This document shows positions 1 to 64,000 of a stretch of 64,000 nucleotides of DNA, piece by piece. Origin of the DNA: Ehretia macrophylla (taxonomy: Eukaryota; Streptophyta; Magnoliopsida; Boraginales; Ehretiaceae); contig CM075768.1 of assembly GCA_037974665.1 (NCBI GenBank), positions 11,585,001 through 11,649,000 on the forward strand, written 5' to 3'. The position numbers and the translations under genes are program-made. Within the stretch, counting starts at the first letter, position 1. The number at the start of each line of letters is the position of its first letter. A model generated the notes under the pieces. That model searched no databases and had not been told where the DNA came from. It worked only from the letters and a program-made list of their open reading frames with translations.

Positions 1-2108
1 TCCAAGCTAATAAAACAATTATAGTCTCCGAGAAGTTCCATCCACCTCTGTTGACACATATTCAACTTCTTTTGTGAAAACAAATACTTCAGACTCTTAT
101 GATCAGTGAAAATCTCGAACTTACTGCCCCATAGATAATTATGCCACTTTTTCAGTGCGAAAACAACTGCTGCCAACTCAAGATCATGAGTCGAATAATT
201 CACCTCATATGATTTCAACTTCCTAGAAGCATAGGCAATAACTCGACCATTCTGCATAAGTACACAACCTAAGCCCTCATTGGATGCATCACTGTAGATA
301 ACCATATTATCGGTCCCCTTTGGTAGAGCAAGTACTAGAGCAGTAGTCAATCTCTTTTTCAACTCCTGAAACCCACTCTCACATTTCTCATCCCAAACAA
401 AGCTAGTCCGTTTTTGAGTTAACTTAGAAAGTGGCCCTGCAATCTTAGAAAAGTCCTTGACAAACCTACGGTAATAACCCGCCAATCCAAGAAAGCTATG
501 AATCTTCGAAACATTCTCTGGCCATTTCCAAGACATCACCACTTCAATCTTAGTGGGATCTACAAAAATACCGCTCTATGTAATAACATGGCCAAGAAAA
601 GATATGCGTTGTAGCCAAAATTCACATTTGCTGAACTTCGCAAACAACTGATGCTCCTGCAGCTTCTGTAAGACAAGCCATAGATGTTGCTCGTGCTCCG
701 ATTCAGACTTGGAATAAACCAAGATATCATCAATAAAGATTACCACGAACTGATCCAAGTACGGCTGAAAAACGTGATGCATAAGGTCCATGAATGTTAC
801 TGGCGCATTAGTCAGTCCAAAGGGCATAAGAACAAACTCATAATGCCCGTACAGAGTCCTGAAAGCAGACTTCGGAACGTCCTCTGTGCGAATCCGAAGC
901 TGATAATACCTCTGCCTCAAGTCGAACTTAGAGTAGACTTTGGCTCCCTAAAGTTGATCAAATGACTCGTCAATCAATGGCAAAGGATACTTGTTCTTGA
1001 TGGTCACTTGATTCAAACCACGATAGTCAATGCATAATCTCAAGGTACTATCATTCTTCTTCACAAATAAAACAGGTGCTCCCCATGGTGAAGAACTCTA
1101 CTGAATGATACCCTTCTCTATTAACTCCTGCAACTGAGTTTTCAGTTCCTTAAGCTCAGCTGGTATCATCCGGTATGCTGATTTAGAAATAGGTTGAGTA
1201 CCGGGAATAAGATTGATCACAAACTCCACATCTTTATCTGGCGGTAACCCTGGCAACTCCTCAGGAAATACATTGGGATATTCCTAAATAATAGGTACTT
1301 CCTCCAACTGTAGCTTATCAGATGGCTTGTTGATCAAATAAGCTAGATAACCCGAATACCCCTTACTCACCAACTTAACGGCTTTAGCTGCTGAGATAAC
1401 AAAACTCATCTTAGCATTTCGGTTCCCTGCTACCTCTACTACTGGCTGATCTGGCAACCGAAATCGTACTACCTTCGTTCTACAGTTTAACTGGGCATCA
1501 TACTTAGAAAGTCAATCCATACCCAAGATAACATCATACCCCCGGATAGGAAATAAGATAAGGTCCGAAGAAAAATTATACCCCTTAACATGTATTTTAC
1601 AATCCTTACATACTAAGCCAGTCATATACTTATCAGTCAAAGAGGTACTAATCTCAACCACATAAGGCAGTCTTTCAGGTTGCATATTAACACGTTGCAT
1701 AGAAGCAGGAATAATGAAAGAATGCGTAGCACCAGAATCAATCAAAACTTTGACAAGTTGATCAAGTATAAGGAAGTTACCTTCCACAACTGTAGTCTCC
1801 TCAGGCATCTCTTCCAAATCAATTGTGTAGGCCCAAGCCTGAACCCGTTGCTGCTGAGGTGCACCACCAGTAGGTAGACCCTAATAACCTTGGGTCACTG
1901 CCCGACCCTCAGTTCCCCGAAATCTAGGGCAATCATTCACCCTATGCTAATTGCTACCGCAACCCAAACACGTTCTTGCTTTCGCCCTGCAGTCGGCCTC
2001 CACATGGCCCTGACGCTTGCAGTAAGTACGATGCAGTGATGAAACACTGCCACTACCCTTAGAAGAACTAGAACCCAAGAAAGCAGCTATACCAGCCTGC
2101 TGCTGAGG
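1..2108 (-). mobile_element. Tekay-1, left part: gag end to RNase H (Ty3/gypsy chromovirus fossil)
   Basis: Read on the minus strand, this stretch carries, from right to left, the end of gag with a zinc-knuckle region (about 1920-2100), an aspartic protease with a DSGATHSF core (about 1500-1820), a reverse transcriptase with the FIDDIL active-site block (about 575-1150) and part of RNase H (about 1-560). The order and sequence match Tekay-2 in this window very closely. The window edge cuts the element, so its integrase and second LTR lie to the left. It continues on the right at 11177, because Tekay-2 has landed in its gag region. It is broken, with perhaps ten or more breaks in the visible part, and is treated as a fossil. 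Confidence 0.93.
2104..2108. repeat. Target-site duplication of Tekay-2, left copy (TGAGG)
   Basis: The five bases TGAGG directly precede the TGTGAAACCCC start of the Tekay-2 LTR and recur at 11172-11176 directly after its GCGTGACA end. The flanks on both sides are Tekay-1 gag sequence, as expected for one clean insertion. Confidence 0.95.
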
Positions 2109-4550
2109 TGTGAAACCCCACTTATCTGCTTTAACTTGATTTACGTGCTTTGTCTAGTTTTGTGTACATATGACCTGTTTATGTGCTATAGGGCCTAGAA
2201 TGTTATAATTTTGATATCAATACTCCTAATACGTGCTAAATGTGCGTTCATGAAATTTTCATCAAAAAACGGAGTCAGAAATTTTATCGTCGATTTTTAG
2301 TGAATAGTATTTTCGAAACACGTCCGCTAAAATTTTGAAACTGGTATTTTTAACCCTTCTAGACCTATACCACAGACTTTAATAGACCTGTGTTTGATGA
2401 AAATGGTTTTAAAATCGGCTTAAGAATTTATTAGGGTTTTTACACCGACTTTTGCGAAAATCAAGTTTTAAGCCGACTCGGGTGAAATTATTGGATTGTA
2501 AAACTTCTTGTCACCTAAAAATAATTTACTTGAGCTATCTTAGGAGTTGCATTTTTGTTTTGAGCAAGGAGTTAGCTAAAATGCATTTAAAAGACAAGAA
2601 AATGAATTAAAGGACTAAAATACTACTTTGACTTTGCATTTTATTTATTTGACCAAGCTTTTAATAGCGTTTAGTCATCAACACACACTCAACACAACAC
2701 AAAACACACTCCACACACACACAAAGGGCCGAGAGCCATAGGAGAAAAAAAGCCAAAGAGTTTCAAGGTTTTCCAAGCAAAAATTCAAAGAAAAACCTAG
2801 TTTTTGTCCGTAGAACTTCGTGCCGACATGGATTCTGCTTGTTGGGCACGCATTGCACACATTCCTAGGCATATATCGCATCAAAGGTGAGAGAAAAATT
2901 CTAGATCTCAAAACTCAACTTTTGTGTTTTTGCGTATAATTGAAAATCGAACCGTTAGAATTCTAATCTGATGATAGATTATTTCTCCTTGCATGCTAAG
3001 GATCATTTAGCTGTAATACTACAAGTTTTTATCGGTTGTAGCATAATTTTTATTTTTCGGGTATTTAAATTTGATTAAATTGTTCAATGTTGATTTAATT
3101 GAGTTGTGTTGATCGGAATCGATTGCCGTCGATTTCTAAATGTTTGATAATTACGTGGTAGCTCCGTTGTAATGCCGAATTTTCAATTATGATGTTTGGG
3201 TGAAAATCCGGAAAATTCAGCCTTGACACCTTAGGGTTTTAGAGTTATCGGGCATGATTTGGAGGTGTTATGGTGGTTTTCCGAAGGGGCTAATGTAGAT
3301 GGTTGAATGGGTGAGTGTTTGAAACTGATTTGGAGTTGTTTGGATTAGTAGAATGTAAGATATGATTAATTGAAGTTTAGGTTGTCTTTCTTTAAAATGT
3401 TAGATTGAGCCTTAGTTGATTGGGTGTGGGTTGAGTGATTGAATTGTGAGTTGTTGATGGGTAAATTAGAGTTTGATTGTGTGTTTAATGCATGTTCGGT
3501 TAGATGGCCTACTTTGTCATCTAACTTAGTTGTTTGTTGTTTAATTAAATATTGATGTTATATTGATTGATTATTGAGTACGGGAATCGAGCACTTTTGT
3601 TGCTGATCTCCCAGATTATTGATTGATGATTGATTGAATATTGATGATTGTTATGGAGTCTTGGTATGTGTGTGCCACCTCTCGGGCAGCGTTGGGCTGT
3701 CGGGTTGAAAACGGCATGACTGCCAGAGACTACCCCCAGCTCGCATGACGGAGGTGTCATGGAGGGAGGGGCTAGTGAGGTACCTCGGGTGTGTGAGTAA
3801 TGGGGAGTTATAAGAAGAATGGTTGAGATCGTGATGGCGTATGGAGCTACACCAACTAGAGTATCCTTTATTGAATGGTTATATAGTTATGTGATGATAG
3901 TATTATTTATGTTATTGTGTGTTTACTGACTCAAAGGATTATTCCAAGGAGTTTAGTAGACCTTGCTCAAGATCTATCGGATCCTCGTTGGGCTTATTTT
4001 ATATAAGCTCACTCTCTATTATTGCATGTTTACAGGTGTACTTTCACAAGATTACGGGTACGTGCCTCCTGAAGATGAGAATGTGGAAAACGTGCCTTAC
4101 GTGGATGAGTCCTATGTTCCAGAGTCTTATCCGTGATGTCGTACATGTTTTATTATCTTGTAAATTAACATAGTAGACTTTTATCTACTTTGTAGTTTAT
4201 AATGTATGAGTTGTTGTTAAGTTAATGAATTAGTTGATGTTGTCTTAGTAGCATTTCTTTTGTTTATGATTAGGCTGCTAGATTGGCTCAATATGTTTTT
4301 GGTATTGTATAATAAGGTTTATGTATTATGTTGGAACGGAGGCGTATAACGAGGAATGATTATTGTATAATATAGTCATGATGTATGTTGTATTTATTGA
4401 AGAGTTGTTTATTGTATGGTTTATGTAGTTGAGGTATGATGTCCTATGGAGGTTGGTTTAGAACCTCGGTATCTTATTTACTGTCGTTATACTGCCGAAA
4501 TTCCATTGTGTCCTGATTGGTTATAGGAGGGGTCGAGTTGAGGCGTGACA
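2109..4550 (+). repeat. 5' LTR of Tekay-2
   Basis: A 2442-bp LTR starting TGTGAAACCCC and ending GGCGTGACA, thus with TG...CA termini. It matches 8731-11171 base for base over long stretches. Short open frames inside it (for example 3545-3760 minus and 3919-4173 plus) recur in the other LTR and are not genes. Confidence 0.95.
3660..4007 (+). promoter_or_regulatory. Conserved GC-rich block and TATA-like box in Tekay-2 5' LTR
   Basis: In an AT-rich LTR, 3660-3790 is a GC-rich island that includes the 10-bp palindrome GAGGTACCTC at 3777-3786. About 210 bp downstream lies TATATAAG (4000-4007). Both recur in the 3' LTR (10398-10407; 10621-10628), in the Tekay-1 LTR (13160-13169; 12936-12943, reversed) and in solo LTR I (61144-61153; 60919-60926, reversed). 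I infer this is the LTR promoter region; no transcript start can be seen. Confidence 0.5.
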
Positions 4551-4556
4551 TTTAAG

Positions 4557-4568
4557 TAGTATCAGAGC
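4557..4568 (+). other. Primer binding site of Tekay-2
   Basis: TAGTATCAGAGC, six bases after the LTR end, is one base from the TGGTATCAGAGC that plant LTR elements use to bind the 3' end of initiator Met-tRNA. Confidence 0.85.
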
Positions 4569-4819
4569 TTATGTTAGTTGTCAGCCGGGGTATTCTCGGA
4601 ATGTGGGTAATGGTCTTAGCATGAAAGTATGTATGAAAAGAAAGGAAAGTGAAAAATGTGTTAACATGATTAAGTGATAAGTGATTATGTGATTAAAGTG
4701 CTTATGTGATTATGTGGACAATTTGCTTATGTGTTTTATATGAGTTTGTTGTTTAGGTGTTAATAATTGTTTATAATCTGTTTATGTGCTATAACTGTGC
4801 TAACTCTTTGATTAGTAGA

Positions 4820-6060
4820 ATGGCCGGTCGACCGAGAACCAGAGGTAGGCCTGAGATGACTGATGAGACTCCGGGTAACGCGGCACCGGGCCGTGACGGG
4901 GGTGATAACCGATTAGGGGCAGCTATGGAAAGGATTGCAGAGTTAGTGGCTAGTCAGGCACAGTTATTAGCAGGGCAGGCTGCCCAGAATCAGGCTATGC
5001 AGGCTCAGCTACTGAATATTCAGGGTGGTAATCACGGGCGTGGTACCCTGAAGGAGTTTTTAGGATATCATCCACCGAGATTTCAAGGGGAGCCGGATGA
5101 TAGGAAGGCGGAGGCATAGATAAGCAAGTTGGAGAAGATTTATGATCCACTTGGCTATACTGATGAGCAGAAGGTCTCTTTTGCCGTGTACTTGTTAGAT
5201 GACGAGGTAGAGGAGTGGTGGCGCACGGTAAGGACTAGCTGGGCGGCACAGGGTATTCCTTATATTTGGGGTACCTTTCTGATGGCTTTCCGGGCAAAGT
5301 ATGTCCCGAGGATTGCGAGGGAATGGAGAGAGGCAGAGTTTCTAGCCTTGGTCCAGGGAGATGCTACAGTGGCTCAATATAAGGCCACATTTACTCGATT
5401 GTCTTAGTATGCACCGGAGTATGTGGCAGACGAGGAGCGGAGGACTCGCAGATTTATGTTGGGGTTGAGGCCCGAGATTCAGGATGTGATGGCACTGAAT
5501 CGGTATGATATTTTCATTGAGGCTTTTGAGGCAGCTTCCAGACTAGAGAAGAGAAAGGGGGATCAACTTGTTTTTAGTCAGCTCAGTAAGAGGCAGTATC
5601 AGCAGGGCACGTATAGGCCTCCCGTACAGCAGGTTGGGTTCAGGCCACCAGCACAGCAGGGTTCTTTTAGGCCACAGGGTCAGCAGAGTTACTATCGGCC
5701 TCCGTTTCAGCAGGGGCCATATCAGGTTCAGACTCAGTATAGGCCAGCCCAGTCACAGGGTCAGTACAGGCCTAGTATGGTGAGACCTCAGCAGCAGGTT
5801 GTTTTAGCTATTTCTACAGCTTCTGGTTCTTCCAGGGGCAGTGTTAGTGTCACATCATCGCAGTGTAATTACTGCAAGCGCCTAGGGCACGTGGAGTCCG
5901 ACTGCAGGGTAAAGGCAGGGACATGTTTGGGTTGTGGTAGCAGCCAGCATAGGGTGAAGGATTGCCCTAGATATTTGAGGGCTGAGGGTCGGGCAGCGAC
6001 TCAGGGTTATCAGGGCCGACCTGTGGCCAGTGCACCTCAGCAGCAGCAGCGGGTTCAGGC
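4820..6060 (+). pseudogene. Tekay-2 gag region
   Basis: The reading begins at an ATG followed by a basic MAGRPRTRGRP start, then an alanine- and glutamine-rich helix-prone stretch and the capsid-like core, recognised by blocks such as FQGEPDD and EEWWRTV. A long segment rich in glutamine, proline and arginine follows (about 5600-5800). Two CCHC zinc knuckles close the region: one starting CNYCKRLGH (5864-5905), one starting CLGCGSSQH (5924-5965). Two adjacent knuckles are usual in this group. Gag would form the virus-like particle and bind element RNA. The region is broken and treated as a fossil. Confidence 0.9.
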
Positions 6061-6084
6061 TCGGGCCTACGCAGTTGACTTAGA

Positions 6085-6420
6085 GGAGATGCCTGAGGAG
6101 ACTACAGTTGTGGAAGGTAACTTCCTTATACTTGATCAACTTGTTAAAGTGTTGATTGATTCTGGTGCTACGCATTCTTTCATTACTCCTGCTTGTGTGC
6201 AACGTGTTAATTTGCAACCTGAAAGATTGCCTTATGTGGTTGAGATTAGTACCTCTTTGACTGATAAGTATGTTACTGGCTTAGTATGTAAGGATTGTAT
6301 AATACATGTTAAGGGGCATAATTTTCCTTCGGACCTTATTTTATTTCCTATCCGGGGGTATGATGTTATCTTGGGTATGGATTGGCTTTCTAAGTATGAT
6401 GCCCAGTTGAACTGTAGAAC
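6085..6420 (+). pseudogene. Tekay-2 aspartic protease region
   Basis: The core VLIDSGATHSFI (around 6150-6180) holds the DSG catalytic triplet of retroviral-type aspartic proteases, and the domain ends in the typical GYDVILGMDWL block near 6357-6390. It follows the gag zinc knuckles and precedes the reverse transcriptase, the normal gypsy order. In the family this enzyme cuts the polyprotein. Confidence 0.9.
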
Positions 6421-6599
6421 CAAGGTAGTACAGTTTCGTTTGCCAGATCAGCCAGTAGTTGAGGTAGTAGGGAACCGGGGTGCAAAGACGAGTTTTGTTA
6501 TCTCAGCAACTAAAGCCGTTAAGTTGGTGAGTAAGGGGTGTTCGGGTTATCTGGCTTATCTGATCAACAAGCCATCTGATAAGCTGCAGCTAGAGGAAG

Positions 6600-7380
6600 T
6601 CCCTATTATTCGGGAATATCCCAATGTATTTCCAGAGGAGTTGCCAGGGTTACCGCCAGAGAGAGATGCGGAGTTTGTAATCAATCTTATTCCCGGTACT
6701 CAACCTATTTCTAAATCAGCGTACTGGATGGCACCAGCTGAGTTGAAGGAGTTGAAGACTCAGTTACAGGAGTTATTGGAGAAGGGATTCATTCAGCAGA
6801 GTTCTTCACCTTAGGGAGCTCCAGTCTTATTTGTGAAGAAGAAGGATGGTACCTTGAGATTGTGTATTAATTACCGTGGTTTGAATCAGGTGACCATCAA
6901 GAACAAGTATCCTTTGCCACTGATTGACGAGTTGTTCGATCAACTTCAGGGAGCCAAAGTCTATTCTAAATTTGATTTGAGGCAGGGGTATTATCAGCTT
7001 CGGATTCGCACGGAGGATGTTCCGAAGTCTGCCTTCAGGACTCGGTACGGGCATTATGAGTTAGTAGTTATGTCCTTTGGTTTAACTAATGCACCGGCAG
7101 CATTCATGGATCTTATGCATCGGGTTTTCCAGCCGTATTTAGACCAGTTCATGGTAATCTTTATTGATGATATCTTGGTCTATTCTAAATCTGAATCGGA
7201 GCATGAGCAACATCTACGGCTTGTCTTACAGAAGCTGCAAGAGCATCAGTTGTTTGCCAAGTTCAGCAAATGTGAATTTTGGCTGCAACGCATATCTTTT
7301 CTTGGCCATGTTATTACACAGAGCGGTATCTCTGTAGATCCCACTAAGATTGAGGTGGTGATGTCTTGGAAACGGACATA
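6600..7380 (+). pseudogene. Tekay-2 reverse transcriptase region
   Basis: Recognised blocks are the [14 protein letters not shown] linker, [25 protein letters not shown] (motif A aspartate), [14 protein letters not shown] (motif B) and [11 protein letters not shown] (motif C, the paired aspartates). Sequence and order are those of Ty3/gypsy chromoviruses. In the family it copies element RNA into DNA from the Met-tRNA primer. The copy is broken. Confidence 0.93.
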
Positions 7381-7384
7381 GAAT

Positions 7385-7860
7385 GTTTCTGAGGTCCGTA
7401 GCTTTCTTGGCTTGGCGGGTTATTACCGTAGGTTTGTCAAAGACTTCTCGAAGATTGCTGGGCCACTTTCTAAGTTGACTCAGAAACGGACTATCTTTAA
7501 TTGGGATGAGAAGTGTGAGAGTGGGTTTCAAGAGTTGAAAAAGAGGTTGACTACTGCTCCAGTACTTGCTCTACCAGAGGGGACCGATAATATGGTTGTT
7601 TACAGCGATGCATCCAAGGAGGGCTTGGGATGTGTTCTTATGCAGGATGGCCGAGTTATTGCCTATGCTTCCCGGAAGTTGAAGCCTTATGAGGTGAATT
7701 ATCCGACTCATGATCTTGAGTTGGCAGCAGTTGTCTTTGCACTGAAGAAGTGGCGTCATTATCTGTGGGGCAGTAAGTTCGAGATTTTCACTGATCATAA
7801 GAGTCTAAAATATTTATTCTCACAGAAAGAGTTGAATATGCGCCAGCGGAGGTGGGAGAA
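7385..7860 (+). pseudogene. Tekay-2 RNase H region
   Basis: After the RT connection block ([16 protein letters not shown]) comes an RNase H domain with [16 protein letters not shown], carrying the first acidic residue, then [18 protein letters not shown] and [11 protein letters not shown]. In the family it removes the RNA strand after copying. The C-terminal end of the domain is not fully represented. Confidence 0.88.
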
Positions 7861-7879
7861 ACTTCAGGAGACCTTAGGT

Positions 7880-8330
7880 ACTCAGTTGAACTTTAGTACC
7901 GCGTATCATCCACAGACCGACGGTCAGTCTGAGCGGACTATTCAGATTCTAGAAGATATGCTTAGGGCTTGTGTTCTGGACTTCGGGAAGAATTGGGAGA
8001 AACATCTACCACTTGCCGAGTTTGCCTATAACAATAGTTATCAAGCTACTATTGGGATGGCACCTTTCGCAGCTCTTTACGGTCGTAAGTGTCGTTCACC
8101 TTTATATTGGGACGAGGTAGGTGAGATGAAGACTATTGATCCGACTATCATGCCAGAGCTTCTTGAGAAGATTGAGAATGTTCAGTTGATCAGGCAGAGA
8201 ATGCTTACGGCGCAGAGTAGGTTCAAGAGTTATGCTGATAAGCGTCGTCGGGATTTGGAGTTTGCAGTCGGAGATCGGGTTTTCTTGAGATTGTCTCCTC
8301 GTAAGGGGTTTGTTCGTTATGGTAAAGGTG
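7880..8330 (+). pseudogene. Tekay-2 integrase, partial
   Basis: The visible blocks are the later part of the integrase core: [14 protein letters not shown], the [12 protein letters not shown] block and [15 protein letters not shown], followed by the [17 protein letters not shown]-terminal region. The core is only partly represented, so this copy could not supply its own integrase. It belongs to the chromovirus type because it runs on into a chromodomain. Confidence 0.88.
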
Positions 8331-8399
8331 GAAAGCTGAGTCCGAGATTTGTTGGGCCGTTTGAGATTACCGGCAGGGTTGGTAAGTTGGCGTATCGGT

Positions 8400-8690
8400 T
8401 GGCTTTACCGGAGAACTTCTCTAATGTCCACGATGTATTTCACGTGTCGAATTTGCAGAAATATAATCCAGATCCTTCTCATATTCTTGAGCCAGAGCCG
8501 TTACAACTTCGTGAGAATCTGACTTATGACGAGCGTCCGATTCGTATTCTTGATCAGATGGAACAAGAGTTAAGGTCGAAGAAGATTCTGATGGTTAAGG
8601 TGTTGTGGAAGCATCACGGCATTGAGGAAGCTACTTGGGAGAGACGGGATCAGATGCAGCAGCAGTACTCAGATATGTTCAGTACATCAA
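8400..8690 (+). pseudogene. Tekay-2 chromodomain
   Basis: After the block [13 protein letters not shown], the segment [18 protein letters not shown] with [15 protein letters not shown] is a classic plant chromovirus chromodomain. It is the feature that assigns the element to the chromoviruses. In studied members the domain contacts heterochromatin and biases where new copies land, which fits the gene-free setting here. Confidence 0.9.
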
Positions 8691-8714
8691 GTAAGAATTT
8701 CGAGGGCGAAATTT

Positions 8715-8730
8715 CTTTAAGGGGGGAGAA
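8715..8730 (+). other. Polypurine tract of Tekay-2
   Basis: A purine run ending AAGGGGGGAGAA sits directly before the TGTGAAACC start of the 3' LTR, the expected position of the plus-strand primer. Confidence 0.9.
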
Positions 8731-11171
8731 TGTGAAACCCCACTTATCTGCTTTAACTTGATTTACGTGCTTTGTCTCGTTTTACGTGCATATGAGCTGT
8801 TTATGTGCTATAGGGCCTAGAATGTTATAATTTTGATATCAATACTCCTAATACGTGCTAAATGTGCGTTCATGAAATTTTCATCAAAAAACGGAGTCAG
8901 AAATTTTATCGTCAATTTTCAGTGAATAGTATTTTCGAAACACGTTCGCTAAAATTTTGAAACTGGTCTTTTTAACCCTTCTAGACCTAGACCACAGACT
9001 TTAATAGACCTATGTTTGATGAAAACGGTTTTAAAATCGGCTTAAGAATTTATTAGGGTTTTTACACCGACTTTTGCGAAAATCAAGTTTTAAGCCGATT
9101 CGGGTGAAATTGTTGGATTGTAAAACTTCTTGTCACCTAAAAATAATTTACTTGAGCTATCTTAGGAGTTGTATTTTTGTTTTGAGCAAGGAGTTAGATA
9201 AAATGCATTTAAAAGACAAGAAAAAGAATTAAAGGACTAAAATACTACTTTGACTTTGCATTTTATTTATTTGACCAAGCTTTTAATTGCATTTATCATC
9301 AACACACACTCAACACAACACAAAACACACTCCACACACACACAAAGGGCCGAGAGCCATAGGAGAAAAAAAGCCAAAGAGTTTCAAGGTTTTCCAAGCA
9401 AAAATTCAAAGAAAAACCTAGTTTTTGTCCGTAGAACTTCGTGCTAACTTGGATTCCGCTTGTTGGGCACGCATTGCATGCATTCCTAGGCATATATCGC
9501 ATCAAAGGTGAGAGAAAAAGTTTGGATCTCAAAACTCAACTTTTGTGTTTTTGCGTATAATTGAAAATCGAACCGTTAGAATTCTAATTTGATGATAGAT
9601 TATTGCTCCTTGCATGCTAGGGATCATTTAGCTGTAATACTACGAGTTTTTATCGGTTGTAGCATAATTTTTATTTTCCAGGTATTTAAATTTGATTAAA
9701 TTGTTCAATGTTGATTTAATTGAGTTGTGTTGATCGGAATCGATTGCCGTCGATTTCTAAATGTTTGATAATTACGTGGTAGCGCCGTTGTAATGCCGAA
9801 TTTTCGATTATGATGTTTGGGTGAAAATCCAGAAAATTCAGCCTTGACACCTTAGGGTTTTAGAGTTATCGGGCATGATTTGGAGGTGTTATGGTGGTTT
9901 TCCGAGGGGGCTAATGTAGATGGTTGAATGGGTGAGTGTTTGAAACTGATTTGGAGTTGTTTGGATTAGTAGAATGTAAGATATGATTAATTGAAGTTTA
10001 GGTTGTCTTTCTTTAAAATGTTAGATTGAGCCTTAGTTGATTGGTTGTGGGTTGAGTGATTGAATTGTGAGTTGTTGATGGGTAAATTAGAGTTTGATTG
10101 TGTGTTTAATGCATGTTCGGTTAGATGGCCTACTTTGTCATCTAACTTAGTTGTTTGTTGTTTAATTAAATATTGATGTTATATTGATTGATTATTGAGT
10201 ACGGGAATCGGGCACTTTCGTTGCTGATCTCCCAGATTATTGATTGATGATTGATTGAATATTGATGATTGTTATGGAGTCTTAGTATGTGTGTGCCACC
10301 TCTCGGGCAGCGTTGGGCTGTCGAGTTGAAAACGGCATGACTGCCAGAGACTACCCCCAGCTCGCATGACGGAGGTGTCATGGAGGGAGGGGCTAGTGAG
10401 GTACCTCGGGTGTGTGAGTAATGGGGAGTTATAAGAAGAATGGTTGAGATCGTGATGGCGTATGGAGCTACACCAACTAGAGTATCCTTTATTGAATGGT
10501 TATATAGTTATGTGATGATAGTATTATTTATGTTATTGTGTGTTTACTGACTCAAAGGATTATTCCAAGGAGTTTAGTAGACCTTGCTCGAGATCTATCG
10601 GATCCTTGCTGGGCTTATTTTATATAAGCTCACTCTCTATTATTGCATGTTTACAGGTGTACTTTCGTAAGATTACGGGTACGTGCCTCCTGAAGAGGAG
10701 AATGTGGAAAACGTGCCTTACGTGGATGAGTCCTATGTTCCAGAGTCTTATCCGTGATGTCGTACATGTTTTATTATCTTGTAAATTAACATAGTAGACT
10801 TTTATCTGCTTTGTAGTTTATAATGTATGAGATGTTGTTAAGTTCATGAATTAGTTGATGTTGTCTTAGTAGCCTTTCTTTTGTTTATGATTAGGCTGCT
10901 AGATTGGCTCAATATGTTTTTGGTATTGTATAATAAGGTTTATGTATTATGTTGGAACGGAGGCGTATAACGAGGAATGATTATTGTATAATATAGTCAT
11001 GATGTATGTTGTATTTATTGAAGAGTTGTTTATTGTATGGTTTATGTAGTTGAGGTATGATGTCCTATGGAGGTTGGTTTAGAACCTCAGTATCTTATTT
11101 ACTGTCGTTATACTGCCGAAATTCCGTTGCGTCCTGACTGGTTATAGGAGGGGTCGAGTTGGGGCGTGACA
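8731..11171 (+). repeat. 3' LTR of Tekay-2
   Basis: A 2441-bp partner of 2109-4550, starting TGTGAAACCCC and ending GGCGTGACA. It is followed by the second TSD copy TGAGG at 11172-11176. It repeats the GC-rich block and the TATATAAG box (10621-10628). Confidence 0.95.
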
Positions 11172-11176
11172 TGAGG

Positions 11177-12447
11177 TCTCACAACACTAGGCTTATATTG
11201 ACCCTGAGACTGGGCCGGCCTGTACTGTGACTGAGCTTGATAAGACCCCTGCTGAAACTATGACTAATAGTAACCCTGCTGACCCTGCGGTCTGAAAGAG
11301 CCCTGCTGCACCGAAGGTCTACAACCACCCTACTATACCGAAGGTCTATACATACCCTGCTAGCCTTGTGACTGAAATGGCCTCTTGCTGGACTGACTAG
11401 GTCCGATCTGTTCCCCCTTTCTTTTCTCTAACCTAGAAGCTACATCAAAGGCCTTAGTAAATATATCATACTAATTCAGGGCCATCGCATCCTGAATCTC
11501 CGACCTCAAACCCAACATAAACCTCCGGGTCTTGCACTCCTCATTAGCTACAAACTCCGGTGCATACCGGGACAGTCTAGTGAAAGTGGCCTCATACTGT
11601 GCCACTGAAGCATCCCCCTGAACCAAGGACAGAAACTCCGCCTTTCTCCGTTCCCGTGCAATCCTTGAGACATACTTCGCCCGAAAGGCTCTAAGGAATG
11701 TATCCCAAACATATGGAGTACCTCTTGCCTCCCAACCAACTCTCACTGTGCGCCACCATTCCTCCGCCTCATCCTCAAACAAATAAATGGCAAAGGTAAC
11801 CTTTCTTTCATTAGTATAATCCAGAGGGTCAAATATTTTCTCCACTTTATTAATCCATGCCTCGGCTTTCTGATCATTTGGCTCCCCCTGAAACCTCGGT
11901 GGATAGTACCCCAAGAATTCCTTTAGTGTACCACGCCCGTGGTATCCACCCTATACATTCAGTAACTGTGCTTGCAAAGTCTGAGCTTGGGTGGCCTGCC
12001 CTGCTAGCAACTGTGCCTGACCGGCCATAACCTCTACAATCCTATCCATGGCTGCTCCAAAACAATCATCACCCCTATCTCGGCCCGGTGCCACATTACC
12101 CGGAACCTTGTCAACTTCCTCGGGCCTACCTCTCGTTCTCGGTCTACCAGTTATTCTACTAATCAAAGAGTTAGCGCAGGTTATAACACGTAAACAGGCT
12201 ATAAACAACTATTAGCACATAAACAATAAACCCATATAAAGCACATAAATCACTTAAGTATCAATCACATAAACAAATTGATCACATAATCACATAAGTA
12301 CTAAATCACATAATCACTTAATCATTTAATCATATTAACATATAGTTCACTTTTCTTTCACTTCATACATACTTTCATGATAAGATCATTACCCACATTC
12401 CAAGAATACCCCGGCCGACAACTAACATGGGCTCTGATACCACATAA
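11177..12447 (-). mobile_element. Tekay-1, right part: gag and leader
   Basis: The minus-strand continuation of the fossil at 1-2108. It holds the front of gag: a basic start near 12140-12160 (GRPRTRGRP), the alanine- and glutamine-rich stretch, and the capsid-like core with FQGEPND and EEWWRTV (about 11470-11914), then the glutamine- and proline-rich stretch towards 11177. About 240 bp of leader separate gag from the primer site at 12431-12442. The capsid-like stretch is still readable over about 147 residues; the rest is broken. Confidence 0.93.
12431..12442 (-). other. Primer binding site of Tekay-1
   Basis: On the minus strand this reads TGGTATCAGAGC, an exact initiator Met-tRNA type site, five bases inside the LTR boundary at 12448. 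Confidence 0.93.
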
Positions 12448-14867
12448 TGTCACGCCCCAACTCGACCCCACCTACAATCAGTTAGGACGCAACGGAATTT
12501 CGGTAGTATAACTACAGTAATTAGGACACCGAGGCTCTAAACCAACCTCTTCACACCTCATACAACCAATTCCACAAACATTCAACAATAAACAACCCAA
12601 CCATATTATACAATAATCACTCCTTCAACAATCTATTCATAGTTATACGCCTCCGTTCCAACTTAGTACATAGGCTATACATACATTTCAAAATAGGTTA
12701 TAACCAACTTAGTAATCTAGTCATGATCAAAATAAAGACTACTAAATCATCATACATATGTCTTTATATTAAGATAGGTTATACAATACATTGTTTTACA
12801 ACATCTAAGATAATCCCATGGCAATGACTTCGGCACATAAGACTCATCCGCATATGGCACATTTCCTTCTTCAAGAGGCACGTACCCGTAGTCAGATTCA
12901 ATAACACTTGCATGCATGTAATAATTGAGAGTGAGCTTATATAAAACAAGCCCAGTGAGGATTATATAGATCTCTAACAGTGTTTACTATACTCCTTGGA
13001 AATCATCCTTTGAGCAGTAAACACATAATAAACATCAATAACAATATAAGGACATAAATTATAATGACCATTCAATAAAGGTTACTCTAGTTGGTGTAGC
13101 TTCAAACGCCATCACGATCTCAACCGTTCTTCTTATAACTCCCCATTACTCACGCACCCGAGGTACCTCTCTAGCCCCGCCCTCCATAACACCTCCGTCA
13201 TGCGAGCTGGGGGTAGCCTATGGTAGTCATGCTGGTTTCAACCTGACAGCCCGATGCTGCCCGAGAGGTGGCACATACATACCAAGACTCAGCAATAATA
13301 ATAAACATTTAATCACAGGAGGACAACATTTTCCGTTGACTATCTCTCGGTTCATCAATAATCAATAATCAATAATCAATTAATCATCAATCAATTAATA
13401 ACATTTCAACAACATAACATCAATTAATCAGTTAACAACTACACAACTAAGTTAGATGACAAACTAGGCCATCCAACTTAACATGCATTAAACCACACAA
13501 TCAAACCCTAGTCTAACCATTAACAACTCACAATTCAATTACTCAAACACCACCCAAACAACTAAAGGCATATATCAACATTTTAAAGAAAGACAACCTA
13601 AACTTCTAATAATCATAACTTACATTCTACTAATCCAAACAACTCCAAACCAGTTCCTATCACTCACTCACTCAATCAACTACATTAGCCCCCTCGGAAA
13701 CCAACCAAAATACATCCAAATCAAGCCAAACAACCCTAAAACCCTAATGCACCTTGGCTGAAATTTCTGGACTTTCGTACCGACATCGCAATCAAAATTT
13801 CGGGATTACAACAGTACTACCACGTATTTAACAAACTTTTACAAATCGACGGCAATCGATTCCAACCACTACAATGCAAAATATTCAACAAATAGCCAAC
13901 AACTCAACTTTTAATACCCGAAAATAAAAATTCATGCTACAACGGTTCAAATCTTATATAAACGCATATAAACGATCCTTAGCATGCACTGAGCGATAAT
14001 ATAACATCGATTCAACTTTCTAACGGTTCAAAATTCAATTATACGCAAAAACATAAATGATGACATTTGAGATCTAGAATTTTTCTCTCACCTTTGATGT
14101 GTTATGAAGCTAGAAAGAAGCTCAATGGATTCTCAAGGGGTGGAATCAAGCTTTGGTTGATGAAGTTTGGCCTTGAATTCCAACTTTTAATGAAAAATTG
14201 CCTTTGAAAACTTGAGCTTTTCTTCTTGTTTTTCTCCTATGGAGCTCTCGGCCAAGTGTGTGTGTGTATGTGTGTGAGTTTGTTTTGTGAGCTTTCTATT
14301 GTGTGTTGATGCATAATAAGCTAAGGTCAAACAAAATAATGGAAAGTCAAAGTTGACACTTAGTTATTTTTTTAGTATTTTTAGTCTTTTAATCCTATTT
14401 TTGACTATTTCTTACTTAAAACAATTATGTAACACCTAAACTAATTCTAGACAATATATTTTAGGTGACAAATAGTTTTACGTTTAAACATTTTCACTCG
14501 AGTCGGCTTAAAACTCGATTTCTTACAAAAGAAAGTTTAAAAGCCTTTAAAATTCCAAAACCGATTTCAAATCTATTTTAATCAAACACGGGTCTATTAA
14601 TACACGAGGACTAGGTTTTAAAACATTTAAAACACCCCTGTAAAAATTTTAGCGGACAGGTGTTCAAAACACTATTCACTAAAACCGGCGATAAAATTTA
14701 TGATTCCATTTTTTATGAAAATTTCATGAATGCACACATAGCATGTATTAGGAATATAAATCACATATCTAGCACATTCTAACTCATATCACATATAAAC
14801 AGGTCAAAGCACACAAAATGAGGCAAAACACGCAAATCGAGGTTAAGATGAAAAGTGGGGTTTCACA
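12448..14867 (-). repeat. 5' LTR of Tekay-1
   Basis: A 2420-bp LTR in reverse orientation: left edge TGTCACGCCCC, right edge GGGGTTTCACA, the complements of the Tekay-2 LTR ends. It carries the same GC-rich block (around 13136-13270) and TATA-like box (12936-12943). It is clearly more diverged from the Tekay-2 LTRs than those are from each other, so it belongs to an older subgroup. The partner LTR is outside the window, so its TSD cannot be checked. Confidence 0.93.
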
Positions 14868-16360
14868 AAAAGGATATAAAGCCCCATTTAATCCATTGGC
14901 TATTACACCTGCAAGAGTTCGACCTTGAGATCAAGGACAAGAAAGGAAGCGAGAACTCTGTTTCCGATCATCTATCACGTTTGGTACGTGATTCTCCTAT
15001 TGATACTCTACCTTTCAAAGATACGTTCCCTGATGATCAACTTTTTGCCATCTCACATAAGATCCCTTGGTATGCCCACTATGTCAATTATCTGGCTGCC
15101 CAAGAGTTTCCAACTCACTGGGTAAAAGGGAAAATGAACGATTCATGGCACAAGTCAAGTACATTATCTAGGAAGATCCCTATCTTTTCAAGATCTGTGC
15201 CGATCAGGTCATTAGGAGATGTATACCTGAGGATGAAATTGACAACATTCTCCGATTCTGCCACTCTGAAGCATGTGGTAGACATTTTGGAGGAGAAATG
15301 ACATCTGCCAAAGTCCTACAATGTGGGTTTTTCTAGCCCACTCTTTTCAAGGATGCCCAGCAAATTTACAAAAATTGCCCCCAATGTCAACAAGTTGGCT
15401 CTATCTCGAGAAGGGACATGATGCCCCTTATATTCATATTCATTTGTGAAATATTCGATGTTTAGGGTATAGTCTTCATGGGTCCCTTTCCTCCTTTCTC
15501 AGGTTATACTTATATTCTTATCGGTGTGGACTATGTGTCCAAGTGGGTAGAAGCAGTGGCAACCCGAACCAATGACCATAAAGTTGTGGTCAAGTTCATT
15601 AAAGAGAACATCGTTTCTCGATTCGGGGTGCCACGTGTACTTATAAGTGACGGATGATAACATTTCCGTCACAGGACACTAGAAGCCCTTTTAAGAAAAT
15701 ATTCAGTCTACCATAAGATAGCAACATCGTACCATCCACAAATAAGTGGACAAGTGGAAGTGTCGAATCGGCAAATCAAGTCAATTCTTCAGAAAACAGT
15801 TAGGCCCAATCGTAAAGATTGGTCCAGTCGTCTGCATGACGTATTGTGGGCCTACCGTACTACTTTCAAAACTCCCATCGGTATGCCTTTGTATAGATTG
15901 GTATACGGCAAAGCCTGCTATCTTCCTGTTGAACTGGAACATAAAGCCTATTGGGCTATTAAGGCCCTGAACTTTGACTTACAATAGGCGGGTGAAGATA
16001 GAAAATTGACATTAAGTGAATTGGAAGAGCTTAGTTTCGAAGCTTATGAGAATGTCAAACTCTACAAAGAGAGAACGAAAAGGATTCATGATAGATCTAT
16101 TTTGGGAAAGACATTTTATCCTTCTGATAAAGTTTGGTTGTTTAACTCCACACTGAAGTTCTTCCCGGGAAAGTTAAGATCAAAATAGGAGGGTCCTTAT
16201 GAGGTGCTTAAAGCATATCCTTATGGAGTTATCTTAATTAAGCAATCCATAGATGGACGTCTCCTCAAAGTCAATGGTCAAAGATTGAAGCATACATTCG
16301 ATCCCAATGCAGTCCCTCATAAAGTTGAATCTGTAGAACTTCGGGACCTTGAATGCATTC
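14868..16360 (+). pseudogene. Element A: RNase H end and integrase regions
   Basis: The first 150 bp encode the RNase H tail ending [13 protein letters not shown]. The integrase follows: an HHCC-type zinc region near 15280-15410 (NCPQCQQ), a core with VDYVSKWVEA and FGVPRVLISD (about 15520-15650), [19 protein letters not shown] (about 15730) and a C-terminal part to about 16330. No chromodomain follows, unlike Tekay. In the family the enzyme inserts the DNA copy into the host chromosome. Broken copy. Confidence 0.87.
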
Positions 16361-16431
16361 CGTAAAAGGGATTCTACCAAGCTAAAGTCATTACAACTTA
16401 GCCCAACCGTCTGGTTGAAGACGTTAAACTT

Positions 16432-16455
16432 AGCGCTACTAGGAGGCAACCTAGT
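16432..16455 (+). other. Conserved AGCGCT + CTAGG/CCTAG hairpin after pol (element A)
   Basis: AGCGCT (16432-16437) is followed by ACTAGG-AGGCAA-CCTAGT, a six-base stem with a six-base loop. The same motif occurs in element B at 28745-28767. The role is unknown to me; the position, just after the coding region in both elements, suggests an RNA-level signal. Confidence 0.7.
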
Positions 16456-18389
16456 ACTCTTTTGTTGTAAATATTTATTTAAATTATGTCGTTACATGTA
16501 CTCTATAAATCTTTCTCTAGCTTTAGGTAGTTTGGATTTTAGCCTTGAGGAACATTCATAGAGGTACCAGTGTTAGTCTACTAGTAGTCACTGTATGTTT
16601 TTGTGTACGGTTGGCTTAGTTGTGCAACTCTGTCTTATAGTGTGAGCTATTCCACCAACTTAATGTGGTTTGGGTCTGTTGGATATTACTTGATAAGGTA
16701 GTTTGGAGTGTGAGCATACACCAGACGTAACGTCTGTGACGTAAAACCCCACTGTAATAAACCTTGACCCTGTGGAACTGGCTTTGGCCTTAAATATGCC
16801 GAAGGAAAGCACTAGATGTCGTGAGCACAAAAACCTCTGGAAGAGCTAGTCTGTTCAGTAGTATCAACTCTATAACCCTAAAAAAGAGTATAAATGGTCT
16901 GGGTAGTTTATTTATTTGCTTTATGTCTTAGTTTTATTCCTTGACCGTAATTCTTTTTGATTATCCCCTTATACTATTTTGTATAGATTAACTAACTAAC
17001 TATTTTTTGCTGTGTTGATGATAATCTGTAAAATGCTTTTTCTACTAATCATTAATTGCAGAATGATACATCTTTTGGCAAAAGTTAGTAGAAAAGCTTT
17101 GACATCAACATATAAATACTTCACATCAGGTGATATATTTCCTTACTACATTTCCCTTTATAACTGATCAACATGCGCTATAGAGTAAGCAAACCATAAG
17201 TTTAGGGATGTAGCATGTCATTATGTTATTACTTGTATATTACACTCTCACTGTCTTACATTGCTATTTGCTTGAGGACAAACAAAGTTTCGGTATGGGG
17301 ATGCGTGTATTTCATGAAAATCTTTTTTCAAAATATGCAAGAAATACACCATTTTGTTCATGAGAAATAGTAATTTGCTACCTTACTTGTTTAAAGGAAG
17401 ATGATTTAGATGATTTGAGAACCTGTGTTATTAGCTATATATTGTGAAAAACTCTTAGGAAACTCTGCAAGAGAAACTTTGGGGTACTGTATTCATTAGT
17501 AAGCCTAGTTGTTCTTCTTTTCTTCAATTGATAGGTATATGATTATGAAAGGACTGAGATAGAATTACCATTTGCTATGAGAATTTTTTGTGATTGAAAC
17601 CTGAACCCTTATGCCATGTTTGTACATTATGTTTTGTTACTATGTTTGTATGTACACTCTGGATTAAAAAAAAAGAAAGAAAAAAAAAGAGAGTTGTACA
17701 TACATTTGTTGATTGAATAATCTTGGTGTAAATATGTTGTAAATCTCTATGCACCACTATCCTAGACATTGTAATTTGGGATATGTGCTATAGTGTAAGG
17801 TTTTGAGCCTGGATATCTCGGGTGATTAAGGCACGTAGGGGTCCTTTTAAAACCTAGCAACCTCAATCATAATGACGGGAGATTGTTGGCCTTAAAGCCC
17901 GCTACATGGGATATTCAGAAAGCAAAGAGAACTGAACACTATAAAGAGATAGTATAATGTTGTACTTTTATATTTTCTGGAAAATGTAAAAAAGGGTAAA
18001 GCATGATCAAGAGTTTAATTACAAATAAGGTGAGAATATCAAAGTCCAATCTGTTTGCATGACTTTAAAGTTGGGAGTTGAATGAACTTAATTTGCTTAG
18101 CTTACTTCTAAATATGTACTCCAAAGCAATCAATAGTCCATTTTCAATACGAGTATCTATTTGAGAAAACTATGTACAAGGTTCTTTTATCATGTTTATC
18201 ATTAATTGATGAATAGGTTAAAGGTAGTGAACTGCATTTCTCATGCTACATGTTGAAAAAAATTTCACAAAGGATAAGTTAGATTATTTTCAGCTGTTTT
18301 GACTTGCAAATTTTTTTGAAAATTTCACTTTAAATCTGTTTTAAAGACAGTCTTGCTTGAGGATAAGCAAGGTTTAGGTTTAGGGATGT
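16456..18389 (+). other. Non-coding 3' region of element A with two polypurine-type motifs
   Basis: No coding region is supported here. A CTTGAGGACAAACAAAG...GTATGGGG motif at 17271-17300 resembles the one that normally precedes the LTR, and a second copy (18356-18386, CTTGAGGATAAGCAAGG...) stands right before it. Between them is an A/G-rich run at 17668-17695. The whole layout recurs in both halves of element B. Confidence 0.75.
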
Positions 18390-20295
18390 TTATGTGACTG
18401 TATTTGCAACACTCAAACCTTTGTATTTGTACTGCATTTGCATCTTAACTCTGGAATAAATGCAACACTTTGATACTTTCGATGCAATGTAGGAAAATAC
18501 TGAAAAGTGGAAAATCAGACCTGAAATGATCCAAATTGCAAGTCAAGAAGTAGGAATGGGGAAGCACGGGAACCAGTGGAAGAATGAAGTTCATAGAGAA
18601 GAAATTTGACCGAAACTAGCACGAAATCAAACTCGAAACATTGACCTGGATGATCTTGAATAGCGACCTATTTCCTTTTTTGACGAATCATACCAGTTTT
18701 TCGGGTAGAAATAGCCTTCTGAGCAAAATGCAAGACTCTGCCTTGCGCGCAGCGTGATTTTAGCCAAATTCTAACATTTGGAGGGTCCAAATAGTGAAAA
18801 ACACTTGAAAATGGCTCGGTCAAAGTCAAAATTCAAGAGCCAAAAAGTCAGGAAAAGGGCGCTCGATCGTATCCTACTAGGCATTCGAGCACCCCTCAGA
18901 GAAATTTCCACAACGTTCCAGAAGAAAACATGTAGCGCATAATTGATAATTAAGCAGACGCTTGCTCGAGCGCGCCTTACTGGCGCTCGAGCGCACCTTC
19001 AGAGTCTTCCGAAAGCAACATGTGGCGCGCTGCAATTTGACGCAACAGAAGCGTGCTCGAGCGCGCTAAACTGGCGCTCGAGCGCGTCTATGATTTTTTG
19101 TCTATAAATAGACCCCCCCTCCCTCCGAATTTTGTAATTAATTTTGGGATATTATCAATATTTTTGGTATAATTCCGAGTTAATTCTAGTTAGTTTTAAA
19201 TTAGTTGTAGTTAATTAATTAGTAGGATACGGGAGAAATCCCAACTAGGTAGTTCTTATTTGGAAAAATTTTGCCCGAATAGCTACTTTTAGGGAGAAGT
19301 TTGACCCAAGTAGTTATTGTTCGGGGGAGGTTATGCCTAAATAGCTTTCAATAGGAAAGCTCTTATTCGGGAGAAATTCATCCCTAGTAGCTCTTATTCG
19401 GGGAAAAATTAGCTCCGCCTGAATAGCTATTTTGTGTCAGACCTCTGCTCAAATTTTGAGAATCAGAAATACGCATTCGTTGATACGGGGGAGCCTTTCT
19501 TGACTCTCTTTTATTTGCAGAATTCGTATTCAATTATGTATGAGTAGATTGATATCTAGGGGATAATATTGTAAATGTTAGTCTTTTAATATATGGTCTC
19601 CGATTCAGTTTATTCAATTCTAAATTGCAATATATGGCTTGGTTTAATTCAGTATTGTCTTTCATACGTAATGCTTTTAAGTAGATGTTATGATTGTTTT
19701 ACTTTCATGTCATAATATTATGCTTGTAGTTGATATTATGATTACGTTACTTTCGTGCCTTATAAATGTTTTAATCATGAATCTATAGGTTGTACCATAG
19801 ATTCCATGAGACTATAGGTTGTACCATAGTTTCTACCTGTAAGGTTAGTTCCTTAGTTTAGTTTGACTTGTTGTACTTGGTTAAAATGAACTAAGTAGAT
19901 TAACTAGGTACTATAACTTTTAGTTTGACCAGGTGTATGCTTGTAGCTTAAGCCCTTGCATAGAATTAGATCAACTGGATGACGAGCCTATATTAGTTGC
20001 CTCATTTACATGTTCAACCCCTAGATCACTACCCCTCGTATCCACACTTAGTTAGTTTAACTTAGATAAATTAGTTAGTTTAATTTAGTTTAAAATCCTT
20101 ACACAAACCCACCTTGCGTTCTGTCACTTAAGCACTTTAACATTTTCACACTACTTCACTAACATTAACTAACGAGTTTCCCTATGGTACGATTCCGCAC
20201 TCCTAGCACACTACAATATGAAGATCTTTGCACTTGTAGGTTATGAAAACTTGGTCATTTTGCACCTATTTATAACGCACCGTTTGAACGCATCA
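18390..20295 (+). repeat. 3' LTR of Athila-like element A
   Basis: A 1906-bp LTR ending GCGTTTGAACGCATCA-type sequence (catca at 20291-20295). Its start is worn but aligns with the TGATGTGAC starts of the element B LTRs after the polypurine-type tract. The tail block (TGGTCATTTTGCACC to the end) is shared almost word for word with element B. The next five bases (20296-20300, GTTGG) would be its TSD, but the other end is outside the window. Confidence 0.88.
18855..19110 (+). promoter_or_regulatory. GC-rich palindrome array and TATA-like box in LTR A
   Basis: Two near-identical hairpin units, GCTCGAGCGC (18964-18973) with GCGCTCGAGC (18983-18992), and again 19055-19064 with 19074-19083, lie 91 bp apart. 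A worn further unit is near 18858. TATAAATA follows at 19103-19110. The high GC stands out in an AT-rich LTR. I infer an upstream promoter (U3) module. Confidence 0.65.
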
Positions 20296-21944
20296 GTTGG
20301 TCTAAGACATGTATTTTTCTACTTCAAGTACTATGTCTAAGTCATACACCCAACTTTTGAAATTATACCCAATCAAAATATTCGTGAAAAGATAATGGGT
20401 AGTTAACCTTAATCAATATTCTATGAAGCGATCTTTGACAAAAACCCCACCGAAAGGGTTGTTGCTCCTATCAACACTTCGATTGAAACTCGTTCTAGTA
20501 TAATCTTGTTAAGTCTTAGTAAAGAGACTACCCTCCGAAGGGAACGGCCCACATACAGGTGAGCTCAGAATTGGTCCCACTATTAGCATAGACCAAAACG
20601 GAAAACCATAGGGTTATTTCCAAATCCCCTTTCCCACTTGATCTTTTATAACCAAGGGTTTTTACTTATAACTAGTCTTTGCAATTTAACCTTTTAAGTT
20701 TTAAATCTAAGAAAGCTCGATCCTTAAATCCTTGCTTTTAAAACTTTACCTTTAATTGCAATAGTCGCATACCTATTCGGGATTAGGTAAGACAACTTAG
20801 GTATCTAGTTAATGTTTGGTTTCTAAGGGCATCTCCCTAACCAATTATGAAATCGATAACCTCAAACTATGTTGATCTAGGTGTCGATTCGATTAACTAG
20901 CCATACCTAATTAAGGTTATCTAGGATTTAGCCATTTTTAAATCCTAATGATTGGTCATGCTACTAGGTGTTTCATGTTTATACATCCATTCAAAATAAG
21001 GCATCATTCACAATTTCAAAAAGTAAAGACATGCATCCATACACCACGACCCTTTCCTTGATGGTTCCTTGTACTTTCCATTTTCGAATATGGAAGTTGC
21101 CATTCTTGGAGCTTTCTATTTTAGGAATGAGAATCTTATCGTAATTACAACAAGACTCCTTATCTCATCAAAATCTCCAAGAGTCCTTGTGGATAAAGAA
21201 TTCTGCCACAATCTAGGAGTCTTATATTTGGATGAGCATCCAAGTTTCCTACTGCCAAAAGAATTCTTATCCTAATCACGACAAGACTATTATCTTATCA
21301 AAATCTCCAAGAATCCTTGTGGATGAATAAATCAGCCACAATCTAGGAGTGTTAGATTTGGATAAGCAACCAAGTGTCATATTGTCAATAGAACTCTTCC
21401 ACCACCATACTCTACCGCTCCACCCCCTATGGAGAGTTAGGACAACCATAAACTTTCCTACACCACCACTGGTTCCTCAAGAAAATCATAAAAAATAGTC
21501 TGCAAAAATTCTGCACTACTTCCTTGACTTGGCTCGTGTGATTCTCGGCATTGTACAAGCATTTTATGTAATAGAATTGCAAAATACAGCAAACCTATCT
21601 ATTACATATGGTCATATGCTTCACTATGAAGCTTACATTCAACTATATAAACGATTTAAAGATTACAAACCAATTGGATAAACCATTAATCCAATAATCA
21701 TACATAGACCATTAAAGCTGAAAAATCAGAACCATAACAATTACCATGCATTCTAACCATCAAGGAAGAGTTATTATAGGCTGCAAAACAAGGGTTAATA
21801 ACCTTATTCATCATGCAATAATCCCACATATCGTAGCACACAAAATCAGTCTGCACTTAGCCTAAGCAGTCCGCCAATCATGGACTCTCTAGCATTTTTC
21901 CAGTAATTCTAATGCAATATTTTAACATGTATTGCGTTTGGTGT
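20296..21944 (-). mobile_element. Leader of copia element D (Ty1/copia fossil)
   Basis: Lies directly inside the PBS of element D, so on the minus strand it is the untranslated leader. No coding frame is supported. A segment around 20500-20600 has the CTCCGAAGGGA-type wording that also marks the long leader of element E (43960-44200), which supports a related copia family. The stretch stops at the LTR edge of element A, so the gag and pol of D, if present, lie outside the window. Confidence 0.65.
21131..21400. repeat. 130-bp tandem duplication inside the D leader
   Basis: 21131-21260 and 21261-21390 are two direct copies of a 130-bp unit (GAATCTTATCGTAATTACAA... versus GAATTCTTATCCTAATCACG...), sharing CATCAAAATCTCCAAGA and GCCACAATCTAGGAGT. 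A third copy begins at 21391 with GAACTCTTCC and then stops. Divergence between copies is noticeable, so the duplication is old. Confidence 0.85.
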
Positions 21945-21957
21945 GGCTCAGATACCA
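21945..21957 (-). other. Primer binding site of copia element D
   Basis: On the minus strand this reads TGGTATCTGAGCC, one base from the initiator Met-tRNA site, two bases from the LTR boundary. Confidence 0.88.
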
Positions 21958-21959
21958 CT

Positions 21960-23563
21960 TGTTGGTTATTATCCAAGGGTTCTATAGCCTAGATTACTAG
22001 TAATTTAGGCATCAAAACCTTAATCTAGTACAGCGGAAGCAATCAAGAACTGATAACCAAGCAAATACATATAAACAAGCAAGCATACATGCATAAAACA
22101 CAGTTTAAGATTTCGCGGACAGATTGATTACCTCTAAGTGTTGGCATCAAAAACTCAACACTCTATGATGCGTACCACACGAGGGCTGCAATGAGTAGAC
22201 ATCATTCTTCTTTGCTTGCCTTGGCCAAGAGCTCCACACCAATGGAAAGAGAAGAAGAACGCACGGCTCCAAGGATTAGCCCTTAAGATCTTCTATTCTA
22301 TTCTAATTCCAAAAATATGGTTTTTCGTGGTGGGATGATTCTCACTCTCCTTTTTTCTTCTTTCTAGCCGAAGCTACCTTGTATGAGAGAGTCATGTGTT
22401 ATTTTTCCTTAGCCGCGTGAAAAAACCCTAGCAAGAGTCCTTAATGACTCGTGTGATTAATAGGAAGAAATGGTGAAGGGAAGGACTTGTAGTTACTCTA
22501 GGAAACGTATGTAGACACAATTGTGTCTATATTATTTTTTCAAGAGATAACTAGATAAATGTAGGATTAACACTTCTTTTATATTTTATGATAATCCTAT
22601 TTCAAACAAATTGAAATATATCATAAAACTAAAGAGTCCTACATAACTATCTAGCCTACAATCTTATACTTTAACTTCTTAATCCTATCACACGCATATC
22701 ACTTGCTAAAAACACACTCCACACGCCACATACACTGAAAATGAAAGTGTTCTTACCTAATTTCAAAACTAGCTAGAAGATGGACCAAAAGACATATTCG
22801 CCCTAGCTCCAAAATGACTAAAATGCCCCTGCTAGACACTAGCTGCATTTTATTCATTTTAACCCTAGCTCATTCCACTAAAGAGCTATGGCTGTACTCT
22901 AGAACGAATACTGATTCCTCAGAAGCTAGTCAAATAAAGTTCGACCATTGTCTTTGACCTATTAAGAAAAATGACTGAAATGCCCCTCCATGTAGAACTT
23001 GTAATCAATTTTAGGTCTTAACCTTGTACTATCAACCTTTCTTGATTACCTCTATTCTTTGTGCATCTAATCCTCCATTAATCATCATCTATATATTATT
23101 TTCTTGATCCAGGGAGCGATCCACAAGTTCAATATCTAAATATAGTCCTGGTTGACTATACTACTAAGTACTTAGGTTCCGATGATTAATAGGATGTCAC
23201 AAAAGGGGAATAACCCATCAATTAAGATGACATAGAACAACTTAACACATATGCATGTGCCAACTAGTCAAGTCCATGTATCCAAAACTCAGAGTTGTTA
23301 ATCTATATAAGATCTTACCCATAGTGAATCAAAACACATGTCCTTGAGTTCATTGGTCATCCACATATGCTTAAGAACTGGAGCATTAGTCCCTTAGTAG
23401 CTCGAGATGTTTCTGTCATATGAGCAATAGTACTTTTATAGAGATCATATCTACAATGGTCCAGTTCAATGCATTCTCATGCACTAATGAGAAAAGTTTC
23501 AAAAGCCCTTCCAATGACCAAGGTAGATCATCCTACCAAATGGAGACTCTCATTATAACCTTA
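21960..23563 (-). repeat. 5' LTR of copia element D, first part
   Basis: In reverse orientation the LTR ends AACCAACA at 21960. It runs to 23563, where element B interrupts it, and resumes at 32092-32350, giving about 1.86 kb in total. Its far end reads TGTTAGGAATTC...TATGCCC, like the starts of the LTRs of E and H. Duplicated bases CCTTA (23559-23563) and CCTTC (32087-32091) flank the insertion. Confidence 0.85.
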
Positions 23564-23872
23564 TGATGTGACGATATTTGCACCACTCAAACCACTGAAT
23601 TTGTACTTCTATTGCATCTTAACTTGTGGAATTAATGCAACACTTAATACATTTTTGATGCAATGTAGGTTAATCCTTATAAGTGAAGAAATCAGTCTTA
23701 AAACGGCAAAATGCAAGTCAAAGAATTGTGCGATGGCAAAGACTCGAGAATCGGTGGATGAATCAATGCCCGTAGAAGAAGAATTTGGTTAGATCATGTG
23801 CAAATAGTGACCTATATCTGTTTTTGACAAACCGTACTAGATTTTCGTGTAGAAACGACCTTCCGAGCTTCT

Positions 23873-25145
23873 ACATTTCCCTTTATACCTGATCAACATA
23901 TACTGAAGAGTAAGCAAACCATAGGTTTGTGGATGTAGCATTTGTCATTGTGTTGCTACTTACATATTGTAATCTCACTTGTTTTACATTGCAATTTGCT
24001 TGAGGACAAACAAAGTTTTGGTATGGGGGTACAAAGTGTTGCATGATACAATTTTTCAAAAATATGTAAGAAACACACTATTTTCGTGAGAAATAGTAAT
24101 TTGCTACCTTACTTGTTTATAGGAGGATAAGTTAGATAATTTGAGAACTTGTGTTTTTAACTATGTATTGTGAAAAACTCTCAAGAATGTCTACAGAAAA
24201 ACTTTGGGTTACTGTATTCATAAGTTAAACTTAGTTGTTCTTTTCTTCAATTGATGAAAATTTGAATTTGAGAAGAATGAGATAGGATTACCGTTTGTTA
24301 TAAGAACTCCTTGTGATTGAAACCTGAACCCTTATGCCATGTCTGTACAGTATGTTATGTAACTTTGTCTGTATGTACACTCTGGAAAAAAAAAACAAAG
24401 AGGAAAAGAAAAAACAAAGAAAACAATGAAAAATATATATAAAAAGGAAAAAAAAGTTATACATACCTTTGTTGTTGAATAAATTTTTGGTGTAAATATG
24501 TTGTAAATCTCTAAAGCACCACTATCCTAAACATTGTAATTTGGGATATATGCTATAGTGTAAGGTTTCGAGCCTAGATATCTCGGGTGATTAAGGCACG
24601 TTGGGGTCCCCTTAAAACCTAGCAACCTCGGCCATCTGGATAAGGATTGTTGGCCTCAAAACTCGCTACATGGGATATCCAGAAAGTAAAGGAAACTAAG
24701 CACTAAAAAGAGATAGTTTTGAGTTGTATTTTCATTTTGGCAAATAAAAAGGGTGAAAGCATGATCAAGGGTTTGATTACAAATGGGTAAGAGTATCAAA
24801 TTCTAATCTATTTATATATTCTGAAAGATAAGAATGTTTGGACTTAATTTGCTTAGATTTCTTCAAAATACTTACTCCAAAGCAATTGATAGATTAATTC
24901 TAAAAAAGTTGTTTTTTTTTAAAACTGTTTAAAGGTTCACTTGTAATTCTTGTTATTTACATATGAACTTGTAAAGAAAGGTGAATTACATTTGCTCATG
25001 AACTCATTTTGACAAAGGTTAGGAATAAAGTTGCATTTATCTGCTTTCAAATTTGAACTTGTAAAATCTTGAGGTTTTCACTTTTGAATCTGTGTGCTTT
25101 AAAGTAGTTTTGCTTGAGGACAAGCAAGGTTTACGTTTGGGATAT
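23873..25145 (+). other. 3' internal region of the first unit of B
   Basis: Matches the 3' internal region of the second unit (about 29060-30327) and that of element A. It holds the upstream polypurine-type motif at 23999, an A/G-rich run at 24385-24455 and the terminal motif at 25113. No coding region is seen. Confidence 0.8.
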
Positions 25146-26864
25146 TGATGTGATGATATTTGTACCACTCAAACCACTAAATTTGCACTACTATTGCATC
25201 TTAACTTGTGGAATTAGTGCAACACTTAATACATTTTTGATGCAATGTCAGTTAATCTTTAAAAGTGAAGAAATCGATCTTAAAATGGAAAAATGCAAGT
25301 CAAAGAATTGTGCGATGGCAAAGACTCGAGAATCAGTGGTTGAATCAATGCCCGTAGAAGAAGAATTTGGCCAGATCAAGTGCAAATAATGACCTATGTC
25401 CGTTTTTGACAAACCGTACCAGTTTTTCGGATAGAAACGGCCTTCTGAGCAAAGGCAGGATGGCGTAATTTTACCCAAAATCCATCGTTTGAACGGTCAA
25501 AACAGTGAAAAATGACCGAAAACTCCTCGGTCAACGTCTCGGTCAAAGTCAACAATCGGAGCCACAAAAGTCAGCAGACGGGCGCTCGAGTGCACCTCAT
25601 TGGCGCTTGAGCGCCCCCTATGTGAGGCGTGCTCGGCGCCCCCTATGAATCTTCCACCATATTTCAAAAAATCCACGTGGCGCAAACTCAATGATGGAGC
25701 AGAAGTGCGCTCGAGCGCGCCTCATAGATTCTTCCAGAAGCCTCGTGAAGCGACACGTGTCGTAAAACCAACAGACGTAGCAGAAGCGCGCTCTCTGAAC
25801 CTCAGGCCTATAAATACCCCCCAACCTCAACGGAAAATGGATAGAAAATTAATTTAGGATTTTATTTTAATTATTTTTAATTTCTTTTTTAGTGTTAGTT
25901 TAGGGTAGTTTAAATATGGTAGTATAAATAGTTAGTAGTTGGGGAAAAATACGGCGGAGGTAATGCCCGAATTTTTGGGGCATAGGAAAAGGAGAAAATC
26001 TCGTAGCTGTGCTTAGGACTCCGACCTCGACATCATTTATGGGGGAGCATCTTTTTAATCTCTTTTATATTTGAATGTCGTTATAATGCCCGTGTTAATT
26101 CAGGATTTTGATTATATATTAATGGTCTTTTAATTTATCGGTCTTCATGATTTGGACTCATTTAATTCATATGCATTATATGACTTGTATTAATTAAGTA
26201 TTGTCTTTCATACATAATGCTTTTAAGTAGATGTTGTGATTGCTTTATTTTCGTGTCATATATCCATGCTTTAATAGTGAATCAATAGCTTGACAACCTT
26301 AAAGAGATCCATGCTTTTAAGTAGACCATAGTTTCTAAACTAGAAAGGAAACGTTAATTACTTAGTTGAAACATACCTTTTACACCAGGTTGCAAGGACA
26401 GTTCCATACTATGCCTCCAATGCTCGTAGATGGCACAGCACCTACATCAGAGTTAGTAATCGGGATTTTAATAGACTAAGATAATTGACTAGATTAATGC
26501 TTATAGCTTAACCTCTTGCATATAATTAGAGAATCCTATTTTTGACCCTAGATTAACTACCTTAATATTAATCCGAGTTTAATTACTACCTTCCCATATT
26601 TATACTCCCAACTCTAACTTTAATTCAGTTAACTTAGTTTAGTTTAGTTTTAATCAAAACCCATCAATCTATCTGTCTTTACTTTTCAACACTCACTTAA
26701 ATCACTTTTATACGCACTTATTCAACTGAACTAAACATAGGAGCCTCCCTGTGGAATTCGACTCCGCACTCAGAGCATACTATACTACGAAGATCTGTGC
26801 ACTTGCGGGTTATTAGAACTTGGTCATTTTGCACCTAATTATAACGCACCGTTTGAACGCATCA
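25146..26864 (+). repeat. Middle LTR of element B
   Basis: A 1719-bp LTR starting TGATGTGATG and ending GAACGCATCA. It serves as 3' LTR of the first unit and 5' LTR of the second. GC-rich palindromic motifs at 25580-25800 precede TATAAATA at 25809-25816, as in LTR A and the last LTR. Confidence 0.92.
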
Positions 26865-26870
26865 AGTTTT

Positions 26871-26888
26871 TGGCGTCGTTGTTGGGGA
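26871..26888 (+). other. Primer binding site of element B (tRNA-Asp type)
   Basis: TGGCGTCGTTGTTGGGGA begins six bases after the LTR end. It is close to TGGCGCCGTTGCCGGGGA, the site used by Athila and related plant gypsy elements, generally assigned to tRNA-Asp. Tekay and copia in this window use a Met-tRNA site instead. Confidence 0.88.
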
Positions 26889-26965
26889 GGCACAATTTAG
26901 TTTTTTGATTAAGTGTATTGAATTTGTTTTAAGTGTTTGTTTTATCTGCTTTCTTTAAAAACAAA

Positions 26966-26990
26966 AGCAACAACAACAACAACAAAAAAT
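26966..26990 (+). repeat. (CAA)n run in the leader of B
   Basis: A short CAA repeat lies about 30 bases before the first ATGs of the gag-like frame (27012-27020). CAA-rich leaders can aid translation in plants, but that is only an analogy here. Confidence 0.6.
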
Positions 26991-27011
26991 TGTTTGGGAA
27001 AATTAGATTGA

Positions 27012-27464
27012 TTGAATATGACTCATTTTAATGGTTCATCCGATCAATGGACTTTTAATGATACAACCCAAACCCCTATCCCAAATACATGTGAAGTTTG
27101 TTTTCAATTTGGGCATACCTTTGAAAATTGTCCCCAAAATCCCAAGTTCTTTCAAAATCATGATTCTACTATTCAGGGTTATTTTTCAAACAAAGATTTG
27201 TATTCTAATACAATAACCCGGAGTGGCAGAATCATCAAAATTCCTTATGGGATCAAAATAATGCATCTTTTATGCCTCAAAATTCTGAAAATTTTGCTTC
27301 TCAAAACCCTAATTCTTCCGAGTTTTATAAAAGTTTTGAAAGTGATTCTTTCAATCAAAACTTTTGATATCCTAATTCGGTTGAATTTACTTCTCCTGAA
27401 CCAAACTTCGACGACAAGTTCGGCCAACTTGTCCAACTCACCGAATCCAACCATCAATCTATAG
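27012..27464 (+). pseudogene. Gag-like zinc-knuckle frame of element B
   Basis: A 150-residue open frame whose N-terminal third carries one CCHC knuckle, CEVCFQFGHTFENC (C-x2-C-x4-H-x4-C, residues about 29-42). The start region MTHFNGSSDQWTFND is not one I recognise. A knuckle so close to the N terminus is unusual: in a normal gag it comes after the capsid domain. This suggests a shortened, gag-derived protein in a non-autonomous element. Broken, treated as a fossil. Confidence 0.65.
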
Positions 27465-27599
27465 AGAGGCTACAAGACCAAATCAGTCAACTAGCCGAGA
27501 GCATAAATGATTAGGAGGAAGACGAGCACCATATTCAACCTGTCGTGAGTTGACAAGACCAATCTAGTTCTGTTCATCACGAAACTACCCAAAACTAGG

Positions 27600-28720
27600 T
27601 TGAGGGGATAGAAGTGTTTAGCGGAAATAAATTAGGTAGAGAGTGTAATACCAGGATTGAGGTAGACAACATGCTTGAGGCACATACACCTGAATGGAAA
27701 AACCAGTCATCACTTTGGAGTCAAGAAAAATTTTCTCAAAACTTTGAAAGTCAAGTCCCTGCACCTTTTCAATCTGAATCTTTTGTTGATCCTATCCTTA
27801 ATCTTTTCAAACAAAATGATCAACATGATGATTGGATTGATTCTGAACCTCCCAAATCCAGTGACAAGTATGACCAACTTTTTCATCTTGCCCAATCCAA
27901 TGCTCACATGCTTCAATCTTTAGATTAACACATTCAATCTGTTATGAACCTCTTTGATGAAATAGCATTTGAATAGACTAATGAAATGAGTAAGATTAAT
28001 CGGGAGACATCTAATAGGGAAAATGAATTTGAGAAAAATGATGAAATGCCTCACATAGAAAGAAAGGATGACCTTATTAATATCATGACTCAACCCAACT
28101 TTGATTCCTCTTCAAGGAAAATGAGTGCGCACACTTCCTTAGAGTCTTTACTCTTTCAGTATAAGTCTATTGAGTCTACTTTAAATCATCTATCCTTCTT
28201 GACAGTTGTAGAAGAAGCTAATGAGAATGAACGACTTTTGTATCAAATTGACCAAGAGAATGAGTCCAATGTTACCATGTCTTTTTCAACTAATTGTAAC
28301 ACTAAAAATGAAGTTTTGACACCCTTTCTCTTTTCTGTCAAAAGTCATCTCAGTTCTTCATTTGATGTGTCTTCATCCATTATGCAACTTGTAATTTTAC
28401 CCAAAGAAGCATAATTTGGATTTGACCTATTTACGAACAATATGTTGCATACATCTTTTAACTTATGGGTTGACCAATTGGGACACACTGATTTACAACA
28501 TAAAATGACCACTGTTTACAATTTATCCATGAACATTCCCACACACATCACATTGAGATGGGAATGGTCACCTTTTCATGGTGACTTGGAAAAGGCATAT
28601 TTTGTAAGAACAAGGAACCATCATCTATTGCATGATCTTTTTCTATTTAAAATCTGTGCCGAAATGATGATCAGGCAATATGTGTCGAAGAGCTTTAAAC
28701 ATAGATGGCTCTAACATTGG
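27600..28720 (+). pseudogene. Remaining coding-like stretch of element B, unrecognised
   Basis: Three coding-like stretches (about 27614-27928, 27986-28414 and 28442-28714) are rich in Ser, Asn, Gln and Glu and show no RT, RNase H, integrase or protease block. The composition suggests a disordered or coiled protein. A helical segment near 28000-28100 is charged. I do not recognise a family. It ends just before the conserved hairpin at 28745. Treated as part of a broken virus-like element. Confidence 0.45.
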
Positions 28721-28744
28721 CGCCTATCTGAAGGCGTAAAACTC

Positions 28745-28767
28745 AGCGCTACTAGGAGGCAACCTAG
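28745..28767 (+). other. Conserved AGCGCT + CTAGG/CCTAG hairpin (element B)
   Basis: AGCGCT (28745-28750) then CTAGG-AGGCAA-CCTAG (28752-28767), matching element A at 16432-16455 in sequence and position. Confidence 0.7.
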
Positions 28768-30327
28768 ACTTTTAAATGCTTTTGTGTGTTTATTTTCCCT
28801 TGTTTGTGTAATTTTATGCTTTCTTTAGTCCTCCGTATTTATTTTTGCTTACGTATTTATAGGAATTTTATTGAAATCATGTTGCGTGCTTGTAGCAACA
28901 TGTTCACAATTGCTGAAACTGATGATAAATCTTAAACTATTTTGTCTACTAATCTTTAATGAGGTTGCAGAATGATCCATGTTTGGACAAAGATTAATAG
29001 ACACATTCTTTTTCATCAACATTTAATTGCTACAAATCAGGTGATATCTTTCCTTACTTCTACATTTCCCTTTATACCTGATCAACATGCACTGAAGAGT
29101 AAGCAAACCATCGGTTTGGGGATGTAGCATTTGCCATTGTGTTGTTACTTACATATTGTACTCTCACTTGTTTTACATTGGTATTTGCTTAAGGACAAGC
29201 AAAGTTTTGGTATGGGGGTACAAAGTGTTGCATGATACAATTTTTCAAAAATGTGTAAGAAACACACTAGTTTCATGAGCAAGAGTAATTTGCTACCTTA
29301 CTTGTTTATAGGAGGATAAGTTAGATAATTTGAGAACCTGTGTTTTTAGCTATGTATTGTGAAAAACTCTCAAGAATGTCTAAAGAAAAACTTTAGGTTA
29401 CTGTATTCATAAGTTAAACTTAGCTGTTATTTTCTTTAATTGATGAATATTTGAATTTGAGAAGAATAAGATAGGATTACTGTTTGTTATGAGAATTCCT
29501 TGTGATTGAAACCTGAACCCTTATGTCATGTCTGTACAGTATGTTATGTTACTCTGTCTATATGTACACTCTGAAAAAAAAAGGAAAAGAAAAAACAAAG
29601 AAAACAAAGAAAAAAAATAGAAAAAGGAAAAAAAGAGTTGTATATACCTTTGTTGTTGAATAAATTTTTGGTGTAAATATGTTGTAAATCTCTAAAGCAC
29701 CACTATCCTAAACATTGTAATTTGAGATATGTGCAATAGTGTAAGGTTTCGAGCCTGGATATCTCGGGTGATTAAGGCACGTTGGGGTCCCTTTAAAACC
29801 TGGCAACCTCGGCCATCTGGCTGGGGATTGTTGGTCTCAAAGCTCACTACATGGGATATCCAGAAAGCAAAGGAAACTAAGCACTAAAAAGAGATAGTTT
29901 TGAGTTATATTTTCATTTTGGCAAATAAAAAAGGGTGAAGGCATAATCAAGGGTTTGATTACAAATAGGTAAGAGTATCAAAGTCTAATCTATTTATATA
30001 TTCTGAAAGATAAGAATGTTTGAACTTAATTTGCTTAGGTTTCTTCTAAACGCTTACTCCAAAGCAATTGATAGATTAATTTTAAAAGAGTTGTTTTTTT
30101 TTAAACTGTTTAAAGGTTAACTTGTTATTCTTGTCATTTACTTATGAACTTGTAAAGAAAGGTGAATTACATTTGCTCATGAACTCATTTTGACAAAGGT
30201 TAGGAATAGAGTTACATTTATCTGCTTTCGAATTTGAACTTGCAAAATCTTGAGGTTTTCACTTTTGAATCTGTGTGCTTTAAAGTAGTCTTGCTTGAGG
30301 ACAAGCAAGGTTTAGGTTTGGGGGTAT
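28768..30327 (+). other. Non-coding 3' region of B, second unit
   Basis: No coding region. Upstream polypurine-type motif at 29188, an A/G-rich run at 29574-29636 and the terminal motif CTTGAGGACAAGCAAGG at 30294 directly before the LTR. Confidence 0.8.
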
Positions 30328-32086
30328 TGATGTGACGATATTTGTACCACTCAAACCACTGAATTTGCACTACTATTGCATCTTAACTTGTGGAATTAAT
30401 GCAACACCTAATACATTTTTGATGCATTGTAGGTTAATCCTTAAAAGTGAAGAAATCGGTCTTAAAACGGCAAAATGCAAGTCAAAGAATTGTGCGATGG
30501 TAAAGACTCGAGAATCGGTGATTGAATCAATGCCCGTAGAAGAAGAATTTGGCCAAATCAAGTGCAAATAGTGACCTGTGTCCATTTTTGACAAACCATA
30601 CCAGTGTTTTGGGTAGAAACGACCTTCTAAGCAAAATGCAGGACTTTTCTCTGTGCGCGGCATGATTTTAGCCAAAATCCATCATTTGGAGAGTCAAAAC
30701 AGTTAAAAATGCCCGAAAACTCCTCGGCCAACATCTCGATCAAAGTCAACAATTGGAGCCAAAAAAGTCAGCAGACGGGCGCTCGAGTACGCCTCACTGG
30801 TGCTCGAGCGCCCCCTATGAATCTTCCACCATCTGCCGAAAAATCCACGCGGCGTAAATTCAGCGATGGAGCAGAAGCGCGCTCAAGCACGTCTCACGGA
30901 TTCTTCCGAAAGCCTCGCAAAGTGACATGCATCGCAAAACCAACAGATGCAGTAGAAGCGTGCTCGAGCACGCTTACTGGGCGCTCGAGCGCGCCTCTGA
31001 ATCTTAGGCCTATAAATACCCCCAACCCTAACGGAAAATGGATAGAAAATTAATTTAGGATTTTATTTTAATTAATTTTAATTACTTTTTTAGTGTTAGT
31101 TTAGGGTAGTTTAAATATGGTAGTATAAATAGTTAGTAGTTGGGGGAAAATACGGCGGAGGTAATGCCCGAATTTTTAGGGCATGGGAAAAGGAAGAAAT
31201 CTCGTAGCTGTGCTTGGGACTCGGATCTCGGACCTCGACTTCATTTATGGGGGAGCATCTCTTTAATCTCTTTTATATTTGAATGTCGTTATAATGCCCG
31301 TGTTAATTCGGGATTTTGATTATATATTAATGGTCTTTTAATTTACCGGTCTCTATGATTTAGACTGATTTAATTCATATGCAATATATGACTTGTATTA
31401 ATTAAGTATTGTCCTTCATACATAATGCTTTTAAGTAGATGTTGTGATTGTTTTATTTTCGTGTCATATATCCATGCTTTAATAGTGAATCAATAGCTTG
31501 ACAACCTTAAAGATTCCAAGAGACTATAGATAATACTTTTAAGTAGACCATAGTTTCTAGAGTAGAAATGAGACATTAATTACTTAGTTGAAACACACCT
31601 TTTACACCAGGTTGCAAGGATAGTTTCATACTATGGCTCCAATGCTCGTAGATGGCACAACACCTAGATCAGAGTTAGTAATCGGAATTTTAATAGACTA
31701 AGATAATCGACTAGGTTAATGCTTGTAGCTTAACCTCTTGCATAGAATTAGAAAATCCTATTTTCGAGCCTAGATTAACTGCCTTAATATTAATCCGAGT
31801 TTAATTACTACCTTCCCATATTTACACTCCCAACTTTAACTTTAATTTAGTTAACTTAGTTTAGTTTAGTTTTAATCAAAACCCATCAATCTATCTGTCT
31901 TTACTTTTTAACACTCACTTAGAACACTTTCATACGCACTTATTCAACCGAACTGAACTTAGGAGCCTCCCTGTGGAATTTGACTCCGCACTCAGAGCAC
32001 ACTATACTACAAATATCCGTGCACTTGCGGGTTATTAGAACTTGGTCATTTTGCACCTAAGTATAACACACCATTTGAACGCATCA
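30328..32086 (+). repeat. 3' LTR of element B
   Basis: A 1759-bp LTR, TGATGTGACG to GCATCA. GC-rich GCGCTCGAGCGC-type motifs at 30775-31000 precede TATAAATA at 31011-31018. It is followed by TSD copy CCTTC at 32087-32091. Confidence 0.92.
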
Positions 32087-32091
32087 CCTTC

Positions 32092-32350
32092 CATAGTGAA
32101 GTGCCCAACTTCACTATATGGTTTTGAACCTATAGTTTAGATTCAAGCATCATAGTATATACCTTCTGTGCAGATCACCACGCACCAATGCCATTCACTC
32201 AAATCAAGGAGCCTTAGTAGGCATATATATAAAGAATATAATGAGAGTATAGAGATGCTCATGTAAGATGCATTGATTATTAATTGTTATAATATCCATT
32301 CACTGAGACGTCTTAGTGCTAGTGGTCTTTAGGGCATAGAATTCCTAACA
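32092..32350 (-). repeat. 5' LTR of copia element D, second part
   Basis: Continuation of the LTR interrupted by B. On the minus strand it begins TGTTAGGAATTC at 32350, with TATGCCC and AAAGACCACTAGCAC shortly after; the latter wording is shared with the LTR starts of element E. Confidence 0.85.
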
Positions 32351-33100
32351 TAATGGACATGTTCCATAACAACAAAATTTATAAGATACCTTGATACATG
32401 TAGTAGCAAAGTTCCAATTAGGCTTAGGCCCATTACCCCAAGTCAAAACGATATGAACATAGGCTAAGCCTGCAATTTAAATCAATACAACTAAATTACT
32501 ATACAACTCAGAAGCTATGCCATGTGATCCAGGCCTACGAATAAGAAGGACAAAGTTTGAACTCTTCCTCATTTGGGTCACAGGTTGAACCAAACCTCAC
32601 TAAACCTATCTACCTATGAGTACGATAGCCTAGACCTTAAGCTTGACATAGCCAACCCATCTATAGGATTATATATTATCTTCAACCTAACTACTAAACA
32701 TCATCTTAACTTTTATTATATCACAGGGAAAAATGGGAGAACTACAAAGGATCCTACATGGAATCCACTTGTGCTAATATTTTTCTCAAACCTAAACAAG
32801 TTTGTCTCCCTCTTCTAAGGGGCATTGATTAATGAATCATTCTCCTTAAGAATAACAATCTAGCATTTTAAAAACTCTTTCTAAGGATACTCTATTATCC
32901 CACATATGTCTTTTACTACTTTCTCAAACATCTGTTACAGCCAACAAAGGTTTGAGGCTCTTATCTTCGATCTTCAGTCCACTAACTAACATCTATCATC
33001 CACACCATCATGTTTGACCTACGATAATTCTTTACTTTCCTTTTGCTTTATCATTTTCAGAGTTATTAACTTGAGCGTTAGAGATCCTTTAGCTAACATC
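32351..33100. other. Unassigned spacer right of element D
   Basis: AT-rich sequence with no open frame of note, no LTR ends and no motif I recognise. It should be the flank into which D inserted, either host DNA or a worn repeat. Confidence 0.4.
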
Positions 33101-34490
33101 ACAATAACGTCAAAGTCTTTCACGACTTGATGCGGAACAAATATAATTCTAAATATGTTCTAAAAATGCTCGATAACAGGACACATGATTGAAGAGTAAA
33201 GCTCTTAAATAAGAGGATAAAATAAAACTCTTAATAAAATATGGCTGAAAAAACTCCTAACTAAGCTAAAAAGTCAACTATTTATATTAGCTATTATGGG
33301 CTAAAATACAAGTCTCGAATCAATATGTGATAAAATAAAGTTATGACATAACTTAAAAGATATTGAATAAAATAATGTTGACTGCACGCCTACTTAGGCA
33401 CGTCTCTTTTGGGCTTTAACTCTATCAAACTTCTTTATAAACTCGTATCCATCTTGTTTCACATCATGCCTTCTTTGTCTTCTATTTCTATAGGTTTTGA
33501 TAAGTTAATATTTATGTTATTTATACTGTTCTTTTTCTTTGTGCACATTTCATGTCTTGATTAGTTTGAGATTAAGCATTTTAAGAATATTTTCATGCAG
33601 TATAATTTTAAGGTAATAGAAGAATAATTTAAATGAAAAAATTGCCAAAAATGAATGAATGGGGTGCAACTAGCAAAAGAATGGAAAAGAGCCAAGTTCA
33701 ATTGATGGGCCTAGGCTCTGATCAACTGGAACTTTGGATGGATACAATGGTGCAATTTTTGATTTATTAGAATTTGTGTCTAATAAATCTATTTATACCA
33801 TAAAGAATCAACTACATGTTTCGATTGATCAAAACCAAATTATAATCAACTGATGAGGCTAGTAGAGACCAAACTACAAGGTCTGATTGATTAGACCTTG
33901 TGCTCGATCAATCAAACCCTATGGTTGATCTACACCCGATCGACTGGAACACACATTTTGGTGTTAGTTTCTCACATGTTTTGCAAGCTATAAAATGGGA
34001 GAATTAGTTTTTGTGAGGGAATTTTGAGAAGCTTTGAACTCTAGACATAGAAGCTAGCTCGAATGTTACTTTTGGGAGAAGATAAACAAGAGTTTTGAAG
34101 CACAAATAAACTAAAGCAAGAATTACAATCAAACAACATCATCTCATCCATCATTCAATCCATACGCCATTCTAACGCTTTCATTAGTTTATTGCTTTTG
34201 GGATTTGAATTATTAAACTCATATTTTATGTTTTCATGCCAATAATATTTTCATGGCTTGTAGTTATACTTTCTTCATTCAAGGTTATATTCTTCATTCA
34301 TTAAATCTCATAAAGTCTTGAGTTATGAGTTTGGACTAATTTAGGTTTTATTGAAAAGTTAAGTTTCAATTCAGATAGTTATATGCTCATTTGAATTCAA
34401 TTATAGGTTAAGAACAAATTGAGTGAGTTTTTAGAGAAAGTGAAAGCTAACTATGCCTCAGAGGTAGAATATGCTTTAACAACCTCTTGC
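33100..34490 (+). repeat. Possible worn LTR
   Basis: No gene seen. Several traits look like an LTR: a perfect eight-base hairpin stem at 33877-33884 and 33893-33900 (CAAGGTCT/AGACCTTG), recurring GATCAAC/GATCGAC-TGGAAC wording (33714-33960), then a CTATAAAATGGG TATA-like box near 33989 and an AT-rich run after it. Dyads upstream of a TATA box are also seen in the Athila-like LTRs. I could not find its ends. Confidence 0.3.
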
Positions 34491-34956
34491 TAATTAACTT
34501 TCCTCCCTGGTGCACGATAGACTTGCTATCTTGCGCAAGCCTTCCTCTTTCTTCTTCCTCACCCTAGGTTTCTTGTAACTTGGGGCTTTCTTTTCCTTTG
34601 GCATTCTTTCGTTGCTTTCATGGAAAAGCAGAAGCAGAGTAAGAAGGGTGTTGGGAGTTAGTCCCCTACTAAGGAGGATCCGGTGGAACCTGCGTCAGGT
34701 TTTCCCCCTATCTTTTCTGAGGGAACTCTTGTTGATGTTGTTGTGAGATCTGCGGTTGTTGGGGAGGATCCATCGAATGAGGACTTCCCTCATTTGCCAT
34801 CATATTCTCCTAGCGGGAATAACAAATGTACTGAACGGTGGTGATGAAGTTGAGGTGGTAGCTGATACGCTGGGTGTCATAAATATGGAAGTTGATACTG
34901 TTAAGGTGGAGTCTGTTGGCTCTGGAACTGTGGATAAGAACCTTGAAGTGTCTTTC
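34490..34956 (+). pseudogene. LINE segment 1: 5' UTR and ORF1 N-terminal part
   Basis: A short pyrimidine-rich leader (TTTCCTC, CTTCCTC, CTTTCTTCTTCC) precedes an ATG at 34620 that opens MEKQKQSKKGVGS, a basic start typical of plant L1 ORF1. A stop codon follows after residue 13, and the same reading then continues with an acidic, low-complexity stretch (SPTKEDPVEPASG). A frame change occurs before 34830, after which GGDEVEVVADTLGVINMEV reads to the insertion point. The protein would bind LINE RNA. Confidence 0.7.
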
Positions 34957-37211
34957 TGTCACGCCCCAACTTGACCCCACTTACGATCAGTCAGGACGCA
35001 ACAGAATTTTGGCAATATAATGTTTGTAATATGGACAACATGATTCTAAACCAATCCTTTATAACATCACACAACCAATTATAACTTCAACCACAACTCC
35101 AACAATCATTAATCAATATACAACACATCCAAAACCATTCATTATACAACCATACAACATCTCAACCACAAGTCATATGCCTCCGTTTCAACAACATACC
35201 ACAAGTTATACCATACATATGCATAATAGATATAAAACTAGTCTAGCAACCTATTCATTTCCAAAAGTAAGACAACTAAACTAGCATTAGACTTTTCACT
35301 ATCTTTATAACATCTTATACAATACAAACTTCAAAGTAAATACAATACAACTTGTTCTATAATACAAGACAACAAAAATAGCACTCCAGCAAAGACATCA
35401 AGGACAAGACTCTTGCACATTGGACTTGTCCACATATTGCTTGTACTCATCTCCTGAGGAATATACCCTAAGTTCAGCTCGGTAACACTTGAAAGTCATC
35501 AAAGAGGGTAAGCTTATACAATACGAAGCTCAGCGAGGGTTCGGTAGGATATTTTGGAAACACTTTACTTTACCACTTGGGAAAAATCATCCTATGAACA
35601 ATAACATACAATAAACTTCTTCAACAACATTAATTCAATTAAAGCAACACAAATAACCATTCAATTGAGAAATAATACACTAGTTGATGTAGTTTCATAC
35701 GCCATCACGATCTCAATTAACCCTTTACGCCCATTGATACACTCCGGAAGTGCCCCATTCTAGACCCACACTCCATAGCATCTCCGCCCATGCGAGATAG
35801 GAGATAGCACATGATAGTCATGCCGTTTTCAACCCAATATTGCCCGAGATGTAGCACACACTATCATGACTCACAACAATAACATTAAACATTTCATGTT
35901 TTGAGAAGACAACAAAGTAAGTTGTCTTCCAGTACAACTACATTCATCAATCAATAAGCAACACTTTAATCAACGCAACATTAAATAAACAACTAAGACA
36001 ACCAAGTCAGAAGACAAGGTAAGCCACCCAACTTATCACACACTTCAACATGCATTCAATCCCGAGCCTACCCAATAACAAACCAAGAACCAACTACGTA
36101 AACACTACAATACAATTAAAGGCAACACTTAGCATTTCAAAGACAGACTACACAAACTTCTAAACTTCATAACTTACAATCTATCAATCAAACAACCCCC
36201 AAACCTTTTCCTACCACTCAACCACACAAGCAACCACATTAATCCCCTCGGAAACCAACCAAAAGCCACCCAAAACAAGCCTAATTTTGACAATGTACCT
36301 AGGCCGAATTTTTTGACTTTTGCTATGGCATTCAAATTGAAAATTTGGCATTACAAAATTACTACACAATATTTAACAAGCCTATAGAAGCAACTACAAC
36401 TCAATTTCAACTACTTCAACTACAATTATTCAAATATAAGCCAAAATATCAATTTAAATACCCAAAAAATAAAAATACATGCTACTACCGTTCAAAATGG
36501 CTAAAAATACATAAAGTTGGTCCTTATCATCTACTTAGCAATAATCTAACATCAATTTAATAAAATAGCAACTACAAATGCATCAACCAAAATTCAACTC
36601 AAACTTTGAAATAATGAACTAAGTTTTCCCTCACCTTTGATCCAAAGCTAGGTTAGAAATGTGTAGAATAGGTGCCCAAAAAGCAAAAACAAGCTTTGAA
36701 TGACAAGATTTGGCCTTGAATTGCAAATTTTATGAGAAATTTAGTTGAAAACCTAAGCAATAACTTATTTTCTTCCCTTGGACACTCTCGGCCTTTTGTG
36801 TGAGTTTTGAGTGGGTTTTGTGTGTTATTTTGGCTGAAATGTATAATATATAAGCTAAAATGCAAAGTCAACAAAAATAAACTAAGTCAAAGTTGTCAAC
36901 TTTTGCTATTTTAGCCATTTTAGTTAAAAATAGTCTTAAATAAACTATCTAACTAATATTATAAACTTAGTAGAACTATTTTAGTTGACGACATATATAT
37001 ATATAAGCATACATATACATACAATTAATTTACAATGCGTATTTTTGCAAAAGAAGTTGAAAGTCACAATATTTGTTTTGCAAATGTGTTTTAAATGCAC
37101 AATCAATATATAATCATTTAATATCATATATAAATTTATATATATTATTTATAATAGTATTCAGACAGATAAAACACGTTTTAGCAAATAGAACAAATTC
37201 AGGGTATCACA
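34957..37211 (-). repeat. Solo LTR, Tekay-like, in LINE ORF1
   Basis: A 2255-bp LTR in reverse orientation with edges TGTCACGCCCC and GGTATCACA, flanked by perfect TSD CTTTC (34952-34956 and 37212-37216). It is related to the Tekay LTRs by its ends and general layout, but it lacks the GAGGTACCTC block, so it is a separate subgroup. No internal sequence remains, as expected after LTR-LTR recombination. Confidence 0.92.
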
Positions 37212-37986
37212 CTTTCCCTTTTAGAAGCAAGGGGTTAGGGATTTCCCCCCTTCCTTCTACTACTAAGATTAGTGCTGGTACTGGGTTAGTTCCTGATTAG
37301 GAGGTTGCTAGTAGGAAGGGTCAAGCTAGATCCTAGAGTGATCTTTTCTGTTGTTATAGGAAAACGAATCTTACTTACCACCTATTAGAAATTTCTAACA
37401 GCAAGGTTGTGATTAGGCCCCCACCTAAAGTGGTTGAAGAGGGTAGAAAATTGTGGCAATCCTGCTTGGTAGGAGAATTTATTTATCAAGCTCCATCCTA
37501 CTATCAAGTCAAAGTTGTAATGGAAAACCAATCGAGGAAATATGGTAAGGTGGATGTGATGACCAATAAGGATGGTCTTTGGTTGTTTAAGTTGGGTAGT
37601 CAAAAAGATTGTGATAAGATTTTGGAGGATTGTTGGCATGTCAATGGTAGGTCGTTGTTCTTGCGGAAGTGCTGGGTGCAGTTACGTAATATCTCTATGG
37701 AGCATTGGAATGATGAGGGTCTCAGCTATTTGGCGAGTGGAGTAGGTATTTCCCTCTAGTTGGATAAATATATAGAGACTAAGACCCGCATTAAATATGC
37801 CCAAGTGTGTGTTGAGGTTAATTTGAAAAAAGAGTTAGTCGAAGAACTTTCTCTTGAAATGGGTGGAGGTCAGCTTATTGTGGTCTTTGTGGAATATGCG
37901 TGGAAGCCGAGGATCTACTCCAAATGTTCTGGGGTAGGTCAAATGGAAGTAAAATGCCCGTCCAAGCAAGTTTGGAAAGCCCGCCC
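37212..37986 (+). pseudogene. LINE segment 2: ORF1 RNA-binding core and zinc knuckle
   Basis: Around 37409-37759 the reading VVEEGRKLWQSCLVGEF, VDVMTNKDGLWLFKLGSQ and DCWHVNGRSLFLRKC is the RRM-like (DUF4283) core of plant L1 ORF1 proteins. After a stop at 37757-37759 it goes on at 37760 in the same register with KYAQVCVEVNLKKEL and a knuckle-like KCSGVGQMEVKCP, in which the usual CxxC-H spacing is damaged. The protein would coat LINE RNA. It is interrupted by element E at codon level: CGC-CC stands before the insertion and C-ACC after it. Confidence 0.85.
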
Positions 37987-39793
37987 TACTGGGAATTGGT
38001 ATGCCAAAAGACCACTAGCACATTGTCGTTGATATATATGGATGTCTATAATGAATAATTAATGTCATCTTACTTATATGAGCATGTTTCTCTCTTATGT
38101 GGTTGATTGTTATATATATGTGTATGTAAGGTCCTTGCTTCAAGTGTTGACTTAGGTACTTAGTAGTTACATACAGAAGGTCTCTAAGTCATGGTTACTT
38201 ATCAAACAAAACTATTTAGTCCATAACTAAGTAGTAGAGTTGAGCACTTTACTATTGTAGAAGTTATTGTGAATAAGTTCCCTTTATAGTAGGGTGATCT
38301 GCCTTGATCATGGATAGCGTTTCAAACTTACTTCACTTATGCATGTGTATGCATTGGATGGGCCACCATAGGTATGATACTTTAAATACGTACTATCAAA
38401 GAAAGAGGTCACTTATACCTACAAGCTTCAAAGTGGGTCAGTGCTCTCAATCTTGAGCATATGTGGATAAACTGATAAAGTCAAGTTCTTGCACTTTGAG
38501 TCACTATGGGTGAGATCTTATATATGGGTCAATAGCTCTTTGATTTGGATGTCTGGACTACGTTAAAAGGGATATGCATATGCAATAAGGAATCTATACA
38601 ATAATCACTCCCTTAGAATGATCCAGGTTGATCATCCTAAACGTGTGCACACAGTAATACATGATGTATTGGTTATTATACTTGTGGGTCACTCCCGTGG
38701 TCAAATGGATAACTTCCGGAAGATGGTTAGATTATGGGTTAGAGGTTCTAAAGAGAAAGTTGTAGTCAAAGAGGTAATAGTACAAATTAGTAAACATGTC
38801 TTGGCTATGAGTGAGTATAGAGGGACATCATGGTCATTATCACTTAGTTGGTCTAAAGACTAAGCGTCATATATTATTGACTAACTCCTATTCCTGCAGT
38901 AATTATCTTGGAGTGCAGCCATAGCCTTTTAGTGGAATAGACTAAGGTTAAAATGTAAAATATGGATAGAAAACTATCGGGGTATTTTGGTCATTTTTAG
39001 TGGAAGGATAATTATGTCTTTGATTCCCCTTCTAACCATTTACCTTTTAACTGTCTTTACTAAATAAAGAATTACTAAATTGAAAAGATGATATAATCCA
39101 ATGGCAATTAGAAATCATAAACAGACTTTTCTATTTTTGAAAGGAGTTTCTATTTTTGATTATTGGCTGAAATTGGATATTATGATTAAATAGATTATTT
39201 GATAATTAATTAATTAATTAAAAGTTTAAAGGAACTAAATATTTAAGATAGTTTTTTCATAATTGGATAAAGGTTTTATTCTTAAATAGTAGACTAGATT
39301 CGGACTTTGAAAATTAAAGAGAATTAATTAATTATTTGGATAGAGCATATGGGTTGAACCATGAGCCATAACACGCGACCCAAGGCTACTTCGCGAGTGG
39401 GCTAGGCGGGCCAAGGGTACTAGGCATGTAGATTGTCATAGTAGGCTAACAAGTGTGAACGAAAGGTGGAAGGATTTCCATTATATTTTAGAATTAGAGG
39501 ATAGTTCAAAGTCCTAATCCTTTGGGTAGCGATTGGTACACTCGAATGAATTTAGGCAGGAATGAAATGAGCTAAGGAATGAAATGGAACTGAGAATGAA
39601 ATGAACTTAGGAATGAGAATGACATGCTTAGTATACTCTATGAATGGAGATAGGAATGAGTATATTGATTTTAAACCCATGTTTGGTATACAGTATATAG
39701 AAGTAGTAATGGGAATGACTTGTATAATATGACATGATTACCCTTTCATTATTATAGTATAAAAAATAAGATTTACATGAATATAAACGCGAA

Positions 39794-39845
<52 letters not shown>
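39794..39845. repeat. (AAT)n microsatellite inside the MITE
   Basis: About 50 bp of uninterrupted AAT repeats. They create a poly-leucine open frame on the minus strand that is not a gene. Confidence 0.97.
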
Positions 39846-40025
39846 TCAATAAAAGCTGAGAATTACAACCATGAGATATAGGCTAATAAAATGTTGGTGT
39901 CCACATATTCTATAGTTTGATGTACGATATTTCACATGATACTATAAACTTCCCAGACCCATAATGCAAAGCAAAATCAAAAAGGATATATAATATAAGC
40001 ATGATATCAAAACTACCATGGAAGG

Positions 40026-40050
40026 TTATATATATATATATATATATATT
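40026..40050. repeat. (TA)n microsatellite inside the MITE
   Basis: About 25 bp of alternating TA, giving an Ile-Tyr repeat in a spurious open frame. Confidence 0.95.
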
Positions 40051-40951
40051 TTATATGTGGACCAAAATCATAGAGTCAAATTACAACTTAACAACGCATC
40101 TTGTTCTTTGTCGTTGATTATGTTATCTGGAGAAGAAAAAAATATTGCAGCCGTTGGACAAGAAAAAAAATTGCAGCTATTGTTTAGGGCTTACACAACA
40201 TTGTTTAGATATTTCAACGTAGAAGAGTTCTGACGGCGGGGGTATGTTTGTCATTTAAAAAATAAGGTCCATTCCCAAGAACATGGGAATGGGCTATTCT
40301 TATGTGTTTGGCCTCTAATGGTTATTCTCATGTATGGGAGAATGGAATTATCTTGGGAATGGGATTCCCAAGTTCATTCCCCCATACCAAGCATGAGAAT
40401 CAAAATAAGGTTGAGAATGTCATTCATTCCCAACCAATTCCCACATACCAATTACTACCTTAGTCTTTTGGATTCTGATTAAGATAGAATTACCTTACAT
40501 ATTTTCACCTAGATAAAGGACTTTACCTCAAGCTCTACAACTGCACCATCTCCTTTGAGATAACTCTCTCTCTCTCACGAGTAAGCTTTAACTCTTGAAG
40601 AAACTCAAAATAGTTTTTTTTTAGTTTAGTTTTTGCAAGATCAAGCCCCACAACTTGATCAACACTTTAACTAGGCATTTGGAATAGAGAGGAAGATTAG
40701 AGTTAAGGAGCAAAAGCTTTATCCAGGAATGTAGAGCTTGTTCATCAGCAAAAGGTGAAGTTTTCTTTCATCATTCTTTGTGATAAGGTATTCCTGAAAA
40801 CTTTATTTTCTTTCATAATTAAACTATAAACTATTTAGATGTTCAAGTAGCTATTTCATGCTTTATTCATATTAAAGATCCATGCGTGAATGTTTTCGCT
40901 TTATTCTTTTAATTGTAGAATTTGATTCATAGGATATAACATTTATTTAAG

Positions 40952-40958
40952 TGGTATT
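40952..40958 (+). other. Primer binding site of copia E, split by solo LTR J
   Basis: TGGTATT stands left of solo LTR J and GTATCAGAGCC right of it (42777-42787). The shared five bases are the TSD of J, and together they show a Met-tRNA type site two bases after the LTR. Confidence 0.88.
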
Positions 40959-42776
40959 TGATCGTAACTCGGTTGGCGTATAAAATGTGTGCAAAATTTA
41001 ACCAAGTTTTAAAACCCGCAAGTACATGGATCAATGTAGTGTAGTGTGCTTTGAGTATACACAGGGAGGCTCGTAAGCTTGTTCGTGAAGTAGTGTCAAA
41101 AAATGTTTGAGCAAGTGTGTGAAACAAATTGTGAGTTGGATGAAGGTTTTGTGAAGTAAAATGAAGTTTTAAACTAAATTACAGTTTTGTCAAACTCGGG
41201 AGAAAAGATCTAGGGGTCAGATATGCAATGAGGCAATTAATCTAGGCTCAAGTTTAGGATTCCTTGATTCAATACTTGGATTAAGCTACAACCTTAACCT
41301 AGTTAATTTTCTAAGTCTAATTAAGTCCTGGTTACAATTTAATTATAGGTGTTGTTCTATCCTCGAGTTCATTATGTAGTCGAAGTATAGATCTGTCCTT
41401 ATAATTTAAGTGACCGGGCAAATTAACTGAACTAAGTCATTAATAATTTCACAATTAGAAATTATGGTACAACCTTTAATTTCATAAAAACTATGGTACA
41501 ACCTATAGATTCACTATTTAAAGCTCGGATATATGGCACAAATGTAAAGCAGTTATAACATTAACTACAATTATAATGAATATGAAAGACAATAATGAAT
41601 TGATAACGAAAGCCATATATAACATTTAAATCAAATTATCCGAATCTGACACCGTAAATTAAAAGACCATCATTTACAATATCTTCCCCTAGATAATAGA
41701 TCTACTCAAACATTAAAATTAAATACGAGCTAAACAAATAAAATAGAGTAAAGAAATGTTCCCCCATTAGATGAACACGTATTTCTGAACACTGGTTTGA
41801 AGCAGAGGTTCCATGGGCGTAGCTACCGAGGTTTCCTTCAATTAAAGTGTCCCCCGCCATGTAACTACCCGGACAGAATGTCCCCCGTGTTTAACAAAGT
41901 AAAATTACAATTAATCTAACCTACTACAAAACTAACCTAACAAGAACTAAACAAAAATTCTAACTTAAAAACTTGAATAAAAATATTAAACTAAAATAAT
42001 TAATAAATATATTAATCCAAAAATAAATTATATATTTTTTCTTGGACTTGGAGGGGTATTTATAGACCCTCCCCCAAATTTCTATTGGACCCTAAGAGGG
42101 GTCCAATTAGAAACAAAGGATTGTCGTGGTCCTTAAAGGACCACAACAATCATATTTTTTTGTCAAAATTGGAGGTCCAATTTTTCATTGGACCTCTTGG
42201 ATTGCCATGGTCCAATCATGGACCATGGCAATCCAATTGCATTACCGTGACTCAATTGAGTCACGCCATTGGAAGGCTTAGGTGGCCAATTAAAATGACC
42301 GCCCAAGACTTGTGCCAAGCACAAGCCACGGTCCAATTAGGACCGTGGCTTATTGCCCATGTGGCCCTTGTGTGCTTGGCACACATGTAGCCCAATCACG
42401 GGCCACAGGCTGGGTAGTGTCCACCTATGTGGCCCCTGCTAACTGTATAGGCCCGGTACCGACTGTGTCAGCTCAGACAAAATTCTAAAATGGGCTTTTC
42501 TGGCTAAGTTTAATGTCCTGGGGTTGAATCTAGGCTCGGTTTGACTCAATTCCTCTTCTTTGGGCTTCATTTTTTTGTCACCGATTCTTGAATCTTCTCC
42601 GTTCTTCAACTCCTTGACTTGCAATTTGACTTGTGTTTTGGGCTCGGTTTCTTCACTTTCATGAGCAACCTACATTGCATCAAAATTTTATTAAAAGTGA
42701 TATTTTATTCTTCGAATTAAGATGCAAATTTAGTGAAAAAATAATGATTTAGGTACTGTAATTTAAAGTTATATCA
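40959..42776 (-). repeat. Solo LTR J, Athila-like, in the PBS of copia E
   Basis: An 1818-bp LTR in reverse orientation. Left edge TGATCGTAACTC and right edge ATATCA match the worn ends of the Athila-like LTRs; the blocks next to both ends (GTGCAAAAT...ACCAAG and ACATTGCATCAAAA...AAGATGCAAATT) are reverse complements of blocks in LTR A. TSD GTATT (40954-40958) / GTATC (42777-42781). TATTTATA (42057-42064, reversed) fits the promoter position. Its palindrome region differs fully in sequence from those of A and B. Confidence 0.87.
42084..42406. promoter_or_regulatory. Cluster of perfect hairpins in solo LTR J
   Basis: At least eight inverted repeats in 323 bp: 84-92/99-107, 126-134/136-144, 172-181/187-196, 197-214/219-236, the 20-bp palindrome 246-265, 309-315/319-325, 325-334/340-349 and 369-375/379-385 (add 42000). 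The longest is an 18-bp perfect stem, TTGGATTGCCATGGTCCA, with loop ATCA. The cluster begins 20 bp upstream of the TATA-like box on the LTR's own strand. The stems differ from each other, so this is not one repeated motif. A regulatory or structural role is inference. Confidence 0.8.
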
Positions 42777-42787
42777 GTATCAGAGCC

Positions 42788-44309
42788 ACTGCGAATTAAA
42801 TCATGAAAATAGTTAAACTAGTTTAATTGTTTAGTAGTAGAAACTAAGAAATAATTTAAGTACACTAAAAAATTCAGATTTGTTTAATGCTTTTGATGCA
42901 TGGAATTATGTGTTCTTATTAGTTTCTATATTTATTAGAATTAATTGTTGGTAATTAATTCATATGTGGTTTTGAATTAGGAATTAAATTATTTGTTTAA
43001 TAGTAGTTTAAAAGGTTACAACTAATAGTTTTTGAAACCACTTTAAACTCCCTAAAATTAACTAAGGAATTTATGGAATAAGGTTTTCCTAAAATTTCAC
43101 GATAAAAATTCCAGCGGAATTAGAAGTCATACCAATGCAACTATTGGTTATAGAATTAGATTAGATAAATTATAAGAGTTAATCCAAATTAGCCAAGGAA
43201 TGTGACAACACAAAAAAAATAAAAGATAAAAAAGATAATAATGGAGGGGCAAGCGTGCGCGCGACTGAGAGGCATGCATACTCATGTGCGGCCACGCGTG
43301 CAGCGCCAACCCCCTTTTTAATTTATTTTAACTTTTTTTATTAAATATTTTTGTTGTTTATTCACATGGATTAATATAAAATATTTTTTACGGATACTTT
43401 GTTTTGACAAAGTGTAAAATATTATTTATGGGAGTAATTAATAATTAATTGTTTATTAAATTCTAGAAAATAAATTTTGCTAAATTATGTGTTTTTTACA
43501 TAATTAATTTATCTTTATTTAATTATGCAAAATTGGTTAGCATTAAGTTTACCTTATAGGATTGAATTATAGTCAATCCTATAAATATAAAAATTAAGCT
43601 CTTGATAGTCAAGTCAAATAATTGATCTAAATATTAGACTATAAATATTTAAGTCTAAAGATTAATTAAATTAAAGATTGAAGTTGGTTAAGGAAAATAT
43701 TAAGATGATTTTTTTGCCTTAGAAACCTAGACTTGACTAAAGACTTATAGAAAGCCCTACCTAGGGTTAGGTGAATGACTCAGATTATGTTTATATGATT
43801 TAAATATTGTACTTGAAAGGCTTTAGACAAAATGATTATAGGCTTTAATCTAGCTTTTAGGAAAAACCAGAATTAAGTATTGAAGAAAATTATTCTTAGG
43901 AAATCCCACGGCTTTCCATAATCGGTTCATGTTAAAGGGTGATGTCACCTCGCCTTACCATGCAGTATGCTCCCTACGGAGGGTGACATTATTCCTAGAC
44001 TTAGCGATTTAATCTAAAATTGGGAATTCACATGAAAGATGTTAGTAGAGTGACCACCCTACTGTGGAGGTCTAGGCTATAGATCATTTTATAGATATTG
44101 ATAAGAGTAACCTCCCTACGGAGGCTTGAGTCTGAATTATCTAAGAAATCCCATAAGGAATTGTATTTACACTCGACTTAAGATAGGTAGTAACCTCCTA
44201 CGGAGTAAGTGCTATCTAATCTTGGGAAACATAATTTAATAGTAATAGAGTAATCACTAGGGCACTAGTCATAGTTGAAAGGGTTATCTATGTTTGTGTA
44301 CTTGTATTC
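42788..44309 (+). other. Leader of copia element E
   Basis: About 1.5 kb between the PBS and the gag frame, with no coding region. It is AT-rich apart from 43245-43320 (GC-rich, GCGTGCGCGCGA), and it contains several CTCCCTACGGAGG or CCTACGGAG dyads (43965-44200). The leader of element D has related wording. Confidence 0.7.
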
Positions 44310-45083
44310 ATGAGTTCTTATTACATTATCTCATGCAAGCTATATATATCTTACATAATTTGCTCATACTTAATTATGTTGCATGAATATCCAGATAATA
44401 TAACAGGCTATTTTAATCATGTGTTGGTTATTCTTTCGAATGATAAGCTGACTGGCCCAAACTTTAGTGATTGGAAAAGAACGCTAAACATAATACTCAC
44501 TACAGATAGGTACAAATATGTCTTGATTCAGCATTGCCCTCAACTGAGGGATGATTCTACTGATGCTGAAAAGGAGTCCCATGACAAGTGGCAGAGGACA
44601 GATGGCATGGCTAAGTGCTATATGTTAGCCTCAATGTCTGACATGTTGTTGATACAACATAAGAGCAAAGCTACTGCTGCAGAAATCATGACCTCATTAA
44701 CTGAGATGTTCTCAGATAAGAATAGGCCTGTAAAGCAAGTGACAATAAGGGAGATCATGACAGCCAAGATGGTAGAGTGTTTGTCTGTAAGAGAACACAT
44801 TCTTAAGATGATGGACAACTTTAGACTCGCAGAAGTCTTAGGGGCCCAAATTAACAATGAAAGTAAGGTAGACATGATTCTTGAGACACTGCCTAAATTT
44901 TTCTCCCAATTCAAGCTCAACTACAACATGAGCAAGATAGATATGGGTCTCACTAAGCTAATGAAGGAGCTTCAGGCAGTTGAGGCAATCATGAGGCCCA
45001 AAGGTCAAGCCCATATGGCCCAGGCATTCTCTTATGGACAAAACCCAAAAGGCAATAAGTTCTTGAAGAAGGGGAAACAATGA
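44310..45083 (+). pseudogene. Copia E gag region
   Basis: The best-kept coding part of E: a 257-residue frame. From about residue 35 it reads VILSNDKLTGPNFSDWKRTL, then DKWQRTDGMAKCYMLASMS and VREHILKMMDNFRLAEVLGA, the plant copia gag domain (UBN2-like). It ends basic (GNKFLKKGKQ), and a worn zinc-knuckle trace follows (about 45125-45205). The first 20 or so residues look unrelated, so the true start is probably nearer 44377. It would form the particle shell. Treated as a fossil. Confidence 0.85.
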
Positions 45084-47874
45084 AATAGTAAAGGCCCCAG
45101 CTAGTAGTGGGCAAAAGAAGAAGAAGTTTGCACATAAAAAGCCTAATGGGAAGTATTTTGAGTATAGCCAGAAAGGTCATTAGAAGAAAGACTGCCCAAA
45201 GTACCTAGCCAAGAAAAATAAAGGCACGGACTTTACTTGTGTCATTGAAACAAGTTTGGTGGTTGATTCTACAGAATCAAGGATAGTAGATTCTAGAACC
45301 ATTAACTGCGTCTGCATTACCATGCAGGGGTTTCAGGATATGAAGAGGCTAAGTAAAGGTAGATTCGCTCTGAAGGTTAGCGTTGAAGCGATAGTCTGGG
45401 CTGCTGCAGTTGGAATAGTTGTTTTATTATTTAGTGATAGTTTTTAGAATAAGACGATATTTATCATGCTCCATACATGAGAAAGTTTAAGTTTGATGTT
45501 TGTTTTAAAATGTTACTTTTGTTAAACTTTCAATTCATTTTATTATTAATAGAAAGATTTTTATAAGTCTAGAAATATGCATGATATATTTATTCTATCT
45601 CTATCCAACTATTTTCAATTTGCGATTATGTAGATTTTGAATACTCAAGTTCCTTTTAGAAAAAGAAAGATTTCATTATCCAATGGCTTGTACTTGTGGA
45701 ACCTATGATTCGGGTCATATAAACCTGAATAGATTCAGAATTTGGTTGAGGATGGGCTCTTGGGCTCATTAGATCTCGAACCATAGGCTCAGTATGAATC
45801 TTGCCAAGAAGATTAGGTGGCCAAAAGGCCATATGCTTTCAAATGGCATAGGTCAATAGTAGTGTTGGAATTGGTGCACACTGAGGTGTATGGTGGACCC
45901 ATGAGCACACTAGAATGAGGTGGTTTTAGCGCCTCTTGGGTGAGTTTAAGATAATCATATGCAATAGGGAATTGTGTCTTAGTATACTGTGCCTACCACT
46001 CCTCAGCATAATGGTGTATCTAAGAGACGAAATTAAACCCTCACTAGATATGGTAAAATCCATGATAAGTCATACGACTCTACCTATATCGATTTTGGGA
46101 TAAGTTTTAGAGACGACAACATATATCTTAAACTAAGTGCCTTCTAAATAGGTACCTAAGCCACCTTATGAGTTACAGACGGGGCGCGAGCCCAGGTTAA
46201 GGCACATCCGCATTAAAGGGGTGTCCAACTTATGTACCAAGTAGTTCTGCATCCAAGCAGGAAGCCAAAGTCTAAGATGTATCGTTTCATAGAATGTTCT
46301 AAAGGAACAAGTGATAGGATTTCTGCCATCCTAAGGGGAAAAAGGGTGCAAATAGGTTCCCATGCTAGAGACTTGGAGGATAGTAGCGTAATTCATTGAG
46401 AGTTGAATACAGAAACTACACTTAAGGAAGTTACTTCTGAGACTTCCATTACACCTGCACCTATAAATGAAATAGTAAATTCTTTTTGAGTACCCCGGAG
46501 CCTTATCGTAGTGGGTAAATATCAAGACAACCAGATTGATACTATGGAGAGTTTTTTGAGGTAGTCTCTAATCAGGTTAACAAACCCACTGATAACGATA
46601 AAGCAGTAACGGACATAGATGCTAACCATTGGCACAAGACAATGGGACCTAAGTTGGAGTCCGTGTATTCCAACAAAGTCTAGAATCTTGTAGTTGCACT
46701 AGAAGGAGTAAAATTCGCAAGATGCAAACGGGTCTACAAGAGTAAGAGATGAATGGACAGGACAACTAGGCTAGTGGTGAAAGAATACACTCTAAAGAAG
46801 GTATCAATTGTGAGGAGACTTTCCCACTAGTAGCCAAGCTAAAGTCCATAACGATTCTCTTAGCCATCGCTTGTTATTATAACTATAAGACCTAGCAAAT
46901 GAACGTCAAGACTACATTCTGTTATAGAAATCTTAATGTAGGCATCTATATAAAGAAACCAGACAAATCCATTGCGAAAGCCCAAAAGGACTTAGTCAAT
47001 AAACTTTAGAGGTCCATCTATGGATTCCAACAAGCATCTAGGATATAGAACATTGCATTCAATGTAGTAGTCAAAGTCGTTGATTTTGAGGAGAACATTG
47101 ATGATCCATGCATGTACAAGGAAAAAGAATAGCAATGTTGTTGTATTACTTGTCTTCATGTGGATTACATCCTACAAAATTTAGGGACGTTGTAAGGATG
47201 TTGATACTCATAAAGGTTTGACTATCTTCTCGAGTTTTGAATGTGGACTTAAGAGAAACTAGCTATGTTTTGGGGATTAAGATCATACAAGATTACTAGA
47301 ACAAGGTACTAGCGTTATCTCAAGCTACATATGTTAAGAAGATGTTTGTTTAGTTTAACATGTAAAACTCCAAGAAGGGTTTGTTGCCCTCTAGACTTGG
47401 AGCTACACTTTTCAGATAACAGTGCCCCAAAATATTTGAGAAAAAAGTAAGCATGAGATAGATTCCATGAGCGCCATCAATTGGCAGTTTCATATTCTTT
47501 ATGTTGTGTACTAAACTAGATAGCATTCAAACATAGGACATGATTACTAAGTAGTTGTATAACATATATTCAAGTATCTTCGGAGAACAAAAAGACTATA
47601 TGTTAGTTTACAAGGCTGAATATATAATAAACTAGCACTTAAACAAAGAATCAAGGATACGTAAGAAATGCAAGTTTTAGAGAGAATGTACCATTTACTC
47701 TGGGGATATGTCCAGGAAGGAGACACGGTGATAGATAGAGTTTCCTTTGCAAGTGACTTAACAGATCCTCTTGTTAAGATTCTTTTGAAAAAGGTCTCTT
47801 CTGTAGATATTGAGTCAGTTGGGGTGAAGCAATTACGTAGTGTAACCTAGTGATCTTTCGTGCAAATAGGGGTC
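45084..47874 (+). pseudogene. Copia E pol region, heavily worn
   Basis: Short traces only: protease-like wording near 45200-45310, integrase-like fragments (about 45850-46280), reverse-transcriptase-like fragments (about 46600-47400) and an RNase H tail (DLTDPLVKILLKK, about 47755-47800). The order is that of Ty1/copia, with integrase before reverse transcriptase. The purine-rich AAATAGGGGTC at 47864-47874 is the polypurine tract. The region is too damaged to assign domain limits. Confidence 0.7.
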
Positions 47875-49907
47875 TGTTGGGAATAGATATGCCCAAAAGA
47901 CCACTAACACATTGTCGTTGATATATCTAGATGTTTGCAATGAATAATTAATGTCATCTTACTTATATAAGCATGTTTCTCTCTTATGTGATTGACTATT
48001 ATATATATGTGTATGTAAGGTCCTTGCTTCAAGTGTTGACTTAAGTACGTGATGGTTACGTATAGAAGGTCTAAGTCATGGTTACTTGTCAAGTAGAACT
48101 ATTTAGTCCATAACTAAGTAGTAGAGCTGAACACTTTACTATGGTAGAAGTTATTATGAATAAGTTCATTTTACAGTGAGGTAATCTGCCTTGATCATGG
48201 ATAGGGTTCTAGACTTACTCACTTATTCATATGTATAAATTGGATGGGCCACCGTAGGTGTAATACTCTAAATCTATACTATCAGAGAAAGAGGTCATCT
48301 ATAGCTACAAGCTTTTAAGTGGGCCAATGATCTCAATCTTGAGCATATGTGGATGAACTGACGAAATCAAGTTCTTGCACTTTGAGTTACTGTGGGTGTG
48401 ATCTTATATATGGGTTAACAACTCTGTGGTTTGGGTGTCTAAACTTGGTTAGAAAGGACATGTATATACAATAAGGAATCTATACAATAAGCAATCCCTT
48501 AGAATGATCCAGGTTGATCATCCTGAATTTGTGTGCACAGTAATACATAATGTATTCATTGTTACGCTTGTGGGTCGCTCCCGTGGTCAAGTGGATAACT
48601 TCCAGATGATGGTTAGATTATGGATTAGAGGGTCTAAGGAAAAAGATTTAGTCAAAGAGGTGATAGTACAAATTGGTAAACTTGTCTTGGCTATGAGTGA
48701 GTATAAAGGGGCAGCATGGTCATTATCACTTAGTTGGTCTAAGGACTAAGCGTCATATATTATTGACTAACGCATGTTCATACAGTAATTATCTTTGAGT
48801 GCAACCATAGTCTTTTAGTGGAATAGACTAAGGTTAAAATGTAAAATATTGCTAGGAAACTAGCGAGGGTATTTTTGTCATTTTTAGTGGAAGGATAATT
48901 ATGTCTTTGGTCCCCCTTCTAGCCATTTACTTTATAAGTGTCTTTATTGAACAAAGAATTATTAAATTGAAGAGAATATATAATCCACTTGTAATTAGAA
49001 ATCATAAATAGACTTTTCTATTTTTTAAAGAAGTTTCTATTTTTTATTATTGGCTGACATTGGATATTATGATTAAATAAATTATTTGATAATTAATTAA
49101 TTATTGAAAGGTCTAAGGGCTACTAAATATTTAAGATAGTTTTTTCATAATTGGAGAAAGTTTATATTCTTAAATAGTAGACTAGATTTGGACTTTAGAA
49201 ATTAATTAGAATTAATTAATTATTTGGATAGAGCATATGGGTTAAACCATAAGCCATGGAACGTGACCCAAGGCTAGATCGCGAGTAGGCTAGGCGACCC
49301 AAGGGTGCTAGGCGTGTAGATTGGCATAGTAGGATAGATAAGTGTGAACGCAAGTTGGAATAATTTCCATTATATTTTGCAATTAGAGGATAATTCAAAG
49401 TCCTAATTCGTTAGTCTTTTGGATTTTGATTAAGACAGAATTACCTTGCATTTTTTCACCTATATAAAGGCCCCTACCTCAAGCTCTACAATTACACCAT
49501 CTCCTTTGAGATCTCCCCCTCTCTCTCTCTCACGAGTAAGTTTCAACTATTTGAAGAAACTCAAAATAGTTTTTCTTTAATTAAGTTTTTGCAAGATCAA
49601 GTCCCACAATTTGATCAACACTTTAGCTAGGAATTTGGAACAGAGGGGAGGATCAGAGTTATGGAGCAAAAAATTTATCCAGGCGTGTGGAGCTTGTTCA
49701 TGAACAAAATGTGAAGTTTTTTTTCGTCGTTCTTCGTGATAAGGTATTCCTGAAAACTTTATTTGCTTTAATAATTAAACTATGAACTGTTTAGATGTTC
49801 AAGTAGCTATTTCATGCTTTATTCATTTTATAGATCCATGCGTGAATATTTTCACCTTATTCTTTTAATTGTAGAATTTGATTCATACGATATAACGTTT
49901 TCCTTCA
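47875..49907 (+). repeat. 3' LTR of copia element E
   Basis: A 2033-bp LTR, TGTTGGGAAT to CCTTCA. It lacks the MITE and so shows the empty insertion site (TTA at 49411-49413). Confidence 0.9.
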
Positions 49908-50272
49908 TACCCCACCTCGGATGAAGGTGTAGAGGTGGTAAATCTAATCTGTAATTAGGGGGTTCAAAAGGATTAGAACTCTATGGAGAAGATCGGTAGA
50001 TCCCTGATGAAGGATCAGGTGGGCAGTAGGGTCAATTTTGAGGTGGGGTTTGGTAAGTTCAAGGTGACGGTTTGAGCAGGGGTTCTGGAAAAAAAAAAGG
50101 TTGGCATGTATAACAGGGATGATGGAACTAGTAGGGGGAACCAATTTGAGGTTCTAGATGGGTAGAAAGAGTGCCTAAGTGGGGCGATCAGGGATTTGGT
50201 GACAAAGGCCAAAACTAAGCCTAAAGTTGTTAGGGGCGCTTTAGAACCTTATGTTTTTTCGTCTAAATAAAG
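49908..50272 (+). pseudogene. LINE segment 3a: ORF1 C-terminal tail
   Basis: Reads on from the ORF1 frame (PTSDEGVEVVN), then holds several stops and frame changes. Basic and glycine-rich wording (RVNFEVGFGKFKV; KAKTKPKVVRGALEP) is typical of the tail. It ends just before the ORF2 start at 50273, so the two ORFs nearly abut. Confidence 0.7.
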
Positions 50273-51608
50273 ATGGCTAATTGGAACATAAGGGGGCTTA
50301 ATACAGCCTTCAAACAAGTAGAGCTAGTAAATTTTGTAAATAAAAATCAAATAGATTTTTTCTATATTTTGGAAACCAAGGTAAAAATGGATAGAGCTTT
50401 TATTATCTTGAAGAAATGGTTTCGTAATTGGGAATTTGTCAGCAATTATGAATACGCTCCTGAAGGCAGAATCTGGATTCTTAGTAGAAGTGATGAGATT
50501 AAAGTGAGGAAAGTGCAACTTATTGATCAGGCTATTAACTGTTGGGTTGAGTGGGGAAGATGCTCCTTCTTTCTCACTGTGGTTTATACTGCAAATGATG
50601 TTGTGGATAGAAGCAGGATTTGGAACAAAATTGAGGAGTGGAGTAGTAGAGTCGAATTTCTACCATGGAGAATCATTGGTGATTTTAATGAGATCTTGAG
50701 GACTGAAGACAGACTGCGATGTAGTTATCTGAGTCAAGGTGCTAGAGATTTCTTGAGCTGTGTGAAGAATAATAACCTTATTGAGATTAGTAACTCAGGG
50801 CCTTATTTTAATTAGAGTACTAAAATTTTGGGGTCTTCTTATCGTGCGAGCCGCCATGATAGGCTATTGGTAAATGCAACGTGGATTATAGCATTTCCCT
50901 ATTCCAATCTTCATGCGGACTTGCCGAGTATTTCTGACCATAACCATCTAGTCCTCTCGTTAAGGTGCATTGCTAAGTCAAGTTCGAAGCCTTTTAAATT
51001 CTTTAATGTTTGGACTCAGCATGAGAAGTTTTTGGAGACTGTCCAAAAGGTTTGGGATATGCGGGTGGATGGCAAGCTAATGTTCGTCCTTTTTCAAAAG
51101 CAAAAAGCGTTGAAGAATAAGTTAAGGCAATTTAACTCGAAGTATTATTTGAACTTATCGGATAAAAGCGTTGAGTTAATGAGTAGGCTTGAATCGATCT
51201 AATCCCTGATGGCTTTGAGTCCTTGTGAAGAGCTCATTTCTGAAGAAAAAATAGTTATTGGAGAGATAGATAGAGTGTTCAGGGACGAGGAGGTTATTCT
51301 TCACCAGATATCTCGTGTTTTGTGGTTGGATAAAAGGGATACAAACTCTGGGTTTTTCCATAAATGTATTAAAGGGATGTTTATGAGGAATAAAATTTCC
51401 AGATTAGAGGTGAGTGATGGTGGTTTTGTTGAAGAGGTAGGGAAGATCAAAGATGAATTAGTTAGGGCCTATCATGGAATTCTAGGTTCAGTTAATACTC
51501 GACATGAATACACTATGGAGGACTTCAAATCTATTTTGGGGAAATCTATTTCAGATGCTGATGGTAATGGGCTTCTGGTTGATATTTCTGATCAAGAGAT
51601 TAGAGTGT
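50273..51608 (+). pseudogene. LINE segment 3b: ORF2 endonuclease and linker
   Basis: ORF2 starts MANWNIRGLN, the usual start of plant L1 endonucleases. Catalytic blocks in order: WNIRGLN (Asn), LETKV (Glu), VVYTAN (the usual Y..N), IGDFNEIL (Asp and Asn), then DRLLVN and SISDHNHLVL (the final Asp-His pair). A stop at 50813-50815 and another at 51200-51202 break the frame. The linker has the LHQISRVLWLDKRDTNSGFF block (for the common WLKEGDKNTKFFH). The enzyme would nick host DNA to prime reverse transcription. Confidence 0.9.
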
Positions 51609-54600
51609 TGTGAGGCCCCGGACCCGAAGACAATATTTATTTTATTAACTTGCCTTTATTTATTTGCATTAAATTGACTTGTTCTTACTATTCGAATTGA
51701 TACGTGTTTTCATTGCATTTAAAGTAAGTGGAATTAGTGAAAATAGTAGTTGGTTATTTGGACATTAGCTTTAGTGAGCTCAATTTAATTTCTTAATTGC
51801 AATTATAGCCAAAAATCATTTGTGGGCCTAATTTGGTTTTAATTGTGTTTGCAAGCGCAATTAATTGGACCAATTAAATCCTAATAATATCAAATAAGAA
51901 AAAAAAACAATAACAAGAAGGATTTAAAATCGAGTAGAGAAAAGAAAAGAAAGAAGCTCAAAACCATTAAGGAGATGAATGAAAGCGGAGGAAGAAGAAG
52001 AAGAAAAGAGAGGGAAAAAGAGAAGAAATAGGTGGGTTTGGCTCAAGTTCTTGCTAATTTGAGCAACTTCAACAAATTAAGGTGAGGAGAATTCATGTTT
52101 TATGCATTTCTTTGTAGTTTCAAGAGTGGTAAGTTATGTACAAGTTATGAAATATTAAGTTAAACCATGAATTTTGCATCCTAGCTTGATTGTTGTGAAG
52201 TGTATAGTTAGTATTTTATTGTTTGCTAAAGAGTTGATATAGAAGTTGTTGCTTGTGGTAGTGAAGTAAGTGTATCTTAAGTATTTGATTAAAAGCTAGA
52301 AAGGGTGTTTTTAGTGTACATAGTGAGCATGCAACATCTAAATTGAGCAAGCAAGCAAAATAAAGGCTAAAAGAGAATCCTTCGCACTGTTTTTGCATGA
52401 TCATTTTAATATGGTAAACCTTCATGGATAAAGCTGAGTTTCAGATATGCTATACTAGACTCATAGTAGAATAAACTTTATGTTTAGAGCATGTTCAAAT
52501 ATTGAGGTTAAGATGATGATTTAGACTGATTACAATAGGGTTCTGATCTACGCGTAGGTGCTGGACAGTTTGCACAATAAATTTCTAAAGGTCGTATCTT
52601 GTTGAATATAGCTCTGAACCGAGATCTGTTTGATGTTAAACCCTGTTCGAGATATGCCCTAATGTTATAGTTAGATGACCTATATAGGGATATTTTGATG
52701 TGTATGTGTATCTTTCATAATGGCATATAGTGGACATTCATATTCTCCGTCTATAATATATATGATTGTGTCCTTAGTGTTTCTTCAAAGGAGAAATACA
52801 TTCTAAAAGTGTTTAGAATACGTCAGCATATTTCTTCAATATGATAAACACTAGAACCTAATTCGTAGCCCTTAGATTATTTAACCAGGACTAGAATAAT
52901 CGAGTACGGACTATCATATGTAGTTACCTTTGATTAACATAGGGATGTTAATGATAAAGGATGGCGAGCCTTGTGCCATAACAACATGGGGATGCGATTA
53001 ACTTACATATGAGTGATTATTAGTTGAATGGATCATTGAATGTGACGTAAATAATAAAACTACATGACTTCGGATTAATAGTTTGTTATCTATTGCGGAT
53101 TGTGCAAATTAATCCATTGACTTGAGAAATTATGGCTGTTGAATATATCAGGGGCTAAATATAGCGTTTGGACAAAGCTCGCCTTCATATAGGTAAGATA
53201 CGACATCTCGCAGTTTAGTCTTATGATATAAAGACCGACAGGTAATTGTCAAGATAAGATCCGTTAACCTCCGACGTGAGGAGATGTCCTATGCGATCTT
53301 ATTACAGTCGATGAATGAGGAAGTCCTTGGCCAAGGCGTGAGTAATTGATGGAAATGGGGTTTTTTCATAGTGTCATCTCTCATTCCACCGTTTAGATCT
53401 AAGCTTAGAATTGGTTTAGTGGACTTAATAGTATTATAGACCCCATAACAATCAGGACATATTAATGGAAGGATCGGACTGCATGTTAATTTGTGACTGT
53501 AAATGGATTCATATAATTCGGACTTTATTTACCGTATAAACTGTCTTGACACGTATGTTGCTAGGTATCACTCTTGAACGTAAGGGTATTTTGAAGAATG
53601 ACGGAGACATTCTCTGGAATAGATTAAAAGCATTTAATAGTCCTTCATCACTATACGATTATGAATCTAGAAGGTCACACACTAAAAAACATCATGAATA
53701 GAGTAATCGACAAGCTTATATGTGATTTAAAAAGAACGTTAAAGAGTTAACATCATTATTTTTGGTCATTAAGAGTTAATGGGCCAATTGTATAATTATT
53801 GAAAGTATTTGGGTCAATTGTGTAATTAATGGAAGTGTTAAACCGTGTGGTAGTAATTGATGAGAGTATTGGGTGTTTGAATAATTACTAAAAGGCATTT
53901 GAGTCGATTGTGAAATTATCCAAAGGTTTGGGGCCATTGTGTAATTATTGAAAAATGTTTCCAATTAATTATTCTAATAGATATTAGAATTAATTAATTA
54001 ATTGCACATGACTGATAGATATACATATACATGTGGCGTGTACTTGTGTATATATGTGGAAGATTGGATTGTATGGCTGGGATTAGTCAAATCATCAATC
54101 CAAGTCATCTTATGATGATGTCACATCCCACTAATTCAAAATAGATGACCAAGATTTAATCTTGAAAAGTACAGACTTTTCATGGCTTGCTTTTGTAATC
54201 AATGCTAATGCAAGTGGATTAGGAGAGAGAGAAAACCTTTTGGACACTCAAACACTCAAGCTAATTACAAGATCAAGACAAGATCTATGATTGAGATTAA
54301 GTTAATCTTCCTATCTCCTCTCTCTGACACACACAGGTACACACTCAAATTAAGAAGATGAAGTTTTTATCTTCAAGTTAATATATACACACATACACGC
54401 CCAAGCTTAGAAAAAGGGAAAAAAAATACATCATCTTCAACACATGCACACAATGAGATGAAGATGAAAGATAGTTAGAGAAGTTTTGTTTTCTCTTGCT
54501 TACTCTCGGCCCAAGCTTAGAAAAAGGAAAAAGGGGTTTTTCTGTTAACTCTCTTACACATATATAAGCTTTAATCACTCAAGACAAGCTAGCACATTTA

Positions 54601-56357
54601 GTCATTGGGTGTAGATCGCTCTTAGATCGGTGTTTCCGCCTAGATCCTTCACACTTGATGAGGAACTAGTCCTCATCATCAAAGGCTTTCAACAAGTTGT
54701 TGGCTATCTATAAGAGGTATAATTTCTTTTATACCTTGTCTTTATATATATAGTCGATATATATTGAAATACATGTTAGTATTTATGGACATTACTTAAA
54801 GATCACATGTGAATACAAAGGTTATGGAGTAGAAATTTTTGAAATGTTATGCTTCTACATTCGACCATATGGGTTGTGATTTGCATGTGTTCTTTAATGA
54901 TCCTACAACTGTATGTTATGTTGTATCTCCTTCAAACCCATCTACATTTAAAGAACTATGTTTCTGTGCAGTTTCGGAGTTTTTAAAGGACATTAAGGTT
55001 GATAACCGAACTGGATAAGTCATACTTGAATTTAACTTGTAATTGTAATTGAGATTCTAGTTGAAATGATCATTTTCTTGTGTTGCTTAGCTAACGATAA
55101 GTGCGTGAATGCTCATGTGTTATATTGGTTGCTTAAATGCTTAGATGCATGAGTTAATTGAATTATCGGTTGTAAATGCTTCATTGGTTATATTGTTTAC
55201 TTGAATGCTTGAGTGCTCGATTGATTAAATTGTTTATATTGCTTGATTAATGCTTAAATGCTCGAGGGGAAACCTACTTTGTTGTCCCCTCATTTACATG
55301 TTTATCGATTAATCGCTTTATTAAATATTTAAGTGTTTACCAAGTGTTATCGAAGGTTGCAACCTTTTAGCGAGGCACGATAGTGTTGGGCCTCTACTGG
55401 GCGGCTGCGGACTTGTCAATGGTTGGTTGCTCAACCTCTGCGTCCTATTCCCTCATTTGCTTGGTCGGTGAAGGCCTTAGGGTATTGGGTCATAGGTTAT
55501 CAGGGTACATTCGGAGTACACCCATTGGCATTATAAGGGGTTTATCACTATTGTTATCACTATCACAAAGGAAGTGGGAGTGATAAGGATGGGATGAAAT
55601 CGTATCCTTTTCTAAAGTGTTTACATAATAATCGTATCTTTTCTATAAGTGATTATACAGTTCTTTATTACTTGATTGAATGCCTCGAGCTTCCTGCTAT
55701 TGCTTATTGCTTGCTTAGTGTATGCTCATTAATTGATTCATGTTATTGACCTATGTGCATTCATGAAAAGGCTTTTCAAAACCTATGTATTCCCCCCTCA
55801 CTGAGCACATAGTTGCTCACCCCTTTTCCCTTTTTCTTCAACAATTTCAGGTAAAACGAGGTGGATTTTGAAGAGTTTTGAAAGATGTCGGGCCTACCTT
55901 GCATCGAAGTTCCACTTTGCTTGTGATAGCCCCTAGTTTTGTCTTGTTAATGTCAAGAGGTTATTGAAAGTTTAATAGTAATTGTGGAGATGTAATAAAT
56001 GCATGCTTGTGTTAGTTTGGCTTATAATGTTGATAGACTTGAATTGTAAAATTAAGAGATGTTCAACCTATTATGCATGTTATACAAGACTTTAAATGTT
56101 ATAGAATGCTTGTTATTGAGTTCGAATGAACATGTTTTGGATTGTCAACAGTACAAGGAAAACTCAGTCCGTTTTCCCTCGTTTTTCACATTGGGGTTGG
56201 ATCGGATTGTTATCCGGACTTGATTCCACGAGGGGTCAGGTCGGGTTGTTTCCGGTGGTATCAGAGCTTAGATAGCTCATAAGCCGAAATAGGGTCCTCA
56301 GTCTGTCGAGTTGTTATCCGGACTTGATTTCGCAAGTGGTCAGATCGGGTTGTTTCA
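51609..56357 (+). mobile_element. Gypsy remnant F: LTR, PBS and a scrap of a second LTR
   Basis: Inserted in LINE ORF2 with TSD AGTGT (51604-51608) / AATGT (56358-56362). It consists of one LTR (51609-56253, about 2.35 kb once H is set aside), a PBS (TGGTATCAGAGC, 56256-56267), a few dozen internal bases and the final stretch of a second LTR (GAGTTGTTATCCGGACTTGA..., to 56357). Start TGTGAGGCCCC and the Met-tRNA site suggest a Tekay-like gypsy. Almost all internal sequence is gone. It hosts copia solo LTR H. Confidence 0.82.
52644..54934 (+). repeat. Solo LTR H, copia, inside F
   Basis: A 2291-bp LTR, start TGTTCGAGATATGCCC, end CTCCTTCA, with perfect TSD AACCC (52639-52643 and 54935-54939). 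Start and end match those of copia E (TGTTGGGAATAGATATGCCC; TTCCTTCA), so it is from a related family. Inside are loosely repeated GGGTCAATTGTGTAATTATTG units (53779-53960) and a repeated CCCAAGCTTAGAAAAAGG (54401 and 54508). Confidence 0.88.
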
Positions 56358-57277
56358 AATGTTATGTTCAATATGAATGGGGATAAGAGTTCTGGCCCAA
56401 ACGGGTACACAACCCACTTCTACAAACAAGCATGGTTCATTGTTGGTGCTGATTTTATGAAAGCTGTCAAATCCTTTTTCCAATCAGCTAGCCTTCTTAA
56501 AGAGTGCAATTCAACCATTATTACCCTTGTACTTTAAGGTGAGAAATCCTTAAAAGATTGGTGACTATAGACTAATTTCTTGTTGTAATGTAGTTTATAA
56601 GTGTATTTCGAAGGTGCTTGCTAACCGACTTAAGGTGGTTCTTGATGGGATTGTTGCTGAGAATCAAACTGCCTTTGTGCCAGGGAGGTCGATTATCTCT
56701 AATGTTCTTATAGGGCAAGAGTTGATCAAGGGGTACAAAAAAAGACATATTTCTCCTAGATGTGCCATCAAGGTTGATATTAGAAAAGCCTACGATTCAG
56801 TTAATTGGGAGTTTGTTATTAAAGTTCTTGAGGCTTTGAATTTCCCGCTTCGATTTATTAAGTGGGTGGAAGCTTGCATTACAACCATTAGCTTTTTAGT
56901 TATTATTAACAGTAACTTGGAAGGTTATTTTAGGGAAGCTAAGGGGTTGCGGTAGGGAGACCCCTTGTCTCTTTACCTTTTTGTGCTCATTATGGAAGTG
57001 TTTGCTGGGCTTTTAGAGAAAGCGACTATTGGGGATAGTTTTTCCTTTCACCTGAAGTGTGCAAATGGGATGATTTCTCATTTGAGCTTCGTGGAAGATG
57101 TCCTCATATTTTGTCGGGCTAATGTAGGATCCGTTTTGGCAGTTAAAAAGGTCCTCAAGATTTTTCCTAAACTCTCAGGTTTGAAAGTTAACGAGCACGA
57201 GAGTATGGCATATTTTGGTGGGTGTTCTGCTGAGTTGAAATCTTCTTTGTTGCAAATTCTGGAATTCAGAGAAGGGG
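56358..57277 (+). pseudogene. LINE segment 4: ORF2 reverse transcriptase
   Basis: Opens MNGDKSSGPNGYTTHFYKQAW, the standard plant L1 entry to RT, then a worn stretch (56530-56610). FVPGRSIISNVLIGQELIKG, KVDIRKAYDSVNW (motif A Asp) and GLR-stop-GDPLSLYLF (motif B, with a stop in place of the usual Gln at 56954-56956) follow. Motif C is FVEDVLIF where F-A-D-D is usual, so one catalytic Asp is replaced by Glu. LSGLKVNEHES closes the palm. The enzyme could not work in this copy. Confidence 0.92.
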
Positions 57278-59526
57278 TATGAGACCCAACACGAGACCTC
57301 ACATGTATTTAGTTCATACAATGCATGATTAAATCATTTTATGTGCATCTACATTAATTTAAGTGCATTTACATCGTTTAACGTGCATTTGAGCATTTAG
57401 GTTTTGTAGGTAACAATTAAACTTTATTTCATTACTCTAGCTAACCAAAACAATCAAGATAGAACTAAGTGACGTGCTAGTAAATAAGCTTTTAATTAGG
57501 AGGGCACTCTAGTTATTTGGAACTCTTCTAAAATATCCTACCAACTAATATATACAAAACACATACACTACAACATACACACACACAAAGACGCTGCACA
57601 CACATACACACATACACCCACACGTTTGAAAAGAGAAAGGAGGAAGAAAAAAGAAAAGAGGACAAGGAAGAAGGAAAGGAAAGAGAAGAAGGATCTTCAA
57701 CTATCTTCAAGCAATTCTTTGCATTTCTAGCTTCCTTCAAGGTTGTTCTTACTTGCATTGCTTCATTCATTCAATACTAAGGTGCGGGATTCTTCAAAAC
57801 CTTTCTTAAAGCTCATTCAAGATTATTTGGTGCATATTTAGTGTTTTTCTTGCCTATGGTGTTCATATAAGAGTTTGATGTAAAGTTTGGTACTACTATG
57901 TATTGTTGAGCTAGGGCTTTGATCTAACTAGTTTGTTATGATCTTGATGAGTTGCATAGGTGCTAGATGATGTTCTTGCTTGAGTTGGATAGAGTATGAC
58001 TTGTATGTAAGGTTTGATGACAAGATTCTAGCCTTTTAGGACTTAGATGATAATTTTGGTGTTCTTGAACCTATGTGGATTTTTGGGTGATGTGGTTGAT
58101 AATTGTTGATTCATGAGGGTTATGGCATGATTTTGGAGCTTGTGTTTGTTGTTTAGCAAAGCTAATTGAGTATATTAGGTGTTGGATGGGTACTAGAAGC
58201 ATGGCAACATGTTAAGAAGCAAGAAAAATAAGATTCGTACATTTTTCTGCAGGATTCAGTCTCCGGTCGACAGGGTCCTAGTCTAGTCGACTGGATCAGT
58301 AGTCCGGATATTGCTAACCATGATAAGGTCGGCTGGATCAGGTCGAATAAGTCGACCGAATGCCCTAATTTTGCTCATTTTGCGTTATTTTCAATTGTGA
58401 TTGAATTCATATTTATATGGGACCTAGATGTATATTAAAATGATCTTAAATGAGGTAGAACACATGCTTTTATGTTATGGCACATGATGAATTGAAGCTT
58501 ACATGCAAGATTTTATATGTATATGTTTATTTGTACGGAGGCAACCTACTTTGTTGCCCTCCTTCTTGATTCATTTTCCACTCTTGCTTGGTGTCTTTCC
58601 TTGGAGAGTTGGTATGTTCTTGTCTATTACTATATATATATGTAAAGGTTGCAACCTTATTACGGCATGGTAGCGTTCGACGGCCACCAGGTAGTATCGG
58701 GCTTGCCGGTCATAGCCTCGACTACTATGGTCTGCATTCCCTTTCTCACTTGGGCTCGGCCCTCGAAGCATTGGGTTATAGAAATCTTTGAGGGTAATAT
58801 CTGGAACCCTCGGTTGTTGGAGTCGGGTTATTTGAGGACTTTGATCCTCGGTTGTGGCGTGGGGTTATCAATATAAGATTCGAGGCCTTTGTGTCGTCAT
58901 CATCAACCGTCAGAGGTTTAAGTATCCTTTTAAAGAGTATGTCTCGTCTTATTTCCTATTGATTATACAATGTCACTAGTTGCTTAGTTTTATGTACATT
59001 TGCATGTGCATAGCATGTTTTGTCAAACAATTTATGAAAGAGAAAACATTTATGAAAACCCTTCACATTTCTTACCTCATTGAGCTAGTTGTAGCTCACC
59101 CTTTTCTCTACCATTTTAGGGGAGGTTGAGCCGAAACAGGCCCCTCAAAATGTTGGAGATACTTCTTGGTGTGACATCAAGGATTTATGTCTTATATGAT
59201 CCCTACTCGTTGCTGTAATTGAAGAACTACTTATGTTTCAACTTATTCTTTTGGACAATTATGATGTAACTAAGAATACTATTATTCTTTTGAGACCTAG
59301 GAACCTAATTATTGGTTAGTCATTATGATTGAACAGGTGGTTCGAGGTCTTGTAAATATGTAACAGTTGATGTAACCCTTTTGGTCGGTGACTTTAATGG
59401 GTCTTTTGAACCTTATGCATTATAAAATAGGTGTTCAGGTTGTTCAACTTTCAATTTCAGATTTTATGCGTTCGAACGTCATGTTCCGGCCTTAGCCTCT
59501 GCAGGTGTCCGGGTTGGGGCGTGACA
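57278..59526 (+). repeat. Solo LTR G, Tekay-like, in LINE ORF2
   Basis: A 2249-bp LTR, start TATGAGACCC (worn TGTGAGACCC), end GGGGCGTGACA; TSD AGGGG (57273-57277) / AGGTG (59527-59531). It shares the GGCAACCTACTTTGTTGCC and AAGGTTGCAACCTT blocks with LTR F. A CA-rich run lies at 57570-57625. The LINE frame reads through the site as FREG before and EPPFTDLGV after. Confidence 0.88.
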
Positions 59527-60378
59527 AGGTGAACCTCCTTTCACTGATTTGGGAGTTTCTCTCTCACCCCATAGAGTTAGCAAAAGCTCCTTTAACCTGT
59601 TGTTGGATAGGATGAGCAAGATAATTGATCATTGGACGTCAAGATATCTGTCGTTTGCTGGGCGTTTGACTCTCGTGAAGTCTGTTCTTGCAAATATTCA
59701 AACTTATTGGTCATCGTTCTTGGCCTTACCAAAAGGGGTGATTAAAGAGATGGAAAGTAAAATGGCTAGATTTCTTTGGAAAGGCCAGAATGATGGTCTA
59801 GTTAGTGCTAAAGCTAGCTGGGATCATGTGTGTTATCAAGGAAGAGGGGTCTTGGTATATGGCGAATTGAGGATACTAATATAGTGTGCCTTATGAAGCA
59901 ATTTTGGACCTTACTGTTGAATCCGAGCTCCATTTGGCCGAAATGGGTGAGGAACTTCTATCTTAAAGGAAAATGTGTTGGGAAGTACTCCCCTGGTGTC
60001 AACATCTTATGGCATTAGCGCAAGCTCAGGAAAATTCGACCTCTGATGAAGCAGCATTGTAGGAGGGTTATTGGTGATGGGGTGGATACGAGTTTTTGGT
60101 TTGATCCTTGGCATCCTTAGGGGTACCTTTCAGATTGTAGAATTATGCATCAAAGTTGTCTTTGTCTTGTTGAGAGCTCGGGTAAGCTGAAAGATGTTAT
60201 TTCCTATGGCTCCTGGGTTTGGCCTGATCATCCAACCTTTAAGAATATTGGCAACCATGTTCTTTTCTACCCTAATGCGAATAGAAATGATTATTGGAAA
60301 TCGATCCCAAAAGCCAATGGGTTGTTTTCCTTAGCTTCTGCTTGGGAGGTGTTGAGGACAAAGTTTGAAGAGGTACAA
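59527..60378 (+). pseudogene. LINE segment 5: ORF2 after the RT palm
   Basis: EPPFTDLGVSLSPHRVSKSSF matches the plant L1 LPVxYLGVPL block, followed by LLDRMSKIIDHWTSRYLSFAGRLTLVKSV and FLWKGQ, the conserved thumb and connector. A frame change occurs near 59830-59870, a stop near 60018 and another near 60120. It then reads VIGDGVDTSFWFDPWHP and YWKSIPKANGLFSLASAWEVLR, the usual lead into the C-terminal zinc-binding domain. Confidence 0.9.
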
Positions 60379-62876
60379 TGTCACACCCCAACTCGACCCC
60401 TCCTACAATCAGTCATGACACAACGGAATTTCAGCAGTATAACGACAGTAATTAGGACACCGAGGCTCTAAACCAACCTCTTCGCAACTCATACAACCAA
60501 CTCCCCAAACAATTCAACAATTAAACAACACAACCACAATATACATTAAACATTTTTTTACCATTGTATCCATAAGTTATACGCCTCCGTTCCAACATCA
60601 TACATTTACTATATAACAAATATTTCCAAAATAGATTATAACCAATCTAGCAACCTAATCATTTTCCAAAACAAGACTACTAAACTAGCCACCTTTAATC
60701 TATTATCTTTACAACATCTTATACATCGTAAACTTCTAAGTAAATATAAACCAACTAGTTTTAATATACAAGATAACAAAAGAGTACAACATCAGATATC
60801 AAGGACAAGACTCTGGCACATAGGACTCGTCCACATATGGCACATTCTCAGCTTCCTGAGGCACATACCCGTAATCTTGTTCAATATCACCTGTATGCAT
60901 GCAATAATTGAGAGTGAGCTTATATAAAATAAGCCCAGTGAGGATTCGACAGATCTCTTAACAGTATTTACTATACTCCTTGAAAATCATCCTTTGAGCA
61001 GTAAACACATAATAATCATCAATAACAATATAAGCACATTAATTATAATAACCAATCAATAAAGGATACTCTAGTTGGTGTAGCTCCAAACGCCATCACG
61101 ATCTCAATCATTCTTTTTATAATTCCCCATTACTCATGCACCCGAGGTACCTCACTAGCCCCTCCCTCCATGGCACCTCCGCCCATGCGAGCTGGGGGTA
61201 GCCTCTGATAGTCATGCCGTTATCAACTTGACAACCCAACACTACCCGAGAGGTGGTACACACATATCAAGACTCATGATAATAATAATAATCATTCATA
61301 TCTCAGGAGAACAACATATCAAGTTGACTATCTCTTGGCTCATCAATAATCAAATATCACATGAGGACAACAAAGTAGGTTGCCTATCTCCTGGCTCATC
61401 AATAATCAATCAATAATCATCACTTCAACAACATAACAACAACTAGTCAAATAAGCAACAAACAACTAAATTAGATGACAAAGTAGGCCACCCAACTTAA
61501 CATGCATTAAACACACAACCAAACCCTAGTCTAACCATCAACAACTCACAATTCAATCACTCAAACACCACCCAAACAACCAAATGCATATTTCAATATT
61601 TTAAAGAAAGACAACCCAAACTTCTAAAAGTCATAACTTTTATTCTACTAATCCAAACACCTCCAAACCAGTTTCTATCACTCACCCACTCAATCAACTA
61701 TATTAGCCCCCTGGGAAACCAACCATAATCCATCCAAATCAAGCCCAACAACCCTAAAACCCTAATGCATCATGGCTGAAATTTCCGGACTTTTACACCG
61801 ACATCACAATCAAAATTTTGGCATTACAACATTACTACCACGTATTTAACAAACTTTTAGAAACTAACAGCAAGCAATTCCAACAACCACAACAACATTT
61901 ATTTAACAAATAGCCAAATTCTCAATTTTAATACCCAAAAAATAGAAATACATACTACAACCGTTCAAAACAACTATAAACCCATATAATCAATCCTTAG
62001 CACCTACTGAGCAATAATATAACATCAATTTAACATTTCAACAGCTCAAAAATTCGATTATATGAATTAATATAAAAATGACATTTTGAGATCTAGAATT
62101 TTTCTCTCACCTTTGATGTTTTATGAAGCTAGAAAGATGTGCAAATGATGCCCAACAAGTGGAATCAAGCCTTGGATGAAGATGTTTGGACTTCAAATGA
62201 GTTTTCTATTGAAAATTTACTTCGAAAAAATGTTGAAAAAACTCACAAAGATGGCTATGGAGTTTCGGCCCTTTGTGTGTGTGCATGAGTGTGTTTGCTT
62301 TGTTTTTAATGTGTGTTGATAGTTAAATAGGCTAAGTCAACAAAATTGCAAAAGTCAAAGTTAGTATTTTTAGTCTTTTAGTTGTTTTCTAGTCTTTTAA
62401 TTAGATTTTTTAGACTATTTTGCTCAAAACAATTATGCAACACTTAGACTATTTTAAGTAGCTTATTTTTAGGTGACAAGAAGTTTTACATTCAAATATT
62501 TGCACTCGATTCGGTTTAAAACTTGATTTTCGCAAAAGAAGGTATAAAAATTCTTTTAAATTCCTAAGCCGATTTGAAATCCGTTTTAATCAAATACAGG
62601 TCTATTTATATCCAAGGACTAGATTTTGAAACACTTAAAACACCTGCGTAAAAATTTTAGCAAACGTGCGTCCAAAATACTATTTACAAAAACCGTCGAT
62701 AAAATTTCTGATTCCGTTTTTTATGAAAATTTCATGAATGCACACATAGCATGTAATAGGAATATGAATCACATATTTAGCGCATTCTAATTCATATAAC
62801 ACATAAATAGGTCATATCATGCAAATCGAGGCAAAGACACGCAAATCGAGGTAAAGACGAAAACTGGGGTTTCACA
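60379..62876 (-). repeat. Solo LTR I, Tekay-like, in LINE ORF2
   Basis: A 2498-bp LTR in reverse orientation, edges TGTCACACCCC and GGGGTTTCACA, with perfect TSD TACAA (60374-60378 and 62877-62881). Of the solo LTRs here it is the closest to the Tekay-1 LTR and keeps GAGGTACCTC (61144-61153) and the TATA-like box (60919-60926). Confidence 0.93.
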
Positions 62877-63400
62877 TACAATGGCATTTCCTGGTTTGGA
62901 AAAATGTTCGTATCCCTAAACATAGTTTTCTTGCTTGGCTAGCTCTACTTAATCGGGTCCCAACAAAGGATTGGCTATTGTCTTGGGGTATTGTTGCATA
63001 TCGTATTTGTTCAATTTGTGGCATTGCAGTGGAAATAGGGAACATCTTTTCTTTTCCTACAGTTTGAGTCGTAGTATTTGGTCCCAAGTGCTTGATTTGC
63101 TTATTATTAAGGAAGGTATTTCTTCCCTAGATAATATTGATGCTTGGAGCAGTTGGCATTGTAGAGGTGATGGACTCCAAGCCACGTTGTCAAGACTTTA
63201 TTTTTGTGGTATTGTTTATGCTGTTTGGAGAGAGAGAAATCAAAGGATCTATCAGGAGAAGTTTGCCTCTGAGGAGAGTATCATTGCTGGTACACAAACT
63301 ATTAGATTAAAAACTTATTGTTGCAAAAAGTTTGTTGATAGTGATACAAATAGATTACTTTGTAGAAATTGGAACCTACTTGACATACCTTTCTAGGTTC
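62877..63400 (+). pseudogene. LINE segment 6: C-terminal zf-RVT region
   Basis: Reads WHFLVWKNVRIPKHSFLAWLALLNRVPTKD, then LLSWGIVAYRICSICGIAVE, the zf-RVT zinc-binding domain found at the end of plant L1 ORF2. A frame change follows after the CSICG pair; in another frame comes EHLFFSYSLSRSIWSQVL, the second half of the motif. The last part (YAVWRERNQRIYQEK) is the normal C-terminal end. A stop at 63394-63396 ends the frame. Confidence 0.9.
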
Positions 63401-63481
63401 CCTTTGATGTTTTGGTGACGTGTACGTATTTTTGTCGAGCTTAATAATATATACTTTGTTTTCCTAGCAAAAAAAAAAAAA
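63397..63481 (+). other. LINE 3' UTR and poly(A) tail
   Basis: A short AT-rich 3' UTR ends in 13 A (63469-63481). This fixes the plus orientation and right boundary of the LINE. Confidence 0.88.
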
Positions 63482-64000
63482 CTTTTCATGATCAAAGATT
63501 GTAGCCTAGTCAAGTGCGTGTAGTGACCAATCCCAAATTTCATGAACATAACATAGAGTGACCTGAGTTAGCTATCATTCCAGACACTTTTATCCCAAAA
63601 GGAACTTAAATGCCCACAATTGACTAGTATAGTTTCAAAAGCCATGACCAATTTTAGTTTCATAGTTAATTAATTAGGTTTCAACTCCAATTCAATCTTG
63701 TTAATTTACTTGCTTTTAATTTCTTATAAAGCGGCCTTTTGAGTTCCAATGGACAATATTCGAGTAGCCATCTCGCATGGTCAAAGAGGAATTGTTAGGA
63801 TATATAGTTCATGTATATTTTTCATTTTAATTTTTATTGTACAATGACGCAAACAATTGTCGATTCCCATTTTCTAATTATAAATTCCACCATTTACAAT
63901 AGGCTTAAACTAAAAACATTATTAGTCTTTACCTTAAGAAAAAATGTATCCTTTGAGATCCTCTATGAAAACCTCTAGCACAGTACAACTAACTCTCATA
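63482..64000. other. Unassigned flank right of the LINE
   Basis: About 0.5 kb of AT-rich sequence with no frame, LTR end or motif I recognise. It should be the site the LINE entered. Confidence 0.5.

Follow-up and report, generated by a model that had tools for sequence, protein, structure and literature searches.

Density of perfect stems in the tract

What makes, or keeps, so many perfect hairpins in the 323 bp at positions 42084-42406 of the stretch of Ehretia macrophylla DNA analysed here (64,000 nucleotides, hereafter the window) is the question raised by this locus, which lies within a long terminal repeat (LTR). Perfect stems were counted greedily and without overlap (stem of at least 7 bp, loop of at most 12 bases), yielding 7 stems of 7-18 bp with 75 bp paired in the tract, whereas 1000 dinucleotide shuffles of the same sequence averaged 0.4 stems with 2.9 bp paired and did not go beyond 3 stems or 22 bp. 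The five densest 323-bp tiles of the whole window (step 50) all overlapped 42084-42406, and the minus strand of the tract folded with an MFE of -190.4 kcal/mol (z -17.5), a value matched by 0 of 100 shuffles. A preliminary description of the locus had listed an 18-bp stem (4-base loop) and a 20-bp palindrome, which are present at 42197-42236 and 42246-42265, respectively, and had put the number of hairpins at eight or more, which agrees with the 7 non-overlapping stems once overlapping perfect ones (e.g. 42309-42325 and 42165-42184) are added; with imperfect hairpins included, the total is about ten. The shuffled controls that it had proposed did not come near this density in any of the 1000 cases. 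Its statement that the stems are unlike each other holds in part, as several share GGTCCAAT/ATTGGACC and two of them, S2 and S4, have the greater part of an arm in common. As a separate observation, the next-densest stem region outside the tract lies at about 43301-43770 of the window, has at most 43 paired bp per 323-bp tile and is A+T-rich by eye.

The hairpins of this LTR (family J) were assigned to slots S1 to S10. S1 (42084-42107) has a 9-bp stem, and S2 (42119-42151) a 9-bp perfect core in a longer stem whose one mismatch would read as G.U on the sense strand (by eye). S3 (42172-42196) has a 10-bp stem; S4 (42197-42236) and S5 (42246-42265) are the 18-bp stem and the 20-bp palindrome given above. 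S6 (42277-42307) is imperfect in J and perfect in other family copies, L025 among them, S7 (42309-42325) has a 7-bp stem with a 3-base loop and S8 (42323-42351) a 12-bp stem. S9 (42352-42368) is represented in J by one half only (by eye), the other arm being absent; it is whole in copy L011. S10 (42369-42407) combines a 7-bp stem at 42369-42385 with a broken TGTAGCCC...GGGCCACA stem.

Boundaries, insertion site and orientation of the LTR

The region from 38 to 47 kb was compared with loci of the same genome, and homology was found to begin at 40955-40959 or to stop at 42776 in many of 20 family loci. The segment 40959-42776 has TG...CA ends and is flanked by GTATT on the left (40954-40958) and GTATC on the right (42777-42781), a target-site duplication that matches at 4 of 5 positions, or reads GTAT if the LTR is taken to start at 40958. 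An uninterrupted insertion site was found in L021, a relative of the sequence that hosts J. Taken together, the breakpoints, the ends, the flanks and the intact site therefore identify J as a solo LTR of about 1818 bp. Its host is an older plus-strand Copia element, split at its primer-site region; this element was traced through 42777-45180 of the window, with a gag domain (Retrotran_gag_2) in 44391-45083.

By eye, primer-site sequence follows the 40958 end in L009, L010 and L029 and, in degraded form, in L031, and a purine tract lies past the 42776 end in L030, L033, L034 and L035; the sense strand of J is therefore the minus strand. The TATA box CTATAAATA (42057-42065) is accordingly read on the minus strand, from 42065 to 42057, and the stems do lie upstream of it, as the preliminary description had said. 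In sense-strand positions the tract spans 371-693 and CTATAAATA starts at 712, so that the hairpins belong to the U3 of J, and about 19 bp separate the last of them from the TATA box downstream.

Conservation of the hairpin train among family copies

A set of 30 copies from the same genome was assembled (J and L009-L038 without L021), chosen among the best of the matches to J that were listed, a choice in which J-like copies are over-represented. Matches to the hairpin slots were obtained in 29 of the 30, L016 having none. The tracts of these 29 copies, whose limits were set by matches to the hairpin references and are thus biased towards stems, folded with z values of -4.3 to -18.9 versus -3.1 to +1.9 for 28 adjacent stretches of equal length (25 shuffles each). 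The exact TATA word TATTTATAG (plus-strand reading) was located near the tract in 19 of the 30 copies, a match elsewhere in L036 being set aside by hand. In 13 of these 19 the perfect stems of at least 8 bp exceeded all 100 shuffles; L028 was reached by 1 and L024 by 11 of 100 shuffles, and no such stem was present in L014, L016, L019 or L020. Slot order did not vary among 25 of the 29 copies, the exceptions being a single hairpin matching two slots (L022, L034 and L035) and S2 standing before S1 (L036). Every copy is without some slots, and S3 occurs in 7 copies. Stems decay or are deleted in single copies. Members without the stems had been named in the preliminary description as a refutation: by the strict count 4 of 19 copies have lost their perfect stems, and the family as a whole keeps them.

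Paired changes and decay after insertion

Pairing between the arms was scored as the share of Watson-Crick cells and compared with 500 partner shuffles, a comparison in which kinship can exceed shuffles without any structure and for which the structure of each slot was taken from one copy. In S5, 80.1% of cells were Watson-Crick versus 72.2% after shuffling (20 copies, 18 pairs; L022, L029 and L010 were left out as rows of other slots), and in S6 83.6% versus 75.9% (15 copies, 15 pairs); S2 and S4 pooled gave 87.8% versus 83.0% (29 hairpins, 14 pairs), and in all three cases 0 of 500 shuffles reached the observed value. L035, a near-duplicate of L034, was omitted from these sets. Neither S2 alone nor S4 alone rose above its shuffles, and the pooled signal therefore lies between two related boxes. 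Covariation did not exceed shuffles in S8 (382 of 500 reached the observed value; L034 was also removed, its hairpin being S4) or in S1, S3, S7, S9 and S10, some of which vary too little. The paired changes may thus be read as support for kept symmetry, short of proof. The check for paired changes that the preliminary description had called for came out positive in S5, S6 and the S2/S4 pool and negative in most slots taken singly, S2 and S4 included.

Between J and its near relatives, compensatory changes made up 1 of 16 changed pairs for L009, 1 of 15 for L022 and 0 of 5 for L010. The fate of the stems after insertion could be followed in L029 and L030, which were treated as the paired LTRs of a single element on C13, since a primer site adjoins one and a purine tract the other; their flanking 5-mers are alike by eye (CCTGC and CTTGC) and they are 91.5% identical. 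In their tracts, with S4 left out of the count because a longer stem overlaps it, 15 pairs had changed, of which 0 were compensatory and 12 were single-sided breaks; in addition, L030 has lost 17 bases from one S4 arm. In this pair, therefore, the host genome has not maintained the symmetry of the stems, and it must be the replicating lineage that maintains or forms them. Of the copying or correcting process earlier suggested, a host-genome form finds no support in the same 0 of 15, and one acting within the retrotransposition cycle is possible. As for the companion suggestion, selection for dyad symmetry, the keeping of such symmetry is supported in the replicating lineage, where 29 of 30 copies match parts of the train and the paired changes in S5, S6 and between S2 and S4 were equalled by 0 of 500 shuffles.

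Classification of the element

The interior of L016 and L009 was scanned for protein domains in 6 pieces, of which 2 matched a family and 4 none. In L016, RVT_1 was found in 2017-2421 and rve in 3441-3974 on the same strand, with reading frames broken by stops; reverse transcriptase thus precedes integrase in this one relative, which is the Gypsy order. Beside the primer site of L009, the copy closest to J, the protein wording STQEQAK..TLRSGKK is the same as in L016. The primer site itself, (T)GGCGCCGTTGC-like, adjoins the LTR end in L009, L010 and L029 and is more degraded in L031 (by eye). It corresponds to the 3' end of tRNA-Asp. The pattern of that tail occurs at 10 places in the genome, and the three that were fetched are all tRNA-Asp(gtc) genes. 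A tRNA-Asp primer site is typical of Athila, and the placement as Athila within Gypsy is our assumption from primer site and protein wording. These sequences place the J family in Ty3/Gypsy, and we call it Athila/Tat-like. The Athila ORF-1 domain PF03078 was matched neither here nor in any of 14 control genomes; in PMC6317226 this domain is reported from 16% of Athila elements, an additional RNase H of archaeal type is given as the mark of Tat, and a tRNA-Met primer site is assigned to most Copia groups.

Membership in the Sireviruses (Ty1/copia), which the palindromes suggested, was considered and rejected. The order of RVT_1 before rve in L016 is not that of Copia, and the primer site corresponds to tRNA-Asp instead of tRNA-Met. 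The Sirevirus polypurine octamer AGGGGGAG followed by AT/TG, as given in PMC2829016, was not seen at the sense-strand junctions of L030 (TTTAGGGATGT|TGATG) and L033 (TTTGGGGATGT|TGATA), read by eye. At least eight copies of one CGG-CCG palindromic repeated motif (RM) with a CpG island were likewise not found: the palindromes of J differ among themselves, a CGG-CCG core occurs by eye in S8 only, and the observed/expected CpG ratio of the J tract is 0.32, without a CpG island. According to the same paper (PMC2829016), RM is absent from some Sireviruses. A Sirevirus feature that J does have is palindromes shortly upstream of the TATA box. A side observation concerns the junction of purine tract and LTR, beside which a short hairpin (CTTGCTTG TCCT CAAGCAAG; 7-8 bp of stem, 4-base loop) occurs at about 30290-30309 of the window and also in L030; it recalls the Copia inverted repeat described for this junction (PMC2829016).

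Sequence words and sister LTRs

Eleven words were counted in the 29 tracts and compared with shuffle means, the counts being inflated by palindromy and shared descent: CCAAT (148 versus 46.4), GTGGNCC (48 versus 7.2), TGASTCA (26 versus 0.5), GGWCC (202 versus 22.3), CCATGG (78 versus 18.2) and CACGTG (18 versus 1.5) were enriched, and the W-box TTGAC (9 versus 12.4) and TGACG (2 versus 3.0) were not. The enriched words are candidate sites for NF-Y, TCP or bZIP factors. By inference from these words, the tract would most likely function as a promoter-proximal array of factor sites.

Three sister LTRs with plus-strand sense are present in the window at about 18380-20305, 25000-26860 and 30200-32080, and align piecewise to the J LTR at about 65-80%. 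Boxes of the GCGCTCGAGCGC type occur just upstream of their TATA boxes (3, 2 and 3 matches) and nowhere else in each LTR. Paired bases as high as observed were obtained in 2 and 4 of 300 shuffles for two of these LTRs and in 49 of 300 for the first (18380-20305). Eight relatives of the third sister LTR, among 41 matches listed, have between 2 and 5 boxes each, with CTCGAG at the core, and boxes are paired 21 bp apart in 5 of the 11 LTRs formed by the three sisters and these relatives. The box excess is weak in several sister-type LTRs, 122 of 200 shuffles being as high for L050 and 72 of 200 for L046. The sisters and J thus have the position of the palindromes in common and differ in their words, as is reported for Sireviruses.

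Comparison with known palindromic LTR regions

The preliminary description knew of no named plant LTR module of this kind, which is too strong: Bousios et al. (2010) described palindromic RM boxes just upstream of the TATA box in 13 Sireviruses (PMC2829016). According to that source, the boxes of a single element resemble each other, most have a CGG-CCG core and each element has at least eight; their sequence varies between elements as their position is kept, a regulatory role is proposed, and none of the other Copia elements examined there has them. The J tract resembles them, as so described, in position and symmetry; it differs in that its boxes are less alike within the LTR, have arms of up to 20 bp and a CpG ratio of 0.32, and in that the family has Gypsy order and a tRNA-Asp primer. 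Box I of Tnt1, a dyad-symmetric retrotransposon activator mentioned in the same source (PMC2829016), is comparable in being a symmetric motif in a retrotransposon promoter, a likeness by description and not by sequence. The open-licence literature, outside which most subscription journals lie and part of whose text was available, contained no description of a palindrome train in the U3 of Athila, Ogre/Tat or other Gypsy LTRs. The best reading is that the J tract follows a known palindromic promoter-box design, but in another superfamily and with stems that are less alike. Finding this architecture in the corresponding position of Gypsy LTRs suggests that the two groups have converged on one promoter design.

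Proposed function and alternative explanations

On balance, we lean towards the explanation that the tract is a promoter-proximal array of palindromic boxes in the U3 of an Athila/Tat-like Ty3/Gypsy element, with a cis-regulatory role and with symmetry kept while the element is active. The boxes, some ten in number and for the most part in a constant order, stop 19 bp short of the TATA box on its upstream side; dimeric transcription factors would bind them as cis-regulatory DNA sites and so drive transcription from the LTR. In an active lineage symmetry would be kept because each half-site matters, and in a dead or solo copy such as J the stems would drift. New boxes would arise by copying of older ones, as the common arm of S2 and S4 suggests, and be lost by deletion. 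In its favour are the stem density, the train kept in 29 of 30 copies, the paired changes in S5, S6 and the S2/S4 pool, the 0 of 15 compensatory changes after insertion, the equal folding of the two strands, the enriched words and the other palindromes at the same place in the sister LTRs. Against this explanation stand the absence of covariation in S2 alone, S4 alone, S1, S3 and S7-S10, the few compensatory changes near J, word counts raised by palindromy and kinship with W-box and TGACG words not enriched, tract limits that favour stems, and the fact that a dimeric factor does not need perfect symmetry over 18-20 bp.

A possible but distinctly less probable explanation is a copying process, in which fold-back or template switching during reverse transcription makes and re-copies inverted repeats with little selection. 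The long perfect arms and short apical loops are in its favour, as are the coming and going of hairpins and single arms among copies (e.g. the 17-base loss in L030), the relatedness of the S2 and S4 arms within one train and the paired signal confined, for that pair, to the comparison between the two slots. However, a copying bias alone would not be expected to hold the train upstream of the TATA box with none in the adjacent stretches, nor to give sister LTRs other palindromes at the same place. A further possibility, of low probability, is that Athila-like Gypsy elements and Copia Sireviruses each evolved their palindrome trains upstream of the TATA box separately, and that the Gypsy arms are kept alike by arm-to-arm copying in the retrotransposition cycle. 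If so, such copying would let long perfect palindromes become unlike each other in sequence without losing their own symmetry.

RNA folding of the tract, as part of the U3 with which the genomic RNA ends at its 3' side, could serve export, packaging, stability or 3' end formation. It would account for the very stable sense-strand fold of J (MFE -190.4, z -17.5) and for several mismatches in J that, by eye, could pair as G.U on the sense strand. Selection on RNA is expected to tolerate G.U pairs on the sense strand only. However, the sense strand did not fold better than the antisense strand among the 29 copies, being better in 11 of 29 (p 0.47) and, after correction for composition, in 13 of 29 (p 0.85); in the adjacent control stretches the sense strand folded better in 23 of 28, which was put down to composition. 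The lean of J itself towards sense-strand G.U mismatches (by eye) is not shared by the family: over 1900 cells, which include a few mis-slotted S5 rows, 102 mismatches would be G.U on the sense strand and 84 are of the opposite kind, and the slots disagree. The asymmetry of G.U versus A.C was therefore rejected as an RNA signature, and the strand comparison shows no difference. The equal folding of the two strands suits a constraint on DNA better than one on RNA and speaks for a cause that is DNA-level or strand-symmetric; RNA structure is an unlikely explanation.

Host silencing, in which the hairpins would be recognised as double-stranded RNA and give rise to small RNAs, as a liability or by-product, has a precedent in maize, where small RNAs are reported to concentrate on the palindrome-rich cis-region of Sirevirus LTRs (Bousios et al. 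2016, via PMC5311732 and PMC10760457). The J tract resembles that hotspot, so far as these sources describe it, in having palindromes in the LTR cis-region and differs in belonging to a Gypsy rather than a Copia family. Silencing would account for a consequence and not for the kept symmetry, and it is quite improbable as the cause. Chance or composition is already refuted by the 1000 shuffles, 0 of which came near the observed stem density, and its probability is negligible.

The promoter-box explanation and its rivals can be separated within this one genome: its natural variants of the tract number in the tens and include at least one pair of 5' and 3' LTRs, with which selection on DNA symmetry, RNA folding and copying bias could be told apart. 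Finally, three family copies on C2 of the same genome (G000), at 51437542, 51518890 and 51600574, lie at intervals of about 81 kb, and two of the three have the same match score, which suggests segmental tandem duplication.
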